From assembly GCF_001983935.1 (NCBI RefSeq), contig NZ_CP017641.1:8234001-8298000 (forward strand): a stretch of 64,000 nucleotides of DNA, read 5' to 3'. How positions within the stretch are numbered: the stretch's first letter is position 1; every line of letters begins with the position of its first letter. A program made the translations under genes and the position numbers. This document shows positions 1-64,000 of the stretch, in pieces. This DNA is from Fuerstiella marisgermanici. GTDB taxonomy: Bacteria > Planctomycetota > Planctomycetia > Planctomycetales > Planctomycetaceae. The notes under the pieces are model-generated. The model was not told the origin of the DNA and did no database searches. It was given only the letters and a program-made list of their open reading frames with translations.

Positions 1-10
1 ACGTGAGCAG

Positions 11-54
11 AAAAATGAGAGGGTGAACTGCTGGACTCCGCAGCAGTTCACCCT
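11..54 (-). terminator. Rho-independent terminator of the amidohydrolase gene
   Basis: A perfect 14-bp stem (20-33 with 41-54) has a 7-nt loop. On the minus strand it is followed shortly by a T-run (A-run at 11-15). It lies just past the stop of the gene ending at 72. Confidence 0.75.
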
Positions 55-71
55 GTGAGCCATTCATCAGG

Positions 72-1898
72 CTACTGAAGTCCTAACAGCTTCTTAGCGT
101 TGGCGTGGTAGATCTTCTCAAGCACTGGTTCAGGCAAAAAGATGCCGTAGATGTTCCAGAAGCCCTGTCGGTGGTGGGATTCGGCCGTGTCGAAGTATTC
201 GTCATCGGTCTCCATGAATCGATAGTAAAGCCGGTAGGCGTCGGCTTTGGGCGTTGTGTCAGTGCCGAACAGAATGCGATCCTGGTACTTGATGAAGAAC
301 CGGCGGCAACTGTACGGTTGTCGTCCAAGTTCTGAGATGCGAGCATCAATGTCGACGTAGAAGTTCGGGTACTTGTCCAGCCACTTACCCACAGCTTCTA
401 GGTTTTCCGGGTTGTTGCCGAAGTGAGCTCCGATGAACGTCGTTTTCGGATGTCTGGCGATCGCTCGATTTCGTTGTTCGAGCAGTTCTTCGCGGGTCGG
501 AAATTTGTCGCCATGAAATAACCAGTTGGGATGATCATTAAGTTCGTGCCAGCGTTCATTAAACCGATCCAGTGGGGTGAAAAACGCCGCCGGGTCGGAT
601 GTGTGAATCATCACCGGACGATTCATTTCGCCGCACAACGCCCAGATTGGATCCAGTCGAGCGTCGTCAATCCCCAACAGCTTGCCATCCTTGTCGCGGT
701 ATGAAAGCCCGAGCGACTTATGAAACTTCAGCCCCTTGGCGCCGGCCTGGAAGCTCTTGCGAAGTCGATTCGTTTCTCGTTCTGTCCAGCCTTCGGATTC
801 GAAGTCGCTAAGATTGATTAAGGCGAATGTCAGGAAACGTCCTGGATGAGCTTCATCCAGTGCTGCCACGGTTTCTTTCAGTTTGTTATCCCAGCCACCG
901 TCCAGGTTGACGACAGTTTTGACTCCCGCGTCGTCCATCTCTTTCAGGTAGCGTTTCACTCGCTCATCGGTCAGCGTTTTGGCTCCGCCACCAAGATGGT
1001 TGTGCACATCAATGACGGGAAACGCGGGCGTGTTCACGCGAGTGACCTTCGTTTTCATCATGGACTTTGGCTGCCAGTCTGCCAGTTTAAGCTGCCGGAT
1101 ATCTTCCTTCGCTTCCGGTTCTTCAACTTCTTTCCCAAAGACGATCGTGCCGTACTTTTTGTGCTCATGAAAGCTCGGCCCAACCCGCGCCCAATCCCAG
1201 GCCGTGACCTTGTCGTCGTCATAGTCGACGCGATAAAAGTTGGCTCGCCATTTCGTGCCTTCCTTGGGTGGCACATTCTGAAGCGGTTCGAGGACGGCGT
1301 AGGGAATGAATACTTCGGCACGCCAGCCAGTGACTTGCGACATCGATTTCTGCTGCCCGCCGGTCACTGAAACCTTCTTCTGAATCTTCTTGTCGCCTTC
1401 GTAGTGCCATGGTCGCCATCCCAGAAACTTTCCGTCCAGATTCGGAACCAAAATCGGCAATTCGAATCCGAGGGGCGAAATTTCGTACTCAAAATACATG
1501 GGGTGTTTTTCATTCGTCCAGAAAAAGCACTCGTAGACGTCTTCGTTCCACAGATCGAGGAAATCCTCCTTCATCGTCGCGGTGAGCGTCTTGTCTGTCC
1601 CGTCGAACAATACGTAAACGCCTTTGTCGGAGTAGAGCATCTTGATTCGAGCGGTGTAGTCGTGCTGGCCTTTGCCTCGCGTATTTAGAGGCGTCCAATC
1701 GACGGACTGCCACTGCTTAGCATCGCCTTGCCCATTCACGCCGAAGTCTTCGCACTTCTTGATAATTAGCTTCGGTGTTGATAGCTTGGCCTCGTCCGCG
1801 TCTACTGGCTGAGCGAGTGTCCACGAGAATATGAAAGCGGTAAGTGTCGCTGCTCTTAATAGACGATGGTGTCGCGAAAGGCTGAATTGCTGGACCAT
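72..1898 (-). CDS. Exported CBM9-like/amidohydrolase fusion protein
   Basis: This 608-aa protein has an N-terminal export signal, then a beta-rich region (about residues 35-250) resembling family-9 carbohydrate-binding/DOMON-like domains, then an amidohydrolase barrel. The barrel carries the metal motif H299-N-H301 (VHNH) and later FHK, MIHTSD, GAHFGN and FGTD segments, which fit a TatD/amidohydrolase-2 type zinc hydrolase. The start at 1898 was chosen over one 35 codons upstream because CGGAG sits about 8 nt before it and the signal peptide begins there. It is divergent from the symporter gene at 2063. The substrate is unknown; a sugar-derived lactone or acid is a guess. Confidence 0.8.
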   Translation of the reverse strand: MVQQFSLSRHHRLLRAATLTAFIFSWTLAQPVDADEAKLSTPKLIIKKCEDFGVNGQGDAKQWQSVDWTPLNTRGKGQHDYTARIKMLYSDKGVYVLFDGTDKTLTATMKEDFLDLWNEDVYECFFWTNEKHPMYFEYEISPLGFELPILVPNLDGKFLGWRPWHYEGDKKIQKKVSVTGGQQKSMSQVTGWRAEVFIPYAVLEPLQNVPPKEGTKWRANFYRVDYDDDKVTAWDWARVGPSFHEHKKYGTIVFGKEVEEPEAKEDIRQLKLADWQPKSMMKTKVTRVNTPAFPVIDVHNHLGGGAKTLTDERVKRYLKEMDDAGVKTVVNLDGGWDNKLKETVAALDEAHPGRFLTFALINLSDFESEGWTERETNRLRKSFQAGAKGLKFHKSLGLSYRDKDGKLLGIDDARLDPIWALCGEMNRPVMIHTSDPAAFFTPLDRFNERWHELNDHPNWLFHGDKFPTREELLEQRNRAIARHPKTTFIGAHFGNNPENLEAVGKWLDKYPNFYVDIDARISELGRQPYSCRRFFIKYQDRILFGTDTTPKADAYRLYYRFMETDDEYFDTAESHHRQGFWNIYGIFLPEPVLEKIYHANAKKLLGLQ

Positions 1899-2062
1899 TC
1901 GTATCTCCGTTTGTTTGGATGTATGTTGCTGGTCGACAGGTGTTGTGTGCAAGAATTTGGACAGCGTTCGATTGTGCTGAATCAGGCAACGCATTGAAAG
2001 CAAGTCGCCTCGAACTTTAAAGACAGCGTCTACACGGTGCGATTCTGAAGGAATAAATTCGC

Positions 2063-3736
2063 TTGATTATCGCTGCCGCAAATCCTCTTACGCTGCCCGA
2101 CTACATCGTGATCGCGTTGTACCTTGTCGGAACGATTGCCATGGGTGTGGTGATCGGATCGCGCATGAAGACAGGCAAGGATTTCTTCCTTGGTGGCCGG
2201 CGTCTTCCGTGGTGGGCGATTGGAATGTCGCTTGTCGCTACCGATATCGGTGGCACAGATATCATCGGCGTGGGAGGAGCAGCCTATAAGTACGGTTTGG
2301 CGGTCGCGAATTTCGAATGGATCGGCTGCGTCCCCGCGATGATCGTTGGCGCATTTGTGTTTATTCCCTTCTTCTATCGGGCGGGCGTTTATACCGTCCC
2401 TGAGTTTCTGGAACGGCGTTACAACGCTGGCGTTCGGTCAGTGATGGCAGTTTGCTGGCTGCTGTTTATGGCGTGCAATCTTGGGATTATGCTGCTGGCA
2501 TCTGCAAAAATGATGTCGGCCGTTTTTGGTTGGAATGAAGTTGCGTGCATCATCGTCACCGCTGTGCTGGTGGGCGCGTACACGTTTGTTGGCGGTTTGG
2601 CGGCCGTCGTTTATACAGACATGATTCAATGCGTGGTGATGATTGTCGGATGCCTGTTGATCCTGGTTCTGGGGCTGGTTGAAGTTGGTGGCCCGAGTGA
2701 ACTTCAGGACCGTCTAGCCGAAGCTGACGCTCGCGCAATTGCTGCTGAAGTTGCCGCCGATGAAGCTGCAGGCGCTCATGAAGTCCGGCCTCCACAGCCG
2801 GGTTCTTCCAGCACAGAACGCACGTCGCTTATTCTTCCGGTCGATACCGAATCGCCCTTTCCCTGGCCGGGAATTTATTTCGGACTGGCGTTGATTCTTA
2901 GCCCCGCGTACTGGATCGGAAACCAGGCGATCGTTCAGAGATCGCTGGGGGCACGCAGCGAATTCGAAGCGAAAGCGTCCTACGTTTGGGGTGCGTTGCT
3001 GAAGAATATCATTCCGCTGATTGTCGCCGTTCCCGGATTGATCGCGGTTGCGCTTTTGCCGGATTTGAAAGACGGAGACGCGGCGATTCCCAATCTTGTT
3101 GGTGTCTTGCTTCCGGTCGGTTTGCGAGGACTGTTTGTCGCCGCCTTTCTCGCGGCGCTGATGTCCAGTATTGATTCTTATCTGAACTCAGCGGCCACAA
3201 TCGTTTCGAACGACTTTTACAAACGTTTTGTCGACCAGGACGTTTCCGAAGAGCGTCTACTGAAGGTCGGTCGCGTCACCACAGTTGCGCTCGTTGCATG
3301 GGCTGTCGCGTTTGCATTTTTGCTGACGGCGATGAGCGAAGAATCCAGTATTTATGCCATTTTCCAAACGCTGATGGCGTTCTTTCAGGGACCGGCATTC
3401 GCGATCCTGTTAATCGGGATTCTCTGGCGCCGAGCAACCGGCAATGCGGCATTGGCCGGACTTCTGTGTGGAATTGCGACGTCGGTTTCGTTGTACGCTT
3501 TGAACCAGCCTGCCGTTTACGAAGCACTTGGTTGGCAGCCATTGTTCAGAATCAAAGAGCCATTCCTGTATTTTTCAATCTGGGCGTTCGCGGTGACATC
3601 TGTAGTCCTCGTGGTGATAAGTTTGCTTAGCGGCCCTGTTCCGGAAGAAAAGCTGCAGTACGTCTTTGGTTGGCAGTCCCAGGCTAAGACTGCTGATCCA
3701 CCGGCGACCGCTAGAGCAGAAAGTAAAAACTCATGA
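2063..3736 (+). CDS. Sodium:solute symporter (SSS family)
   Basis: The 557-aa polytopic membrane protein has the typical SSS opening: a first helix, then the GGRRLPWW segment, a helix with many Gly/Ala, and FLERRYN after the third helix. About 13 hydrophobic segments are visible, interrupted near residues 210-255 by a charged Ala/Glu-rich loop. It should couple Na+ entry to uptake of a sugar, organic acid or amino acid; the substrate cannot be read from the sequence. The start is TTG, with AAGGA 10 nt upstream. It overlaps the next small membrane gene by 4 bp (ATGA), so the two are probably translated together. Confidence 0.9.
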   Translation: MIIAAANPLTLPDYIVIALYLVGTIAMGVVIGSRMKTGKDFFLGGRRLPWWAIGMSLVATDIGGTDIIGVGGAAYKYGLAVANFEWIGCVPAMIVGAFVFIPFFYRAGVYTVPEFLERRYNAGVRSVMAVCWLLFMACNLGIMLLASAKMMSAVFGWNEVACIIVTAVLVGAYTFVGGLAAVVYTDMIQCVVMIVGCLLILVLGLVEVGGPSELQDRLAEADARAIAAEVAADEAAGAHEVRPPQPGSSSTERTSLILPVDTESPFPWPGIYFGLALILSPAYWIGNQAIVQRSLGARSEFEAKASYVWGALLKNIIPLIVAVPGLIAVALLPDLKDGDAAIPNLVGVLLPVGLRGLFVAAFLAALMSSIDSYLNSAATIVSNDFYKRFVDQDVSEERLLKVGRVTTVALVAWAVAFAFLLTAMSEESSIYAIFQTLMAFFQGPAFAILLIGILWRRATGNAALAGLLCGIATSVSLYALNQPAVYEALGWQPLFRIKEPFLYFSIWAFAVTSVVLVVISLLSGPVPEEKLQYVFGWQSQAKTADPPATARAESKNS

Positions 3737-3966
3737 CGCCTCTGCATCAGCTCGGAGAATTCCTGCGACAGGCCCTGCAGACGATCCCACTATCCGCCGC
3801 GAGAGTTCTGTTTGTGGGGACCTTGGTCGCACTTTTAATTTGGATACTCCGCTTACCACGATCTGCGACGACGTCACCAGAAGGGGCTGCACGCTGGGAC
3901 GAAAATCTAAAGGTTGGCGCGTCGTTGGCGATTGTTATTCAAATTCTGATCTATGCCTGCTTGTGA
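3733..3966 (+). CDS. Small two-helix membrane protein coupled to the symporter
   Basis: This 77-aa protein has two hydrophobic helices (about residues 22-40 and 60-77) separated by a short polar loop. Its ATG overlaps the symporter stop codon (ATGA), which indicates translational coupling and suggests an accessory subunit or stability factor for the transporter. I recognise no named family. The short C-terminus ends directly after the second helix. Confidence 0.7.
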   Translation: MTPLHQLGEFLRQALQTIPLSAARVLFVGTLVALLIWILRLPRSATTSPEGAARWDENLKVGASLAIVIQILIYACL

Positions 3967-3997
3967 CACGCCACGCTTCCCTTCCGCCGGTGTAGTA

Positions 3998-4021
3998 CTG
4001 CTGCTGCTGCTGCTGCTGCTG
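3998..4021. repeat. (CTG)8 trinucleotide repeat
   Basis: Eight uninterrupted CTG units lie in the 171-bp gap between two convergent genes. No gene covers it convincingly; the poly-Gln or poly-Leu frames crossing it look spurious. Confidence 0.9.
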
Positions 4022-4137
4022 CACGACGTGGTTTGTTCCGCAACACGTGAATGACAACACTTGGGGCTCGAGGACGTTTTCCAAACTGTGCCGATTACTC
4101 CGGCCAACCGAGATTGGTCTCATCGTTTTGGCGCAGG

Positions 4138-5625
4138 TCATTCAGAGCGATCGATTGCATCGACGTAGAACCGTGGAACCTCGCCGCTAAGTGCGACTAA
4201 GTTCATCGCCAAGGGAAATTGGTGCGAGCGACTTTCCAGAAAGTGCATCAGATAGCCAGCGGTGTTTGGAAACACCACGAGATCGCCAACACCGATGCCA
4301 TTCGGGAACTTCAGCTTTCTTAACGACAGCAGTTCTGATTCCGTACAGTACGCGCCAACCAGATACCCCTCGATTGATGTCTCCGGGTCTTCTGTTGAAG
4401 GTTCGCTGTTGCGCAGGACAATGGGGTCTACCAGAAAGTCGTCACTGGACGTTCGACATTGAGTTCGGTTCATCGCGAGTCCGATAAACCAGTCACCCGA
4501 ATGATGTTGCTTGCAGAATTCCACTCTCGCGACGGTCATACCGCAGCCGTCGAGTATGCTGCGGCCGGGTTCACAGCGAAGCTCAAGATGTTGTTGTCGG
4601 ATCGCTGCGGCAATGCTGAATTGATCGTCACACGGGGCGTCAAGGATTTTCGCAAACCAGTCTGCACGGGTGGGAGACTGGTAGAACGGATAGACATTCG
4701 GTTTTCCGCGAAGCTGCCCGTCGATGCTTTGCAATCCCAGCCCGTGGCGGCGAAAGGTAATCGGTTCGGTCTGTGGCTCACGCAGCGAGTGTTCCAGCTG
4801 TTCCCAGAAAGCGAGCCACTGCTGCTCGTCATCCAGATAGCTCATCGGAATCCCCCCGCCGATGTCCAGGAATTGCACTTCGTGGCCAAGCTGACGCAGC
4901 TTTGGGACCAGCCGCAGCGATTGCTGGATCGCAGAAATTCGCTGATTTGCGCAGTAACCATCCAGGTGGAAGTGCAGTCCGGTCACACGAGCGACGTCAT
5001 CCAATGCGGCAGGCCAGCGTGAATTTATCAATGGAAGCACGTCGTCAAAATCAAAGCCGAAACGAGAAAACAGTTTTTGGCCGTCATGCCGGAAGCCACT
5101 AACCCGGATCGCCAACGATACGGCTGGGATGCTACATGCCTCGACCAGTTGGGCAACGGTAGCGAGTTCGTCGTCGTTGTCGATTGCAATGGTGACATTG
5201 TGTTGGATACACGCTGCCAGCAGCGACTGTGTCTTGATCGCGGCCGTACAAATGATGCTGTCGCCAGCAACTCCTCGCTCAACAACCTGGCGTAGTTCTT
5301 CTTCACTGGCTACATCGATTCCAGCGCCCGCCTCCGCAGCGGCATCCACAAACGTTAGGCACTTGTTCGCCTTCCGCGCAAAGAAAACTCGAAAGGGAAC
5401 CTGACGTGCGTCAGCGACGGCGTTCAGTTCGTCGATGTTTCGAAGCATCGGTTCTGAATTCAGCAAGTTGATTGGCGAACCAAATTCACGGACCGCGGAT
5501 TGAAGCCTTTGGTTGGCGCTGGAGGACACCGCTTCAATCATCCAGGGTTCGAGCCGAGCCGTCAGCGGTGCTGTTCCGCAGCAGTTGGAATGAAGCGTGT
5601 CAGGATTGAGTGTCGCGGAGTTCAT
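4138..5625 (-). CDS. Type III PLP-dependent decarboxylase, Y4yA-like
   Basis: The 495-aa protein has the alanine-racemase-fold decarboxylase pattern. PLP lysine K85 lies in FFARKANK; a glycine-rich phosphate loop reads DIGGGIPM; then CEPGRSI and the C-terminal GAYCTESE active-site region follow. It is related to diaminopimelate/ornithine decarboxylases and to SbnH, and best recalls the Y4yA family. The start at 5625 drops about 111 upstream codons that read through the neighbouring gene. It is the last gene of a minus-strand run, 43 bp after the FAD/NAD(P) protein gene. The substrate is probably a modified amino acid made by the two upstream enzymes; this is inference. Confidence 0.82.
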   Translation of the reverse strand: MNSATLNPDTLHSNCCGTAPLTARLEPWMIEAVSSSANQRLQSAVREFGSPINLLNSEPMLRNIDELNAVADARQVPFRVFFARKANKCLTFVDAAAEAGAGIDVASEEELRQVVERGVAGDSIICTAAIKTQSLLAACIQHNVTIAIDNDDELATVAQLVEACSIPAVSLAIRVSGFRHDGQKLFSRFGFDFDDVLPLINSRWPAALDDVARVTGLHFHLDGYCANQRISAIQQSLRLVPKLRQLGHEVQFLDIGGGIPMSYLDDEQQWLAFWEQLEHSLREPQTEPITFRRHGLGLQSIDGQLRGKPNVYPFYQSPTRADWFAKILDAPCDDQFSIAAAIRQQHLELRCEPGRSILDGCGMTVARVEFCKQHHSGDWFIGLAMNRTQCRTSSDDFLVDPIVLRNSEPSTEDPETSIEGYLVGAYCTESELLSLRKLKFPNGIGVGDLVVFPNTAGYLMHFLESRSHQFPLAMNLVALSGEVPRFYVDAIDRSE

Positions 5626-5668
5626 ATACGTGTGGACAGTGAAAGTGATAAGTTTGTGGGTTGTGAAT

Positions 5669-7399
5669 TCATTCTGCGGTGACGGCAGTCCGGCAGCGTT
5701 CAGCCACCTTTGCCGCCCAGCGATCGATATTGTTGTGCAAGGTGCGGCTGAGGGTGTCGTTGCCCAGAATACAGCCTTCAGTTGGTCGCCCCAAAATGGC
5801 CAGGCCTTCGGTGTCGATCTGACCATCGTTGATCGGCTGCCCAGCGCGGTCGACTTCGATCCCAAGCGTGCCATGCAATCGACGGATGGTCTGCCTTCGC
5901 AGCAAATCGCCCAAGGGGCCGGTCTCATCAATCGATTGCGCAGACGGAATGACGGCATTTACGCAATGAGTGATCTCGGCGTCAAAGTCGTTAGTCCGCA
6001 GGTTAGGCAGTCGTGCGTTTGATAGTCCGGAATGGGCACTGACGAACTTCAGGTCGATGATACCGTGGTCGATCAGTGCCAGGACGCGTTGCAGATTTTC
6101 AGCTGGCGGCCCAAACGAGATCCGTTCGAGCTCACGAGCAATATGGTTGAACGGTTGCCACGCTTCAGCAGTGAGTCCACCGTGGCTAACCAATTCCACG
6201 ATCGCGGGGTAGAGGTGCCGCCATGCTTCTCCCAATGCCCATGCAGCGTCGACCGATTTCCGGCCATAGGCCACATCTACCGAATGGCGAATTTGCCTCG
6301 TCGCGGTCTGAGGAGACATCTTTCCACTGCACCACTGCTTAAAGAACTGCTGGATGCGAGCCTGAGCACCGTCATCAGTACTACGCGTTCCCTCGGCCAC
6401 CGCTAGTGCATGACCTGCAGCCTGAGTGATCGCAGGCCACAACTCTTGGCGTATAGCAGCAACACCTACTGGTCTCTGTATATTCGCAATGTTGGCCCGA
6501 CCCGTTTCCCACACATGACTGAGATTCCTCGGAAGATTCATTTGCGACGCCAGTGGCTTCGCCAGCATTGGTCGGCCCGTACGTGAAAAAGGCAGGACCA
6601 ATTTCGGCTCCTCGCCGCCGGGACGGTATCGCCATCGGTCGCCGACGTCTTCGAACAGACCGCCGCGCCCTTCTGTTAGCGAGAGCGCGGCATCAATCCA
6701 TGAAAGCCCAAAGCCTCGCACTGCGACCACGGATCCGGCTGGAATGATCGACGGTCGAAGATGTTTTTCGGTGGGGAAGACGGGCACCATCTGAGGCCGC
6801 TCCACGCCGTCTAAGGCCGTTACAGCCGAACTCCGCCAGCCTTCGTGGCCAACTGTAACGAGAACCTCCTCGGCATCGAATACTTGTTGGTCTGATGCTG
6901 TGACTCGCCAAACACCACGCCTTTTTCGAATCTCTCTCGCGCGAGTGCGAATCACGTCTACGTCTGCCACCTGACGCATCCGGCGGAGCACTTTGCGGAA
7001 ACAGTCGTGAAGGTATTCACCGACCACCGCCCTCGGTGCGAACGCCTGAGGCTGCGGGTCGGTCTGGTGCTTGTCGGCCAGCCAGCCGACAAGGCTTGAG
7101 TGGTCATCGCAGCAGGGACTTTCTGGATGCCACGCATTGATATATCCGGCTGCAAAATTCATTCGCAGATATTTAGGCTGACGTGGATTATAAACTGCCC
7201 CCGCGCCGCAAAATTCTGAGGGTTCAAGAATAGTCACACGATGCCGCACGGATCCGTGGTTCGTTTGCCGGTGGAGCTCAAAGCACAGACGTTCAAGGCA
7301 GTACAAACCCTTCGGGCCACAGCCAACGACGACGATGCGTCGACCGGCGTTGGTAGGAGTCTGAGGTGCGTCGGGAGATGTTGCCATCTGGACAGTCAC
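5669..7399 (-). CDS. FAD/NAD(P)-binding oxidoreductase-like protein
   Basis: The 576-aa protein opens with a Rossmann dinucleotide fold (VVVGCGPKG at about residues 24-32) and an acidic strand end (ILEPSE), typical of the FAD-NAD(P)-binding family near PF13454. Another glycine-containing strand (VVAVRGFGLSW) follows, and the long C-terminal half has no motif I recognise. The start is GTG at 7399, with GGAG 5 nt upstream; it overlaps the upstream cysteine-synthase-like stop by 4 bp (GTGA). A role in oxidising or cleaving the intermediate made by that enzyme, in place of the SbnB dehydrogenase, is a hypothesis. Confidence 0.78.
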   Translation of the reverse strand: MTVQMATSPDAPQTPTNAGRRIVVVGCGPKGLYCLERLCFELHRQTNHGSVRHRVTILEPSEFCGAGAVYNPRQPKYLRMNFAAGYINAWHPESPCCDDHSSLVGWLADKHQTDPQPQAFAPRAVVGEYLHDCFRKVLRRMRQVADVDVIRTRAREIRKRRGVWRVTASDQQVFDAEEVLVTVGHEGWRSSAVTALDGVERPQMVPVFPTEKHLRPSIIPAGSVVAVRGFGLSWIDAALSLTEGRGGLFEDVGDRWRYRPGGEEPKLVLPFSRTGRPMLAKPLASQMNLPRNLSHVWETGRANIANIQRPVGVAAIRQELWPAITQAAGHALAVAEGTRSTDDGAQARIQQFFKQWCSGKMSPQTATRQIRHSVDVAYGRKSVDAAWALGEAWRHLYPAIVELVSHGGLTAEAWQPFNHIARELERISFGPPAENLQRVLALIDHGIIDLKFVSAHSGLSNARLPNLRTNDFDAEITHCVNAVIPSAQSIDETGPLGDLLRRQTIRRLHGTLGIEVDRAGQPINDGQIDTEGLAILGRPTEGCILGNDTLSRTLHNNIDRWAAKVAERCRTAVTAE

Positions 7400-8424
7400 G
7401 ATAGCTCCATGAGTTCGCGGTCCGCTACGCGTGTTTGAAGCTCATCGAGACCGACGCCCAGTTCCGAATGCACCCAATCGTCGTTGAACACTGTGTCCAG
7501 GTATCGTGTCCCCGAGTCGTGCAGAATCGCAACGCACCGGCTGCCGGCCAGTTCGTCCTGCATCGAACGCACTGTTTCCAGAACGCCACCTGCGGAGCCG
7601 CCCACCAAAACGGCCTCGCGATCCGCCGCGCGGCGACATCCGACAACGCAGTCGAAGTCGGTTACTCGCCGGACGTCGTCGAACGTCTGGTTCTTTGCCA
7701 GTCTTGGCTCGCGTCCCGCTCCCAGGCCTGGAATCAGTCGGTCGCCCGCCTGCCCGCCAAACAGAACGCTGCCCTTTGCATCAACAGCGACGACTCTTGT
7801 GGCACGTCTTCGACCACGAAGGTAATCACGACAGCCACGAGCCGTTCCTGTGCTGCTGGTCGCGACAAACAGATAGTCAAAGTCGCCGTTCAATGCATTG
7901 TCGATTTCACGTATCGTGCCTTCGAAATGGGACTGAGGATTCTGTCGATTTGCATATTGGTTCGGCCAGTAGCTGTTTGGCGTCGACTTCAGCAACCGTG
8001 CCACCAAACGTAATCGTGCCGACAGAAAACTTCCGCCGACCGGGGCGTTCACTCGCCGAATCTTTGCGCCGAGAGCCTTCATGATCGCCACGTTTTGGGG
8101 CTGGGCGTGAGGGTCCACCACACAAATCAGCGGCAGGCCGTGGTAGCGACAGGCTTGCGCCAGACCGATCCCCATATTGCCCGACGACGACTCAATCACC
8201 GTTGTTCCCTCGCGGACTTCGTTTGCCGCGATGGCGTGATTCAGCATCTGCATCGCCGGACGGTCCTTCGCACTGCCACCGGGATTCAAGCACTCCAGCT
8301 TCGCATAAAGCTTAATCGAAGGATCGCTTAAGAAGCGACGGAATCGAACGAGTGGCGTCCTGCCGATTGCATTCAAAATTCCATCAGCGACAGCCGCTCC
8401 ACTGCACAAAGGCTGACTCACCAT
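7396..8424 (-). CDS. Cysteine synthase-like PLP enzyme (SbnA/Y4xP type)
   Basis: This 343-aa fold-type II PLP enzyme has PLP lysine K53 in GGSAKDR, a substrate loop ESSSGNMG, and the phosphate-binding STGTARG segment. The pattern matches O-phosphoserine/O-acetylserine-using enzymes such as SbnA. The start at 8424 was chosen because AAGGA sits 10 nt upstream and 60 upstream codons overlap the preceding gene. Only 1 bp separates its ATG from the stop of the GH13 gene, and its own stop overlaps the next gene. Context with a type III decarboxylase argues for special amino acid synthesis rather than housekeeping cysteine synthesis. Confidence 0.85.
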   Translation of the reverse strand: MVSQPLCSGAAVADGILNAIGRTPLVRFRRFLSDPSIKLYAKLECLNPGGSAKDRPAMQMLNHAIAANEVREGTTVIESSSGNMGIGLAQACRYHGLPLICVVDPHAQPQNVAIMKALGAKIRRVNAPVGGSFLSARLRLVARLLKSTPNSYWPNQYANRQNPQSHFEGTIREIDNALNGDFDYLFVATSSTGTARGCRDYLRGRRRATRVVAVDAKGSVLFGGQAGDRLIPGLGAGREPRLAKNQTFDDVRRVTDFDCVVGCRRAADREAVLVGGSAGGVLETVRSMQDELAGSRCVAILHDSGTRYLDTVFNDDWVHSELGVGLDELQTRVADRELMELS

Positions 8425-8425
8425 T

Positions 8426-10258
8426 TCACATCGTCCTTTCTGCAGTCGCCGAAGCTTGACCGCGATCTTTGGAATAAATTTGTACCGCATAGTTTCCAAT
8501 CGACAACGCAGCTGTTGCGGGGTATCCGTCTCGCGACGATGCTTTCGCAGCCACTTTATGAGTCTCGTGGCCAGCGAAGTCTTCGCTGTAGGATTTTCGG
8601 TCACTGTTGAATCTCAAAATCCAGTCGCCCGTCGACGGGAATCCTACTTCGTAGTTGTCTCGGGCCTGATCCGCGAAATTCACCACCACGACAACGTCGT
8701 CGCCGTCTCCACCATCCATCCAGCGATGGAAGGCGATTAACTTATCAGCGTTATTAACGTGGTGAACGTTGACGTGCTGGCCTGTGAGCCCGCGCGTCGT
8801 GCCTTGTGAATTTAGCCGGAGTGCAATCAGATCCCGATAAACATCTGCAATACCTTTGAAATCTTTCGCTCGGTCCCAATCCAGCGGATCGCCATCGTCG
8901 AACCAGCCGTCTTCAAGAAGCTCCTGCCCCTGCATAAGCATCGGGATTCCCGGAGCTGTCATGACCAGACCGGCGGCCAGGACAGAACGCTTTTGAGCGA
9001 AGCGGCTGTCTGCGTGTCCCGGTGTGATTTCTTCAGGCACGCGTGATTTGCCATTGGCAATTTCGTCATGCGATTCACTGTAGATGACTCGCTCGAAAGC
9101 ATCGTGGTTGTAGCGAAACGTGATGGCGTTTCGCACAGTTTCCATGTTGCGATCAGAATCTTCGATTTGTTGTACGACGTCACGAATCGGATGAACGAAA
9201 TTGGCATCCCATTGTGCAGAAAACCCTGCCCCGCCCTCGTCGATTTGGCGAGTCAGATAGCTATCACTTTGCAGGTCTTCAGCGACCAGCAGCTTGCCAG
9301 GAAACTTTGCCGCGACGTCACCGTTGATCCACTGCATCAGCGACCAGCCCTCAGGGATATCCGAAGGGGCAACGACGTCGACTTTGCGGATGTACGCGGT
9401 CATGTCGTATCGCAGTCCGTCCACGCGATATTCGTTAAGCCACATCATCGCGTTGTCATGGATGAATCGACGCACTTCATCCCGACCGTAGTCGGGGCGA
9501 GTATCACCCCACGGAGTGTTCGATCGATCGTCGTTATAGAAGTAGATGCCGCCCTTGCCGTTTTCACTCCAACCATCGAACTGCCAAAGATCCAGATCGC
9601 TGGGGCCGAAGTGGTTGTAGACGACATCCATGATGACAGCGATTCCCGCTGCGTGAGCCGCCTTGACGAATTCCTTAAACGCGCGCGGTCCACCGTAAGC
9701 CTGTTCGATCGCAAAGATGTGTGCTGGGTTATAGCCCCACGAAAAGTCTCCCGCGAACTCGGCGACCGGCATGATCTCCACCGCATTCACGCCGAGTTTT
9801 CTCAGGTGTGGAAGGCGCTCTATCGCGTCAGAAAACTGTCCAGGCACGTCGGGAGTCGATCGGTTAAAGGTTCCGACGTGCAATTCATAGATCACAAGCT
9901 CGTTATGATTCGCAATCTGAAAATCGTCCTGGTCCCAATCGAATTCAGGATCGTGAACAACCGCGTTTCCCACCGAGTTCGTCACTTCGCGAGCGTATGG
10001 ATCGATTCGTTCAATGCGTTGCTCACCATTAGCGATGACAAACTTATATTCATCACCAACGCTCGCTTCCGATGACTCAGCATACCAGTAGCCGTTGCCT
10101 TCGGACTGCATCGGCAGATCGTTCTTCCAGTCATTGAAATCGCCGATCACGGCTACAGCGTCCGCGTGCGGTGCCCAGACTCGAAATGCCACACCTTTAT
10201 CGAACAGAATCGCTCCCATACCTTCCACGCGCGACGTTGGTTCCAGCACTGCAGACAT
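8426..10258 (-). CDS. GH13 alpha-glucan branching enzyme-like protein
   Basis: The 610-aa protein has an N-terminal CBM48-like beta domain (about residues 15-105: FRVWAPHA, GDFNDW), then a GH13 barrel with VYNHFG, the nucleophile region DGLRYDM, the acid region VAEDLQ and the third Asp region ESHDEIANGKS. The last resembles the SHDEV.HGK block of branching enzymes. It is shorter than E. coli GlgB (728 aa). It is the first gene of a tight minus-strand run with the PLP/FAD genes; how glucan metabolism connects to them is unclear. A trehalose-type GH13 remains possible. Confidence 0.82.
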   Translation of the reverse strand: MSAVLEPTSRVEGMGAILFDKGVAFRVWAPHADAVAVIGDFNDWKNDLPMQSEGNGYWYAESSEASVGDEYKFVIANGEQRIERIDPYAREVTNSVGNAVVHDPEFDWDQDDFQIANHNELVIYELHVGTFNRSTPDVPGQFSDAIERLPHLRKLGVNAVEIMPVAEFAGDFSWGYNPAHIFAIEQAYGGPRAFKEFVKAAHAAGIAVIMDVVYNHFGPSDLDLWQFDGWSENGKGGIYFYNDDRSNTPWGDTRPDYGRDEVRRFIHDNAMMWLNEYRVDGLRYDMTAYIRKVDVVAPSDIPEGWSLMQWINGDVAAKFPGKLLVAEDLQSDSYLTRQIDEGGAGFSAQWDANFVHPIRDVVQQIEDSDRNMETVRNAITFRYNHDAFERVIYSESHDEIANGKSRVPEEITPGHADSRFAQKRSVLAAGLVMTAPGIPMLMQGQELLEDGWFDDGDPLDWDRAKDFKGIADVYRDLIALRLNSQGTTRGLTGQHVNVHHVNNADKLIAFHRWMDGGDGDDVVVVVNFADQARDNYEVGFPSTGDWILRFNSDRKSYSEDFAGHETHKVAAKASSRDGYPATAALSIGNYAVQIYSKDRGQASATAERTM

Positions 10259-10259
10259 T

Positions 10260-10839
10260 TAAGTTATTCCAGAAGAAAGAGGATGATTAGCGAAGCGTGT
10301 CCTGGTCGCCCCGCGAGGGTCGACACCGCAAAGGCAAAAGCTGTGCCGGATTATTGTGGAGCGGCAGAATGGGCACTGCAGAGCCGAAATCTTCAGGATC
10401 TAGCGCAATGTCGACCGCCTGCTGCGAGCGTGACACTACGTTACTGACTAACGAAAACTGAAGGGCTGGAGGCCACTGTGGTCGGTCATCGACCAGGCGT
10501 CGGAACACATTCGTTGTCTGAGCGCTTGCTGGCTGTGCAGCGGTGAATCTCGAATGCCAGATTTCATGGGGCCAGTGTGAACGAGGGGCGGGGTCACGCG
10601 AGTTCTGCCGTGGTCAAATCCATCGGCGAACTGATTGAAAAAGGCCGCCGCTGCCATTCGACAGTGGCTCCGCAGGGCAGATTCTCTGAACGACGACACC
10701 GCTCTGAAACGAGCGCGCACCGATGTGGGTGAACGATGACGCCGATGCATAGGAAATCTGAGCGTTCAACACTGCCTGACGCTACGAATGTTCGGCCGCA
10801 AATTCGCCACAGGGACTGGCTGGCTCACACAGCTACGCT
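10260..10839. other. Non-coding stretch, no gene seen
   Basis: About 580 bp lie between the GH13 start and the acetyltransferase stop. The open frames here are short, Arg/Ser/His-rich and have no convincing ribosome site. It should hold the promoter of the GH13-led operon. Confidence 0.5.
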
Positions 10840-11412
10840 TCACTTCACAGGCGGCTCATCAGTGATCTCGCGCACGACGCGACACGGATTGCCCACGGCC
10901 ACGACGCCATCCGGAATGTCTTTCGTCACCACGCTCCCGGCCCCAATGACGGTTTTCGATCCGATCGTTACGCCGGGCAGAATGATGGCTCCGCCGCCGA
11001 CCCACACGTCGGAACCAATCGTGACCGGCTGACCGAATTCATGAGTTCGGCGTTGCTGTGCATTTAACGGATGCGTGGCGGTATAGATCTGCACGGCCGG
11101 GCCGAAGAAAGCAAAGTCGCCGATCGCTACCTTGCAAACATCAAGGACCACGCAGTTAAAGTTGAAGTAAACCTGTTCACCCAAAAAAATATTGCTGCCG
11201 TAGTCGCAGTAGAACGGTGGCTGTACACAGACGGAATCGCCGCCGCTGGCGAATAGCTCGGCCAGAATACGGCGTCGAACTTCCGACTGTGATTCACGGG
11301 TTGCATTCAGGTCCCAACAAAGATCACGCGCTTGCTCGCGTGCTTGGACTAACTCCGGATCTGATGCATTGTAGACCTCGCCTGCCAGCATCCGTTCACG
11401 CTCAGACGTCAT
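10840..11412 (-). CDS. Maltose/sugar O-acetyltransferase (left-handed beta helix)
   Basis: The 190-aa protein begins MTSERERMLAGE, the normal start of the Maa/LacA/NodL group, followed by hexapeptide repeats (GSNIFLG, IGDFAFFG, IGSDVWVGGG, ILPGVTIGSKTVIGAGSVV). The catalytic His is in TATHPL. It should transfer acetyl from acetyl-CoA to a sugar hydroxyl in the cytoplasm. ATG at 11412 overlaps the upstream phosphoesterase stop by 4 bp (ATGA), which settles the start against one 9 codons upstream. Confidence 0.92.
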   Translation of the reverse strand: MTSERERMLAGEVYNASDPELVQAREQARDLCWDLNATRESQSEVRRRILAELFASGGDSVCVQPPFYCDYGSNIFLGEQVYFNFNCVVLDVCKVAIGDFAFFGPAVQIYTATHPLNAQQRRTHEFGQPVTIGSDVWVGGGAIILPGVTIGSKTVIGAGSVVTKDIPDGVVAVGNPCRVVREITDEPPVK

Positions 11413-12302
11413 CGCGCCGACGCCGTCTCGGACTTCCATGTGTAGTCGTTTTGCTTGTGGAATCCCTGGATTTCGATGGTGCCGTCAGGTCGGTATGTCA
11501 TCAGTGAGTAGCCGTTATTGTCGACGCCGCTGCCTTCTACCATCGCGACCATTGTGCAGTAGTGAATGCCGCCGATGTCTTTTACCGCGTTCGAATGGCT
11601 GTGACCCTGGAAAACGGCTCGCACGTTGCCATTCGCTTCCAGAAGTTTTCGGATATCAGCACAGTTTCGCACGCCGTGATTGTTGCTGACGTCAAGTCTC
11701 TGATGAGCGAACACGATCACAGGCAGCTTGGTCGACTTAAGGTCGGCTTGCAGCCACTCCTGTTCTGCGGCCGGGATATTGGGGTCTGTCCATTTGAAGT
11801 TCTTTCGTTGATACGGTACGCCATCGCTGCGAAAACAGGCGTCCAGCACGACGAAGTGGACGCCCCCATGATCGAAGGAATAGTAAGACTTCTCTTGCTG
11901 CACCGTACCAAGAAATTCGCTTTTGGTGAGCGTGTCGACGCAATGATTGCCGAGCACATAATGTCGTTTGTCGCAGATCGCCGCGAACTTCTTATTGATT
12001 GTTTTTAGGTAGCGCTGTTCGGTTTCAACGGTGTCCGCCGCATCAATCAGGTCGCCCAGCTCGACCAGGAAGTCAGGCTTGTCGCGTTGAAATTGTTCCG
12101 CTGCTTTGTCCAGCTTGCTCAGCGTTTCGCGGTAATGGCGGTTTCCTGCCGGTGGCTTGTCTGCGTAGTGCAGGTCAGTGACGATTCCGACCTGCACTGT
12201 TGAATTCGGTGCCTGCGCGAATGACGGGCGGGACGATGCCGCCGCCGTTAGCATCAATGTTCCATTTTGCAGAAAAGTGCGTCGCCCGATTTGAAGTCTC
12301 AT
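11409..12302 (-). CDS. Tat-exported calcineurin-like metallophosphoesterase
   Basis: The 297-aa protein has a twin-arginine signal (GRRTFLQ, then a hydrophobic stretch ending about residue 30). Metallophosphoesterase motifs follow in order: VTDLHYAD, LGDLIDA, LGNHCVD, FAHQRLD and QGHSHSN. It should bind two metal ions and hydrolyse a phosphomono- or diester outside the cytoplasm. The gene overlaps the acetyltransferase start, so the two form a small operon. The substrate is unknown. Confidence 0.9.
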   Translation of the reverse strand: MRLQIGRRTFLQNGTLMLTAAASSRPSFAQAPNSTVQVGIVTDLHYADKPPAGNRHYRETLSKLDKAAEQFQRDKPDFLVELGDLIDAADTVETEQRYLKTINKKFAAICDKRHYVLGNHCVDTLTKSEFLGTVQQEKSYYSFDHGGVHFVVLDACFRSDGVPYQRKNFKWTDPNIPAAEQEWLQADLKSTKLPVIVFAHQRLDVSNNHGVRNCADIRKLLEANGNVRAVFQGHSHSNAVKDIGGIHYCTMVAMVEGSGVDNNGYSLMTYRPDGTIEIQGFHKQNDYTWKSETASAR

Positions 12303-12545
12303 GTCGTGGTATTCCGTTCTTTGTGCAATTCAGTACAGCAATCTCGAAGTGTGCATTTAAATGGTTCTGCGAGCCCGCGTCCAGGCGGTTTTTCTTCAGT
12401 GACGGAAACTGAAGTCGCTGGTGCAGTCCACATGCGTTTCGATGTTCGATCAGTCGCGTTACACTAGCCGCGTGCAGAAATCCGGGAAGAGATCGCGGGG
12501 CCTGTGCTTTGAATTGAATGGTGGCGAAATTGAAGGGGAATTGTG

Positions 12546-14051
12546 ATGCAGGTCTCAACCGTATTTTCTCAAGCAACCCCGGAAGCAAACCCCGTTGCTA
12601 TTGACGATTCGACCCCGTTTCGAATTCTTGTCATGGGGGACTTCGGTGCCGACAAGGCGTGGGGAAAGCCTCGGCCGATTGATCGTGACAACTTCGACGA
12701 AGTCTTCTCGAAGCTGAATGTTAAAGTGGAGATCGCCGGAGACGCCAACCTTCCGCGGATGACGGTGCGACTTGAAGAGCCCGATGGTTTTCATCCGGAC
12801 AGGTTGTACCAGCAGCTTGAGGTTTTTGAATCGCTGCGAGCCCGTCGACAGCGGCTGGAGAATGACGACACGTTTGCGGATGAAGCGGCCGCAATTCGAC
12901 AGGCTGATCAATCCCGTTCCGAAGGAGAAAGACCCGCTGTAGCGCCAGCAGATGTTGCTTCGGCTGCAGTTGATCCGAGCGACATTCTGGACCAGGCGGT
13001 GCAACAGACATCGGCCGCTCAGTTGCCGATCGCGGAGCAGATTGCCAAAGGCAGTGTCAACGTTGATCAACTGGTGCGTCAGATTGTGGCTCCTTATGTT
13101 CTGGACAAGGCCGATCCTCGCAAGCCTGAATTCATTGCAGCAGTTGATAGCGCCATTTCTGAAGTGATGCGGCGCGTGCTGCATTCGCCCGAGTTCCAGC
13201 AGGTCGAAGCGGCGTGGCAGGGAGTTCGCATGCTGATTCGGCGTCTGGAAACAGATGCTTCGTTGCAGGTCAGCTTGCTCAACGTATCTCAACAAGATCT
13301 GGCGGAAGACCTCTGCGCAGATGACGACCTCACCCGTTCAAAGCTTTATCAACTACTGGTCGAAGAGACATCGGTACCCGGATCCGAACCGTGGGCGCTG
13401 GTCGTCGGCAGCTATACCTTCGATAACAGTCTGGCGGACACCGCATGTCTGGGCCGGGTGGCTCAGGTGCATGCCGCGACTCGATCGGTCTTTGTCGCCG
13501 GAGCCGAACCCAGGATTGTTGGTGCTAACGATCTCGCTGCAACGCCGCATCCCAACGACTGGGGCGAGGTTGATGCGGAGGCTCAGAAACGCTGGAACGA
13601 ACTGCGGCAACACCCCGCTGCGGCTCATGTGGTGCTGACAATGCCGCGAGTGCTGGGGCGGCGACCTTATGGCGCAGAATCAGATCCGATTGACGAATTT
13701 CGTTTCGAAGAAATCCCGGACGGGACGGCTCACAATGCCTACCTGTGGGTGAACTCAGCGTTTGCAGTGGCAACGATGATAGGGCAAGGATTCAGCACCC
13801 ACGGTTGGGCGTGCTGGCAGGCCTGGCAGCCCAGCTTTGACGGCCTGCCGATCTTTATCTACGAAGACGAAGACGGCGATTCTGTTGTGCAGCCATGTGG
13901 CGAAGTGGAATTGATTCTGTCGGCAGGCGAGGTGCTTTCGCAGGTCGGTATTACGGCCGTACATTCGGTGCGCGGGGACGGCGCGGTCCTGATTCCGGCC
14001 GTGAGATTGCTTTCGTCAGCCGACGATGCAGCGACTTTTTCGTGGCAATAA
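12546..14051 (+). CDS. Fused type VI secretion sheath protein (TssB-TssC)
   Basis: This 501-aa protein has an N-terminal region (about residues 20-105) with the TssB/IglA signature FRILVMGDFG, IDRDNFDEV and GFHPD. An Ala/Asp-rich linker (about 105-170) follows, then a TssC/IglB region with SPEFQQVEAAWQGVRML. In classical systems the two sheath subunits are separate genes that polymerise into the contractile sheath. No other T6SS gene (TssK, ClpV, Hcp, VgrG, TssM) is nearby. ATG at 12546 follows GGGGAA; a GTG lies one codon upstream. Confidence 0.82.
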   Translation: MQVSTVFSQATPEANPVAIDDSTPFRILVMGDFGADKAWGKPRPIDRDNFDEVFSKLNVKVEIAGDANLPRMTVRLEEPDGFHPDRLYQQLEVFESLRARRQRLENDDTFADEAAAIRQADQSRSEGERPAVAPADVASAAVDPSDILDQAVQQTSAAQLPIAEQIAKGSVNVDQLVRQIVAPYVLDKADPRKPEFIAAVDSAISEVMRRVLHSPEFQQVEAAWQGVRMLIRRLETDASLQVSLLNVSQQDLAEDLCADDDLTRSKLYQLLVEETSVPGSEPWALVVGSYTFDNSLADTACLGRVAQVHAATRSVFVAGAEPRIVGANDLAATPHPNDWGEVDAEAQKRWNELRQHPAAAHVVLTMPRVLGRRPYGAESDPIDEFRFEEIPDGTAHNAYLWVNSAFAVATMIGQGFSTHGWACWQAWQPSFDGLPIFIYEDEDGDSVVQPCGEVELILSAGEVLSQVGITAVHSVRGDGAVLIPAVRLLSSADDAATFSWQ

Positions 14052-14466
14052 GCGACGGCCAGCCCCCGGACCGCGGACCACGCAAGCGATGATTAGCCAT
14101 GCCTGCCGCCGGACTACGTCGACGACGTTTAGCGTATCAATACTTTCGGACATTTAGGGATTCCGTGGAAACAATTCAGACTGGACGACGGATCTGCGCC
14201 GACTTCTCGCACAGCAATATTGGCCCCATTAATGGCGAGTGAGAGCGTGATTTTGTTCAATGTAGATACTCAAGGAGTGTGCCCATCGCAAGCGGAAAGT
14301 CGGGCCATTCCCGGTTTGCTGGACTTCGCAAGGTTCGTCTCACGAAATCTGACCTGAATTATCAAAAACCCCGTTTCCTCGGGGAGCCTGACTGCTACGT
14401 CGTGATCTACTACAACTCAGAACCCTGATCTGCCTGCTTCCGCGAAAACTCAGTGAGCTGCATGAA
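14052..14466. other. Intergenic stretch, no gene seen
   Basis: About 415 bp lie between two plus-strand genes. It contains one small G+C hairpin (CCCCG/CGGGG, 14364-14384) with a T-run on the minus strand, but no minus-strand gene that would need it. Presumably it carries the promoter for the gene at 14467. Confidence 0.45.
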
Positions 14467-17109
14467 ATGTCGAACTGCCTGACTTCGTTTCAAAACCTGT
14501 CGCGTCTCGCCACTTTCACGTTCGGAATGATCGCTGCAATCGGTATTTCTTCTGCCGACGATGCGGTAAAGATGCCCCAGCAAGGCATTTGCGCTCACCG
14601 AGGTGCCAGCGACACTCACCCGGAGAACACGCTGGCAGCGTTCCGGGAAGCGATCATGCTGGGCGCTCAGATGATCGAATTCGACGTGGCACTGACCAAA
14701 GATCAACAGCTCGTCCTGATGCACGATTCCACCATCGATCGCACAACAGACGGCAAAGGCCGAGTGACCGATTTCACGCTCAGCGAACTTCAAAAGCTGG
14801 ACGCGGGATCATGGAAGAATGCCAAATTCAAAGGCGAACGCATTCCAACGTTGCGGGCCGCTCTGGGCATGATGCCGGACAACATCTGGCTGAACGTGCA
14901 TCTTAAAGGAGGCACAAAGCTGGCTGAAGATACCGCTCGAACGATCATAGCCGCCGAACGAACTCATCAGTGCTTTCTGGCTTGCAGTCGCGCCTCGGCT
15001 GCTGCCGCAAGGGCCGTGGATGACAGGATCTTGTTCTGCAACATGGACCGTCAGAGTAATTCGCAGCAGTACGTCGATGAAACGATCGCCGCACAGGCCA
15101 ACTTCATTCAGCTCTTCGGCGGAAATTCTGTCGAGCCGAAACATACCGCACAGCTACGAGATGCGGGACTTCGCATCAACTATTGCTGCGCCAACGATGC
15201 AGCGAAGGTTGAAGCATTGTTTGAAGCTGGCGTCGAATTCCCCCTGGTGGACATGCTGGCAGAAATGCTGGTCGTCGCGGACAAACGAGGCATCGAACGG
15301 CTGACTCCCGTTTATCTGCCGCGTGCGGGAGCGGCTGATGAGAAAAAAGCCGCGCCGGTCTTCAAAGACGGCGAAGCTCAAATCGTGCCTGGCTTTGAAG
15401 ATGACAAGCTGTGGATTCACCACGATCTGTGGGTGGAAACGGAATTCGATTCTGATGGCAACGGCAAACCCGATCGCATGCACGTTAGCGTCACTCGACA
15501 ACGCCAAACGGATACTGAAGGCCTGAAGGTTCCGGCTGTCTATGTGTCGAGTCCCTATTTCTCCGGGACGGCGTCCGGCACTCGCAACTTTTTCTGGGAT
15601 CCTCGTCAGGAACACAACCAGCCGCCACCCAAACACAGTGATCCGCCGAGCGTTAAGTTTCAGCATCGCCGAGTCGTGATTTCGAAGTCGCACTGGAAAG
15701 ACTGGCTGCCGCGCGGGTTTGCAGTCGTGCATTCGGCGTCTCCTGGAACGGGCCTGTCGCAGGGCTGCCCGACCATTGGCGGCGACAACGAATCTCTGGC
15801 TCCCAAAGCCGTCGTCGAGTGGCTGAACGGTCGCGCCGCTGGATTTACGACACCAACTGGAAATCGAAAAGTCGAAGCGTTTTGGTGTACGGGCAACGTG
15901 GGGATGACGGGCACTTCTTACAACGGCACAATTCCGCTGGCCTGCGCGACCACGGGCGTTGATGGATTGAAGGCAATTATTCCAATCGCTCCAAACACAT
16001 CGTACTACCACTACTACCGTTCGAATGGACTTGTGCGACATCCCGGCGGTTACATGGGAGAAGACATTGATGTGCTTTACAACTACGTCAACAGCGGTGA
16101 CCCCGATCGTCGCGAATTCTGCAATTGCAACGTCCGCGATAAAGAAATGGCGGAAGGATTCGCTCGCGACACAGGTGACTACAACGACTTCTGGGCGGGC
16201 CGCGATTACCTGAACGATCTGAAGCCGATGAAAGCGGCTCTGCTGATGGCTCACGGGTTCAACGACTGGAACGTGATGCCCGAACACAGCGTGCGAATCT
16301 ACAAAGCGGCTCAGGCTGCTGGACTTCCGGTGCAGTGCTATTTCCACCAGGCGGGTCACGGGGGCCAACCGCCAATGAAAATGATGAACCGGTGGTTTAC
16401 TCGGTACTTGTACAATGTTGAAAATGGAGTTGAAAACGATCCCAAGGCGTGGATCGTGCGGGAAAACGAGGATCGTCAGAAGCCGACGTCTTACGCTGAT
16501 TACCCCAACCCCGGCGCGAAGCTTGTCACGTTGAAACCTGGTAAAGGTGGCTCACAGAAAGGGACGCTTGCTCTGACTGAATCCGACGGTCAGGGCACTG
16601 AGAAAATCGTTGACAACTTTTCATTTAGCGGTTCAACCCTGGCCAAGGCTGACTGGACTCAGCACCGCCTGCTGTACGTCACCGACCCTCTGCCACAGCC
16701 TGTTCACATTTCCGGTTTCGCCAAATTCCGTACGCGATTGGCGTGCAACAAGCCGGCAGCTAACTTCTCTGTGTGGCTGGTATCTTTGCCCTGGAACGAA
16801 GGTTCGAAAGCGAAGATCTACGATAACATTATTACGCGAGGTTGGGCTGATCCGCAGAACTACAAGTCGCTGACCGACGGTGAGCCATTAGAACCGGGGA
16901 AATTCTACGACCTCGAATTCGAACTCCAACCGGACGACCACATTGTTCCAGCCGGACAGCAAATTGGTCTGATGATTTTTTCCTCCGACCGCGAGTTTAC
17001 ACTTTGGCCAAAACCGGGCACGGAACTCACAATCGACCTGGATGCGACATCGCTACGGCTGCCTGTCGTCGGCGGTGAGGCGCCCTTCTCCGCGGCTACC
17101 AAACCGTAA
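14467..17109 (+). CDS. GDPD / CocE-type X-Pro dipeptidyl-peptidase fusion
   Basis: The 880-aa exported protein joins two enzymes. Residues about 38-265 form a glycerophosphodiester phosphodiesterase: H44-R45, PEN at 52-54, E71/D73 and H86. Residues about 300-880 form an alpha/beta hydrolase of the CocE/NonD/PepX type with the triad S484 (GTSYNG), D600 (FNDWN) and H631 (AGHGG), plus a C-terminal jelly-roll-like region ending in TLWPKPGTEL. Both catalytic sets look intact. A hydrophobic segment at about 13-30 is a signal peptide. The pairing of a lipid-headgroup diesterase with a peptidase/esterase is unusual. Confidence 0.87.
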   Translation: MSNCLTSFQNLSRLATFTFGMIAAIGISSADDAVKMPQQGICAHRGASDTHPENTLAAFREAIMLGAQMIEFDVALTKDQQLVLMHDSTIDRTTDGKGRVTDFTLSELQKLDAGSWKNAKFKGERIPTLRAALGMMPDNIWLNVHLKGGTKLAEDTARTIIAAERTHQCFLACSRASAAAARAVDDRILFCNMDRQSNSQQYVDETIAAQANFIQLFGGNSVEPKHTAQLRDAGLRINYCCANDAAKVEALFEAGVEFPLVDMLAEMLVVADKRGIERLTPVYLPRAGAADEKKAAPVFKDGEAQIVPGFEDDKLWIHHDLWVETEFDSDGNGKPDRMHVSVTRQRQTDTEGLKVPAVYVSSPYFSGTASGTRNFFWDPRQEHNQPPPKHSDPPSVKFQHRRVVISKSHWKDWLPRGFAVVHSASPGTGLSQGCPTIGGDNESLAPKAVVEWLNGRAAGFTTPTGNRKVEAFWCTGNVGMTGTSYNGTIPLACATTGVDGLKAIIPIAPNTSYYHYYRSNGLVRHPGGYMGEDIDVLYNYVNSGDPDRREFCNCNVRDKEMAEGFARDTGDYNDFWAGRDYLNDLKPMKAALLMAHGFNDWNVMPEHSVRIYKAAQAAGLPVQCYFHQAGHGGQPPMKMMNRWFTRYLYNVENGVENDPKAWIVRENEDRQKPTSYADYPNPGAKLVTLKPGKGGSQKGTLALTESDGQGTEKIVDNFSFSGSTLAKADWTQHRLLYVTDPLPQPVHISGFAKFRTRLACNKPAANFSVWLVSLPWNEGSKAKIYDNIITRGWADPQNYKSLTDGEPLEPGKFYDLEFELQPDDHIVPAGQQIGLMIFSSDREFTLWPKPGTELTIDLDATSLRLPVVGGEAPFSAATKP

Positions 17110-17181
17110 GGGGGCGCTTTGGTGTGTGGCCACAGAAAGGCTGTGGCCACGGCAAGACGCGCCTGTCGTTCGTTCGGCCCG

Positions 17182-17883
17182 TTACTTTGTATCTTGCCGT
17201 TGGCCCAACGTTGCAAGATGCTTACTCAGCACGCGACTCGTCGCTTCGCATTTTGCGGCGCCCGAACCTTTGCACTGCTGCAGGGCCATTAGTGTGCCGA
17301 GGTTCTCAACAGTGTCGATGTCGTACCACGGTTGCAGCAGGTTGACTGAGAGTTGGTGTCGGCGTGCGGCGCGCAGGGTGTCCAGTAGAGTTGTGGGAGC
17401 ACTCCAGACGACGTCTGTGAATAATTCAGCAGCAGCGGCGGGGTCCTTCAACCCAATCAGCACGAAGCCACCGTCATTTGCCGGAGCGATCACTACGTCG
17501 CAGCCGTCCAGTTCTTGAAACGCACTTTCGATGATCGCATCAGGCATGTCCGGGCTGTCTGAACCGATCAGCACCGCTTTGTATCCGGGCTGCTGAATCG
17601 CTTCGCGAAAGAACCATTCGATCCGTCCGCCCAGTCCTGAATCCGGTTGGAACCAAAGCTGCGCGTTGTTTGGAAGTCGTTCTGAAAACCAGTCGCGGGT
17701 ATTTGCGTCGTCCGGAGTGACCGCTGCAACGAAACTGTCTGCAAGGTCGCCGCAGCGCAGTAGCAGGTCCTCAACAAAGGCTGCGTACAGTTCAACGGCG
17801 GCGTGATCTCCGATTGTTGCGGCCAGTCGAGTCTTCGTTTTTCCCGGCGTGGGGTGCCGAGCAAACATGCCGAGGACGTTCAT
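17182..17883 (-). CDS. TIGR04282-type nucleotidyltransferase-like protein (DUF2064)
   Basis: The 233-aa protein opens with FARHPTPGKTKTRLA, the signature of the DUF2064/TIGR04282 branch of GT-A-fold transferases. GSDSPDMP and PANDGGFVLIGL follow, which are the metal and nucleotide loops in this fold. These proteins are related to CofC-like guanylyltransferases and small glycosyltransferases. The exact reaction is not known. Its start overlaps the stop of the upstream glutaredoxin-like gene by 4 bp. Confidence 0.88.
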   Translation of the reverse strand: MNVLGMFARHPTPGKTKTRLAATIGDHAAVELYAAFVEDLLLRCGDLADSFVAAVTPDDANTRDWFSERLPNNAQLWFQPDSGLGGRIEWFFREAIQQPGYKAVLIGSDSPDMPDAIIESAFQELDGCDVVIAPANDGGFVLIGLKDPAAAAELFTDVVWSAPTTLLDTLRAARRHQLSVNLLQPWYDIDTVENLGTLMALQQCKGSGAAKCEATSRVLSKHLATLGQRQDTK

Positions 17884-18404
17884 ACCGGACTTCCGGAATC
17901 TGCCGCCGAATGGCGGCTTTGTCTTCGCTGGCGAGCTGCGATCATTCGCTCCAGCAACTCAACACTGACCATGCCGCGAAATCGCACGCGCCCGTCCATT
18001 TCGACCACGGGAATCGATGCGCCGTGTTGCAGTTGTAACTCCGCATTGTCTGAAATGTCGACCACTCGGACTTCAGGCAGAGCGTCGTCGTACTGGTCAA
18101 GAATTTCGATCGCTCGGTCGCACAGTTCGCAATTTGGCTTGGAGTAAACTGTGACGGAACGGAACACAACTTCAGAATCGCCGGGCAATCGGCCCGCACA
18201 TCGGTGAGCCCACCAGGCGGCAACCAAAACGCTGATGCAGATCAGAAGGTGAAATGATCGCGAGCGATACCAGAACCCCGGCCATCGAATATAGATGGTT
18301 GTGCAGCGATCAACAAAAATCAGGCACGCCAAAACCGTGGCCAGGATCAGCAGTGTGGCGGCGGCGAACGCGTTGACTCGCTTGTTAAAGTCGCTGGCAG
18401 TCAT
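17880..18404 (-). CDS. Membrane-anchored glutaredoxin-like protein
   Basis: The 174-aa protein has two hydrophobic helices in the N-terminal 70 residues, then a thioredoxin-fold domain with SKPNCELCDRA (a CxxC redox pair), cis-Pro in SIPVVEMDG and an Arg-rich tail. It resembles DUF836/glutaredoxin-2-type proteins. The start at 18404 was chosen because CGGAG lies about 5 nt upstream; a start 7 codons earlier lacks one. It is translationally coupled to the TIGR04282 gene. A thiol-redox role at the membrane is inferred. Confidence 0.8.
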   Translation of the reverse strand: MTASDFNKRVNAFAAATLLILATVLACLIFVDRCTTIYIRWPGFWYRSRSFHLLICISVLVAAWWAHRCAGRLPGDSEVVFRSVTVYSKPNCELCDRAIEILDQYDDALPEVRVVDISDNAELQLQHGASIPVVEMDGRVRFRGMVSVELLERMIAARQRRQSRHSAADSGSPV

Positions 18405-18541
18405 GTCTCTCCGGGTGACAGGCATCGGGATTGAAACTCACAAGTTTTCCACAAATCGCAAAACGACATGTACGAGGCGTGTGTTTGCAACATATCCTAT
18501 CGTCACTTTTGACTCGACCGTAGCGACCTAACTTGTGGCAA

Positions 18542-20164
18542 ATGGCAGTTCAGCTCACACCTCAAAGCTTCCACCAGCTACTCGCCCGAAGCGGCCTGCT
18601 GCAGCCGGACTCGATTCGCAAACTGGCCGAACGGTTTCCCGCTGAGGCCGCTAATCCGGAAAAATTTGCCGGGTTGCTCATGACCAAACGGCTACTCACC
18701 AAGTGGCAGGCCGACAAGCTACTGCTCGGAAAGCATCGAGGCTTCTTTCTCGGACCGTACCAGCTGAAGTCGCACCTCGCGCGGGGCGGGATGAGCACTC
18801 TGTATGTGGCCGAACACACAGAAACGGGCGAAGTTCACGCGCTGAAAGTTCTTCCGCCATCACGAGCGGCCGAAGCATCGTACTTGCCTCGGTTTCTGCG
18901 TGAAGCGGAACTGGCCGCCAGGCTGCATCATCCTAATGTGATGCGGGTGTTTGACATTTTGTCGTTCACTGATGCCGGGCAGACTGTGCACTTTATGGTG
19001 ATGGAGTTGCTGAATGGGCGTGACCTGTTTAACGACGTCTTTCAGCGAGGCCCATTGCCATTGATGGATGCTTGCGAGATCATTCGTCAGTCGGCAAACG
19101 GTTTGCAATACGCTCACGACGCGGGGCTGGTGCATCGTGATATAAAGCCTGGCAACCTGTTTATTACGGACGAAGGCACAGTCAAAATTGTGGACCTCGG
19201 GCTGGCCGCGATACTGGAAGGCCAGGCCGAAAGCCTGACTCGCGAATACGACGAACGAGTCCTCGGAACGGCCGACTACCTTGCACCGGAACAGGCCGTC
19301 GACAGTCACACGGTGGATGGCCGTGCCGACATCTACGCACTGGGTTGCGCGTTTTATTTCGCTCTGTCCGGACGGCCGCCGTTTGTCGACGGCAATTTGG
19401 CTCAGCGAATTTTGGCTCATCAAACCAAAGAACCTCAGGACATTGCTACGATTCGAGCTGACGTGCCGCCGGAAATTCAGCAGTTGCTGAAGTCAATGTT
19501 GAAGAAGAAGCGGACCGAGCGAATTCAAACATGTGCGGAGATCGCGGATCAGCTAACAGGTTGGCTTGACGCACACGGCGAAATCGCCCGCTATCAGCAG
19601 AAACCAGAACTTGTTGAACCCGGCGACTCTGCCGACAGTGAACCACGCAAACTCAAACGGCTTGCCCCGAAAAAGTCGGAAGCGGAAACGCCCACGGATT
19701 CCATTGTGGCCGCAGAGACCGCTACGACAGCGTCTTCGGGAACACAATCGAAATCGACCGCGCCGACAGAGCAGAATTCCAGCGTGTGGCAATCTGAAGG
19801 AGTGCAGTATTCCGAAGCCTTCGAATGCTTCCTGGAACGCCTCGACAATGAAAGCGGCGTTGCCAGCGTTATGGACGAGAACTTCCGCCGCGGACAGCGT
19901 CGTGCTATGAGTCATTTGCAGGAAGACGTCGCGTCGATGGATGTGGTCACTGTTTCTTCAGACGAGCATTCAGCGACCGCTGTGGACAATTCGAAAGCAA
20001 AGAATCGCACCGCCACGCCAGCTGGCGGACTCAAGTTTGCCAGCATCGTCCTCGTTCTGTTGGCGGTAGGGATTTCAGTCATTGCCCTGACGGTTGGCCG
20101 GCCGTGGGCAGAGCAGTCCTTGCGATTTATGAAGCAAGTCTGGCGGTCAGCTGTGGGCTCATGA
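18542..20164 (+). CDS. Ser/Thr protein kinase with planctomycete-type N-terminal region
   Basis: The 540-aa protein has an N-terminal helical region of about 55 residues (LTPQSFHQLLARSGLL ... LLTKWQADKLL) seen before many planctomycete kinases. A Hanks-type kinase domain follows (about 70-350): LARGGMSTLYVAEH glycine loop, K102, HRDIKPGN with D200, D218 in DLG, and APEQ. A Ser/Thr/Ala-rich linker and one C-terminal transmembrane helix (about 500-525) end it; no large external sensor follows. DLG replaces the usual DFG. ATG at 18542 was preferred to a TTG three codons upstream. Confidence 0.9.
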   Translation: MAVQLTPQSFHQLLARSGLLQPDSIRKLAERFPAEAANPEKFAGLLMTKRLLTKWQADKLLLGKHRGFFLGPYQLKSHLARGGMSTLYVAEHTETGEVHALKVLPPSRAAEASYLPRFLREAELAARLHHPNVMRVFDILSFTDAGQTVHFMVMELLNGRDLFNDVFQRGPLPLMDACEIIRQSANGLQYAHDAGLVHRDIKPGNLFITDEGTVKIVDLGLAAILEGQAESLTREYDERVLGTADYLAPEQAVDSHTVDGRADIYALGCAFYFALSGRPPFVDGNLAQRILAHQTKEPQDIATIRADVPPEIQQLLKSMLKKKRTERIQTCAEIADQLTGWLDAHGEIARYQQKPELVEPGDSADSEPRKLKRLAPKKSEAETPTDSIVAAETATTASSGTQSKSTAPTEQNSSVWQSEGVQYSEAFECFLERLDNESGVASVMDENFRRGQRRAMSHLQEDVASMDVVTVSSDEHSATAVDNSKAKNRTATPAGGLKFASIVLVLLAVGISVIALTVGRPWAEQSLRFMKQVWRSAVGS

Positions 20165-20358
20165 TTCGGTAATGCCTTAGCGAATGCCGAACTCCCTTCG
20201 TACCATCGCGGCTGCGACGGACGCAAGTTGCCGCGTGATGTTGGCGACGGCGCATCTTTTTTGACGTGGTGCGTTTTGTGAACTAAGCTTGAAAACCCTC
20301 TAATAGCTCCCGGATTGGTCTCAGGCAGAATGTTGAACCGCCGTACCGTCCCAGTCTT

Positions 20359-21555
20359 ATGTTATCTAAAAACTACCGGAACCCGAGCCCGCAAACGCTG
20401 CGCATCAGCGTTTGGGAGCGTGGTCGCGCCGTTGCCATTTGCCTGCTGATCGCCGTTTGCACATGTGCGTCTGCAGTCAATGCTTACGCTGGCGGTATGG
20501 TCAGCGTCAGCGATGGTGAGCAGACCTACCTCGGCAAAGTCGTGGCGTTGAACAAGCAAACGTGCTCACTGATGGATCGGCAGGGGCAGTTGGTTCATCT
20601 GGATGTGCCCAGCCTGAAGTCGTTCGAAAAAATCTCGGCTCGGTATCAACCGCTGGCGGCCAGTCAATTACGCCACGAACTGCGGCAAGAATTCTCGGAC
20701 GGTTACGAAGTTTCCGGCACGACTCATTATCTTGTCTGCGGTCCGGTCGGGCGTTCGGCTCGCTATGCGGAATTGTTCGAAGAGATCTATCGCGATGTAG
20801 AGCAATTCTATCGTGTCCGCGGGTTTAACGTCGTTGCACCAGAAGTCCCCCTGATTGCCGTCGTGTTCCAAACTCAGAAAGAGTTCATCGAGTATTGCAT
20901 TCGCGATCAGGTGGCGCCTTCGCCCGGCTTGATGGGCTACTACTCATTGAAGACGAACCGAGTCGCGTTGTTCGACGATGCTCGACTGCTGTCAGGCGAA
21001 GTTCAGCTCCCAAACGAACTGCTAACGCACGACGGTTTGGTTTCGGCTTCGGCTGGGATTTCGAGTACGACTGCCAACACCGTGATTCACGAGACGACTC
21101 ATCAGGTCGGCTATAATATCGGCATCCATTCGCGATTGGCGGAAACACCGATCTGGCTTGTTGAAGGCCTGGCAACGGTGCTGGAACCGGCCGGCATGCG
21201 AAATAGTTCGGGCCGCAAATTGCTGTCGCAACGCATTAACGAAGAACGTGTCAATTGGTTCACGAAACAGCATCGTCCGAAGCGGTCGATGGGCAACCTG
21301 GCAAAAATCGTTGCGTCCGATCAGTTCTTCTATCGGTACACGTTGAACGGCTACAGCGAAGCATGGGCGTTCACGTTTTTCCTGCTTGAGAACCCATCTC
21401 GCCGTAAAGATCTGGTGACGTACCTGCAGATCATCGGCGCGCGAGATCCCATGGTGGCGTATCCCGCGAAGCAACGGTTGCAGGACTTCCAGAAGGCCTT
21501 TGGTGACATCAGTCGGCTGGAAGTCGAATTCATCCGCTATATGGACCGGATGTAA
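20359..21555 (+). CDS. Exported DUF1570-type protein with HExxH motif
   Basis: The 398-aa protein has an N-terminal signal sequence (hydrophobic about 24-42). A short SHD1-like beta segment (TYLGKVVALNKQTCSLM) follows, then a gluzincin-like region with HETTHQ (His-Glu-x-x-His) and downstream WLVEGLATVLE, which could supply the third metal ligand. This matches the DUF1570 family common in planctomycetes. Peptidase activity is plausible but unproven. It is monocistronic, and convergent with the actin-like gene two bases away. Confidence 0.82.
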   Translation: MLSKNYRNPSPQTLRISVWERGRAVAICLLIAVCTCASAVNAYAGGMVSVSDGEQTYLGKVVALNKQTCSLMDRQGQLVHLDVPSLKSFEKISARYQPLAASQLRHELRQEFSDGYEVSGTTHYLVCGPVGRSARYAELFEEIYRDVEQFYRVRGFNVVAPEVPLIAVVFQTQKEFIEYCIRDQVAPSPGLMGYYSLKTNRVALFDDARLLSGEVQLPNELLTHDGLVSASAGISSTTANTVIHETTHQVGYNIGIHSRLAETPIWLVEGLATVLEPAGMRNSSGRKLLSQRINEERVNWFTKQHRPKRSMGNLAKIVASDQFFYRYTLNGYSEAWAFTFFLLENPSRRKDLVTYLQIIGARDPMVAYPAKQRLQDFQKAFGDISRLEVEFIRYMDRM

Positions 21556-21557
21556 AT

Positions 21558-22598
21558 CTACGCGGCGAATTCGACGGCCCTGCCTCGCCGAGATTCCAGT
21601 TCGCCGAAAATCAGCAGGCCACGCACCACCGCCAGTGACGGATTTTCGACAACAGACACCGACTGGATTCGACTGGCCGTGTCCTGTTCGACAAGTCGTT
21701 CCGTCATGGCGTTGGCAAATCCGCCAATCTGAGTTGGTCCACCCGCGCAGATGACAGCGAGCGGCGACGTTCCGATGGCTTTTTCGACGGATTCCGAGGC
21801 AACGAATTGGCGAATTGTCCGGGCAACGCGGCTGAGAATCACGCCATAAAGTCGTGACAGAGTGCGCTCACGCTCACCCGTTGAATTTCTTAAATGCACC
21901 GATCGATCGTGCTTCCATTCGCGAACCGCTGCCAGGTCCAGGTAACAGTTGCCTGTATCGTCCCAGACTTTCATCTGCAGTTGTTTTGCCATTTCGATGT
22001 CGACCCAGTTTGAGCCGACATCCAGCGTTTCCGCAATGATCTCACTGCCGTACCGAAACAAACTGACCTCGGTAATGTCTGTCCCCATGCAGACGGCGAC
22101 ACCGGTGAAGTTGTTGACGCTGCCGCATGCCAGCATCGTGGCTTCGGTCGGCGAACAGAACATCGGTGCGAAACCATGCATGCGAATCAATCGACTTAGG
22201 AACTCCACATTCCGTGGGTCATTTCTGACGCCTGACGTCGTGAAGCAACACTGTGAGTCGCGGCCACTGTGCGTGGGAAGCATGGACTGAGTGAGAATGT
22301 TCAGAATCTGCCGCGCAGGCGCATCGGTAGTCGGCACGTGCCCATCTGCGAACAGCGGCGCGCAGGGTTTGCGACTTAGCCAACGAACCTGATCAGCCTT
22401 GTTCCCGAAGACGACGTAGCTGTCTTCACATTTGGCGTACGATATTCCGAGTCGGCCGATGGCGTCCCGAAACGAGTCCAGCATGGGCAAGACAGCGTAC
22501 TCAGAACGTTCGCTCAGAAACGTCACCGCTTTAGGATCTGTCGGATTGCGGAACGCCGATCGGATTGCGTAACCGCCGTAGTCAATTGCCGTCATCAT
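21558..22598 (-). CDS. Actin/MreB-fold ATPase-like protein
   Basis: The 346-aa protein opens MTAIDYGGYAIRSA (phosphate-1-like), with a later VAVCMGTDITEVSLF (phosphate-2-like) strand and ICAGGPTQIGGFANAM (adenosine-like loop). NPSLAVVRGLL near the C-terminus echoes the 'P...ARG' ending of MreB. The overall pattern is actin/Hsp70/MreB superfamily, but distant from true MreB. It starts inside the last codons of the SLBB-type gene (4-bp ATGA overlap), so the two are co-translated. A cytoskeletal or envelope-scaffold role is inference. Confidence 0.7.
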   Translation of the reverse strand: MMTAIDYGGYAIRSAFRNPTDPKAVTFLSERSEYAVLPMLDSFRDAIGRLGISYAKCEDSYVVFGNKADQVRWLSRKPCAPLFADGHVPTTDAPARQILNILTQSMLPTHSGRDSQCCFTTSGVRNDPRNVEFLSRLIRMHGFAPMFCSPTEATMLACGSVNNFTGVAVCMGTDITEVSLFRYGSEIIAETLDVGSNWVDIEMAKQLQMKVWDDTGNCYLDLAAVREWKHDRSVHLRNSTGERERTLSRLYGVILSRVARTIRQFVASESVEKAIGTSPLAVICAGGPTQIGGFANAMTERLVEQDTASRIQSVSVVENPSLAVVRGLLIFGELESRRGRAVEFAA

Positions 22599-24256
22599 GA
22601 ATCTGTCTGCTCCTCAAGAAAGTTCAAAGCCCGATCCAGCCGACTGTCGTCAGGCCGACTGGCACGCGGCGCGGAGGATTGTGTGGAGGGGCCAGGCCCC
22701 GTTTGTGAGCCCGACGCCGAAGACTTAGTTGCCGATGAATTGGCCGCGACCGTTTGCCGCTTGCTTCCTCCGGTCTTGCGTGAAGACGCAAAGTTGGGCG
22801 GCGCAACCGGTGCGTGAGCGGCGTCGATTCGCAGGCGCTGTGGACCGGAGGGCTTTCCGAACAGGGCGACTTTCAGCGGCAGGTTGGCTTGCTGTAGTTC
22901 GAGTGGCAGCTTGTTCTGGATGAGGTCTTCCAGGTCCTGCCAGCTTTCCTGTGACTCAGGCTTGCCGGTTTCGTCCAGCCCGATCGACAGGATCGAAGCG
23001 TCTTCATCGACGTTGGTGGCTTGTGCCGTTGCGTGTTCTTGCGGCCATGCCGCCGGTGAGCTGTCAGCTGTCACTGGCACTTGTGTTTGGACTTCGGAGT
23101 TTTGTCGCTTCGCGATGTCTTCTGCATGCCGTCGCTCGTTTTCCATTTCTTGATTCGTCTTCAGCCAGCCGACACCAATCAGGACCATGGCAAACAGCAG
23201 CCCGGCAATAAACGTCAGATTCCAGATCGGAGAACTCGCGGCCTGCGCCTGTTGCCCTCGGTTGGCTTGTTGCTCTGGTTGCAGACGACCAGGTTCTGCG
23301 TGGTCAGTTCGCTGCATTGACGCCGCGTGAACGTAAGTTTCGGCGTTGTTTGAGCCTGCTGAATACTGATGCGAAGTGCGGTTGCTGGCCAGGTCGCCGT
23401 CGCTGGCATCCGTGATTGACAGATCAAAGTTGGGGCTGCCGGTTTCTGTCGTTGTTTGTACTTCTGCAGTTTGCAACTGCATTTGAGCAGTCGGTTCTTC
23501 GTATTCGATCGGCGGCAAAGCAGCAGGCAAGGTTGAATCGTCACTGGCCTGGCTGATGGGCAGCATAGCGGGCGGCGTGGTTGATGCCTGAGCCCGACTG
23601 TCTGCGATAACCGTTGGGCTATGTGAATAAGGTTCGCCAGCGGAGTCTGATCCGGCTAGTGCGGCATTCAGGTCGATCACGTCGCCGTGTTGGATCTGTT
23701 GCGAGCCTTCCAGGCGAATCGTACGCGCCGTTCCAGCGGCCGATCGGGTGACAGGAGCTGCCAGGCCAGGCGGAAGCTGCAGAAGGTCTGCCAGCGCGGC
23801 CAGAGACAGGCCGTCATTCAGTGGCAGCAAGGATGGGACTTCCCCCAACAGAACCAAAGCGTTGGGACGGGTGGTTGCATTTTCCGTTTGAGTTCGAAAC
23901 ACAACTACATCGCCCGAATGCAGCAACGCTCCTTTACCCTTCATGCTGGGGTACACCTGATCGGCCGCAACGGATCGTGCTGGCTGGCCGCGCAGAACAA
24001 TGGCGTAACCCGGTTGACCACCGAATCCTGCTGACTGCAGCAGGTCCAGCGCATGGACGCGATCTGTCGGTTTGAATTCGTATGTCTGCGGTTGAGCGAC
24101 ATCGCCGACGACACTGAAACGCTGGACTGGCGGAGGCGCCATCGTTGCGAATTGCGCGGCGGCATGGGGGCTGAGTATCGTGCTAATCGCCAGTGCGACG
24201 AAGAACGTGGGACGAATCACGGTCTTTATTTTCACGTGGGAAAGAAGCCGATCCAT
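22595..24256 (-). CDS. SLBB/GfcC-like exported protein with a mid-protein membrane helix
   Basis: The 553-aa protein has a signal peptide, then about 130 residues with SLBB-like repeats (FSVVGDVAQPQTYEF, GDVVVFR, LVLLGEVPSLLPL) like polysaccharide-export proteins. A long low-complexity Ser/Gln/Thr region, one transmembrane helix (NLTFIAGLLFAMVLIGVGW, about 350-370) and a disordered C-terminus follow. ATG at 24256 was preferred because AGGA sits 9 nt upstream; another ATG three codons earlier has it only 1-2 nt away. It is followed by the coupled actin-like gene. A role linking envelope polymer export to a cytoplasmic filament is speculative. Confidence 0.7.
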   Translation of the reverse strand: MDRLLSHVKIKTVIRPTFFVALAISTILSPHAAAQFATMAPPPVQRFSVVGDVAQPQTYEFKPTDRVHALDLLQSAGFGGQPGYAIVLRGQPARSVAADQVYPSMKGKGALLHSGDVVVFRTQTENATTRPNALVLLGEVPSLLPLNDGLSLAALADLLQLPPGLAAPVTRSAAGTARTIRLEGSQQIQHGDVIDLNAALAGSDSAGEPYSHSPTVIADSRAQASTTPPAMLPISQASDDSTLPAALPPIEYEEPTAQMQLQTAEVQTTTETGSPNFDLSITDASDGDLASNRTSHQYSAGSNNAETYVHAASMQRTDHAEPGRLQPEQQANRGQQAQAASSPIWNLTFIAGLLFAMVLIGVGWLKTNQEMENERRHAEDIAKRQNSEVQTQVPVTADSSPAAWPQEHATAQATNVDEDASILSIGLDETGKPESQESWQDLEDLIQNKLPLELQQANLPLKVALFGKPSGPQRLRIDAAHAPVAPPNFASSRKTGGSKRQTVAANSSATKSSASGSQTGPGPSTQSSAPRASRPDDSRLDRALNFLEEQTDS

Positions 24257-24750
24257 GGCACCCATTCCTGAAGTCAGTCAGTGAACTGCAATATTCCGAA
24301 CATGTCCCACCGCACGATAGCTGAACTGACACTGGACTGATGATCGCCCATGATTGGCTGCTACAAAGCGGTAGGACATAGTGGTTTTAGCGGAATCTGC
24401 GCGACGCAAAACGGACGTTCCGTGTCGGCAAGATTACGCTCATCTTACTCAATCGGCAGATTAACCGTTCAGAATCATTCTTTCCGTAACAGCAGAATGG
24501 TCACCGCATTTTGCCCAGTCGAATGGCCATGTGTTTGCGGCGTGTGCAACGGAAAGACTTGAGTCGAATACCTGGAATTCCTCAGTTATCGCATTGGGAT
24601 TTTGAGTGAAGCCGGTCAATCGTTCCATCCGATACACCTTCACACGGAGAAGTTGAAAACGCTTTCCGCCGACCGTGCTGCCTCACTTCGCATCAGTGAG
24701 TTGCGGTGCAGTGGCCGGAAGCACCACATAGGCATTGGAAGGGAAAACTA
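24257..24750. other. Divergent intergenic stretch, no gene seen
   Basis: About 490 bp lie between divergent genes. Short frames here lack ribosome sites and family resemblance. Promoters for both neighbours are expected here. Confidence 0.5.
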
Positions 24751-24975
24751 ATGCGACAACGACTACGCCTGTTCATCGGGGAGGATGAACTGAGCGACAC
24801 TGGATTCGGCACGCCGGAAGTCTCAATGGAGCTGTCCGAATTTACAAAAGTTCTGTCAGACGCAATTGTCTGGGACCGCTCCTGGCTGGCGGATCTTGCC
24901 GATGAACGCGTGAAGGTTTCGGCCGATCTCTACGAAGTGCTGATGGCGTACTCGCAAATGCGACCAAGTGCGTAA
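24751..24975 (+). CDS. Small acidic protein of unknown function
   Basis: The 74-aa protein (start MRQRLRLFIGEDELSD) is acidic, with predicted helical segments and no signal or membrane segment. ATG at 24751 has GGAAGGG 7 nt upstream; a longer frame starting 15 codons earlier lacks one. A strong terminator follows at 25035. I do not recognise the family. Confidence 0.65.
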   Translation: MRQRLRLFIGEDELSDTGFGTPEVSMELSEFTKVLSDAIVWDRSWLADLADERVKVSADLYEVLMAYSQMRPSA

Positions 24976-25034
24976 TCAATGTAAGGCGGACAACTCAAAT
25001 TGATCCGTCCTTGCGACTTGAATCGAAACTGACC

Positions 25035-25068
25035 AAAATCTCCCGCCACTTCAGCGGGAGATTTTTTT
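25035..25068 (+). terminator. Strong Rho-independent terminator
   Basis: A perfect 12-bp stem (25035-25046 with 25054-25065) has a 7-nt loop CACTTCA and runs into T7. It ends the small gene at 24751-24975. Confidence 0.9.
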
Positions 25069-25113
25069 GCGCCGTGTCGCCTTGGCTGACGTGCCTGGAA
25101 GAGGAATCAAATC

Positions 25114-26457
25114 ATGAGCCACCGCGACGATGCCATTGCAATTTGGAAAGCCGGCGTCGATGCCGTGAGGTCCGACTTTCTGGTTCGCTCGAACGTTCGC
25201 TGCCATCGCGATTACCTGGAGATTTGCGGCTCGCGGTTTTCGCTGCAGGACGTCAGGAATATTGAAGTGGTCGGCGCCGGCAAAGCGGGGGCCGGGATGG
25301 TGCGGGGGCTTGAGGTCGCTCTGTCCGGCTTGCGAGACTCCATTCGATTGGATGGCTGGGTGAATGTGCCGCGGGACTGCGTGGAAGCGACGTCGGCCAT
25401 CACCTTGTTTGCAGCTCGACCAGCGGGCAGCAATGAGCCGACGGCCGAGGGCGTGAAGGGAACTCGGGAGATCCTAAAACGAGTCCGTCAGTTAGATGAG
25501 ACTGACCTGTGCATTGTTCTCATTTCGGGCGGCGGCAGCGCCTTGCTGCCCGCGCCGGCTCCCGGTGTCAGCCTGGACGACAAGCTGGCTGTCACAAGAG
25601 TTCTGGCCGCTGGTGGAGCTGATATTTGTGAACTTAACGTCGTGCGCAGTCAGCTTTCGGAAGTGAAAGGCGGTGGTCTGGTTCGAAACTGCGGGGCCGG
25701 TCGAGTGGTCTCGCTAATCATTTCTGATGTGATCGGCGATCCACTGGAAATCATCGCTTCCGGCCCGACGACGCCGTCAACCGCAACGGCCGACGACGCA
25801 CTGGCGATTCTGCAAAAATATGATCCGACTCGAACTCTTGTTCCGGCGACTGTTTACACTCATCTTGAACGCGACGTACCGGCGAGCGGCGACGCGACCT
25901 GTGCTGTTGAAAATTTTCTGATCGGATCGAATGCCGTTGCAATTGCGGCGGCTGACGCTGCGGCGAAACAACGCGGCTACGAAGTCATCAATTTGGGATC
26001 CGAAAACGCTGGTGAAGCGGCCGATCACGGGCGGACGCTGTTCCAAAAGCTGGCGGACCTGCGGGACGGAAACTCAACGGGGCATCCCAAACGAGTGTGT
26101 CTACTCGCGGGCGGAGAAACCACCGTCAAACTGGCTGCGACGTCCGCCGATCGCAAAGGCGGCCGCAATCAGGAATGCATTCTGGCAGCAGTTGCAGCGA
26201 ATCCGGACGCGGCCGCATGGCAGAAAATCACGCTGCTTTCCGGCGGCACAGATGGCGAAGATGGGCCCACCGATGCGGCCGGAGCTATCGCCGATGCGGA
26301 ACTGGTCGGCCGGATGCACGCCGATGGTCTACAGCCGAACGACTTTCTGACGATCAACAATTCGTATCCGTTTTTCGACCAGCTTGATGGCCTGGTGAGA
26401 ACCGGGCCGACTCATACCAACGTGATGGACCTGGCCGTTGGAGTTCTCGACGGTTGA
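25114..26457 (+). CDS. Glycerate 2-kinase (GckA/MOFRL type)
   Basis: The 447-aa protein carries the type-2 glycerate kinase pattern: VVGAGKAGAGM near the N-terminus, LISGGGSALLPAP, LNVVRSQLSEVKGGGL, SDVIGDPLEIIASGPT, and the C-terminal MOFRL block (LLAGGETTVKL, GGRNQECIL, GGTDGEDGPTDAAGA). It phosphorylates D-glycerate with ATP, feeding 2-phosphoglycerate into glycolysis. ATG follows AGAGGAAT. It is convergent with ruvA, 15 bp away. Confidence 0.95.
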   Translation: MSHRDDAIAIWKAGVDAVRSDFLVRSNVRCHRDYLEICGSRFSLQDVRNIEVVGAGKAGAGMVRGLEVALSGLRDSIRLDGWVNVPRDCVEATSAITLFAARPAGSNEPTAEGVKGTREILKRVRQLDETDLCIVLISGGGSALLPAPAPGVSLDDKLAVTRVLAAGGADICELNVVRSQLSEVKGGGLVRNCGAGRVVSLIISDVIGDPLEIIASGPTTPSTATADDALAILQKYDPTRTLVPATVYTHLERDVPASGDATCAVENFLIGSNAVAIAAADAAAKQRGYEVINLGSENAGEAADHGRTLFQKLADLRDGNSTGHPKRVCLLAGGETTVKLAATSADRKGGRNQECILAAVAANPDAAAWQKITLLSGGTDGEDGPTDAAGAIADAELVGRMHADGLQPNDFLTINNSYPFFDQLDGLVRTGPTHTNVMDLAVGVLDG

Positions 26458-26472
26458 TGCAGTGACCGAGCT

Positions 26473-27090
26473 TTACCCGCGCTGACGCTGATAAATTTCC
26501 GAAAGAACGTCTTCGACGCTCTTGAACTTTTTCCCGGTTTCCTTGACCACTTCGATTCTCGCCATCGCATCCTGTGGCGTGTGTCCGACGCTGACAAGTG
26601 CTTCGTAGGCTTCGGCCAGCACATCCGGAGCAGCGCTGTCTGGTACATCGCCCGACACCATCAATGCGAACTTGGCCATTTTGCGTCGCAGCTTGGCCAC
26701 GATTCGCTCGGCCACGGCCGGTCCTACGCCCGGCAAAGTACTCAGTTGCTTGATATCTCGCTCTTCAATGGCTGTGGCGACTTCACGCACCGGACGCACC
26801 ATCGCTCGCAGAGCCTTCTTAGCGCCCACGCCGTCAACCGAACAAACCAGCTCGAAGAACTCTTTCTCGGCATCGTTGGCGAAGCCGATAATCCGCGGCG
26901 TAAGACGACCCTGTTGCGGATTGCCCTCGAGGTATTCAATTGTTCGAAGACTGATCTCTTCGCCAATTTTTCCCTGTAGCTGGCGACGTACAAGGTCCGG
27001 CAGAAGGACTTCGTGTTCGAAGCCACCGATCTGCAGATAGCCACAAACGTCCGTCAGGCTGACGAGTTTTCCGGTGATGCGAGTGATCAA
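26473..27090 (-). CDS. ruvA: Holliday junction branch migration protein RuvA
   Basis: The 205-aa protein shows the N-terminal OB fold ([12 protein letters not shown]), then tandem helix-hairpin-helix motifs ([13 protein letters not shown] and [16 protein letters not shown]) and a C-terminal RuvB-binding domain ([15 protein letters not shown]). It is the usual RuvA length. It binds four-way junctions and loads RuvB. It is the third gene of ispF-ruvC-ruvA, 41 bp after ruvC. No ruvB is in this window. Confidence 0.97.
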
Positions 27091-27131
27091 GTAGCTTCAG
27101 TCCTGGGCGATAATGTTGTGCGGCTGCGAAA

Positions 27132-27659
27132 CTACAGCGCTGCGAATTTAACGGAGTGGTATAGGCACAAACCGATGGCCGCGGCGTCTGCCACGTCGTT
27201 CGGTTCGGGGATCGTATCAAGTTTCAATTCTGTCTTCACGGCATACTGAATCTGTTCTTTGGAAGCCTTCCCGCTGCCAGTCAGCAGGCGTTTGATCTGA
27301 GTCGGCGTGTAGTGCACGATCGGCACTTCCGTTTCTGACAGCGTCAGCAGAATGGCTCCGCGTACATGAGCCATCAGAAGTGCAGTTTTGGGATTCTGAG
27401 CGTGCGAGAACAGCTGTTCGATCGCCACGATCTCGGGCTGAAGTTCGTCCAGCACTTCGCGCAGTCCGTGAGCGATCTCGCGAATGCGACTTTGCAGCGT
27501 CGTCTTCGGCGTGGATCGCAGGATGCCGCCTTCCAGCAAAAACGGTCCTTTGGCTCGACGTTCCAGCAAAGCGTAACCGGTGCGGTTCAGGCCGGGATCG
27601 AGTCCCAGATAGCGTTCGTGCGATTTGGTGTGAGCGTGTGCATTAAGGGCGAAAGACAT
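27132..27659 (-). CDS. ruvC: Holliday junction resolvase RuvC
   Basis: The 175-aa protein has RuvC motifs YLGLDPGLNRTGYAL (catalytic Asp), VAIEQLFSHAQNP (Glu) and EPNDVADAAAIGLC (C-terminal acidic pair), plus TPTQIKRLLTGSGKASKEQ. The ATG at 27659 gives the normal RuvC length; a frame continuing 152 codons upstream is the antisense-like overlap with ispF. It resolves Holliday junctions by paired nicks. It lies between ispF and ruvA, so a shared transcript is likely. Confidence 0.96.
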   Translation of the reverse strand: MSFALNAHAHTKSHERYLGLDPGLNRTGYALLERRAKGPFLLEGGILRSTPKTTLQSRIREIAHGLREVLDELQPEIVAIEQLFSHAQNPKTALLMAHVRGAILLTLSETEVPIVHYTPTQIKRLLTGSGKASKEQIQYAVKTELKLDTIPEPNDVADAAAIGLCLYHSVKFAAL

Positions 27660-27703
27660 GACGCGTCCGTATCGTCTGTGGCTGTAAGGTTGACCCGGTT
27701 CGG

Positions 27704-28210
27704 TTATACACCATTCTTCGGCGATTTTGCCAGCAGCACAACAGCCTGAGCTGTAATGGCTTCGCCCCGACCGACCGGTCCGACCGCTTCGCCCGACTTG
27801 GCCTTGACGTTGATACGATCTTCCGGCACGTCCAGGATTTCTGCCAGCCGTTGTCGAATGAGCGGCTTCCATGGGCCCAGACGCGGTCGTTCGCAGCAGA
27901 TTGTACAGTCCAGATTTTGAAGCTGCCAACCGCCGCTGATCAGGCTGTTCCAGACGTGCTGGATCAGGTTCACTGAGTCTGCGTTTTTCCATTTGGCGTC
28001 TGTGTTCGGGAACCATTCGCCGATATCGCCCTGCCCTGTGGCACCCAGCATCGCATCGATAATGGCGTGCAGCAGTACGTCTGCGTCGCTGTGACCGTCG
28101 AGTCCGAAGTCGCAATCCACCGTCACGCCGCCCAGGATTAAGGGGCGGTCGGCGATGGTGCGGTGGACGTCACAGCCCTCTCCGACACGGAACTCCGGCA
28201 AATTCTGCAT
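27704..28210 (-). CDS. ispF: 2-C-methyl-D-erythritol 2,4-cyclodiphosphate synthase
   Basis: The 168-aa protein has FRVGEGCDVHR (metal-binding D-x-H), LGLDGHSDADVLLHAI-type block (here DGHSDADVLLHAIIDAMLGA), GDIGEWFPNTD, and the C-terminal GRGEAITAQAVVLL. This is IspF of the non-mevalonate isoprenoid pathway, which forms MEcPP. Start ATG 28210 follows AGGAAA 12 nt upstream. It is the first gene of the ispF-ruvC-ruvA set. Confidence 0.96.
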   Translation of the reverse strand: MQNLPEFRVGEGCDVHRTIADRPLILGGVTVDCDFGLDGHSDADVLLHAIIDAMLGATGQGDIGEWFPNTDAKWKNADSVNLIQHVWNSLISGGWQLQNLDCTICCERPRLGPWKPLIRQRLAEILDVPEDRINVKAKSGEAVGPVGRGEAITAQAVVLLAKSPKNGV

Positions 28211-28417
28211 GTTGTGTTCATCTTTCCTGGAGGCTTGCCGCTTTGTGCCGCTCCACTCGGCAGAGGGCGATTGGATCTGCAGGTCTGGCGTTGACCACAA
28301 ACGCCTTCGTGCCATAGTTTTCGCTTTTCAACGTGACGCAGAGTGTCCTTTTGCGCTTGGCGTGATGTCAAGGCGCTGTCAGATTTACGAGACGTGCTGT
28401 ACTTTGTCTGAAGCTGA

Positions 28418-29323
28418 ATGAGATTCCAACCGCCATATTTAGTTGCCATCCTGTTGCTAAGCGCAACCGGCTGCGCGCTGTTTGGTGCGAAGGGGAATCC
28501 GGTGCTGGAATCGCATGAGACTTTAAAGCCTGAGCAGGTGGCGAGTTTCGAGAGTGACGTTCCGGTGCACCGAGTGGTTCGGCTGGAAACGTCGATTATG
28601 TCGGCTCCAGCAACGGACCGACGGATTCGCGAATTGGTGTGGGATAACCTGGACGAATGCGGTCCGATGCCACCCGAAGACCGCCGTCGTCTGAATCAAA
28701 GCGGTCTGCGTATCGGCGTGTCCGGGGGAACTCTGCCGTGGGCTCTACAGAGTCTGCAGCGCGGAGACCGTGCCGTGCGAACGTCAGGTTCGACTCACGG
28801 AAAGACCGATGCTTTAGGACGACGTAGTGATTCGTTTGGATCACACGTGGCAATTCCGCAGGACAGCAGTTCGGTGATCGATCTGTCATTGGAACAAAAC
28901 GGTCTGTTCATCCCGCCTGGAAAAATTGCCAGCATGACTGCCGGTGGAGAACTTAAGGACGCTCGATGCGTGATTGAACTGACTCCGATCGAGTACGGGC
29001 AGGGTTGGGTATTGATCCGATTTCTGCCGCAGATCCGTCACGGTGCCGTCACGACTCGATACAGCCTGAGTAGCGGCGGCGTGAGGATGCCGAAACAACA
29101 GGACAATGAACCGTTGTACGAGCAGCAGTTTGAATTGAAACTGCACACAAATGAAACCGTGGTGATCGGACATCAGGAACAGGATGAATGGACCGTCGGC
29201 CAATTGCTGTTTCAGTCGGATTCACTGACCTCAAAAAGCGAACGCCTGATTGCGCTGCAGCTTGTCGAAGTGGAAAACGTTGTCGGCCAGAAATCGCTTC
29301 AGGTCAGTTACAGCAAGTACTGA
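28418..29323 (+). CDS. Lipoprotein of unknown function
   Basis: The 301-aa protein has a lipobox (LLSATGC, Cys about residue 19), so it should be lipid-anchored. The middle has conserved-looking RRIRELVWDNLDECG and a beta-rich C-terminal half (VIELTPIEYGQGWVLIRFLPQI, GHQEQDEWTVGQLLF). I do not recognise a family beyond planctomycete-type hypothetical lipoproteins. Confidence 0.72.
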   Translation: MRFQPPYLVAILLLSATGCALFGAKGNPVLESHETLKPEQVASFESDVPVHRVVRLETSIMSAPATDRRIRELVWDNLDECGPMPPEDRRRLNQSGLRIGVSGGTLPWALQSLQRGDRAVRTSGSTHGKTDALGRRSDSFGSHVAIPQDSSSVIDLSLEQNGLFIPPGKIASMTAGGELKDARCVIELTPIEYGQGWVLIRFLPQIRHGAVTTRYSLSSGGVRMPKQQDNEPLYEQQFELKLHTNETVVIGHQEQDEWTVGQLLFQSDSLTSKSERLIALQLVEVENVVGQKSLQVSYSKY

Positions 29324-29410
29324 TTGGAGCAGGTTTCCTTTTGTTGTGGACGGTTCGAGCTCGTGGGGCACAGCCTTCATAGTGCGAAACGCTTGTTCTG
29401 CGGCCACAAG

Positions 29411-30283
29411 TCACCGAGATTCGCTGTAGCCTTCCGCCAGTTCGAAAACGGCCAGAACCGGACAGTGATCTGATGCCATTGGCTCGCTGATCACTTCTGT
29501 GCTGATCAGCTTCAGCGACTTGCCCCGGAAGAACACGTAATCAATGCGTGATTGCGGATTGGAAGATGGTGCCGAAGGAGCTGCTGCTTCATCGATGGCG
29601 TTCGTCCACTTCTGTTCCAGAATCTTGATCGGTTCGGAGTCAGGCGTGGCATTCATGTCTCCCGCCAAGATTGCGGGCGGCGAACCGTCGCCGAACAGGC
29701 GGTTGATTGCCGTTGCCTCAGCCACTCTGTCTTCCGCAACGTTATGCTGGAAGTGAGTACTAATAAAACGCAGTGGTTTGTCGTTGGGAAGCCTGACGTC
29801 AACCGCGATGGCGGCTCGCGGGTAAGTTGTGAGTTCGGGTGTGGCAGCGGTATACGGCAAAGGCTGAATTTGGACATCCAGAATCGGCAGCCGAGTCAGC
29901 ACAGCGTTTCCGTACAGTCCGCCCTGATAGTGCTGAGTCGGCCCGTAACGAACGGCCAGCCCCGTCAGCTTACCAAGCTCCTGCGCCTGATGAACTTTGC
30001 CGGAACGTTCGACCACAACATCGACTTCCTGCAAAGCGACAAGGTCCGGTTTGGCCTTGTTGATGACGTCGGCCAGCCGCTGAAGGTTGTACTCGCCGTC
30101 ATTGCCCTGCCCGTAGTGAATATTGTAGCAGAGCACTCGCAGAGTTTTGGGCGGTGCCGCCTGAACGGAACTCACCGATGCTGTGATTGCCAGCAAACCA
30201 ATGGCATACAGAAACGAGGTCAGCACACGGGACCGGCGTGCCGGGCTTGTGTCGTTGCGGGGGGCGTTGTTGATCGTGAGCAT
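29411..30283 (-). CDS. Exported endonuclease/exonuclease/phosphatase-family hydrolase
   Basis: The 290-aa protein has a signal peptide (hydrophobic about 22-42) and the EEP fold motifs: VLCYNIHYGQG, VALQEVD (metal Glu), STHFQHN, LAGDMNATPDS and IDYVFFRG ... SDHCPVLAVF (catalytic His). It should be a secreted or periplasmic metal-dependent phosphodiesterase; the substrate may be nucleic acid or a lipid headgroup. The start at 30283 was chosen over one 53 codons upstream because it begins the signal peptide and has GGA about 10 nt upstream. Confidence 0.88.
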   Translation of the reverse strand: MLTINNAPRNDTSPARRSRVLTSFLYAIGLLAITASVSSVQAAPPKTLRVLCYNIHYGQGNDGEYNLQRLADVINKAKPDLVALQEVDVVVERSGKVHQAQELGKLTGLAVRYGPTQHYQGGLYGNAVLTRLPILDVQIQPLPYTAATPELTTYPRAAIAVDVRLPNDKPLRFISTHFQHNVAEDRVAEATAINRLFGDGSPPAILAGDMNATPDSEPIKILEQKWTNAIDEAAAPSAPSSNPQSRIDYVFFRGKSLKLISTEVISEPMASDHCPVLAVFELAEGYSESR

Positions 30284-30464
30284 TCGGGGGTATCCGCGCG
30301 GGAAAAAGTGGCGTGAGGTGGGGCACATCAATCGTGCTGCAGCAGGTGGGGATCCTGAAAGTGCTGTTTCGACGCGGGGAAAATGTTTGAATGGGTGAGA
30401 TCGGTCGGCCCGCGACGCTATATTAGGCACAGCGTTCCTCAAAACTCAACCGAATAGCGTGCCC

Positions 30465-31844
30465 ATGAAAAGTCTCCTCGTCTTCCTGTCCGCTCTTTTC
30501 ACCGTGCAACAATTTGCAACGGCCGCCGCGCCCAAACCGAACATTGTTTACATCCTGCTGGATGACGCCGGCTACGGCGACCTATCCTGCTATGGTCAGA
30601 AACTGTTCACCACGCCGCACATCGATCGATTAGCGGCGGAAGGCATGAAGTTTACTGAACACTATTCCGGATCCACCGTCTGCGCGCCGACGCGGTGCAG
30701 TTTGATGACGGGGCTGCATACCGGCCACACGTATGTTCGCGGTAATCGCGAAGTCAAACCGGAAGGTCAGGCGGCGATGCCTGCCGATATCGTCACGATT
30801 CCTCGGCTGTTGAAAAAGGCGGGTTACAAAACCGGAGCATTCGGGAAATGGGGACTGGGTGCTCCTTCGTCACCCAGTGATCCGGCTGAACATTTCGATT
30901 TGTTTTATGGCTACAACTGCCAGCGAGAAGCTCATTCGTACTACCCCGATCATCTGTGGCGCAACAAGCAACGCGTGCCGATGGACGGCGAAACTTATAC
31001 CGCCACACTGATCATGGACGAAGCTCTACAGTTTGTGCGAGACAACAAAGCTGATCCCTTCTTTCTGTTTTTGCCCGTCACCATCCCTCATGCAGCCATG
31101 CACGCGCCGGAAGAGTATGTGAAACCGTGGCGCGAAAAGTTCCCTCAGTTTGAAGATAAAATCGGGAAGTACAGTGGCCCGGAAGTCAGGAATCCTGTGG
31201 CCGCGTTTGCTGGCATGATGACGTTGATGGATGAGGGCGTCGGCGACCTGATGGCTTTGCTTTCCGAACTAAACATCGACGACAATACGATCGTGTTGTT
31301 TAGCAGCGACAATGGGCCTCACAAAGAAGGTGGCCACGATCCCGAATTCTTCAACAGCAATGGGCCGCTGAAAGGTCACAAACGGGACCTGTACGAAGGC
31401 GGCATCCGCGCTCCGCTGATCGCGAGGTGGCCGGGCAACATTGAACCGGGTACCACGTCGGCTCTGATTTCGGCTCATTGGGACATGCTGCCGACCTTTT
31501 GCGAGCTGGCTGGCGTAGATATTCCCGCCGGCCTGGACGGCATCAGCATGGTGTCGGAATTGACGGGCGAAGGTTCGCAGACGCCTCACGAATTCCTGTA
31601 CTGGGAATTCTATGAGAAGGGTGGCAAGCGGGCTGTCCGGTTTGGCAACTGGAAAGCTGTTCAGCAAAACCTAACCGGGGTTAATCAGAAGGACGGAGTC
31701 GAGCTTTACGACTTGTCTTCTGATATTGGTGAGGAGCACAACATCGCTGACGATCATCCGGATCAGGTGAAGCGAGCTCTTGAGTATTTCGCGGCGGCTC
31801 ATACGCCTTCCGAATTTTGGTCGTTCGGACGTCGGAAAAAATAG
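30465..31844 (+). CDS. Secreted sulfatase (arylsulfatase family)
   Basis: The 459-aa protein has a signal peptide (cleavage about residue 22), the metal motif ILLDDAGYGDLSCYG, and the formylglycine motif C73-A-P-T-R in VCAPTRCSLMTG. GKWGLGAP, FSSDNGPH and a C-terminal RFGNWKAVQ block follow. The CxPTR cysteine needs oxidation to formylglycine by a maturase not present here. It probably removes sulfate from algal polysaccharide or glycosaminoglycan. ATG 30465 was preferred to a GTG two codons earlier. It is monocistronic. Confidence 0.95.
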   Translation: MKSLLVFLSALFTVQQFATAAAPKPNIVYILLDDAGYGDLSCYGQKLFTTPHIDRLAAEGMKFTEHYSGSTVCAPTRCSLMTGLHTGHTYVRGNREVKPEGQAAMPADIVTIPRLLKKAGYKTGAFGKWGLGAPSSPSDPAEHFDLFYGYNCQREAHSYYPDHLWRNKQRVPMDGETYTATLIMDEALQFVRDNKADPFFLFLPVTIPHAAMHAPEEYVKPWREKFPQFEDKIGKYSGPEVRNPVAAFAGMMTLMDEGVGDLMALLSELNIDDNTIVLFSSDNGPHKEGGHDPEFFNSNGPLKGHKRDLYEGGIRAPLIARWPGNIEPGTTSALISAHWDMLPTFCELAGVDIPAGLDGISMVSELTGEGSQTPHEFLYWEFYEKGGKRAVRFGNWKAVQQNLTGVNQKDGVELYDLSSDIGEEHNIADDHPDQVKRALEYFAAAHTPSEFWSFGRRKK

Positions 31845-31883
31845 CGGCGAGCGGCAAATGTCTGGCGTCTGACTTGTGAACGA

Positions 31884-33539
31884 TTACGACCCGGTTCGGC
31901 CAAACACCATAATCGTGATGTCGTCGTTCTGCGGACGACCGTTGGCATGAGCTCGCACATCGGCAAGCAGTTCCTTGCCAAGTTGTTCCGGGTCACGCGG
32001 ACCATTCTTGATAAATTCGATGACGCGGCTTTTGCCATAAAGATCGCCATCGGGGTCCATTGCTTCGTCAACCCCGTCTGTAATCAGCGTGAACACGTCA
32101 CCAGGATCGATTTGCCGCTGCACAACTTCGTAGGGATAGCCGGACATAATACCGACCGGAATGCCGATGATTTCGTCGCTGAATTCTTCAACTGAACCGT
32201 CCCGCTTTTTGATGACCGGCGACATGTGGCCAGCGTTCGTCAACGTGATCACGTTCGTATTCAGATCAATCACACCCAGGATGTAAGTGACAAATCGGCC
32301 TTCGACCATGCTGTGACACATGTGGTCGTTGATCCGGTGGATGGCAACCGATACGTCATCTGTGAAACTCATCGTATTCTGCACGACACTGGCCATGCGC
32401 GACATAATCAAAGCGCCGGGAACACCTTTGCCAGCGACATCGCCGAATGACACGCAGACTTTATCTTCACCAATCAGAAAGCAGTCGAAGTAGTCGCCGC
32501 CGACGGCCTGCGCGGCATCGTACGATGCGAAGAATTCGTACCCGTCAATCTTCGGCAACTCCTGTGGCAGCAGAGCGTGCTGTACACCACGAGCGATGCC
32601 CATTTCTTTGTCCTGCTTTTCTTTGGCCATGTACGTCACCAATAGACGAGCGTTCTCGTACGAGTTCGCAGCCTGACTGGCCACCGCCAGCAGCAACTGC
32701 AGGTCGTCGTCGGTGAAACGCTTCATGGGGTTCTGCGTGTCGAGATTGATCACGCCGAACGGTTCGTCATTGAGGTCCAGCATCGGGACGCACATCATGC
32801 TGTGGATGGTGAGGCTGGAAATTGATTCGCTGGCACTAAATCGAGAATCAGCGGCCGCATCCGCCGACAAAATTCCCGCTTTCTCCTGAAGCACTCGCTG
32901 CAGCACGGTTCGACTCAGACGCACGGTTTCATCATTGGAGATATCCCGGTGCTTTTGAGCGACCGGAATCAGCGGGGCGGATGCTGATTCCCGAATCAAA
33001 ATCGAACCACGATCTGCCTGCGGAAAGATTTCGAACAGCGTATCCAGGATTCTCGGGCTGATGTTCTTAATCTCAACAGTGCCTGCCAGAGCCTTGTTGA
33101 TCTTCAGAATACCCTTCAATTTGTCTTCGGGACGCACGTCCAGCAAACCGTATCCGCCGGCCGCCGCTGAACCCATGATCGTGCTGCTGGCTTCTTCGTT
33201 CAGCTCAACACCAATCGTCATGTTCAGCTGTCTGGAATCGTCCTCCGCTTCGTTCTCATACCGCAGCTTGACGGGACCCAGCTTAATGCGATCGCCGTTC
33301 TTCAACGGTGATGGGGTCGATGCCAGCAGTTGTTTGCCGTTTAGAAACGAACCGTTTCCGCTGCCCAGATCTTCCAGCATGATCTGGTCATCTGACTGCA
33401 CCAGCTGAGCATGAAAGCGCGAAACCATGTTGGAATCGAGTTGCACAGTGCAATCGGGATGACGGCCCAAACGAACGGGATATTCGCTCAATTCGTAAGG
33501 CGTCGCCTGACCTTCTTTTAGCAACACAAGGCGGGGCAT
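31884..33539 (-). CDS. FHA-GAF-SpoIIE (PP2C-type) serine phosphatase
   Basis: The 551-aa cytoplasmic protein has an FHA domain at about 1-95 (VRLGRHPDCTVQL, SRFHAQL, GSGNGSFLNG), a GAF domain at about 165-320 (SLTIHSMMCVPM, FGVINLDTQ), then an RsbU/SpoIIE phosphatase domain at about 330-550 (AQAVGGDYFDCF, SFGDVAGKGVPGAL, TLITDGVDEAMD) with the metal aspartates present. It would read a phospho-Thr signal and a small ligand and dephosphorylate an anti-anti-sigma-type target. No anti-sigma partner is adjacent. Confidence 0.93.
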   Translation of the reverse strand: MPRLVLLKEGQATPYELSEYPVRLGRHPDCTVQLDSNMVSRFHAQLVQSDDQIMLEDLGSGNGSFLNGKQLLASTPSPLKNGDRIKLGPVKLRYENEAEDDSRQLNMTIGVELNEEASSTIMGSAAAGGYGLLDVRPEDKLKGILKINKALAGTVEIKNISPRILDTLFEIFPQADRGSILIRESASAPLIPVAQKHRDISNDETVRLSRTVLQRVLQEKAGILSADAAADSRFSASESISSLTIHSMMCVPMLDLNDEPFGVINLDTQNPMKRFTDDDLQLLLAVASQAANSYENARLLVTYMAKEKQDKEMGIARGVQHALLPQELPKIDGYEFFASYDAAQAVGGDYFDCFLIGEDKVCVSFGDVAGKGVPGALIMSRMASVVQNTMSFTDDVSVAIHRINDHMCHSMVEGRFVTYILGVIDLNTNVITLTNAGHMSPVIKKRDGSVEEFSDEIIGIPVGIMSGYPYEVVQRQIDPGDVFTLITDGVDEAMDPDGDLYGKSRVIEFIKNGPRDPEQLGKELLADVRAHANGRPQNDDITIMVFGRTGS

Positions 33540-33792
33540 GAAGTGTTCACTCCGGAGGGGGGCGGGTTGCCGCTGAGTTTGAAGGGAAATCTGAGGCTGT
33601 GGTGCATTGGCAGGCTTGCATGCAACGCAGCCTCACCGTCAGCATAGTATCCGATTGCCTCAGTCCCCGGCAAATTGCTTACATCCTTTAGGAAATAGTT
33701 CCAGCCATTTCCTTGGCCTTCCGCCGCAGCCAGTCGGTTGACCTTAAAGCGACGGATCGACCTGGCAGGCACAGCTTTCCCTTGCCTTAAAA

Positions 33793-35079
33793 TTACCCAA
33801 TGCCCCCAAAAATCTTCTCAACGTTTCCGCGGAGTACCAATTTTCCGAGTTCTACGGCCTTCTCAACACTCCAGCCTCGATCCACAACAAAGTCCTGCGC
33901 CAAAGCTCGCGCGAGGATGCGACGGTACATTGCGAACTTCGGCAATGCGAATTCCAGCTTATACATGTCGCTGTAGTACCCAATTTGTTTGGTCTGAGGG
34001 ACCGCCTGCAGACGGGCTCGAGTGTCTTTTTCGATGAAGACCGGAATGTTCGAATACCACCAGTGGCCGTTTGTCACCACGTTGGGGAAGATCCACGAAT
34101 AACTGACCAGTTCCTGATTGCTGGTTTCTGACAGCACAGACACCGGGAAGGTCACCTGAGGAAACGCGTTGAACAACGCCTTGTACTGAATCAACGAAAC
34201 TCGTTTGTCGTACAGGTCCTGCCCTTGAAACACGCCTGCCTCAAACACACGCCGGTTGACGCCGATCATCAGGTCAAACGGCAGCTGATGCTCAACACAG
34301 AATTCCGCCAAAGTCCAGAAGACAAAACAGCTCAGCGATTTGTGTTCGCACTCGGACAGTTCCTTGCCGGAAAACGCTTTGCTCACGACATCGTCAGCAA
34401 CCGCGTCGCTGACTTTCTCTGGTGAAAAATCGGGCGGCAACGAAATCGCACAGGCTCGAACATTGTTGGCTTTGAAGTGAGTAAACAACTGTCCAATCGC
34501 ACCGCGAAGGGACTTGGCGTCAGCCGCATCAGCGCCGGTACATTTGTTCAGACGGGCACGCACTTCTGGCTTGGTGAGATGAAAGACCAGATCATCGGTT
34601 CGCAGGCATGGCACGTAAAAGTTCGTGTCGAAGCCCGTCAACGGATCGTCGAAGTCGTTGGTGAGATACACCTGGTCGAGGCCACTGGTTTCGAGGACTT
34701 GTTTTTCCCAGCCGTCAGCCTGCATTTTTGTCAACGATTTGTCGTACAAGCCTTCCCAGTTGGCTTCAGTGATGCGATCGTCTTCGAAGTCGAAGAAGAC
34801 CTTGCACATTTCCAGCAGCCAGCTGTATTGAGCCGTGTTTTCGATGGTCGCCAGCCAGGGGATCAGCCGCCCGACTTTTTCTTTGGGCGAAATGCCCGGC
34901 TCTTCGATCTTTTCTTTCGCCAGTCCAGCGGAATGGGCGAGCTCTGTGTAGTAATGATAACCCATGATGTCAGCCAGCGTTTCGGACGCGGCAGACAACG
35001 GGTTGATGTGCGTATGAGGGTCGATCAACCGGAGTGATTCGAGTTCTGAGAGGATTTCCTGTGTGACCTGCTGAGACAT
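33793..35079 (-). CDS. Uronate isomerase (UxaC)-family protein
   Basis: The 428-aa protein shows the amidohydrolase-like metal motif IDPHTHINP near the N-terminus and the UxaC-like C-terminal segment GYYSDMYKLEFALPKFAMYRRIL. MIGVNRRV and WWYSNIPVF lie between. It is about 40 residues shorter than E. coli UxaC and diverged, so isomerisation of glucuronate/galacturonate is likely but the exact substrate is not certain. Start ATG 35079 has AAGGCGG just upstream. It fits a polysaccharide-degrading lifestyle with the sulfatases. Confidence 0.82.
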   Translation of the reverse strand: MSQQVTQEILSELESLRLIDPHTHINPLSAASETLADIMGYHYYTELAHSAGLAKEKIEEPGISPKEKVGRLIPWLATIENTAQYSWLLEMCKVFFDFEDDRITEANWEGLYDKSLTKMQADGWEKQVLETSGLDQVYLTNDFDDPLTGFDTNFYVPCLRTDDLVFHLTKPEVRARLNKCTGADAADAKSLRGAIGQLFTHFKANNVRACAISLPPDFSPEKVSDAVADDVVSKAFSGKELSECEHKSLSCFVFWTLAEFCVEHQLPFDLMIGVNRRVFEAGVFQGQDLYDKRVSLIQYKALFNAFPQVTFPVSVLSETSNQELVSYSWIFPNVVTNGHWWYSNIPVFIEKDTRARLQAVPQTKQIGYYSDMYKLEFALPKFAMYRRILARALAQDFVVDRGWSVEKAVELGKLVLRGNVEKIFGGIG

Positions 35080-35731
35080 TCCGCCTTCGATCCTTTGGGT
35101 GCTGTGTGAAAAGCTGCTGCTGTGTGTTCGTGTCTGTCGACGAAGACTTCGCCCGAAGTCCTCGTATTCGGAGGCAGTCTACCGATCCTCAGGATGCCGT
35201 TCCAACCAGCAGGCCCGAAACCGGGAACACGCCAAAAAGTAGGTGCCGACCGCCGGTCGGCCAGGCGTTGGAAGAACACCGGCCACAGGCGACCTAACAC
35301 CTTGCCACTCTGAAGCGAATGAAGGGTGAGATGTACTTTGAGCGGCTTGAGTGACTGATCACCCCCCGTTTTGTATGCCACGAACAGTTCGAACTTTCCT
35401 CGCCGGTGTTCGCGACCACGCATTCCATCGCGGTCACGACCGCTATGGACAAGGTGTGTCAACGGCGTAGAAACTGAAGCCGAGTTGCAAGTCGTGCGCC
35501 ACAGCCTTCCGCGTGGCACGCGCTTTGGAGACCACAATGGCAGCAATCAATAGCCATTCAACTCGGGCTGGAGCTCGCGATGCGACCACGCGCACGCTCC
35601 CATGAGCCCATACAGGGCATCGGACGATCCACTGAAAGGCATCGTTCTCTTGGTTAATTCGACCACTGGAAGGTTGAATGGGCTGAGGGCGACGCGTGGA
35701 CTCAGGCAGATCACGTCCTAGCCGAATGCGA
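35080..35731. other. Non-coding stretch, no gene seen
   Basis: About 650 bp lie between two minus-strand genes. The longest frame (35025-35546, minus) is Arg/Pro/His-rich with no family resemblance and overlaps the uronate isomerase start, so it was left out. Confidence 0.5.
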
Positions 35732-36880
35732 CTATAGCTTCAACAGGCAGCCATCGACGTATGTCTGGTGGTAGCCGGGCAGTGTTGGGTCGTGTGCATA
35801 GAAGACAACATAGATTGAATCTTCGCCCATCGGGACCATGGCCTGAGAGCCACCCGTTGCAGAATTCGCGGGGAGTCCTTTAGTTCGTGAATAGTACGGG
35901 TGCCCCCGATACTTCCAGGCCTTTCCGTCGTCACTTGTAAACACGGATGTGGTGCGCCGTCCGACAGTCGAATCTCTCAAGCCGCAGATCATTACGAACT
36001 GTCCCGAAGGCAATTTGCTGATCGCGGGATAGATTCCGACGATCTCGGTTTCAGTCGGCTTCGTCCAGGTCACACCATTATCGCGGGACTCACACGTCCA
36101 CATCTTGTTTTCCCTGAATTCATCGCCCTGATGCACGTCAACACGAGCGTATGCGATGATCGCGCCGTCCTCTCGGACAGCAAATGCCGATTCATTGAAT
36201 TTCTGAGTGACTTCGGTCGTGGAAGGTGGGTCAGCGAAGACTTTTTCAAGCGGGCCCCAGTGTCTGCCGCCGTCAATGCTACGATAGAATCCGGAACCAT
36301 ATTGATACCCGGGATGCTGACGAGGATGGCTCGCGTAGCAGTACGCAGGGATGATCAGGTCGCCATTGTTGAGCTGATAAATGGCGCCCATTGTTGAAGT
36401 TAAGCTACCGCGAGGAGTATCCAGAAAACCGATGGGCTGAAACGAATCTCCATTGTCCCGGCTCACCTGCAACTCAACCCTCGATTCACGATACCCGAAG
36501 ACTCCCTTTCGGCTCGAGTCACCGTGGGAAATCCGAATGGTCATCAACATCAGATCGCCGTCAGGCAGGCTCACGATTTCAACAAATACACCCTCGTGAC
36601 CATCTTCCGGCTCCTCGACCCGATAAGGCGGCAACCATGTTTTTCCTTCATCTTTCGAACGCACAAAGTAGCACTTGGAACCCGCCGCAGAATCGCCCTT
36701 GTCGACGAACGTCGTAATCAAATCGCCGGATTTCGTACGCACCAATCCGCCTGGTGCCAGAGCATCTTCAACTGTGTCATTGACCGGCCCGTAGCGCACC
36801 ACTTTCAGCGGTGCGACACCCGAGTCGGCACAGGCTCCAGCACAAACACAACTGGTGATGAGTAACAGAATTGACTTCAT
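35732..36880 (-). CDS. Exported sialidase-like BNR-repeat glycosidase
   Basis: The 382-aa protein has a signal peptide with a possible lipobox-like CAGAC, and five Asp-box motifs: SKDEGKTW, SRDNGDSF, SIDGGRHW, SRDNGVTW and TSDDGKAW. This is the six-bladed propeller of exo-alpha-sialidase and related proteins (GH33-like). A conserved FVEIVSLPDG and YPAISKLPSGQFVM are blade strands. Whether the sialidase Arg triad is complete cannot be decided by eye, so the substrate stays open. Confidence 0.85.
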   Translation of the reverse strand: MKSILLLITSCVCAGACADSGVAPLKVVRYGPVNDTVEDALAPGGLVRTKSGDLITTFVDKGDSAAGSKCYFVRSKDEGKTWLPPYRVEEPEDGHEGVFVEIVSLPDGDLMLMTIRISHGDSSRKGVFGYRESRVELQVSRDNGDSFQPIGFLDTPRGSLTSTMGAIYQLNNGDLIIPAYCYASHPRQHPGYQYGSGFYRSIDGGRHWGPLEKVFADPPSTTEVTQKFNESAFAVREDGAIIAYARVDVHQGDEFRENKMWTCESRDNGVTWTKPTETEIVGIYPAISKLPSGQFVMICGLRDSTVGRRTTSVFTSDDGKAWKYRGHPYYSRTKGLPANSATGGSQAMVPMGEDSIYVVFYAHDPTLPGYHQTYVDGCLLKL

Positions 36881-37418
36881 GGAGGTTTGGCTTAGTTGGT
36901 GGTCAAGTGTGACTATGACGACAGAGGCTTCGTCGGCGGTGGACGAAACGGCGGGCTTTGTACATGCTTAATGAAATACAGTGTCCGCTTTTTCTTCTCT
37001 AATTCGATCACTCCGGATTCTGCGTACTTCTGCAAGCAGGAAAACGCTGACATCCCCAAAATTCCGACCCACCGTTTAATTCCCGTTTAGATTTGTCATC
37101 GACATCGGGGTGATGCATTTCGGGCATTGCGGAGAGTCCCGTAGAATGGCGTCTTCGAGATTGTGGTGAGTGTTCGCGTCTGGGGCAAAGGGAGCGATTC
37201 TCCTCGAGCAGACGTTTTCGGGAACTCTCGGGTTAAAATGACGGGCATGCAACCGCTATGCGGGAGCACGACCGGACTGCGGCATGACACAAAGCAGCAC
37301 CCCCCGCACGTCCTGCTTCAGTGTTGCTCGCAAACTGCGTTTGTCGACGACTGACGAAATCAGCGACGTTCGCTAAGATGCCTGCCTCGCACTTTTCGCG
37401 AACGTTTCCTGGTCCCGG
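36881..37418. other. Divergent intergenic stretch, no gene seen
   Basis: About 540 bp lie between the sialidase-like gene and the M20 peptidase gene. A 64-aa frame (36896-37090, plus) has no clear ribosome site. Promoters for both genes are expected. Confidence 0.45.
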
Positions 37419-38564
37419 ATGAACGAACCCATGCACAGCGTCAGCTTGCTTAGCGAATTGATTGCCTTCCCATCCGTCAGCCGCGTCTCGAACGTTGAAG
37501 TCAGTCGCTGGGCGGAGACTCAACTAGAGGCGTTGGGCTTTCAAACCGAATGGCTGGAATACCGTGACGAACAGGGCATCACCAAAGCCTGCGTTTCCGG
37601 GCGACTCGGCCCCGACAACGGTCGAGGCATGGCGTATTTTTGCCACACCGATGTTGTGCCCGTCACGTCGTGGAGCTTCCCCAAAAGCGGGCCGTGGGAG
37701 CCGCTGCAGGACGATGGCAAGCTGTACGGGCGCGGATCGTGTGACATGAAGGGCTCACTGGCCTGTATGCTGGCGGCTGTTGCAGCCATCGATCCGCAAA
37801 AGCTGACGCATCCTATTTACATTGTGTGTACGGCCGACGAAGAAGTGGGACTTGTTGGCGCCGCCAAAATTGTGGCGGAATCCGCGATGTACCGCGAAAT
37901 TGTCGAGCGCCAGTGTCGCGCGATTATCGGCGAACCAACGCTTCTGAATGTCGTGCACGCTCACAAAGGCGGACAAGGCGCGACGGTCACAGCGGAAGGC
38001 GTGGCGGCCCATTCCAGCAGCGACAAGGGATTGAACGCGAACTTCGTCATGATCCCATTTCTTGCCGAATTGAACGAATTTCGCGAAGAGATCAAAGGCA
38101 ATCCGGATTTCGAAGACGACCGGTTCGAACCGCCGACGATCAGCATGAACATCGGCATCAACGACAACAACGCTGCGCTAAACATTACGGCTCCGAAATC
38201 TGTGTGCACAATCTGTTTACGGACGATGCCAGGCATCGACGTCGATAAGATCACTCAGCGACTGGAAGCGATGGCTGTTCGGCATAACGTCAAAATCGAA
38301 TGGAGCTACGCCACGAAACCGTTGTTCACCGATCCGGAATCCGACTACGTGCAGGAACTGCTGACGGTCACTGGCACCAAAGCGTCACAAACAGTGGCCT
38401 ACGGAACAGACGGTTCTTGCTTTCAGGAGCTTCAGGATATTGTCGTGCTTGGGCCTGGCGATATTCGACAGGCTCACACAGACGATGAATGGATCAGTCT
38501 TGAGCAGTTGCAGGCGGGCACGGACCTGTACCGAACACTGGCCGAGCGTTGGTGTTGCGAATAG
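37419..38564 (+). CDS. M20-family deacetylase/peptidase (ArgE-like)
   Basis: The 381-aa protein has the di-zinc M20 pattern: FCHTDVVPV (His, Asp), YGRGSCDMKGS (Asp), TADEEVG (catalytic Glu), IIGEPT, and a C-terminal GPGDIRQAHTDDEWI (metal His). The dimerisation insert lies at about 185-295. Acetylornithine deacetylase or succinyl-diaminopimelate desuccinylase are closest, but no other arginine or lysine gene is nearby. A second ATG lies four codons in (37431); neither has a strong Shine-Dalgarno. Confidence 0.9.
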   Translation: MNEPMHSVSLLSELIAFPSVSRVSNVEVSRWAETQLEALGFQTEWLEYRDEQGITKACVSGRLGPDNGRGMAYFCHTDVVPVTSWSFPKSGPWEPLQDDGKLYGRGSCDMKGSLACMLAAVAAIDPQKLTHPIYIVCTADEEVGLVGAAKIVAESAMYREIVERQCRAIIGEPTLLNVVHAHKGGQGATVTAEGVAAHSSSDKGLNANFVMIPFLAELNEFREEIKGNPDFEDDRFEPPTISMNIGINDNNAALNITAPKSVCTICLRTMPGIDVDKITQRLEAMAVRHNVKIEWSYATKPLFTDPESDYVQELLTVTGTKASQTVAYGTDGSCFQELQDIVVLGPGDIRQAHTDDEWISLEQLQAGTDLYRTLAERWCCE

Positions 38565-38891
38565 ATCGCCGCGTGACTGGATCACCGCGCGAGTCGATCA
38601 CGCCGTGATTAGATCATCGGGCGGCGAATTCTGCCGGATCGCCGCCCTGCTCGCGATAACCGCCGGTCTTCTGCCGATCACTCGCCATCGCATAATGTCG
38701 CTGAATGAATGGGGCCTGGTTTGTCGACAAAGGATAATACCAGTTATTCCAATGGCAGGGGTTGATGAGGCTTGCCGGTTTCGTCGTCGGCAAGTCGCCG
38801 AGTTGGTGATTCGGCCGCGTAGCAACACAGCCTCCTTAGCCACCTTTCCCACCATAGACATGCTCCGATCCATCGCAGGGAAAACGACATT
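38565..38891. other. Intergenic stretch, no gene seen
   Basis: About 330 bp lie between two plus-strand genes. The long minus-strand frame here is the antisense shadow of parA. It likely holds the parA promoter. Confidence 0.45.
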
Positions 38892-39725
38892 ATGCGAACT
38901 ATCGCCATCATGAATCAGAAGGGTGGCGTCGCCAAGACGACCACCAGCGTGAACCTTGCTGCCGCTTTGGCACGATCCGGCAAAAGTGTGTGCGTGATCG
39001 ATCTGGATCCGCAGGGCCACGCGTCGTTTCATCTGGGGCTCGACGCCGCCCCCGGCTCTCGTACGGTCTACGACGTCTTTGCCGAACAGTGTACCGTCGA
39101 CGACGCTCGTCAGCTTGTGGCTGAAAATCTGTCTGTGATTCCGTCCAACATCGATCTGGCGGCGGTGGAAGTCGAACTCTCCAACACGCCCGGACGTGAG
39201 TTCGTTCTGCGAGACGCTTTGAATCATTGGAAGCTGCAGGAGCGCTTTGACTATGTCATCATGGACTGCCCACCGTCGCTGGGCGTGTTGACGATCAACG
39301 CGCTGTGTGCAGTGACGGAAGTTTTGATTCCGTTGCAGCCGCATTTCTTCGCATTGCAGGGTTTGTCAAAGCTGTTTGAAACGACGGCTTTGGTCACGCG
39401 GCGATTGAATCGTGATTTACGAGTCACCGGTGTAGCCCTGTGTCTGTACGAATCGGGGACTCGTCTGGCAGCCGATGTGACAGAGGACCTAAGGTTGTTC
39501 CTGACGTCCAGCGACGCCGACACTCCGTGGGCTAAAGCGAAGATCTTTAAGACTCGCATCCGCCGTAATATCAAGCTGGCAGAAGCACCCAGTTTCGGCC
39601 AGTCGATTTTCGACTACGCCAAAACCTGCCCCGGTGCTCGCGACTACGCGGAGCTCGGCGATGAGGTCCTCGCAATGGCTCAGGCGGCCGGATCGCCCCT
39701 ACCGTTGCAGCAAAACGCGGCGTAG
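38892..39725 (+). CDS. ParA/Soj-family ATPase
   Basis: The 277-aa protein has a deviant Walker A ([15 protein letters not shown]), [15 protein letters not shown] (Walker A'), and [17 protein letters not shown] (Walker B), typical chromosomal ParA/Soj proteins that partition DNA or position cell machinery. No parB or parS-like repeat is adjacent. ATG follows AGGGAAAACG. A polar-positioning role rather than chromosome segregation is possible. Confidence 0.9.
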
Positions 39726-39897
39726 AGAATTCAGCGCCGGGTGACACCCGAAATTTGCCGGACTCTGCAAAATTCGCGCGGGGCTTCTGCCGCGAACCGG
39801 AAAACCGGCGTCGAAATTGCTATGCTCATCGGCCAGAGGTCGCCACTCGGGCGCCTCTTTCATTGCCAATCACGGTCATCAGTCTAAGAGGAACGTT

Positions 39898-40968
39898 ATG
39901 TCCACCGGATTCGGAATTGTCGGAACCGGCATGATTTCGCACTTCCACGCGAAAGCCATCGCCGAAATTCCAGATGCCAGCGTCGTAGCCTGTTGCGACA
40001 CGGTTGAAGAACGAGCTCAGGCGTTTGCGGCCGAATATGGCTGCAAAGCTTACACTGATGTCAACGAAATGCTGGCTGATAGCGATGTCGATATCGCCAA
40101 CGTGTGTACCCCCAGTGGAGCTCACCGTGACCTGGCGGTCGCTGCAGCGAACGCCGGCAAGCACGTCGTAGTCGAAAAGCCGCTGGAGATTACGCTGGCT
40201 CGCTGCGACGACATCATCAACGCCTGCGAAAAGAACAACGTCCGTCTTTGTGCCATCTTCCCATCGCGGTTCACGCCTGTGAATCAGGCGTTGAAAGCGG
40301 CTGTCGACGGCGGTCGATTTGGCAAACTCACACTGGCAGACACATACGTCAAATGGTGGCGAACTCAGGAATACTACGACAGCGGCGGATGGCGCGGCAC
40401 GTGGGAAATGGATGGCGGCGGCGCGTACATGAACCAGGCGATTCATCAGGTCGACCAGTTGTACTGGCTGATGGGTGACGTCGTCGAAGTGAACGGCATG
40501 ACCGACACCGTGGCTCATGAACGCATCGAAGTCGAAGACGTTGGTGTCGCGACTCTACGATTCGCCAACGGAGCAATCGGCGTCATCGAAGCCACCACCA
40601 GTGCCTGGCCTGGCCTGCTGAAGAAGACCGAAATTCACGGCACCAAAGGCACGGCAATTATCGAACAGGACGACATCGTCCGCTGGGAATTCGAAGGCGA
40701 ACAACCGTCTGATGCCGAGGTGCGTGAAAAGTTTGCTCCCGGATCAGCGAATACCGGCGGGGCGGCCGACCCGAAGGCGATTTCTCATACAGGCCACCGA
40801 GACCAGCTAGCCGACTTCGTGCAGGCCATTAAAAACGGCACGGCACCAATGGCGGATGGGATCGACGGTCGAAAGAGTGTTGAGATTATTCTGGCGATCT
40901 ATCAGGCGGCCTGGACGAAGCAAACTGTAAAGCTGCCACTGGCAGGCGACCCGGTGCGGCCGAAGTAA
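39898..40968 (+). CDS. Gfo/Idh/MocA-family NAD(P) oxidoreductase
   Basis: The 356-aa protein has an N-terminal Rossmann fold (FGIVGTGMISHFHAKAI), VCTPSGAHRDLAVAAANAGKHVVVEKPLEI with the family Lys in EKP, and a C-terminal sheet domain with GGGAYMNQAIHQVDQL (catalytic His region). It oxidises or reduces a sugar or polyol at the cost of NAD(P). ATG 39898 has AGAGGA 6 nt upstream; 27 codons before it are not needed. A small membrane-protein gene follows 18 bp later. Confidence 0.93.
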   Translation: MSTGFGIVGTGMISHFHAKAIAEIPDASVVACCDTVEERAQAFAAEYGCKAYTDVNEMLADSDVDIANVCTPSGAHRDLAVAAANAGKHVVVEKPLEITLARCDDIINACEKNNVRLCAIFPSRFTPVNQALKAAVDGGRFGKLTLADTYVKWWRTQEYYDSGGWRGTWEMDGGGAYMNQAIHQVDQLYWLMGDVVEVNGMTDTVAHERIEVEDVGVATLRFANGAIGVIEATTSAWPGLLKKTEIHGTKGTAIIEQDDIVRWEFEGEQPSDAEVREKFAPGSANTGGAADPKAISHTGHRDQLADFVQAIKNGTAPMADGIDGRKSVEIILAIYQAAWTKQTVKLPLAGDPVRPK

Positions 40969-40986
40969 TCAGGTCGAGGGAACTCC

Positions 40987-41157
40987 GTGGCACTTATCGT
41001 TGCGGTCTTGCTATTACTGCTTATCCTTCGCGAACTTTCGGTGGGCACGGTACTCGCTCCAATTCCTCTTGCGATTCGCTTTTTATTGCAATTTCATGAG
41101 ACGGCGATCGACCGCGAGACGCATCCGAAGTGGTTTTGGTTTTTCATCGGCCTCTAG
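40987..41157 (+). CDS. Tiny membrane protein, unknown function
   Basis: The 56-aa frame starts GTG (MALIVAVLLLLLILRE) with GAGGGA 5-6 nt upstream and ends TAG. It shows a strong N-terminal helix, then RFLLQFHETAIDRETHPKWFWFFIG, a second short hydrophobic end. It lies 18 bp after the oxidoreductase stop, so it is probably on the same transcript. It is too short to classify. Confidence 0.5.
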   Translation: MALIVAVLLLLLILRELSVGTVLAPIPLAIRFLLQFHETAIDRETHPKWFWFFIGL

Positions 41158-41226
41158 GCTTGCTACGTGCTGATCGCGACTTTCATGGGATTGCGACCGG
41201 AAAACTGAACCTGACTGCTCCGATAC

Positions 41227-41262
41227 AAAAAAAGAGCCGACTCCAGCGGAGTCGGCTCTTTT
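41227..41262 (-). terminator. Rho-independent terminator of tRNA-His
   Basis: A perfect 15-bp stem (41230-41244 with 41248-41262) has a 3-nt loop. On the minus strand it is followed by T7 (A-run 41227-41233), 20 bp past the tRNA end. Confidence 0.88.
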
Positions 41263-41281
41263 CGTTTTGACTGAGAAAAGG

Positions 41282-41356
41282 GGTGAGTAACCGGATTTGA
41301 ACCGGCGACCTCCGGAATCACAATCCGGCGCTCTAACCAACTGAGCTATACCCACC
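41282..41356 (-). tRNA. tRNA-His (anticodon GTG)
   Basis: The reverse strand reads as a full cloverleaf. The acceptor starts GGTGGGTA with the extra G-1 of tRNA-His; the D arm is AGCTCAGTTGGTTAGAGC; the anticodon stem CCGGA/TCCGG encloses GTG; the T arm is GGTTCAAATCC. The 3' end continues CCT, so CCA is not encoded. A terminator follows. Confidence 0.96.
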
Positions 41357-41515
41357 AAAATGGCTGACAGTCTCTGCCAGCGGCCCGGAATGATATCTTC
41401 GGAAAATCAGGCATTCAAGTTCGCAATCAATTTTGACGCAGGATTGCCGCAGTCTGTAAATTTCTGCCTGCCCACTCATTCGCGGATGCGGCCTTCCATA
41501 GGTATTATCACCTGC

Positions 41516-42292
41516 ATGAATCCAATCAAATTAGCGTACTGCAGAATTTTCGTTTCGCTCTCGGCCGCCATCATTGTCGTCGCGGGGGTGGGGACCGGCT
41601 TGTTTGCTCAACCGGCGAAGACAACGAAAATCGTACTCGCCGGCGATTCCACCGTGACGGACTCGTCAGGCTGGGGCGCTGGTTTCAGCAGTCTGCTTAG
41701 TGACGGTGCGGTATGTGTGAATCTCGCGGTCGGTGGCCGCAGTTCTCGCAGCTTTCGCACCGAAGGTTGGTGGCAAAAGTGTCTCGATGAAAAGCCTGAC
41801 ATCCTGCTGATCCAGTTTGGCCACAACGACCAACCGGGGAAAGGTGCGGCCCGCGAGTCAGCTGCAGAAACCGATTTTCGCGATCACTTGCGGCGATATG
41901 TCGACGAAGCTCGGCAAATTGGCTGCAAACCAGTCCTCATCACATCGCTGACACGACGACGCTGGGACGAAAACGGAAAGATCACGCCGACGCTCAGCGA
42001 ATACGCCGCCGCGACGATTGTTGTGGCGAAGGAGAAGAACGTGCCGCTGCTGGATCTGCATCGCCTCAGCATTCAGCAGTGCAACGCCATTGGGCCGGAG
42101 GACTTCCAGGAATTCGAATCTAAGACAGACGATGGTTTCGATCACACCCATTTGAATGATGCCGGAGGCCTGCTGGTTGGAAAACTTGTCGCACGCGAAT
42201 TGGTCAAAATCCTTCCCGAGTTTTCGCGATACGTCGACAGGGCCGAGCTGCATAATTTACCGCCTAAGTCTGCAGGAGCTGGCGGTGAATAG
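41516..42292 (+). CDS. Secreted SGNH esterase (rhamnogalacturonan acetylesterase-like)
   Basis: The 258-aa protein has a signal peptide (about 1-32), the nucleophile block LAGDSTVTD (S45), GGRSSRSF (Gly block), FGHND (Asn block) and the catalytic DHTHLN (Asp-x-x-His). These are the four SGNH blocks of pectin and xylan acetylesterases. It should remove acetyl groups from plant or algal polysaccharide outside the cytoplasm. Its last 8 nt overlap the GTG start of the sulfatase, giving a co-translated desulfation/deacetylation pair. Confidence 0.87.
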   Translation: MNPIKLAYCRIFVSLSAAIIVVAGVGTGLFAQPAKTTKIVLAGDSTVTDSSGWGAGFSSLLSDGAVCVNLAVGGRSSRSFRTEGWWQKCLDEKPDILLIQFGHNDQPGKGAARESAAETDFRDHLRRYVDEARQIGCKPVLITSLTRRRWDENGKITPTLSEYAAATIVVAKEKNVPLLDLHRLSIQQCNAIGPEDFQEFESKTDDGFDHTHLNDAGGLLVGKLVARELVKILPEFSRYVDRAELHNLPPKSAGAGGE

Positions 42293-43904
42293 GAATCTCT
42301 TTACTCCAGTTCTTGCCCTTGCGTGTCTGCTGCTGTATTCGCAATCGTCTCGGGCAGCGGCCCCAAAACCCAACATCGTTGTCATTTTGGTAGACGACAT
42401 GGGTTTCTCAGACATCGGTTGTTACGGCAGCGAGATTCCAACGCCCCACCTCGACAAGCTGGCAGCCGACGGGTTGAGGTTCACTCAGTTTTACAACACC
42501 GGCCGCTGCTGCCCCACTCGAGCCACTCTGCTGACCGGCTTGTATGCTCACCAAACGGGCATCGGCCACATGAACGGCGATTACGGAAAACCCGGCTACA
42601 AGGGATTTCTCAACGACCGCTGCGTGACGCTGGGCGACGTTGCTCGCAGCGCAGGGTACCGGACCGCCGCGAGCGGAAAATGGCATGTCGGCAGCAAAGA
42701 ACGCGCTATGTGGCCGCGAGCTCGGGGCTTCGATCGTTTTTACGGAGTCCCCGAAGGTGGTGGGTTTTACTTTCAGGTCAAGCCGGGACGCACGATTGTG
42801 CTCGACGACGATGTGATTCATTCGGTCGATAAGCCGTTACCCGAGGGCTGGTATTCCACAGACGCATGGACAGAACACGGCCTGAAATTTATTGATGAAG
42901 CAGTCGCCGCCGAGAAACCCTTCCTGTTGTATCTGGCTCACAACGCGCCCCACTTTCCGTTGCAGGCGACGAAAGAAGACATCGACAAATTTCGCGGCAA
43001 GTATATGGACGGTTGGGAACAACTGTCGGCTTTGCGGCATCGACGACAAATTGAGATGGGGCTTGTCGACGAGATGTGGGCTAAAGCTGGACGGCCCCCA
43101 AAGGTGGCCGCCTGGGACAGCCTTGCAAGTGCGGATAAGCGACGGTTCGATCATCTGATGGCGGCTTATGCTGCCTGCGTGCATCGCATGGACCGCTCGA
43201 TTGGCGATCTTGTTGCAGGGCTGAAGGCGAAGGGGCAGTTTGAGAACACGCTAATTCTGTTTATGAGTGACAATGGCGGCTGTGCGGAAAGCGGGCCGAA
43301 CGGGAAAGACATCGGTGATCCCACAACTCCCGATTCCAATTGGTTCTGCGGCGAATCCTGGGCATGGATGCAGGACACCCCGTTCCGCAAGTACAAGCAC
43401 TACAACCATGAAGGTGGCATCGCGACGCCGCTGATTGCTCATTGGCCAGACGGAATCGTTGCCCGAGGTGAATGGCGAAAACAGCCGACTCATCTAATCG
43501 ACGTGATGGCCACGGTCGTCGATCTGACCGGCGCAACGTACCCGTCTCAACACAACGGCAAGAATATACGGCCGATGGAAGGGACCAGCCTGCGTCCTGC
43601 CTTCGCAGGTGATTCACTCGAACGCGACGCGCTTTATTGGGAACACGAAGGCAACGCGGCCGTCCGCAAGGGGGACTGGAAGCTCGTGCGACTGGGTAGC
43701 AAAGGAGCGTGGGAGCTTTACAACATGGCGAAGGATCGGACGGAGCAGAACGACCTCGCTATGGAACAGCCGGAACGTGTCCAGGACTTGTCGGCGTTGT
43801 GGCAGAATTGGGCGGACCGCTGCAATGTGGCTCCTGACGGACTTCCACTACGGAAGCAAAAGCTGCGAAAGAAGAAAAAGAAGAGGCCGGTCGCACCGAA
43901 ATAG
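42285..43904 (+). CDS. Secreted sulfatase, translationally coupled
   Basis: The 539-aa protein has a signal peptide, VILVDDMGFSDIGCYG, the formylglycine motif C75-C-P-T-R (GRCCPTRATLLTG), GKWHVGS and FMSDNGG. The start is GTG at 42285 with AGGAG 6 nt upstream, inside the SGNH esterase end. It is longer than the first sulfatase by an insert between about 280 and 340, as in S1_4-like arylsulfatases. It has a Lys/Arg-rich C-terminal tail. It needs a maturase for Cys75. Confidence 0.93.
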   Translation: MNRNLFTPVLALACLLLYSQSSRAAAPKPNIVVILVDDMGFSDIGCYGSEIPTPHLDKLAADGLRFTQFYNTGRCCPTRATLLTGLYAHQTGIGHMNGDYGKPGYKGFLNDRCVTLGDVARSAGYRTAASGKWHVGSKERAMWPRARGFDRFYGVPEGGGFYFQVKPGRTIVLDDDVIHSVDKPLPEGWYSTDAWTEHGLKFIDEAVAAEKPFLLYLAHNAPHFPLQATKEDIDKFRGKYMDGWEQLSALRHRRQIEMGLVDEMWAKAGRPPKVAAWDSLASADKRRFDHLMAAYAACVHRMDRSIGDLVAGLKAKGQFENTLILFMSDNGGCAESGPNGKDIGDPTTPDSNWFCGESWAWMQDTPFRKYKHYNHEGGIATPLIAHWPDGIVARGEWRKQPTHLIDVMATVVDLTGATYPSQHNGKNIRPMEGTSLRPAFAGDSLERDALYWEHEGNAAVRKGDWKLVRLGSKGAWELYNMAKDRTEQNDLAMEQPERVQDLSALWQNWADRCNVAPDGLPLRKQKLRKKKKKRPVAPK

Positions 43905-44030
43905 CCGTTGCGCCGGCAGTTGTTCGCCCGCCCCGATACGATAGAAATTCCTGAGTTGATCGAGTCCAATACCGACAGGCAGGCGCGTTGGTTGCTTTGG
44001 TCGATGTAATTTCCCCTGAAAGGCACTCCG

Positions 44031-44510
44031 ATGTCGGAAGACGGTTCTGAATCTTCCCCCAAGAAAGAATCCGATCCGCGTAAAGCTCTCGCCCGCGATC
44101 TGTGGGAACGACTTGCGAAGAGTCGTCCGGGGCCGGACAACAAGGATCTGATTTACCTGTCTCGCTTTGTGCCGCTGCTGTCGAGTGCCGCTGTTAAGAC
44201 ATTGCTGGGGCGGAAGCTGGATTTGGAAGAACTGAAGGAACTGATTCAGCATGTTCCGAAAGCTCGCGAAGCCGCGACAAAAATCGCCATCAAGCAGCAT
44301 TCGGATGAAATTACGGAAGAGGACCTTCGTTTCTTTTTCACTCAAACGAAGTCGGCAGAGATCGGCAAGTACCTGCTAAAAAAGCATCCCAACGACGCCA
44401 ACCTGGGCCTTGTCGAGCGCACACTGGATGATCTGAAACCTGTCGTCGCCAAGATGCGGCAACAGGAACCGACTAAGACCATCATGCGAGAAATCGACCG
44501 CAAGCTATAG
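44031..44510 (+). CDS. Soluble helical protein of unknown function
   Basis: The 159-aa protein is charged and predicted all-helical, with a Ser/Lys-rich N-terminus, no signal and no membrane segment. GAAAGG sits 7 nt before the ATG. A bidirectional hairpin follows. I do not recognise a family. Confidence 0.68.
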   Translation: MSEDGSESSPKKESDPRKALARDLWERLAKSRPGPDNKDLIYLSRFVPLLSSAAVKTLLGRKLDLEELKELIQHVPKAREAATKIAIKQHSDEITEEDLRFFFTQTKSAEIGKYLLKKHPNDANLGLVERTLDDLKPVVAKMRQQEPTKTIMREIDRKL

Positions 44511-44568
44511 TCGGGATCGCTGGCCTGGCGACCACGAAGAAGCTGTGCCTCACCCAGCGCGCACGAAA

Positions 44569-44597
44569 AAAGGCCGAGACTAACGTCTTCGGCCTTT
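44569..44597. terminator. Bidirectional terminator between convergent genes
   Basis: A 12-bp stem with one bulged base (44569-44580 with 44585-44597) is flanked by an A-run on the left and T-rich sequence on the right. It serves the plus gene ending 44510 and the minus gene ending 44627. Confidence 0.75.
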
Positions 44598-44626
44598 GTT
44601 TCGCTAACCGTGTCAGCAATGCAGTA

Positions 44627-45043
44627 TTAGCTGCCGCAGCATGGAGCTGGTGCAGGGGCAGGGGCACAGCATGTTGGAGCCGGTGCACAGCATGGTTCCG
44701 GGCAGCAGCTGCCACGGTGCTTGTTGCGACGGCACTTCTTCATAAGTTTCTTCAGGAACCCACAACGCTTCTTGCCACAAGGGTCGCAGCAAGGTTCTGG
44801 TGGACAGCAAACAGGTTCAGGAGCACAGCAAACGGGCTGTGGTGCACAACATACAGGTTGAGGTGCACAGCACACTGGTTCAGGAGCACAGCAGGTTGGA
44901 GCTGGTTCGCAGCACGGTTCCGGGCAACATGGTTCGCAGCACGACTTCTTTTTGAAGCAATCAAACAGGCCTGCGTCTGCAGATTGAGGGGCAACAACGC
45001 CGCTAAGGACGGTGACGGCGAGGAGGGACAGTACACTTCTCAT
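44627..45043 (-). CDS. Exported cysteine-pair repeat protein
   Basis: The 138-aa protein has a signal peptide (about 1-24) and then a mature chain built mostly of CC pairs: CCAPxPV heptads repeat five times in the middle, with CCPEPCC and KKRCGFLKKLMKKCRR basic clusters around them. About a quarter of the mature protein is cysteine. No metal- or heme-binding family is recognised. Planctomycetes have disulfide-rich proteinaceous envelopes, so a cross-linked wall or metal-binding role is likely but inferred. GGAG lies 10 nt upstream of the start. Confidence 0.8.
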   Translation of the reverse strand: MRSVLSLLAVTVLSGVVAPQSADAGLFDCFKKKSCCEPCCPEPCCEPAPTCCAPEPVCCAPQPVCCAPQPVCCAPEPVCCPPEPCCDPCGKKRCGFLKKLMKKCRRNKHRGSCCPEPCCAPAPTCCAPAPAPAPCCGS

Positions 45044-45319
45044 GGAACACTTCTCCGAAAACTTAAACTCTGAGAGAGAGACGGGGCACGCTTGTGCTCA
45101 ACCAGTTAGTGCCAGTATTGAACACGGGTTGGGTTCGTGCGTGAATTGCTACCGAAAACGCATGCCAATCAGAACAATTCCTTAGACCGTGTTCCGGTCC
45201 ATTCGGCTCCGTAGACTCCACTTGTCAGTGAATGCGATGCAGTTGAGGTGAGTCTGGGGGTTGCGCGGTGGTGATTAATGCCTTCGTCGTCCCGCCTAAA
45301 TCGCACGTAACTAGCGCAC

Positions 45320-45356
45320 AAAAAAAGAACGACCAGTGAAAACACTGGTCGTTCTT
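45320..45356 (-). terminator. Terminator of the truncated tRNA-Cys
   Basis: A perfect 14-bp stem (45325-45338 with 45343-45356) has an AAAA loop and a T7 tail on the minus strand. It lies 2 bp past the tRNA fragment's 3' end and is best read as the original tRNA terminator. Confidence 0.88.
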
Positions 45357-45358
45357 AG

Positions 45359-45403
45359 AGGGGCCGGTGGGATTCGAACCCACGAATACGGGATTTGCAA
45401 TCC
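45359..45403 (-). other. 3' part of tRNA-Cys (GCA): attachment-site scar
   Basis: On the minus strand this reads GGATTGCAAATCCCG (anticodon loop with GCA) and then the variable loop, T arm GTGGGTTCGAATCCCAC, acceptor strand CGGCCCC and T. The 5' half is missing: identity to a clover-leaf stops at 45403 in the anticodon stem (CTGGA instead of CGGGA), and no D arm follows. This is what a tRNA-targeting integrase leaves at the distal end of an island. I expect a full tRNA-Cys on the other side, not seen to the right within this window. Confidence 0.8.
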
Positions 45404-45564
45404 AGATACTGGTGCTGAACAGGGTGTGACCAGCCGTTGAGTGTAGGTTTTTTGCTGATTGTGAGGACTGCATGATGTGCGACGAATACCTGAATTTCTG
45501 TTCCAGACGCAACACTTGACACAACACCTCGGCTCCAGACTCACTAACTGCATGCGGCATTTGC

Positions 45565-47135
45565 GTAGCTGTCCATTTCAGCTTGGAGACTGGTCTTTTT
45601 CTGTCGGTTAGATTTTGATACGACAGGTGGATGGACACGGATGTCAGTCAGATCATCGCTGTGGAAGTGAAGCAGCTTGTGCTTAGCCTGCAGCGTGAGG
45701 TTGCGGAGCTGCGGGACGAGAACCGGCGGCTGCGTGATCGGATTGAAGAGCTCGAAGGTAAGAACCCCACAGAGCGACTCGACGAGGCGTTTTCGGTGAC
45801 GGCGGAAGAGAGACGCCGCGCTGAAACGGGCCGCCGAAAAGGTCGCAAAAAACAATCCTCGGCGCGTCGCGGTCGTCGCACAACCGAGCAGAAAGCGGAC
45901 AACGCCGAACGACGCGAACTCATTCTGCCGGAAGGTTACAACGTCGCAGAGTGCCGTTTCGTTCGGGAACGTTTCGTCTGGAGAGTGATCAACGGCCAAG
46001 CCGTGCAGGTCGTCTATGAAATCTATCACGGCCCCAACGGCGAGAAATCCGAAATTCCGGGCGTGTGGCCGCGGTCCGAATTCGGCATTGAAGTTCATAT
46101 CGCGCTGGCTCGCATTGTGACCATCACGGGACTGTCGATCGACAAGACGTGTGCATTGATTGAATTCTTCTGGAATCTGCCGCTCGGCAAATCCCAGGCG
46201 GACGCTCTGTTGAATCAACTGGCACGGCGTTGGGAACAGGAATTCGAATCTCTGTGTGACCTGATGGCGTTCAGTGCGATTGTGCATGCAGACGAAACCA
46301 GTTGGAGTATCAACAGCGTGTGGGCTTTTTTGTCGGAGAAGGCGCGCGTGCTGATCTTCGGATGCCGCAAAGACGGCGACACACTGGCTCAGATCCTGTC
46401 GAAAGAATTGTTTGGAGGCGTGCTTGTTTCGGACGATGCGGCCGTGTACCGAGGTTTCAGTCACGCACAGAAATGCTGGGCTCACCTGCTGCGGAAGGCC
46501 ATCCGTCTGACGCTGCTGAAGCCGGACAACGAAGAGTACCAGCGACTGCTCGACGGCCTGCTGGAAATTTTCTACGCGGCCAAACGCCACGCCGCCGATG
46601 GTCGTCTTGGCGATGCCGGTCGTGCGGCGAAGGTCGATGAACTTGATAACACGCTGGCGGCTCTGCTGGTGCGTTACTGCGCCGAGGATTCCGATGTTCG
46701 GGCGGCCGACTTCGGCAAGGATTTTGACAACCTGGTCTCAGAACTGATTCGGCTGATGACGGAAGAGGAGTTGTTTTGTTTTGTGACAAGCCCGGCCGCG
46801 CCAGCAACGAACAACGAAGCGGAACGCAGTCTTCGCGGCGCGGCCATGGACCGTCGCACAGGTCGAACGAGCAAAACATCGAAGGGAGCCCGTCGCCGCA
46901 GCATTCTTACAAGCGTCCTGGAATCGCTGAATCTCCATCTGAAAACACCAACGCTCAGTTCCGTGGTGGCCGAGGTCATGACGTGGCAGCAGGATGGATT
47001 CAGTCTGTTTGATCGACTGAAACTTGAAGTCGGCCTGACCTCCGCGCCGCCCGGTCAGTCGCGACTGTCCAAACTCGTCCCCGCCAACTGAACACCACAC
47101 CTCACGCTGCGCACCACGCGGAAATGGACAGCTAC
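45565..47135 (+). mobile_element. IS66-family element, transposase-only type
   Basis: A 15-bp perfect inverted repeat GTAGCTGTCCATTTC lies at 45565-45579 and again inverted at 47121-47135. A 9-bp direct repeat GGCATTTGC flanks it at 45556-45564 and 47136-47144, consistent with target duplication of 8-9 bp. The element carries only one transposase gene and no tnpA/tnpB, as in the ISBst12 subgroup of IS66. Intact ends and duplication suggest a recent insertion into the island's left arm. Confidence 0.9.
45631..47091 (+). CDS. IS66-family transposase
   Basis: The 486-aa protein has an N-terminal coiled coil (REVAELRDENRRLRDRIEEL) and a basic zinc-finger-like region, then the DDE domain: HADETSW (first Asp), VSDDAAVYRGF (second Asp) and NNEAERSLRGAAMDRRTGRTSKT (Glu). 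It lies fully inside the inverted repeats of the element. Confidence 0.95.
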   Translation: MDTDVSQIIAVEVKQLVLSLQREVAELRDENRRLRDRIEELEGKNPTERLDEAFSVTAEERRRAETGRRKGRKKQSSARRGRRTTEQKADNAERRELILPEGYNVAECRFVRERFVWRVINGQAVQVVYEIYHGPNGEKSEIPGVWPRSEFGIEVHIALARIVTITGLSIDKTCALIEFFWNLPLGKSQADALLNQLARRWEQEFESLCDLMAFSAIVHADETSWSINSVWAFLSEKARVLIFGCRKDGDTLAQILSKELFGGVLVSDDAAVYRGFSHAQKCWAHLLRKAIRLTLLKPDNEEYQRLLDGLLEIFYAAKRHAADGRLGDAGRAAKVDELDNTLAALLVRYCAEDSDVRAADFGKDFDNLVSELIRLMTEEELFCFVTSPAAPATNNEAERSLRGAAMDRRTGRTSKTSKGARRRSILTSVLESLNLHLKTPTLSSVVAEVMTWQQDGFSLFDRLKLEVGLTSAPPGQSRLSKLVPAN

Positions 47136-47297
47136 GGCATTTGCTGTCAGGATAGAGCGTCAACGTGAAACTGATTTCCTTTGAGCGACGCTTGAATGGC
47201 TGAGGGGGATGCGATAATGTCTCGATTAAGCGGATAGTCAATTCTTACATTGCCACCAGTCTTGGAACTGCGCTGGCGTGATTGAGGAGAACTGTTC

Positions 47298-47519
47298 GTG
47301 AACGCAAAAACAAAACCCAATGCCCCCGCCCTGACAAAGGGCCAAATCCTTCGCGTTAAGGTTTTTCAAGAGCGAGCAGGGTTAGGAGACTGGGCTTGGA
47401 GAAAGCTTAGGAACGCAGCGACAGAAGCTGGCGTGGTCTTTTGGTACAAAGTTGGCAACGCTACTTTCGTAGACTGCGACCGCTTCGCCGAGTACCTCCA
47501 AAACAGCCGCAGCGAATAG
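47298..47519 (+). CDS. Small DNA-binding-like protein (excisionase-type)
   Basis: The 73-aa basic protein starts GTG with GAGGAG 8 nt upstream. It contains WAWRKLRNAATEAGVVFWYKVGNATFVDCDRFAEYL, a pattern like winged-helix excisionases/MerR-like binders (helix, sheet with aromatic, 'FVDCDRFAEYL' end). It lies at the start of the island's replication genes. Excision control is a guess. Confidence 0.6.
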   Translation: MNAKTKPNAPALTKGQILRVKVFQERAGLGDWAWRKLRNAATEAGVVFWYKVGNATFVDCDRFAEYLQNSRSE

Positions 47520-47624
47520 CTCAGAAACGCGTGGCGATGAAATCGCGACTTGAAGAGCAGCCATCCTGAGTCGTCTGCCGCGCCGTTTCTTCATTCAGGA
47601 TGTTCGGTTTTCAGGATTCTGAAC

Positions 47625-47858
47625 GTGCCAACTCTGAACCCAATCTCGCGAGCGATTGCAGAACTCAAGAACAGCCTACCACGAATTCCGGTCACGATCT
47701 GCCGCAACTCGACCTACGCTTTTGCGGTGATCGCCTGCGAAGAATGCGGTGGGGTTTCAGAGATACGACTGCAGCAACACAAGGCTAGTGTGTTCGCAGA
47801 TGTTGAGCTGAACGAGAACGCGGACTTCATGGAGATGCCCCAGCTTTGGCGTGATTGA
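47625..47858 (+). CDS. Small island protein with one Cys pair
   Basis: The 77-aa frame starts GTG with AGGA 8 nt upstream. It includes a CEECGGVSEIRL motif that could be part of a zinc ribbon. It lies just before the primase gene. The family is not recognised. Confidence 0.5.
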   Translation: MPTLNPISRAIAELKNSLPRIPVTICRNSTYAFAVIACEECGGVSEIRLQQHKASVFADVELNENADFMEMPQLWRD

Positions 47859-47941
47859 ATCAAAGCAAATCGGCACGCGTTCCCCGTGAATTGCTGCGCA
47901 AGATCAAAATCATAGACTCTTTAAAATGACGGATTACCCAT

Positions 47942-50900
47942 ATGAACCCAACGGCTACTAAATGCTGCTTCAGCTTAGACGCTATCAACAAGCACGCTGA
48001 AGGACACTGGCGTAAAATCCATACCAGCCTGACTCCACTTACGGAAACCCAACTCAACGGCGGCGATCACCCGTGTCCGGTTTGTGGGGGCGACGACCGC
48101 TTCAATGTTGCTCGCGACGGCGAGTACGAGCGAACGGGAAAAGTTTTCTGCAAAGATTGTGGACTTCATGGCCAACCTGGAATCGGTGTCGTCAAAGTAT
48201 TCGGAAGTCAGCCCTGCAGCACGTTCCCCGAGGCGTGCTTCCAAGTCGGTACTTGGCTGATTGAGCATGGATTTGCAACTGAGAGCGATCTCATGCCGCG
48301 AACCAAGTCAGTCCTTTTGGGTAGCGCGACTCCGAAGCATTATGGTGAAACCCACGAACCGCATCCGACTGTTTCGAAGCAAAGCGATTCCGAAACCGAC
48401 GTCGGTCAACAACTGCCGAAACCGCTTAAGAGCGATAAATACCCAGTGTTTGCAACCGCACGTGAAGCACTTGCAAGTTACTGTGAACTTCGCCCCGGCG
48501 ACAGAACTCACAAATATCACTCAACGCCAGATTGTTGCCCGTTCGTGTTTTCCAGCCGCGTGCATGCCTCAGGGGAAGCGAAGAGGCTCGGTGCTGAGTC
48601 AGTCATTCGCCCCGTACACAAAACAGCGGATGGCTGGCAGGGTGGACTGCAGATGCGGTTGGGGCGGCCCCTCTATGCAAAATTTCCAAGACTTCTCAGC
48701 AGCCACCGTCGATCCATTGGTCAACCGGAACCGCCGAGAAGCTTCACATTCACCATGGAAGTCTCATTCCAGACGGTCCCCGACCTGGCGGATGCGACAC
48801 AAGTCTTTATTTGCGAAGACGAGCGCGACTGCGAAGCGATTCTAACCCTTGGTTTGAACGCCACGACAACCGCTGGCGGGCAGTACGCAATTTGCATGAC
48901 GGACCTACGCGAATTATCTGGCAAAGATCTGATCATCATTCCGAAGCACCATGAGCATCGCAACGCGTACGCTAAGAAGTTTCGCGGCGAGCTGATTAGG
49001 CAGCTTCCGGATACGCCAGTGCAAATAAAATGTCTCGTGGACGATGGCGATTTCAAATCAAGTCGCGGTGACGGCCCCGACGCCTGGCTTAAACACTACC
49101 TCCAGCAACTTGGCCTTCACGATGACGATGGCAACCTTGATACCGAGATGCTCACTGCGCTCTATGAGCAGCTCTTGAAGGTTATTGACGATCTACCAGA
49201 TCGAGCCGGCGAACAAGCATTCGAGCCAGAAGAAATGGGCTCGGTTACTGTGCCCGCCGCCGACCCCACGAAAACTCTCCATCCAGGTCCAGTTGCCGCC
49301 ATGCGTGCTGTCGCGTTCGGCCTCAAACGGAGCGGTATAACTACCACACAGCGAGAACCCGACCGTCATGATCTCTATTTTTCCGGACCAGAACAGCAGG
49401 AAGCAGAGCTGATTTTCGTCAGCATCCGATGGGATCTGACAGCCGAGGAAATCGCCTCCAGCAAAAATGGCAAGACGAAAGAAATTCGACAGGTGTGCAA
49501 AGTTGAAGGCGGCTGGCAGTGTCGAAATATGTATGACGCGGGTCGGCCACTCTTCAAACTATTCCAACCAATCAACGGGACATCTGTATTCGATAGCACC
49601 ACTGCGTTCGTTTGCGAAGGTGAGCCCGCCTGTGAGGCACTCCGGTCAATCGAAGTATTGGCAACAAGTCTCAGCCAGGGGGCCGCCTCACCGCGCAAGA
49701 CTGATTTGTCCCCGCTCAACGGCAAGACGGTTACCTGGCTGCCTGACCATGATGAGGCGGGTGAGAAGTTCGTTCGTGCCTGCCGCGACCAGATGAATGA
49801 GCAAGCACGGGACGCAACAGTGATCGTAAAGTGCCTCAGCGACGATCCTGACTTCGGAGCAGTCATCAAACCCGGCGACGACGCTGTCGACTTGCTGGAA
49901 TTTCATAAAGACAAGACACCGGCTCAGCTGCGAAACATAATCGAGTCACTACCAGACCGCAGTGGTGAACCACGATTCTGGTCAACGGAGGACAAGCTTG
50001 CTCGGATCCCACTGCCCTCAGCCAAGAAGTTGACTGCTACGCGCCAGGATGAGCTGAACGAACTCTTGTGTACGTGCGATTTAGCCTCTGGTGACGCGAA
50101 GGTTCAAGCGGAGCTCGCTGTTTGTGCGTTTGCCATCAAGCACGGTGTCTCAAAGGAGGAAACCGAAGAACACTGGTCCAGCCATGGGGGTGGCACATCA
50201 ACGGATCACTTCCACACGATTTGGGCCCAAGCCGCGAAGGCATTTCGCCAAAATGCCCTGGAAAAGCTCGAAGGGAAATCGAGCAGCAAACGCCAAGAGT
50301 CGTCTACCCGGATTTCCACACCAGCCGACGAACAGGGACCTACAAAAAACAATGCGAGCGAGAAGGATGATGCGAGCTCGATGGACTACGCCACCACCGG
50401 GATTGCATTTCTGACCATCAACTACCGACGCAAAATCGCCGCAAAGGAACATTACACACTTGTCCACTGGAACGGAAGTTTCCATGAATGGTCCGGTGCC
50501 TGGCGGCAAATCGAAGACGCCAAAATCGAGTCGGAGGTTTGGCACTACATTGATGAAACCTACGAGCGGTTCAGTGACAGTGATGTCCGCAATGTCGTCG
50601 CGGCTATCAGGCGAAAGTGCTACCAGTCGAACGAAATCAGCTACAACACGTGGTCCAGTGGTGTGGATCGAGGGTTCCGCATCGCTGTCGATGACGGAAG
50701 CTTGCTTGACCCTGCCCGTGGAACCATCGAGGCCCCTTCACACGATTGGTTCAGTCGAACGATTCTTCCCATCGCGTACGACAAAAATGCTAAGTGTGAG
50801 CTTTGGGAAAAGGTCCTCCTCCAGAACCTGGAGGGCGACATGGACCGCTACAAGCTGCTACAGGAATTTGCTGGCTACTGTCTTTGGTCGGAACTCACCT

Positions 50901-51766
50901 TTCAGAAGTTTCTGATTCTGCTTGGCGAAGGAGCCAACGGAAAATCAGTCTTCCTCGCCGGACTCAGTGCCCTGCTGGGCTTGGACAACATCAGTAACTG
51001 CAACCTGGAGTCACTTACGTCGAACCGATTTGCGACCGTCACAACGCTGGGATGTCTGGCGAACCTGAGCGCCGAAATCTCGAACGTCGATAGAGCCTCC
51101 GAGGGCGTACTCAAGCAGCTTTCGAGTGGTGACATCATGCCATTCGAGCAGAAGCACAAACCAATCGTCTACGCGAAGCCAACGGCAAAGCTCATTTTTT
51201 CGTGCAACGACATGCCCCGTTTCACGGACAAGAGTTTCGGTCTCTACCGCCGGATGATTGTAGTCCCGTTCAACCGAGAAGTTCCGGAGCATGAAAGGAT
51301 CCATGACCTCGACAAACCCCACCGGTGGAAGGACGAACTGCCTGGAATGCTCAACTGGGCGATCGAGGGGCTACAACGGTTACTGGAACAAAAGCAATTC
51401 ACGTATTCCGAAGTATGCCAGGCAGCGCTGACCGACTACAAATTCGAATCGAATCCCGCCGCAGCATTTCTTGAGGAACGGGTCACTCCCGACGGGCGGC
51501 CGAACGTGAGAATCCTCAAACAGGAATTATATAATGCTTATAGCAATTGGTGTGGGCACCACGGTCGTCGACGATTGGGTGACGGCGAATTCGCGAAAGA
51601 GGTCCGCCGCAAATTCAAGGTCAGTGACGCCCGACCAAGCATTGACGGACTGAGGCAACGTGTCTGGCGAGGCATTCGCATGCTCTCCCTGAAAGAGCAA
51701 CGAGAGCGTCTGGATGACGAAGAAGCGGAATCGCAATTAGACCAGTTGCAGAGAGACCTCGACTGA
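47942..51766 (+). CDS. Island primase-helicase with two TOPRIM regions
   Basis: The 1274-aa protein has a zinc ribbon C45/C48/C70/C73 (CPVCGG, CKDCG), a first TOPRIM-like domain (about 285-370: FICEDERDCEA, IIPKHHE at 333-338), a second TOPRIM domain (about 540-640: FVCEGEPACEA, LPDHDEAG with D602/D604), a linker, and a D5/P4-type superfamily 3 helicase (about 945-1200; Walker A GEGANGKS with K1001). The first TOPRIM has His where the DxD aspartates should be, so it looks inactive; the second looks intact. This is the replication protein of an integrative or phage-satellite element. It sits directly before the origin-like stretch. Confidence 0.88.
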   Translation: MNPTATKCCFSLDAINKHAEGHWRKIHTSLTPLTETQLNGGDHPCPVCGGDDRFNVARDGEYERTGKVFCKDCGLHGQPGIGVVKVFGSQPCSTFPEACFQVGTWLIEHGFATESDLMPRTKSVLLGSATPKHYGETHEPHPTVSKQSDSETDVGQQLPKPLKSDKYPVFATAREALASYCELRPGDRTHKYHSTPDCCPFVFSSRVHASGEAKRLGAESVIRPVHKTADGWQGGLQMRLGRPLYAKFPRLLSSHRRSIGQPEPPRSFTFTMEVSFQTVPDLADATQVFICEDERDCEAILTLGLNATTTAGGQYAICMTDLRELSGKDLIIIPKHHEHRNAYAKKFRGELIRQLPDTPVQIKCLVDDGDFKSSRGDGPDAWLKHYLQQLGLHDDDGNLDTEMLTALYEQLLKVIDDLPDRAGEQAFEPEEMGSVTVPAADPTKTLHPGPVAAMRAVAFGLKRSGITTTQREPDRHDLYFSGPEQQEAELIFVSIRWDLTAEEIASSKNGKTKEIRQVCKVEGGWQCRNMYDAGRPLFKLFQPINGTSVFDSTTAFVCEGEPACEALRSIEVLATSLSQGAASPRKTDLSPLNGKTVTWLPDHDEAGEKFVRACRDQMNEQARDATVIVKCLSDDPDFGAVIKPGDDAVDLLEFHKDKTPAQLRNIIESLPDRSGEPRFWSTEDKLARIPLPSAKKLTATRQDELNELLCTCDLASGDAKVQAELAVCAFAIKHGVSKEETEEHWSSHGGGTSTDHFHTIWAQAAKAFRQNALEKLEGKSSSKRQESSTRISTPADEQGPTKNNASEKDDASSMDYATTGIAFLTINYRRKIAAKEHYTLVHWNGSFHEWSGAWRQIEDAKIESEVWHYIDETYERFSDSDVRNVVAAIRRKCYQSNEISYNTWSSGVDRGFRIAVDDGSLLDPARGTIEAPSHDWFSRTILPIAYDKNAKCELWEKVLLQNLEGDMDRYKLLQEFAGYCLWSELTFQKFLILLGEGANGKSVFLAGLSALLGLDNISNCNLESLTSNRFATVTTLGCLANLSAEISNVDRASEGVLKQLSSGDIMPFEQKHKPIVYAKPTAKLIFSCNDMPRFTDKSFGLYRRMIVVPFNREVPEHERIHDLDKPHRWKDELPGMLNWAIEGLQRLLEQKQFTYSEVCQAALTDYKFESNPAAAFLEERVTPDGRPNVRILKQELYNAYSNWCGHHGRRRLGDGEFAKEVRRKFKVSDARPSIDGLRQRVWRGIRMLSLKEQRERLDDEEAESQLDQLQRDLD

Positions 51767-51922
51767 TGCATTCAACCTTCTCGAGTGGTCCAAGTGGTCC
51801 GGCCCGGTCCAAGGTACCAGAATCACCCTGGACCACATTTTCCCCTGCTTTTCTATTGGCGAAACACACTCCGGTCCAAGTGGTCCAGGGTAATTCAAGG
51901 TTAATTAATCGTTATAGATATG

Positions 51923-51969
51923 ACACACGTATACACGTACACGCGTGCACGCGCGCGTACGCGTATATA
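51923..51969. repeat. 47-bp perfect purine/pyrimidine alternation
   Basis: Every base from 51923 to 51969 alternates purine and pyrimidine, mixing CA, CG and TA steps (for example CACGCGCGCGTACGCGTATA). Such tracts readily form Z-DNA or melt. It lies between inverted GGTCCA repeats. Confidence 0.9.
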
Positions 51970-52060
51970 AGAAGTAGTACGAAATCACCTGGACCACCTG
52001 GACCACTTTCACGCGACCAGTGTTTTCATTACTCAGATGCCGATTGCACCCTGGGACTAC

Positions 52061-52100
52061 CTGCCGTGCAGTTGGACCGGCTGCCGTGTAGTTGGACCGG
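52061..52100. repeat. 20-bp tandem duplication with TTGGACCGG
   Basis: Two adjacent 20-bp units (52061-52080, 52081-52100) differ at one base and both end TTGGACCGG, carrying the same TGGACC core as the sites upstream. Confidence 0.85.
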
Positions 52101-52365
52101 CTCAGCGGCAAACTGCTCTGGTAATGAAAGAATCGGATGAATGGGAGGTTTGGGGCGTGTTTGCAGAGTGCGAGATCTGCTGGCGCGATCCATTGCAAAA
52201 AATGTTTCAGCCTCTCCCCGCCCAAAAAATCGACTGCCGAGCTGGCATGCGGGTCGGCGCAAACTCAACCCCATCAGCACCTTGCCTTTAAAGTGGATTC
52301 GTTTATCCACTTTTACTGAGTAGGTGTAAATTTACCCACTCGCCGTATCCCAAAGGGGCCGAACC

Positions 52366-52779
52366 ATGGATTTCGATAACACCTTTGACGCTCACCTCAT
52401 GGAACTGCTGGAAACCGATTTCGGTCATGGGTTTAAACATCGCCATATGATGGAGTTCTGCTACCTGCTCGATCAGATTGTCCGACGCGGGCTGCCAATA
52501 TCGATCAAACAACACACGACGGTCGACTTGACGCTCAAAACGAAAATTGCCGGTGCCCAATGCAAGTTCAGCGAGCGATCAAACGGCTACCTTCGCGAAT
52601 TGTTCCGGATCGGCAGAAGCATATTTCCAAGCGATTTTAAGAATCAACTTATGGCTGAAGCCAAGGGGCGATTGGACGAATCCAGGTTTCAGCTAAACCG
52701 ACTGATTGAAACTCGAGATGCGTGGAACGCGTACGAGCAGAATCGGCTTGCCATCGGAACTCTTCGGCGGAGGCGATGA
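52366..52779 (+). CDS. Island protein of unknown function
   Basis: The 137-aa charged helical protein (opening MDFDNTFDAHLMELLE) has an Arg-rich tail. It has no signal or membrane part. It is convergent with the recombinase gene, ten bases away. I do not recognise a family. Confidence 0.6.
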   Translation: MDFDNTFDAHLMELLETDFGHGFKHRHMMEFCYLLDQIVRRGLPISIKQHTTVDLTLKTKIAGAQCKFSERSNGYLRELFRIGRSIFPSDFKNQLMAEAKGRLDESRFQLNRLIETRDAWNAYEQNRLAIGTLRRRR

Positions 52780-52788
52780 TTCAGGCCA

Positions 52789-53370
52789 TCAATTCGCATG
52801 CAAGTATCGCTGAACAGTTCGTCGAGAAATCCCCAGTGCTATCGCAATCTCGGCATCCGACAAGCCTCGCGCTCGCAGTTCTTTCGCACGCTTCGGCTTG
52901 GCTTTCAAAGTGCCGCGTTTTCGGCCACTGTAGATACCGCGCTCCTTCGCTGCAGCGATGCCGGCCGCCTGCCTTTCCCGGATGGACTCGCGTTCCATCT
53001 CAGCAATTCCCAGCAAGACAGCAGCCAGCATCTTGCCGACCGCGCCGTTGAAATCGATTTGCTGGGTGACTGAGACAACTCGCAAGCCGCGATCGCACCA
53101 ATCCGCCAAAGTGTTGATCCCGTCGCGCAGGTTGCGGCTGAGACGGTCGAGCTTCCACACCGCGATGGCATCGACCTCTCCATTGAAAACAGCACGTTGC
53201 AATCGTTCGAATGCAGGTCGATGCAGATCTTTGCCGCTCGCCTTGTCGACGAACCACTCAACCGAGTCTGCCGGAACCCCGTTACCATCAAGCCATCGCC
53301 GAAGCTCGCGTTCCTGGGCGGATGTGTTTTGGTCCGTGCTTGAAACTCGAACGTAAATTCCCCATCGCAT
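52789..53370 (-). CDS. Serine recombinase (resolvase/invertase type)
   Basis: The 193-aa protein has the catalytic Ser in YVRVSSTDQN (S10), KLDRLSRNLRDGI (Arg pair), EMERESIRERQAAGI (helix E), and a C-terminal helix-turn-helix (LSDAEIAIALGISRRTVQRYL). It is the small resolvase/invertase size, so it may resolve multimers or invert DNA rather than integrate. The start at 53370 has GGGGAG upstream; a TTG eight codons earlier lacks one. Confidence 0.92.
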   Translation of the reverse strand: MRWGIYVRVSSTDQNTSAQERELRRWLDGNGVPADSVEWFVDKASGKDLHRPAFERLQRAVFNGEVDAIAVWKLDRLSRNLRDGINTLADWCDRGLRVVSVTQQIDFNGAVGKMLAAVLLGIAEMERESIRERQAAGIAAAKERGIYSGRKRGTLKAKPKRAKELRARGLSDAEIAIALGISRRTVQRYLHAN

Positions 53371-53514
53371 TTTCGTTGTCTCCCCTGTTGCCAAAAACGG
53401 TGTACCTCAACTGGCACACCTTCCAGCAGCTAAAACGCCGGATGATTTCCAGCGGTTTTGGGACCGCCGAAGCCGGGACTCTTTTTGTCACAGGGCTGGC
53501 CGATAGCGGCGCAC

Positions 53515-53551
53515 AAAAAAGCCCGCCACCAGTAATCGCCGGTGACGGGCT
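53515..53551 (-). terminator. Terminator of the clamp-loader-like gene
   Basis: On the minus strand a 13-bp stem with two G-U pairs precedes T6 (A-run 53515-53520), about 20 bp past the stop at 53572. Confidence 0.85.
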
Positions 53552-53571
53552 GCAAGTCGAATTGCAGGACC

Positions 53572-54273
53572 TCAGCAGCCCGCGAAACTCAGCGTCTGCG
53601 ATTCCAGAATCTCAACCGCTTGCTCTGGCAGAAACTCGCCAGCGTCCAATCGGCTCAGCATTTTTCGTAGATTGAATTCGCATTGGGCAGCGAGGCGAAC
53701 GTAGGCGACCAGCTCCTGGCCGGATTCGAGCCCTTCATCAACGGCAATCTGCATCGCCCTTTGGGCAAACAGCGTGGCGTATCGTTCGCCTTCCAGCTCA
53801 AAAACCGTACATCGGCTTTCGAGTGCGCCAGAATCGGCATCATCGAACAAACCAATCTGTTTCTGCCGAACACCTTGGGTGGTAAAGATCCACGCCTCGT
53901 GACTTCGAATGTCTTCGAGACAAGTCAGAAGCCTGCCAATGACGCGAGAATCCAATTTGTGGCATTCGTTAATGACGTGGACCTTGCCGGGTTTATTGCC
54001 AAGTAGAAGCTGGCCGCGCTTGCTGACGATGTCATCGATGCCGGACGTTGTCACCTTCGAGCCATCGATTTCAACAACATTATCCGGATCGCATATCTCA
54101 CGAGCGAGGATGTACGCCACGGATGATTTTCCGACGCCGGATGGACCGGTGAATAGAAACGCCCGCCCACCGATATCCCCGGCAGTTGCCATGCGGATCA
54201 GCCTCAGCTTCATGCGAGCGTGGCCGACAACATCATCCCAACATTGGGGGCGGTACTTCGTGAACAAATTCAT
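53572..54273 (-). CDS. Clamp-loader-like AAA+ ATPase (DnaX/RFC type, short)
   Basis: The 233-aa protein opens like clamp-loader subunits (FTKYRPQCWDDVVGH) with Walker A GPSGVGKS at 43-50, and HVINECHKL in place of a Walker B DExH. CLEDIRSHEAWIFTT resembles the sensor-1 strand. It lacks the C-terminal DnaX domains. An element-coded loader for DNA replication or helicase handling is likely. ATG 54273 has CTGGAGACCACC directly upstream. It is flanked by its own terminator. Confidence 0.78.
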   Translation of the reverse strand: MNLFTKYRPQCWDDVVGHARMKLRLIRMATAGDIGGRAFLFTGPSGVGKSSVAYILAREICDPDNVVEIDGSKVTTSGIDDIVSKRGQLLLGNKPGKVHVINECHKLDSRVIGRLLTCLEDIRSHEAWIFTTQGVRQKQIGLFDDADSGALESRCTVFELEGERYATLFAQRAMQIAVDEGLESGQELVAYVRLAAQCEFNLRKMLSRLDAGEFLPEQAVEILESQTLSFAGC

Positions 54274-54363
54274 GGTGGTCTCCAGTCGGTGAGTTCGAAC
54301 CGGCCCGGCGACGTTGCCTGGCCAACCGTCGAAACGTCGTGATGCCAGCGGTTGTCGGCGCAT

Positions 54364-54397
54364 AAAAAAGCCCTGCCGCACCGAAGCACGACAGGGC
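54364..54397 (-). terminator. Terminator with UUCG loop after the ArdC-like gene
   Basis: On the minus strand a 12-bp stem closes a C(UUCG)G tetraloop and is followed by T6 (A-run 54364-54369). It lies about 34 bp past the stop at 54431. Confidence 0.9.
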
Positions 54398-54430
54398 CAC
54401 CCCACGCGGAGACCAATCCGCAGGGTTGAG

Positions 54431-55360
54431 TCAAGTTGTCATGGAGCCGACGACGAGTGGTTGCTTTTCGGTTGAATCTTCCTTTGCTTCAAACTTCCTT
54501 CCGAGAATCATGTCGGCAGCTTTCTGAGCAGCACCGGCAGCGGAAGCGATCAGCCGTTTGTCTCCTTTCAGAACTCGAATCCAGCCATTCAGGTATGCTG
54601 CCGAATTCTCAATCGTGTCTGATTCAATTCCGCATTCCCCGCACAGGAACGCGGCACCGAGTTCAGCAATCAGTTCCTCTTTCGCATACGGATCCGTGCC
54701 GAATCCGCCAGACTCGAATCGGTTCAGGCGATCGGTGTGGCCCGTGCTATGAGCCAATTCGTGAAACAGCGTTGAGTAGTACTCCGCTGAAGCTTCGAAC
54801 CGATCTCGATCAGGCATCAGCAAAGAGTCATCGGAAGGACAATAAGCCGCACGGTTTCCGCCGTGGTTAATCCGGTTCCGAAGCCCCGATGATTCGAGCC
54901 ACGTGTCGGCAATGCGCTCGGCGTTCTCAATGGCCTCCCACTCGCTGGGTTCGTAAATGTCTGGCTCAGCTTTCAGTTTCGATTCATCGAGTTTCTTGCA
55001 CTGCTCAACATTAAAAACGCGGTAGTACCGTAGCAGCGGAATTCTCTTCACCTCGCCAGTGTCCCCATCAGCTTTCTCCAGCCACTTCCAGAACACAACG
55101 AGTGACGACGACTCGCCTTTCTTCACTGTCCCTCCAGCATCCTTCGCTTGTTTGAACGTCAGCCAACGGTGGTCCTTGTAGCCGTTGCTGATCTTTGCAA
55201 CTTCCAACAGGAACGGGTTGATGCCACGATAGTGCGAGCCGGTTCTGCCGTTGCAGGGATGCAGGTTTTGCCCCTTCCACGGTTTTCGCCACGGGACGGT
55301 TCCCCGTTCAAGTAACTCAACTACGCGGTCCGTCACCATTTCATAAACATCGACTTTCAT
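54431..55360 (-). CDS. ArdC-like antirestriction protein with zincin domain
   Basis: The 309-aa protein has the ArdC N-terminal domain (VPWRKPWKG, RGINPFLL) and a C-terminal metallopeptidase motif H200-E-L-A-H204 (FHELAHSTGH), then EELIAELGAAFLC. ArdC proteins protect incoming mobile DNA from restriction. Start 55360 has CTGGAGACCACTG upstream, the same leader as the clamp-loader-like gene; 36 codons before it are not needed. Confidence 0.88.
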   Translation of the reverse strand: MKVDVYEMVTDRVVELLERGTVPWRKPWKGQNLHPCNGRTGSHYRGINPFLLEVAKISNGYKDHRWLTFKQAKDAGGTVKKGESSSLVVFWKWLEKADGDTGEVKRIPLLRYYRVFNVEQCKKLDESKLKAEPDIYEPSEWEAIENAERIADTWLESSGLRNRINHGGNRAAYCPSDDSLLMPDRDRFEASAEYYSTLFHELAHSTGHTDRLNRFESGGFGTDPYAKEELIAELGAAFLCGECGIESDTIENSAAYLNGWIRVLKGDKRLIASAAGAAQKAADMILGRKFEAKEDSTEKQPLVVGSMTT

Positions 55361-55464
55361 CAGTGGTCTCCAGAGTGTTGGCAAAATGAAAAGACGACGA
55401 CCGGAGCATTGCCAGCTACCCCGAATCGCCACCCAATAAAACGCCCTGATGAGAGCACCAGTCC

Positions 55465-55665
55465 TCACTCACCGAGGCGTGTCATCTGTTCGCAAATCGC
55501 CACTGCCGCCGGGACTGCGAACGCACCGCACGTTTGCAACTGATCAGGTGCAGAGCCGCCGTTCCGCAGCCACTGCTTCAAGTCTTCAGCCGCCTCGCCA
55601 ACTTCATTCCAGTCGTTCAGCTCGAACGCTTCAGCCATTCGTCTGAAGCACGCCGTTGGGTCCAT
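55465..55665 (-). CDS. Small acidic island protein
   Basis: The 66-aa protein (MDPTACFRRMAEAFEL) is acidic and helical, with GAGGAG 8 nt before the ATG. It lies about 100 bp upstream of ArdC, same strand. The family is unknown. Confidence 0.6.
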   Translation of the reverse strand: MDPTACFRRMAEAFELNDWNEVGEAAEDLKQWLRNGGSAPDQLQTCGAFAVPAAVAICEQMTRLGE

Positions 55666-55927
55666 GTCTCGTCTCCTCGTTCTAAGGGGAGCAAGTCGCG
55701 CCTTATCGGCTCGCCAACTCCACTCCACTCCCTACCTCCCAGAAAATCCGGGGCGACGCTCGCCGCAGAAAAGCCGGACGTTCCGCCGACGAAAACGTGG
55801 TGAACGGTCACGCATAACATGGAAGTGAATCGGAATCGGGCGACAAACCGCCCTGGCTGGCGTTTACTGGGGCAGAGGCAACGCAGCGTGCGACGCCAAC
55901 GACGAAACCCAAGCGGAGACCCGAACA

Positions 55928-56425
55928 ATGACAACGAGACACGACCACCACTCGAGCGAAGGCAAAGAAGCTCTTGCGCATGCCTGCATTGCAGAGGCGA
56001 AACGACGCAAGCGGCCAGAGCTTGCGGGGGATTTCTACTGTCAAGCTGTTCACGAATCGCGTGAGGGAAGGCGAACCGGTTACAACGCGAAGCAGGTTGC
56101 GTGGCAAGCTGCCGGACACCTCTTGAAGAACATGAAAGCAGCGTGCGACCGGGCACCTGAGCACTTCGGCGGGGATGCATTGATCCCGATGACGGGAACA
56201 GACTACGGCGATACGTTCACGCGGCAGATGGAATTTGCGTTTGACTTGTCGCAGGCAATCGGCGAACGACTTGCCATACATCGAATGCAAACCGTTCTAG
56301 CGTTGCGTGCATTCATTCGTGAACCGCTGAAGGTATCACGAGCAAGTATGCCACCGAAGCAGCTCGACCGAGGCCCACTGGCTCGCCGCATCAAGTCGCG
56401 ACGGGCAACGCTGATGGCAGCTTGA
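55928..56425 (+). CDS. Island protein of unknown function
   Basis: The 165-aa protein is basic and helical (KEALAHACIAEAKRR, KQVAWQAAGHLLKNM). CGGAG lies 8-9 nt before the ATG. There is no signal or membrane part. It is divergent from the ArdC-side genes and followed 78 bp later by the next gene. The family is not recognised. Confidence 0.6.
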   Translation: MTTRHDHHSSEGKEALAHACIAEAKRRKRPELAGDFYCQAVHESREGRRTGYNAKQVAWQAAGHLLKNMKAACDRAPEHFGGDALIPMTGTDYGDTFTRQMEFAFDLSQAIGERLAIHRMQTVLALRAFIREPLKVSRASMPPKQLDRGPLARRIKSRRATLMAA

Positions 56426-56502
56426 AGAATCGCAACGTCTCGACCGCAGGCGGACAGTTCCGCCAGCACCATTTTCTTAGTTCCCAATTCGGAATTCCAA
56501 CC

Positions 56503-57090
56503 ATGCAAACATACTCAGACGAACAATTCACAAGCTTGATCTCAAACGGCGCAGCGCCATCGGCCGTTATCCAGGCGGCTGGCGAAAATGTGCCCTTCGA
56601 CGTCCTGCTTTCCTGGGCGAAATCTCGGGAGAACATCCCGCAGAAGATCGCAGGCTTCACGGCCGAGGCCAAGGCACGGAAGGCAGCCGCAGAGAACGCA
56701 CCGGTCAAGCTCAGACCGGGTCGCGACGAAGGAGTCATATTGAAGGCAGGCAAGAATCGCGGAAAACCTGGCCAGGCAACTGGGGCAGTTCTGGAGATTG
56801 CCGGAGCCCCGCGAGTGTTCCTCGCATGCACGGCTGGGCAAGTGGCATCAGTCCTGGCGAATCCAATGCTGTCGCTCAAACTCGCCATAGAAATGGACCG
56901 AGGCGAACACGATGGTCGCGGCTACGTGCGAGACGCCGAATATTCAGCGCTCAGCAGCCTTGAGAAGCTCTGGACCACATACCAACCACTCAACGTTGAG
57001 ACGCTTTTGCAGGCCGCACAGCAATCCCACAGCCCCCAGCATGAGGCATCAGCGGCGTCAGTCGGTCAAAGTGTCTCACAGGCAGCCTGA
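56503..57090 (+). CDS. Island protein of unknown function
   Basis: The 195-aa protein (MQTYSDEQFTSLISNG) has a charged helical first half and a small alpha/beta-like middle (PGQATGAVLEIAGAPRVFLACTAGQVASVL). The Ser/Gln/Ala-rich C-terminus is likely disordered. A frame extending 27 codons upstream from a TTG was rejected. The Shine-Dalgarno is weak. Confidence 0.55.
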   Translation: MQTYSDEQFTSLISNGAAPSAVIQAAGENVPFDVLLSWAKSRENIPQKIAGFTAEAKARKAAAENAPVKLRPGRDEGVILKAGKNRGKPGQATGAVLEIAGAPRVFLACTAGQVASVLANPMLSLKLAIEMDRGEHDGRGYVRDAEYSALSSLEKLWTTYQPLNVETLLQAAQQSHSPQHEASAASVGQSVSQAA

Positions 57091-57439
57091 CAAGCTGCGA
57101 AGTAACTCGGACGAACTCAGACACGGCAATCGGAAACGGTTGCCGTGTTTTCGCGTGCGCACTGCTGGAAATCGGAAACCAACAAGCCGAAGGCTGATTC
57201 ATTGTGCAAACGAGCGAGCCCAATTCGCGCGTTCTTACCAGCCTGAACTCAAATCAAAGTTGTCGAAAGGGGGTGGCCCTTCCCCACTAAGCGCAGGATA
57301 GCTATTTACCTCGCTCGCCCGAAATTTTTCAGATTTCAAACACCTTACCCAATCATTGGGTAAGGTGGCCTGTCTGCTATTCGCGAGAGCGAATACATGG
57401 ACTTTCATTGTCCGGAATTCCATTTGCGACAATGTCGCT
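57091..57439. other. Gap with an odd palindrome; no gene seen
   Basis: About 350 bp lie between the last island gene and the lipoxygenase stop. It holds a perfect 13-bp inverted repeat CACCTTACCCAAT/ATTGGGTAAGGTG around a single C (57341-57367) and a 7-bp hairpin with GAGA loop at 57378-57395. Confidence 0.6.
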
Positions 57440-59029
57440 TTACACGCTGGTGCTGTTGGGTACATGAATCGGCATCAGGTATGGATACGGAACTGCTCGA
57501 TCGAGGTTACGGCGAAATATCTCGGCATTGATCTGGCCCAGGGCACACTGAAACTCGTGAATGATCTCCTCCAAATCTGGGTCGTTATCAGTGTCGAAGT
57601 CTTTGGGTTCGTAATAACCGAGGATGTCGTACTTTAGCGAGCTGAGAGCATACATGAGTCCGGTTTGGCGAAAACTGGCGTGCAGGTTGGGGAGAAAATT
57701 GTCGAACGGAAAATGAGGGTTGTCGCCCGTTGGGAACTCCTGAAACATGGAGAACGGCGCGTTGGCCACAAATCCGAAGTGGTCCCACTGGCTGAAATTC
57801 AGGGCTGCATGGAGTGGTCCCGATGACCAGATGATTCTCGTCAGCATTTTTGCCAGTGACTTTATGTCCTGAATTCGGTCGACGCCGTCAATGCGACCTT
57901 CGCCGGACAACTCACTAGTAAAGTTTTGCAACTCGATATCGTCGATGATTAGTTGATCATCTTGGTAGTAGTGCTCTACGTAGGCCAGTGTGAAATTTGT
58001 GATTGCGTCCCAGAGCAGCTTGCCATCATCTCGGTATGGATAGTCGACGTTTACATCCTGTGCGTCATCATCATCTTTTGACATCTGCCGTGTACGTACC
58101 TCCTCATCCCAGTCGGCGAGCACTTTGAAATCGTAGCTGCGTCTAGCGACCTCCAAAATTCCGTGAGAGCCTTCGACAAGTGGTGGTGCAAGTAGCTGGT
58201 CGATGTTGTCACCTTCGTTGAACAGAAACGCGTCTACTTGATCATTGATTGCCAGTAACATGCGGAGGTGTGGTCGTAGCAGAATCAGCACGGGATGGTC
58301 CGTGTGAAACGTTCGCTCCGCTGCCACTTTCACGGCTTCCAGAACGAAGTGGCACCGCATTGCATGGCTGTCCAGTTCATGAATCTGCGCGTCCGCGCTT
58401 TGCACTGCCAACTTGGCAATTGGCCAAAGCTTCGGATGCTTGGGTGTAATCACGTCAGCATTGACTCGTCGCTCGATTTGAATTCCAACTGGTCGCATCT
58501 GTCCATTCGTTCCACTGCCTTCCCAGTAGAACAGCGCAATAGGAGCTTCGAAATATTTGACGGCAGCAGGGATGATGGGGTTGATCTCAGGGATCGCCGA
58601 ACTTAGTCCCATGCCGCTGAGTTCGGTAAAATCTGCAAGGATTTCGTAATCGCAAATGAATATGCGACCTTCGTCGATGGCCGGCTCAAGTTTTACGCCA
58701 ATGACCTCAACAATATGTTCATCTTTGAAGGCGGTTTCCTTCAAGTCCTCAATCTTCTGCACGCGTTTAATGACCAACGGGTTGGCACCAGCCAATCGCT
58801 GTCGACCAAAGTAGGTGTCGTCCACATAATGCTCCACGCTGATCGGAGTGGGAATGTGAGTAAACATGTTGGAGATATCGAGCAGGCCCTGCGGACTGGT
58901 CAACTGACCGCCGAATACACCGGACACCAGATTTGCAACCTGCTCAACTTCTGCCACCAGTTCGTCAAACCTTTCCTGCCAGCGACCTGTCGGTTTGTCC
59001 AGTTCTGGCAGCAGGCCCTGACCGGACGG
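57440..59029 (-). pseudogene. Lipoxygenase, large 3' part (interrupted by IS1380)
   Basis: About 528 codons of a bacterial lipoxygenase. Counting from an in-frame ATG in the IS end (59062, a 540-aa reading), the iron ligands are H233 and H238 (SHAMRCH), H418 and N422 (HAALN), and the C-terminal carboxylate of V540 (usually Ile). FGRQRLAGANP, HELDSH and HPVLILLRPHLR are further family blocks. The enzyme dioxygenates polyunsaturated fatty acids. The first 40 codons lie across the IS at 60753-60872. The IS-supplied ATG might still allow a slightly shortened, possibly active protein. Confidence 0.88.
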
Positions 59030-59031
59030 CC

Positions 59032-60752
59032 CTAGCCCGGAAATCTCACACAGAGAATGCACAAAACCGCCTCTGCGTGCGTAAGTCTTTTGTGAGAAGG
59101 ATTTACGTCAACATCAGGAGGCGGTTTTGTGGTGACAGAGTGTAGCAGAGAGAAGTTGTTATTCGAGGGTCACGGTCGGCGAGAAGTTTGTGCCGCGTTT
59201 GATGGTGGAAAGATCACGTCAGATGGTGGCGGGTTGTTGTTGCGGGAAGTCGAAGAGCGGTTTGGTATCCTTCGATCGTTCACGGCGAGCTTTACGGATC
59301 ATCGAAGTGAGCACAGTGAGTTCTCAGTCGAAGAACTGTTGCGGCAGCGAGTCATGGGAATCGCTCTGGGCTATGAAGATCTGAACGATCACGAGCAGTT
59401 GCGACATGATCCTCTGCTGGCTCTGATGTGCGGGCGACGAGATATCACCGGACAGGATCGTGCTGCCGAATGCAGCAAAGGTGTTCCGCTGGCCGGGAAG
59501 AGCACGCTCAATCGGTTGGAACTCACGCCGGTTGGGGCGACCAAAAACAGTCGCTACAAAAAGATCGTCGCCAGTGTTTCCACACTTCAGGATACTCTGG
59601 TCGATGTTTTCATTCGCATGCGAAGCAAGCAAGGTGTGCCGACGGAACTCGTGCTTGATCTCGACGCCACGGATGATCCGGTGCACGGCGATCAGCTCGG
59701 GAAATTTTTCCACGGCTACTACAAAAGCTACTGCTTTCTGCCGTTGTATACGTTCTGCGGCGGCTGGCCGCTCGGCGCCGTGCTGCGTCCTTCAAACATT
59801 GACGGCTGTGCGGGAACGGTGAAAGAACTCGAACGCATCGTTCCCAGGCTGCGAGCCGCATGGCCGAACGTTCGGATGATCGTTCGAGCGGACGGTGGTT
59901 TTTGTCGCGACAATATTCTCGCCTGGTGCGAGAAAAACCGTGTCGATTACATCATTGGCCTGGCAAAGAACAAGCGTCTTGTGAAGGCAATCGGGGGCGA
60001 ACTTCAGCAGGCGAAGGTTCAGTTTGAAGCAACGGGCGAAGCGGCTCGGGTGTTCAAAGATTTTCGGTATCGCACGAAGGAGACATGGTCATGCGAACGC
60101 CGAGTCATCGGCAAAGCCGAACATCTTCGCAAAGGAGCCAACTCGCGTTTCGTCGTCACCAGTCTTTCGCTCGAACGCGTCGACGCACGTATGCTGTACG
60201 AAGATCGTTACTGCGCGCGGGGCGACATGGAAAACCGGATCAAGGAACAGCAGCTTTATCTGTTCGCGGATCGCACGAGCACTCACAACATGCGTTCGAA
60301 TCAACTGCGGTTGCTGTTCTCGACGATGGCGTATTTGCTGCACCACGTGCTGCGGGAATTCGGCCTGGCGGGGACCGAGATGCAGAACGCTCAGGCGGGC
60401 ACAATTCGTTCGAAGCTGCTGAAGATCGGCACGAAGATTCAGGTGAGCGTTCGGCGCGTGGTGATCAGCTTTTCCGAATCATATCCGTACCAGCCACTGT
60501 TCGAACGAGTCCTTGCTAATCTCCGCCGCCACAGACCGCAGGTCATGCAGGTCTGATTTCAGTGCGACAACATGAGATTCCTCAGCCGGCTTCGAAGATC
60601 GGTGACGCACCGCTGCGCGCGTCTGGAAATGTACGAAGCCACGATCCCAATTTCGGTCGAATGGGCCTCAGATTCATACCAGGATCTCAACGCCAACGAA
60701 ATTCTACCACCGCCGCCTACTCAACCCCGATCGCGTGAGACATCCGGGCTAG
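59032..60752 (+). mobile_element. IS1380-family element inside the lipoxygenase gene
   Basis: Terminal inverted repeats (17 bp, 15 identical) lie at 59032-59048 and 60736-60752: CTAGCCCGGA..TCTCA. The element carries one transposase gene. The flanking gene pieces share CCG (gene strand), compatible with a short target duplication, and join in frame there. The length of 1721 bp fits IS1380. Confidence 0.87.
59129..60556 (+). CDS. IS1380-family transposase
   Basis: The 475-aa protein begins (GTG) MVTECSREKLLFEGHG and has the IS1380 pattern: TSDGGGLLLREVEE, LDLDATDDPVHGDQ, VRADGGFCRDNIL and ARGDMENRIKEQQ with catalytic Asp/Asp/Glu. CAGGAGG lies about 8 nt upstream. It has full length and no frameshift. 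Confidence 0.94.
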   Translation: MVTECSREKLLFEGHGRREVCAAFDGGKITSDGGGLLLREVEERFGILRSFTASFTDHRSEHSEFSVEELLRQRVMGIALGYEDLNDHEQLRHDPLLALMCGRRDITGQDRAAECSKGVPLAGKSTLNRLELTPVGATKNSRYKKIVASVSTLQDTLVDVFIRMRSKQGVPTELVLDLDATDDPVHGDQLGKFFHGYYKSYCFLPLYTFCGGWPLGAVLRPSNIDGCAGTVKELERIVPRLRAAWPNVRMIVRADGGFCRDNILAWCEKNRVDYIIGLAKNKRLVKAIGGELQQAKVQFEATGEAARVFKDFRYRTKETWSCERRVIGKAEHLRKGANSRFVVTSLSLERVDARMLYEDRYCARGDMENRIKEQQLYLFADRTSTHNMRSNQLRLLFSTMAYLLHHVLREFGLAGTEMQNAQAGTIRSKLLKIGTKIQVSVRRVVISFSESYPYQPLFERVLANLRRHRPQVMQV

Positions 60753-60872
60753 CGGTTTCATCAATGCCAAACTCGGACTGGGAAGTGACAGGTGCCGCCA
60801 TTGATATTTCTGGGCTTTGGCCAGCACTTGAGATTGACGTTGCGTGTCATTGTTTTCGGGTAGAGATGGCAT
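60753..60872 (-). pseudogene. Lipoxygenase, 5' part (first 40 codons)
   Basis: On the minus strand the frame reads MPSLPENNDTQRQSQVLAKA and ends LALMKP at the IS border. AGGAG lies 7 nt before the ATG (60880-60884), so this is the authentic start. The lipoxygenase-type N-terminus ('LPENND...KYQW') continues in frame with the piece 57440-59029 as ..LMKP+SGQGLL if one CCG is kept, giving 568 aa. Confidence 0.82.
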
Positions 60873-61172
60873 GCAATAGCTCCTGAAGGATGAAGGCTCG
60901 AAATCGTCCTGCCATGTTCACCAGTAGCTGGATGGACAGATAGACGCCCTCTTCGGTGGATGGTGGCACAGGGAGTACCTGAGTACGTTTACCGCACACC
61001 CACCGGGATAGGGACAGCAAATTCGCGCCATTCTGCAAAGACTAGGAATAGCCTGAGCCACTTGAGTTTTATGGTTGTGATATCAAATCCCACCAACGAC
61101 AATTGAGTGGAGCGGATAAGTTTTCCTTCGCAGCAGCATCACGTTTTCGTGTGATCTAATGGGAGTTCCGCT
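60873..61172. other. Upstream stretch of the lipoxygenase; no clear gene
   Basis: A 63-aa minus frame (60847-61038) overlaps the lipoxygenase start and ends ELLHAISTRKQ; no family is seen, so I do not call it a gene. The lipoxygenase promoter is expected here. Confidence 0.45.
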
Positions 61173-61423
61173 ATGCCATACTGCACTCAGTCCACCGGTG
61201 GAAACATGCCCATGGGCGGGTCGCGAGATGCTCGTCCACGAATGAGTGGCCGTGGTCGTTCTGGGAAGGGTGGACTGTCAGTCTTCGAGCGACTTGGTGG
61301 AGCAGCGACTGGCACGCAGCAACCGGTTCCCCAATACAACAGTCAGGGCCACCGGCTCGCTGTTTCCGTGTATGGAGATCCGGGCGATCCTGATGGCGAG
61401 AATGCTGCGGGGGCCGTGCACAA
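61173..61423 (+). pseudogene. Possible 5' end of a small gene cut by an IS remnant
   Basis: ATG at 61173 follows GGGAG at a good distance and starts MPYCTQSTGGNMPMGGS, a Gly/Arg-rich basic sequence. The frame runs into the antisense of the IS701 remnant at about 61424. The family is unknown; it could be chance. Confidence 0.3.
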
Positions 61424-62093
61424 TTCACCTCGCGCATCCAGGCCATCCAGAAACGCGCCGTCACGACCGTACAGTTCGTCGGCCGTCCACGCGATGACTT
61501 CGATGCCGTTGGCCTTCGCACGATCGATCAGGTCCCGTGCAATTTGAGGTTTCGTCTGGAAGACGACATCGTCCGGCACGTGCGTTTTTTCGGCGCGCCG
61601 AATTGTTGGCCCATTCTCCGGGAAGGTAAAAACGCGCGTCCAACCGGCAATCGAAGCCCGGAGCCGAATTGGCCAAAGCCACGTTGTTGACGCAGTCTTC
61701 GATCTTTCCGCGGTTGCCGTAGTACTGTCGCTTAACGCCCGCTGTTTCACGACCACTTTTGGCGGTTCCCGTTTCGTCGATACAGCTGATCGCATCCGGA
61801 TGAGCACGTTCGGTGGCGACGATTTGCTGACAGCGATCACGCAGCATCTGTTGATCCCAGACGATCGATTCGAGAAAACGCTGCAGCGTCCGCGGTGCCA
61901 CGTTTTGATCCACAGCAATCGCTTCCGCATTCTTACGCTGCACGCCGGAAAGCAGCCCACGCACATAGATCTGCAACAGCGTTCGCCCTGCCGGGCAGGA
62001 GAAACGAGTCGGGAACTGGCCGAGCAATTTGCTCAGCTTTGCGATATCCTGCAGCGACATGGGACGACCAACCGTGGTTTCCTCGTGAAACAT
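61424..62093 (-). pseudogene. IS701-type transposase remnant, frameshifted and truncated
   Basis: One frame reads MFHEETTVGRPM ... LLSGVQRKNAEAIA, CIDETGTAKSGRETAGVKRQ and YYGNRGKIEDC, clear IS701/DDE_5 blocks. After an A6 run (T6 on the plus strand, 61585-61590) the sense shifts to another frame, which reads THVPDDVVFQTKPQIARDLI and AWTADELYGRDGAFLDGL. The homology stops at about 61424, so the C-terminal half is missing. Confidence 0.87.
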
Positions 62094-62240
62094 TTTAGCA
62101 CACGAAGGGGCGTCCCTTTTTCGACTTCAAGTCAAGTGCGATAACTACCGCACAGCTGAAGACTTAAAGTCTTCAATCCAGCAGACGTGGCGCTGTCGAG
62201 CTAAGCTCACATGGAAATGTGTTCCCGGAGAGTGGTCATC

Positions 62241-64000
62241 ATGAGAGTTTTGTTTTTGGCGCTGGCCCTGTTCGCAGGCAATCTGTCTGTCGTCGCGTTG
62301 GACGTTCGTCCTCCGAATATTGTTCTGCTTTGCACCGATGATCAGGGCTATTGGGACACGGGTGCGACGGGGAATCCGCACATCGAGACGCCGCAGATGG
62401 ACCGCATTGCGTCCGAGGGCATGCAGTTGAATCGATACTACGCGGCTCCGGTTTGTGCACCGACTCGAGCGGGTTTGATGACCGGTCGGTACTACCTTCG
62501 CACCGGACTCTATAACACGCGATTCGGGGGCGATTCGCTGGGGCTGCAGGAAGTGACGTTGGCTCAGTTGCTGCAGAAAGCCGGTTATCGGACGGGGCTT
62601 TTTGGCAAATGGCATCTCGGGAAGTATCCCGACTACCAACCTCAGCGCCGCGGATTTGATGAATTCTTCGGTCACTATCATGGGCACATCGAGCGCTACG
62701 AGTTCCCCGATCAACTGCACCACAACGGCCAGCCGGTGGAAGCTCGAGGCTACGTTACGGATCTGTTCACCGACGCGGCCATCGACTTCATGGAAACCGT
62801 TGCGCCCACGCAACAGCCGTTCTTCTGCGCGGTAATGTACAACGCTCCGCACTCGCCGTGGGTCCTGGACACTTCGCACTACGGTCAGCCCGAAGGCGAT
62901 CGGCTGCTGGATAAGTATCTGAAGAAGGGGCTGCCGCTGCGGGAAGCGAGAATTTACGCCTTGATTGAACGGGTCGATGTCAATCTCGGTCGCCTTCTGA
63001 GCAGTCTGGTTCGGCAGAAGCTGGCGGACGAAACGCTGGTTGTATTCACCAGCGATAACGGCGGCGTCAGCAAGTTCTGGAAGGGCGGTATGAACGGCCA
63101 AAAGGCCAGCACATACGAAGGCGGTGTGCGGGCTCCCTGCTTCGTTCGCTGGCCGAAGCACATCGAACCGGCCACAAAAAGTGATGCTCTGACTTCTCAC
63201 ATCGACTGGTTGCCTACGTTCTGCGAGCTTGCAGGCATCAAGGTGCCCGATGATCGCGCCGTCGACGGTCGCAGTTTGTTGCCAGTGCTGACCGGTCAGA
63301 CAGAGCACCATCACAACTACGTGTACCACACGTGGGACCGGTACACGCCCAATCCTGATCGCCGCTGGGGCATCAGTGACGAACGGTGGAAACTGCTGGG
63401 GCTGTTCGGCAACAGTGCCACGCCGGACCCGACGAAGTGGCGGCTGTTCGATCTGCAGCAGGATCCGGGCGAAACCAAAAACGTAGCCGCCCGGCATCCG
63501 CAAATCGTTCAGCGGTTGCGAGAGGAGTTTGTGCGATGGTTCAACGACGTCACCGCCGGCCAGACGTACGAGCCGGTACCAATTCCCGTTGGAGATGCGG
63601 AACAACCCGTGACCAGTCTTTCTCCCAGCTGGGCGCAGTGGCACGGGAAGAATATTCACTACACGTTTGAAGGCTACGATTGGGACACGATCGACGGATG
63701 GAAGACGCCGGGCGAACGCGCCGAATGGCAGCTCGACATACAGCACTCAGGGCGATATCAGGTTCAGATCAGCTACGGGTGCCGTCCGCAGGACGCCGGA
63801 GGAGTCCTGCAGCTTAAGGTTGCCGGCCAGTCGCTGGACTTCCGGGTGACGCCGACTGCCACCGCCGACCAGTTTCGCTCCGAAACGATTGGCGTGTTCG
63901 ACTTACCCGTCGGCCGAACAATACTTACGGCACGAGTCAAAACCTCTTCTGCTGGGGAATTAATGAATCTCCGCGAAATCCGTCTGGAAAGTCTCGGCGC
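62241..64000 (+). CDS. Secreted sulfatase with C-terminal carbohydrate-binding-like domain (runs off the window)
   Basis: The first 586 codons are seen, with no stop. A signal peptide (about 1-20), LLCTDDQGYWDTG, formylglycine motif C72-A-P-T-R (VCAPTRAGLMTG), GKWHLGKYP, FTSDNGG and a C-terminal beta region (about 470 onward: AEWQLDIQHSGRYQVQISYG) like a polysaccharide-binding or DUF4976-type add-on. GGAG lies about 12 nt before the ATG. It is the third sulfatase of the window. It may be island cargo or old host DNA beyond it. Confidence 0.92.
   Translation, partial: MRVLFLALALFAGNLSVVALDVRPPNIVLLCTDDQGYWDTGATGNPHIETPQMDRIASEGMQLNRYYAAPVCAPTRAGLMTGRYYLRTGLYNTRFGGDSLGLQEVTLAQLLQKAGYRTGLFGKWHLGKYPDYQPQRRGFDEFFGHYHGHIERYEFPDQLHHNGQPVEARGYVTDLFTDAAIDFMETVAPTQQPFFCAVMYNAPHSPWVLDTSHYGQPEGDRLLDKYLKKGLPLREARIYALIERVDVNLGRLLSSLVRQKLADETLVVFTSDNGGVSKFWKGGMNGQKASTYEGGVRAPCFVRWPKHIEPATKSDALTSHIDWLPTFCELAGIKVPDDRAVDGRSLLPVLTGQTEHHHNYVYHTWDRYTPNPDRRWGISDERWKLLGLFGNSATPDPTKWRLFDLQQDPGETKNVAARHPQIVQRLREEFVRWFNDVTAGQTYEPVPIPVGDAEQPVTSLSPSWAQWHGKNIHYTFEGYDWDTIDGWKTPGERAEWQLDIQHSGRYQVQISYGCRPQDAGGVLQLKVAGQSLDFRVTPTATADQFRSETIGVFDLPVGRTILTARVKTSSAGELMNLREIRLESLG

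What the first reader, a model, noticed from the sequence alone, without database searches (positions are those of the whole stretch)
57440..60872. A bacterial lipoxygenase gene cut by IS1380 yet reconstructible in frame
Sequence shows a 528-codon 3' part with all iron ligands (H233, H238, H418, N422, C-terminal Val in the 540-aa numbering) and, beyond an IS1380, a 40-codon 5' part with its own AGGAG. The two share CCG at the breakpoint and join without a frameshift to 568 aa. Lipoxygenases are patchy in bacteria and linked to oxylipin signalling or host contact; planctomycete cases are little studied. Freshness of the insertion suggests a relative has an intact gene.
Basis: partly seen in the sequence, partly recalled or inferred. 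Interest (0 to 1): 0.82.

Follow-up and report, generated by a model that had tools for sequence, protein, structure and literature searches.

The report
Lipoxygenase gene split by insertion sequence
A planctomycete bacterium carries a very divergent copy of a known fatty-acid-oxidising enzyme gene (lipoxygenase) that a recently moved insertion sequence has cut in two near its start, so the gene is real but probably switched off in this strain.

Summary
Window 57440-59035 (-) encodes 531 aa of a lipoxygenase (PF00305, E 3.4e-52) with all five iron ligands. Its start, 41 codons at 60749-60872 (-), lies beyond an IS1380 and resembles other lipoxygenase N-termini (1 of 2000 shuffles scores as high). 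One detail is wrong: the target duplication is CTAG, not CCG. The frame is still kept, at 571 codons rather than 568. The genome's three IS copies are identical, each with a matched 4-bp duplication, so the insertion is recent and not a chimera. The near relative with an intact version was not found: best identity is about 35% by BLAST-type searches. The gene is a lone long branch, apart from its planctomycete kin (AU p 0.016, group chosen after seeing the tree). Two of six active-site clamp residues (Leu258 to Ala, Ala300 "Coffa" to Val) are not seen at their sites in 99 distinct relatives. Best reading: a once-functional, probably horizontally acquired mini-lipoxygenase, now a null allele. 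New member of a known kind; modest interest.

The parts
57440..59035 (-). 3' part of a lipoxygenase gene: 531 codons + stop, from the duplicated CTAG at the IS edge to the C-terminal Val
   Evidence: PF00305 3.4e-52; CspLOX2 5MED E 2.7e-68; AlphaFold2 pTM 0.88 and Foldseek TM 0.87 to CspLOX2; all four for the 540-aa ORF that holds it
60749..60872 (-). 5' part: ATG + 40 further codons + 1 nt, ending in the other CTAG copy; AGGAG 7 nt before ATG
   Evidence: sequence; N-terminal profile of 58 lipoxygenases, 9.7 bits, 1 of 2000 shuffles reach it; no Pfam match on its own
59036..60748 (+). IS1380-family insertion sequence, 1713 bp, imperfect terminal inverted repeats starting CCCGGA
   Evidence: 3 identical copies in the genome
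59129..60556 (+). IS1380 transposase, 475 aa
   Evidence: PF13701 2e-145; NF033539 7.6e-111, over cut-off
59032..59035 (.). target-site duplication CTAG, copy next to the 3' part
60749..60752 (.). target-site duplication CTAG, copy next to the 5' part
59036..59062 (-). IS end that gives the 540-aa ORF its GTG and 9 foreign codons; a GAGG lies 7 nt upstream
   Evidence: expression not shown

Best explanation
The window holds a PLAT-less "mini" lipoxygenase of the CspLOX2 type. When whole it would be a non-haem iron enzyme, probably cytosolic (no signal peptide seen by eye; not tested), that inserts O2 into 1Z,4Z-diene fatty acids to give hydroperoxides. An IS1380 element moved into the CTAG at codons 41-42, in the opposite orientation. 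It separates start codon and ribosome site from the 531-codon catalytic part, so this genome most likely makes no normal enzyme. Shown by sequence: family, predicted fold, ligands, split, duplication, identity of the IS copies. Inferred: loss of activity, recent date, horizontal origin, and an unusual product specificity from the altered clamp (Ala234, Val276).
For: PF00305. Ligands. Fold. N-piece match. Matched 4-bp duplications at 3 of 3 identical IS copies. No stop in 531 codons. Departures from near-invariant columns are 5 of 52; the seven other representatives at 45% best identity or less have 1 to 9 (L040 1, L104 3, L030 4, L098 4, L029 5, L032 6, L111 9), so there is no sign of decay before the insertion. 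Best identity 35%, end branch 2.05. AU p 0.016 against placing it with 16 planctomycete rows. Five FA_desaturase genes in the genome could supply unsaturated lipids. The codon score (0.027) lies below all eight reference genes (0.048-0.164), near primase (0.017) and ArdC (0.042) of the mobile-type neighbourhood.
Against: No transcript, protein or product data. Its place in the tree is unsure (long branches meet). The AU test shares the model's bias, and the group was named after the tree was seen. No pfaD-type PUFA synthase match, and no desaturase was shown to make dienes, so the substrate is unknown. Two usually conserved clamp residues differ, which could also mean reduced activity. The codon and GC difference is small, the reference genes were scored against their own pool, and other mobile genes score higher (AAA 0.081, IS66 0.180). 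The N-piece score is low in absolute terms.
Confidence: 0.86

Rival explanations
1. The 3' part is still translated, as a 540-aa protein starting at GTG 59062 inside the IS end, and keeps some activity without the native N-terminus.
For: Open frame 57440-59062; GAGG 7 nt before the GTG; the model of the 540-aa form still folds as a lipoxygenase, pTM 0.88.
Against: No sigma-70-like promoter was found on the minus strand of 57000-61400 (weak test, other promoter types not covered). The GAGG is, by eye, part of an inverted repeat within the IS. Residues 1-5 and 10-20 of the model (and 149-158) are below pLDDT 50. 41 native residues are missing.
Confidence: 0.08
2. The insertion is reversible: the element leaves by piggyBac-like seamless excision and re-forms the gene in part of the population.
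For: Duplications CTAG, CTAA, TTAG and CCC-starting ends. CTAA and TTAG as rare piggyBac duplications and CCC ends are reported in PMC10813416, which uses IS1380 as outgroup to piggyBac (passages). piggyBac excises seamlessly at its 4-bp duplication (PMC7351741, passages).
Against: No IS-free copy is in the one assembly held. PMC7351741 does not mention IS1380 (0 occurrences), and the passages seen in PMC10813416 and PMC12732532 use IS1380 as outgroup only.
Confidence: 0.04
3. Assembly artefact: flanks were wrongly joined across a repeated IS.
For: Three identical 1713-bp copies could confuse assembly.
Against: Each of the three copies has its own matched 4-bp duplication. Both flanks here encode parts of a lipoxygenase in one frame.
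Confidence: 0.02

Closest known systems
CspLOX2, Cyanothece PCC 8801 lipoxygenase 2 (PDB 5MED)
   Same: PLAT-less, 569 aa against 571 codons here, iron ligands, fold (TM 0.87), four of six clamp residues (Ile296, Leu304, Leu502, Leu506)
   Different: 30% identity in the Foldseek alignment; Leu258 is Ala and Ala300 (Coffa) is Val here; C-terminal Val, not Ile; gene cut by an IS
Planctomycete lipoxygenases of the same family (e.g. loci L015, L023, L007)
   Same: PF00305, same His and Asn ligands
   Different: 31-34% identity for these three; another clade (AU p 0.016); 20 of 169 other family genomes have one or two
IS1380 family
   Same: transposase equivalog NF033539; short inverted repeats; 4-bp duplication
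   Different: no close full-length copy in the 7 other genus genomes searched; 0 of 85 plasmid records with a match cover 80% of it, and the ten listed cover 46-52% at 65-67%

Membership tests
Lipoxygenase (PF00305) | match to the family profile | tested here: met
   178.3 bits against cut-off 23.6
Lipoxygenase (PF00305) | His-His / His / Asn / C-terminal carboxylate iron ligands | tested here: met
   H233, H238, H418, N422, V540 aligned
Lipoxygenase (PF00305) | lipoxygenase fold | tested here: met
   predicted model pLDDT 83.7, pTM 0.88; CspLOX2 TM 0.87
Lipoxygenase (PF00305) | Ala or Gly at the Coffa site | tested here: not met
   Val276; 92 of 99 distinct relatives have Ala or Gly, 7 others, 0 Val. 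This determines stereochemistry and does not define the family.
Lipoxygenase (PF00305) | dioxygenase activity on dienoic fatty acids | not testable with these tools
   needs assay
Lipoxygenase (PF00305) | intact gene in this genome | tested here: not met
   split by IS; only PF00305 match in the genome
IS1380 insertion sequence | DDE transposase of the family | tested here: met
   NF033539 370.7 bits against cut-off 180; PF13701
IS1380 insertion sequence | terminal inverted repeats and short target duplication | tested here: met
   CCCGGA ends, 4-bp duplication in 3 of 3 copies
piggyBac-like seamless excision | precise repair of the donor site | not testable with these tools
   needs PCR or reads

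The most novel reading that the evidence does not exclude
A deep, so far unseen lipoxygenase lineage whose active-site clamp has exchanged sizes (Leu to Ala on one side, Ala to Val on the other). It gives a product pattern unlike known lipoxygenases, and a piggyBac-like IS1380 switches it off reversibly by seamless excision.
Probability: 0.04. Interest if true: 0.65.

Novelty: new member of a known kind. Interest (0 to 1): 0.34.

Why it matters
It adds a lone lipoxygenase branch with a clamp combination not seen in 99 distinct relatives, which can be tested directly in the solved enzyme CspLOX2. It quantifies lipoxygenases in one planctomycete family (21 of 170 genomes), above the figure of under 0.5% of sequenced bacterial species quoted in PMC6612559 (abstract passage; different sampling). 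It also shows that such a gene can be lost by transposition. Otherwise it is an ordinary IS-disrupted gene.

Tried and rejected
Rejected: the shared CCG as breakpoint (duplication is CTAG); a chimera at the repeat (matched duplications at 3 of 3 copies); decay before insertion. A viral or phage origin has no support (one search finds close relatives only). A tRNA-linked island at tRNA-His 41280-41355 was considered: an element at its 3' end would lie on the side away from the gene (inference; no att repeats were searched). Two flanking stretches were searched in the 8 genus genomes. Matches are scattered, the best being 71% over a sulfatase gene in G019; gene order around them was not examined. 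The 63-aa ORF 60847-61038 (-) just upstream has no NCBIfam match, and its last 43 aa have no convincing match in the loci held. Planctomycete lipoxygenase papers: the listings (15 of 28 papers listed; 1 paper) show none on the subject by title; only listings and starts of abstracts seen.

Protein searches look less deeply than the family search: one search found 5 of 392 genomes, 24 of 397.

Counts: one search used 108 relatives with duplicates. One search dropped the partial L021 and 8 duplicates, leaving 99. L042, with gaps in 19 of 49 near-invariant columns, was kept. One search used 48 representatives, window included. One search gives 27-37% identity to the window in a multiple alignment of 21 partly trimmed relatives, a little above the BLAST figures.

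Full report
What is there. On the minus strand, 57440-59035 is the 3' part of a lipoxygenase gene: 531 codons and a stop without interruption. Pfam gives PF00305 at 3.4e-52. The closest solved structure by sequence is CspLOX2 of Cyanothece (5MED, E 2.7e-68). An AlphaFold2 model of the 540-aa ORF as it stands has pLDDT 83.7 and pTM 0.88, and Foldseek's seven best matches are CspLOX2 chains at TM 0.86-0.88. H233, H238, H418, N422 and V540 align with CspLOX2 His257, His262, His449, Asn453 and Ile569 (ligands from passages of PMC5437038). Among 99 distinct relatives the three His and the Asn are kept in 98-99, the missing case being a gapped row.

The other piece. 60749-60872 (-) begins with ATG, has AGGAG 7 nt upstream, and encodes 41 codons plus 1 nt up to the IS edge. 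A profile of 58 non-redundant lipoxygenase N-termini (108 before thinning) gives it 9.7 bits, aligned from its second residue. Of 2000 shuffles, 1957 returned a score; 1 reached it, with 11.1 bits. So the short piece is independently recognisable as a lipoxygenase start, though the score is low in absolute terms and Pfam alone does not match it.

The insertion. The IS spans 59036-60748 (1713 bp). Its transposase is a curated IS1380 equivalog. Three copies in the genome are identical over all 1713 bp and are flanked by CTAG/CTAG, CTAA/CTAA and TTAG/TTAG. Counting CTAG once, the pieces add up to 1716 nt = 571 codons and stop, close to the 569 residues of CspLOX2. Identity of the copies and the open 531-codon frame indicate a recent event; matched duplications make an assembly chimera unlikely. 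One of the other two copies also sits in a long open frame (998 codons across the site within the stretch held).

Is it a normal family member? Pfam finds a lipoxygenase in 21 of 170 genomes of the family, this one included, and in 2 of the 8 genomes of the genus; 0 of 14 control genomes have one. The other genus member's gene (G017) carries one in-frame TAG, in a draft genome. No close homologue was found in what was searched. The 22 family loci are 26-32% identical by BLASTP. Best identities elsewhere are 34-35% in 392 phylum genomes, 34% in 397 class genomes for near full-length matches (35% for a contig-end fragment), 35% in GTDB contigs (best 80 of 164 confirmed places shown) and 32% on plasmids (7 records). 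Phages gave none; a close-relative scan of viral contigs gave none. A multiple alignment of partly trimmed relatives gives up to 37%. In a tree of 100 rows the window's gene is a lone end branch of 2.05 changes per column. It hangs at an unresolved fork (SH-aLRT 87) with a cyanobacterial clade and one Variovorax row, and no starred set holds it. Holding it with 16 planctomycete rows costs 49 log-likelihood units (AU p 0.016), a group named after the tree was seen. Long branches meet there, so horizontal origin is likely but the donor is not identified.

The active site. Of the six clamp residues named for CspLOX2 (Leu258, Ile296, Ala300, Leu304, Leu502, Leu506; passages), two differ: Ala234 for Leu258 and Val276 for Ala300, the Coffa-Brash site. 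At the first site 98 of 99 distinct relatives have Leu and 1 Gly. At the second 48 have Ala, 44 Gly, 4 Ser, and 1 each Asp, Tyr, Glu; none has Val. That the two changes compensate in size is inference; no coordinates were measured. The window departs from 5 of 52 near-invariant columns (one of them the Leu258 site). The seven other representatives with best identity of 45% or less have 1 to 9, which argues against long decay before the insertion.

Context. On one side lie ArdC-like (54431-55468 -), AAA ATPase (53572-54405 -) and DUF5906 primase-like (47942-51766 +) genes, kinds common on mobile elements (recalled), and an IS66 transposase (45631-47091 +). On the other are an IS701-type remnant (61343-62093 -) and a sulfatase (62211 onward). 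The genome has six ArdC-like loci. The lipoxygenase has GC 0.515, GC3 0.585 and codon score 0.027. The eight reference genes have GC 0.528-0.597, GC3 0.590-0.660 and scores 0.048-0.164, measured against their own pool. Primase and ArdC score 0.017 and 0.042, but AAA 0.081 and IS66 0.180. This weakly fits arrival with mobile DNA. Five FA_desaturase genes and no pfaD match leave the substrate open.

Mechanism. When whole: iron-dependent dioxygenation of diene fatty acids, established for the family. Now: transcription and translation from the native start run into an IS of opposite orientation, so a null allele is most likely (inference). Rivals are a truncated 540-aa form from the IS's own GTG and reversible excision. 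The YTAR duplications and CCC ends resemble piggyBac variants (PMC10813416, passages), and piggyBac excises seamlessly (PMC7351741, passages), but no evidence here shows that this IS does so.

Organism. No tool names it. Seven family loci match public contigs titled Planctomycetaceae, Planctomyces or Schlesneria over their last 300 residues, so planctomycete is supported. Genome 8,920,478 bp in one contig.

Verdict. Observation confirmed with corrections. The finding is a new, divergent member of a known family, disrupted by an ordinary insertion sequence. What lifts it above routine is the lone branch and the unusual clamp.

Noticed in passing
L145 (G000:C1:4471870-4473582): Another identical IS1380 copy interrupts a long open frame, 998 codons across the site within the stretch held.
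   Followed up: partly
L008 (G017 contig 335): The only other lipoxygenase gene in the genus has one in-frame TAG, so both genus copies look broken, though one is in a draft genome.
   Followed up: partly
L002 and L023 (G160 contig 504): Two lipoxygenase genes of different clades lie on one contig about 3.6 kb apart in opposite orientation.
   Followed up: no
window 61343-62093: IS701-type transposase remnant in two overlapping frames; the larger piece scores 116 bits against cut-off 150.
   Followed up: partly
window 47942-55468: Primase-like DUF5906, AAA and ArdC genes suggest a mobile region; ArdC has five further loci in the genome.
   Followed up: partly
window 60847-61038: 63-aa ORF on the minus strand overlapping the lipoxygenase start by 26 nt; no NCBIfam match.
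   Followed up: partly
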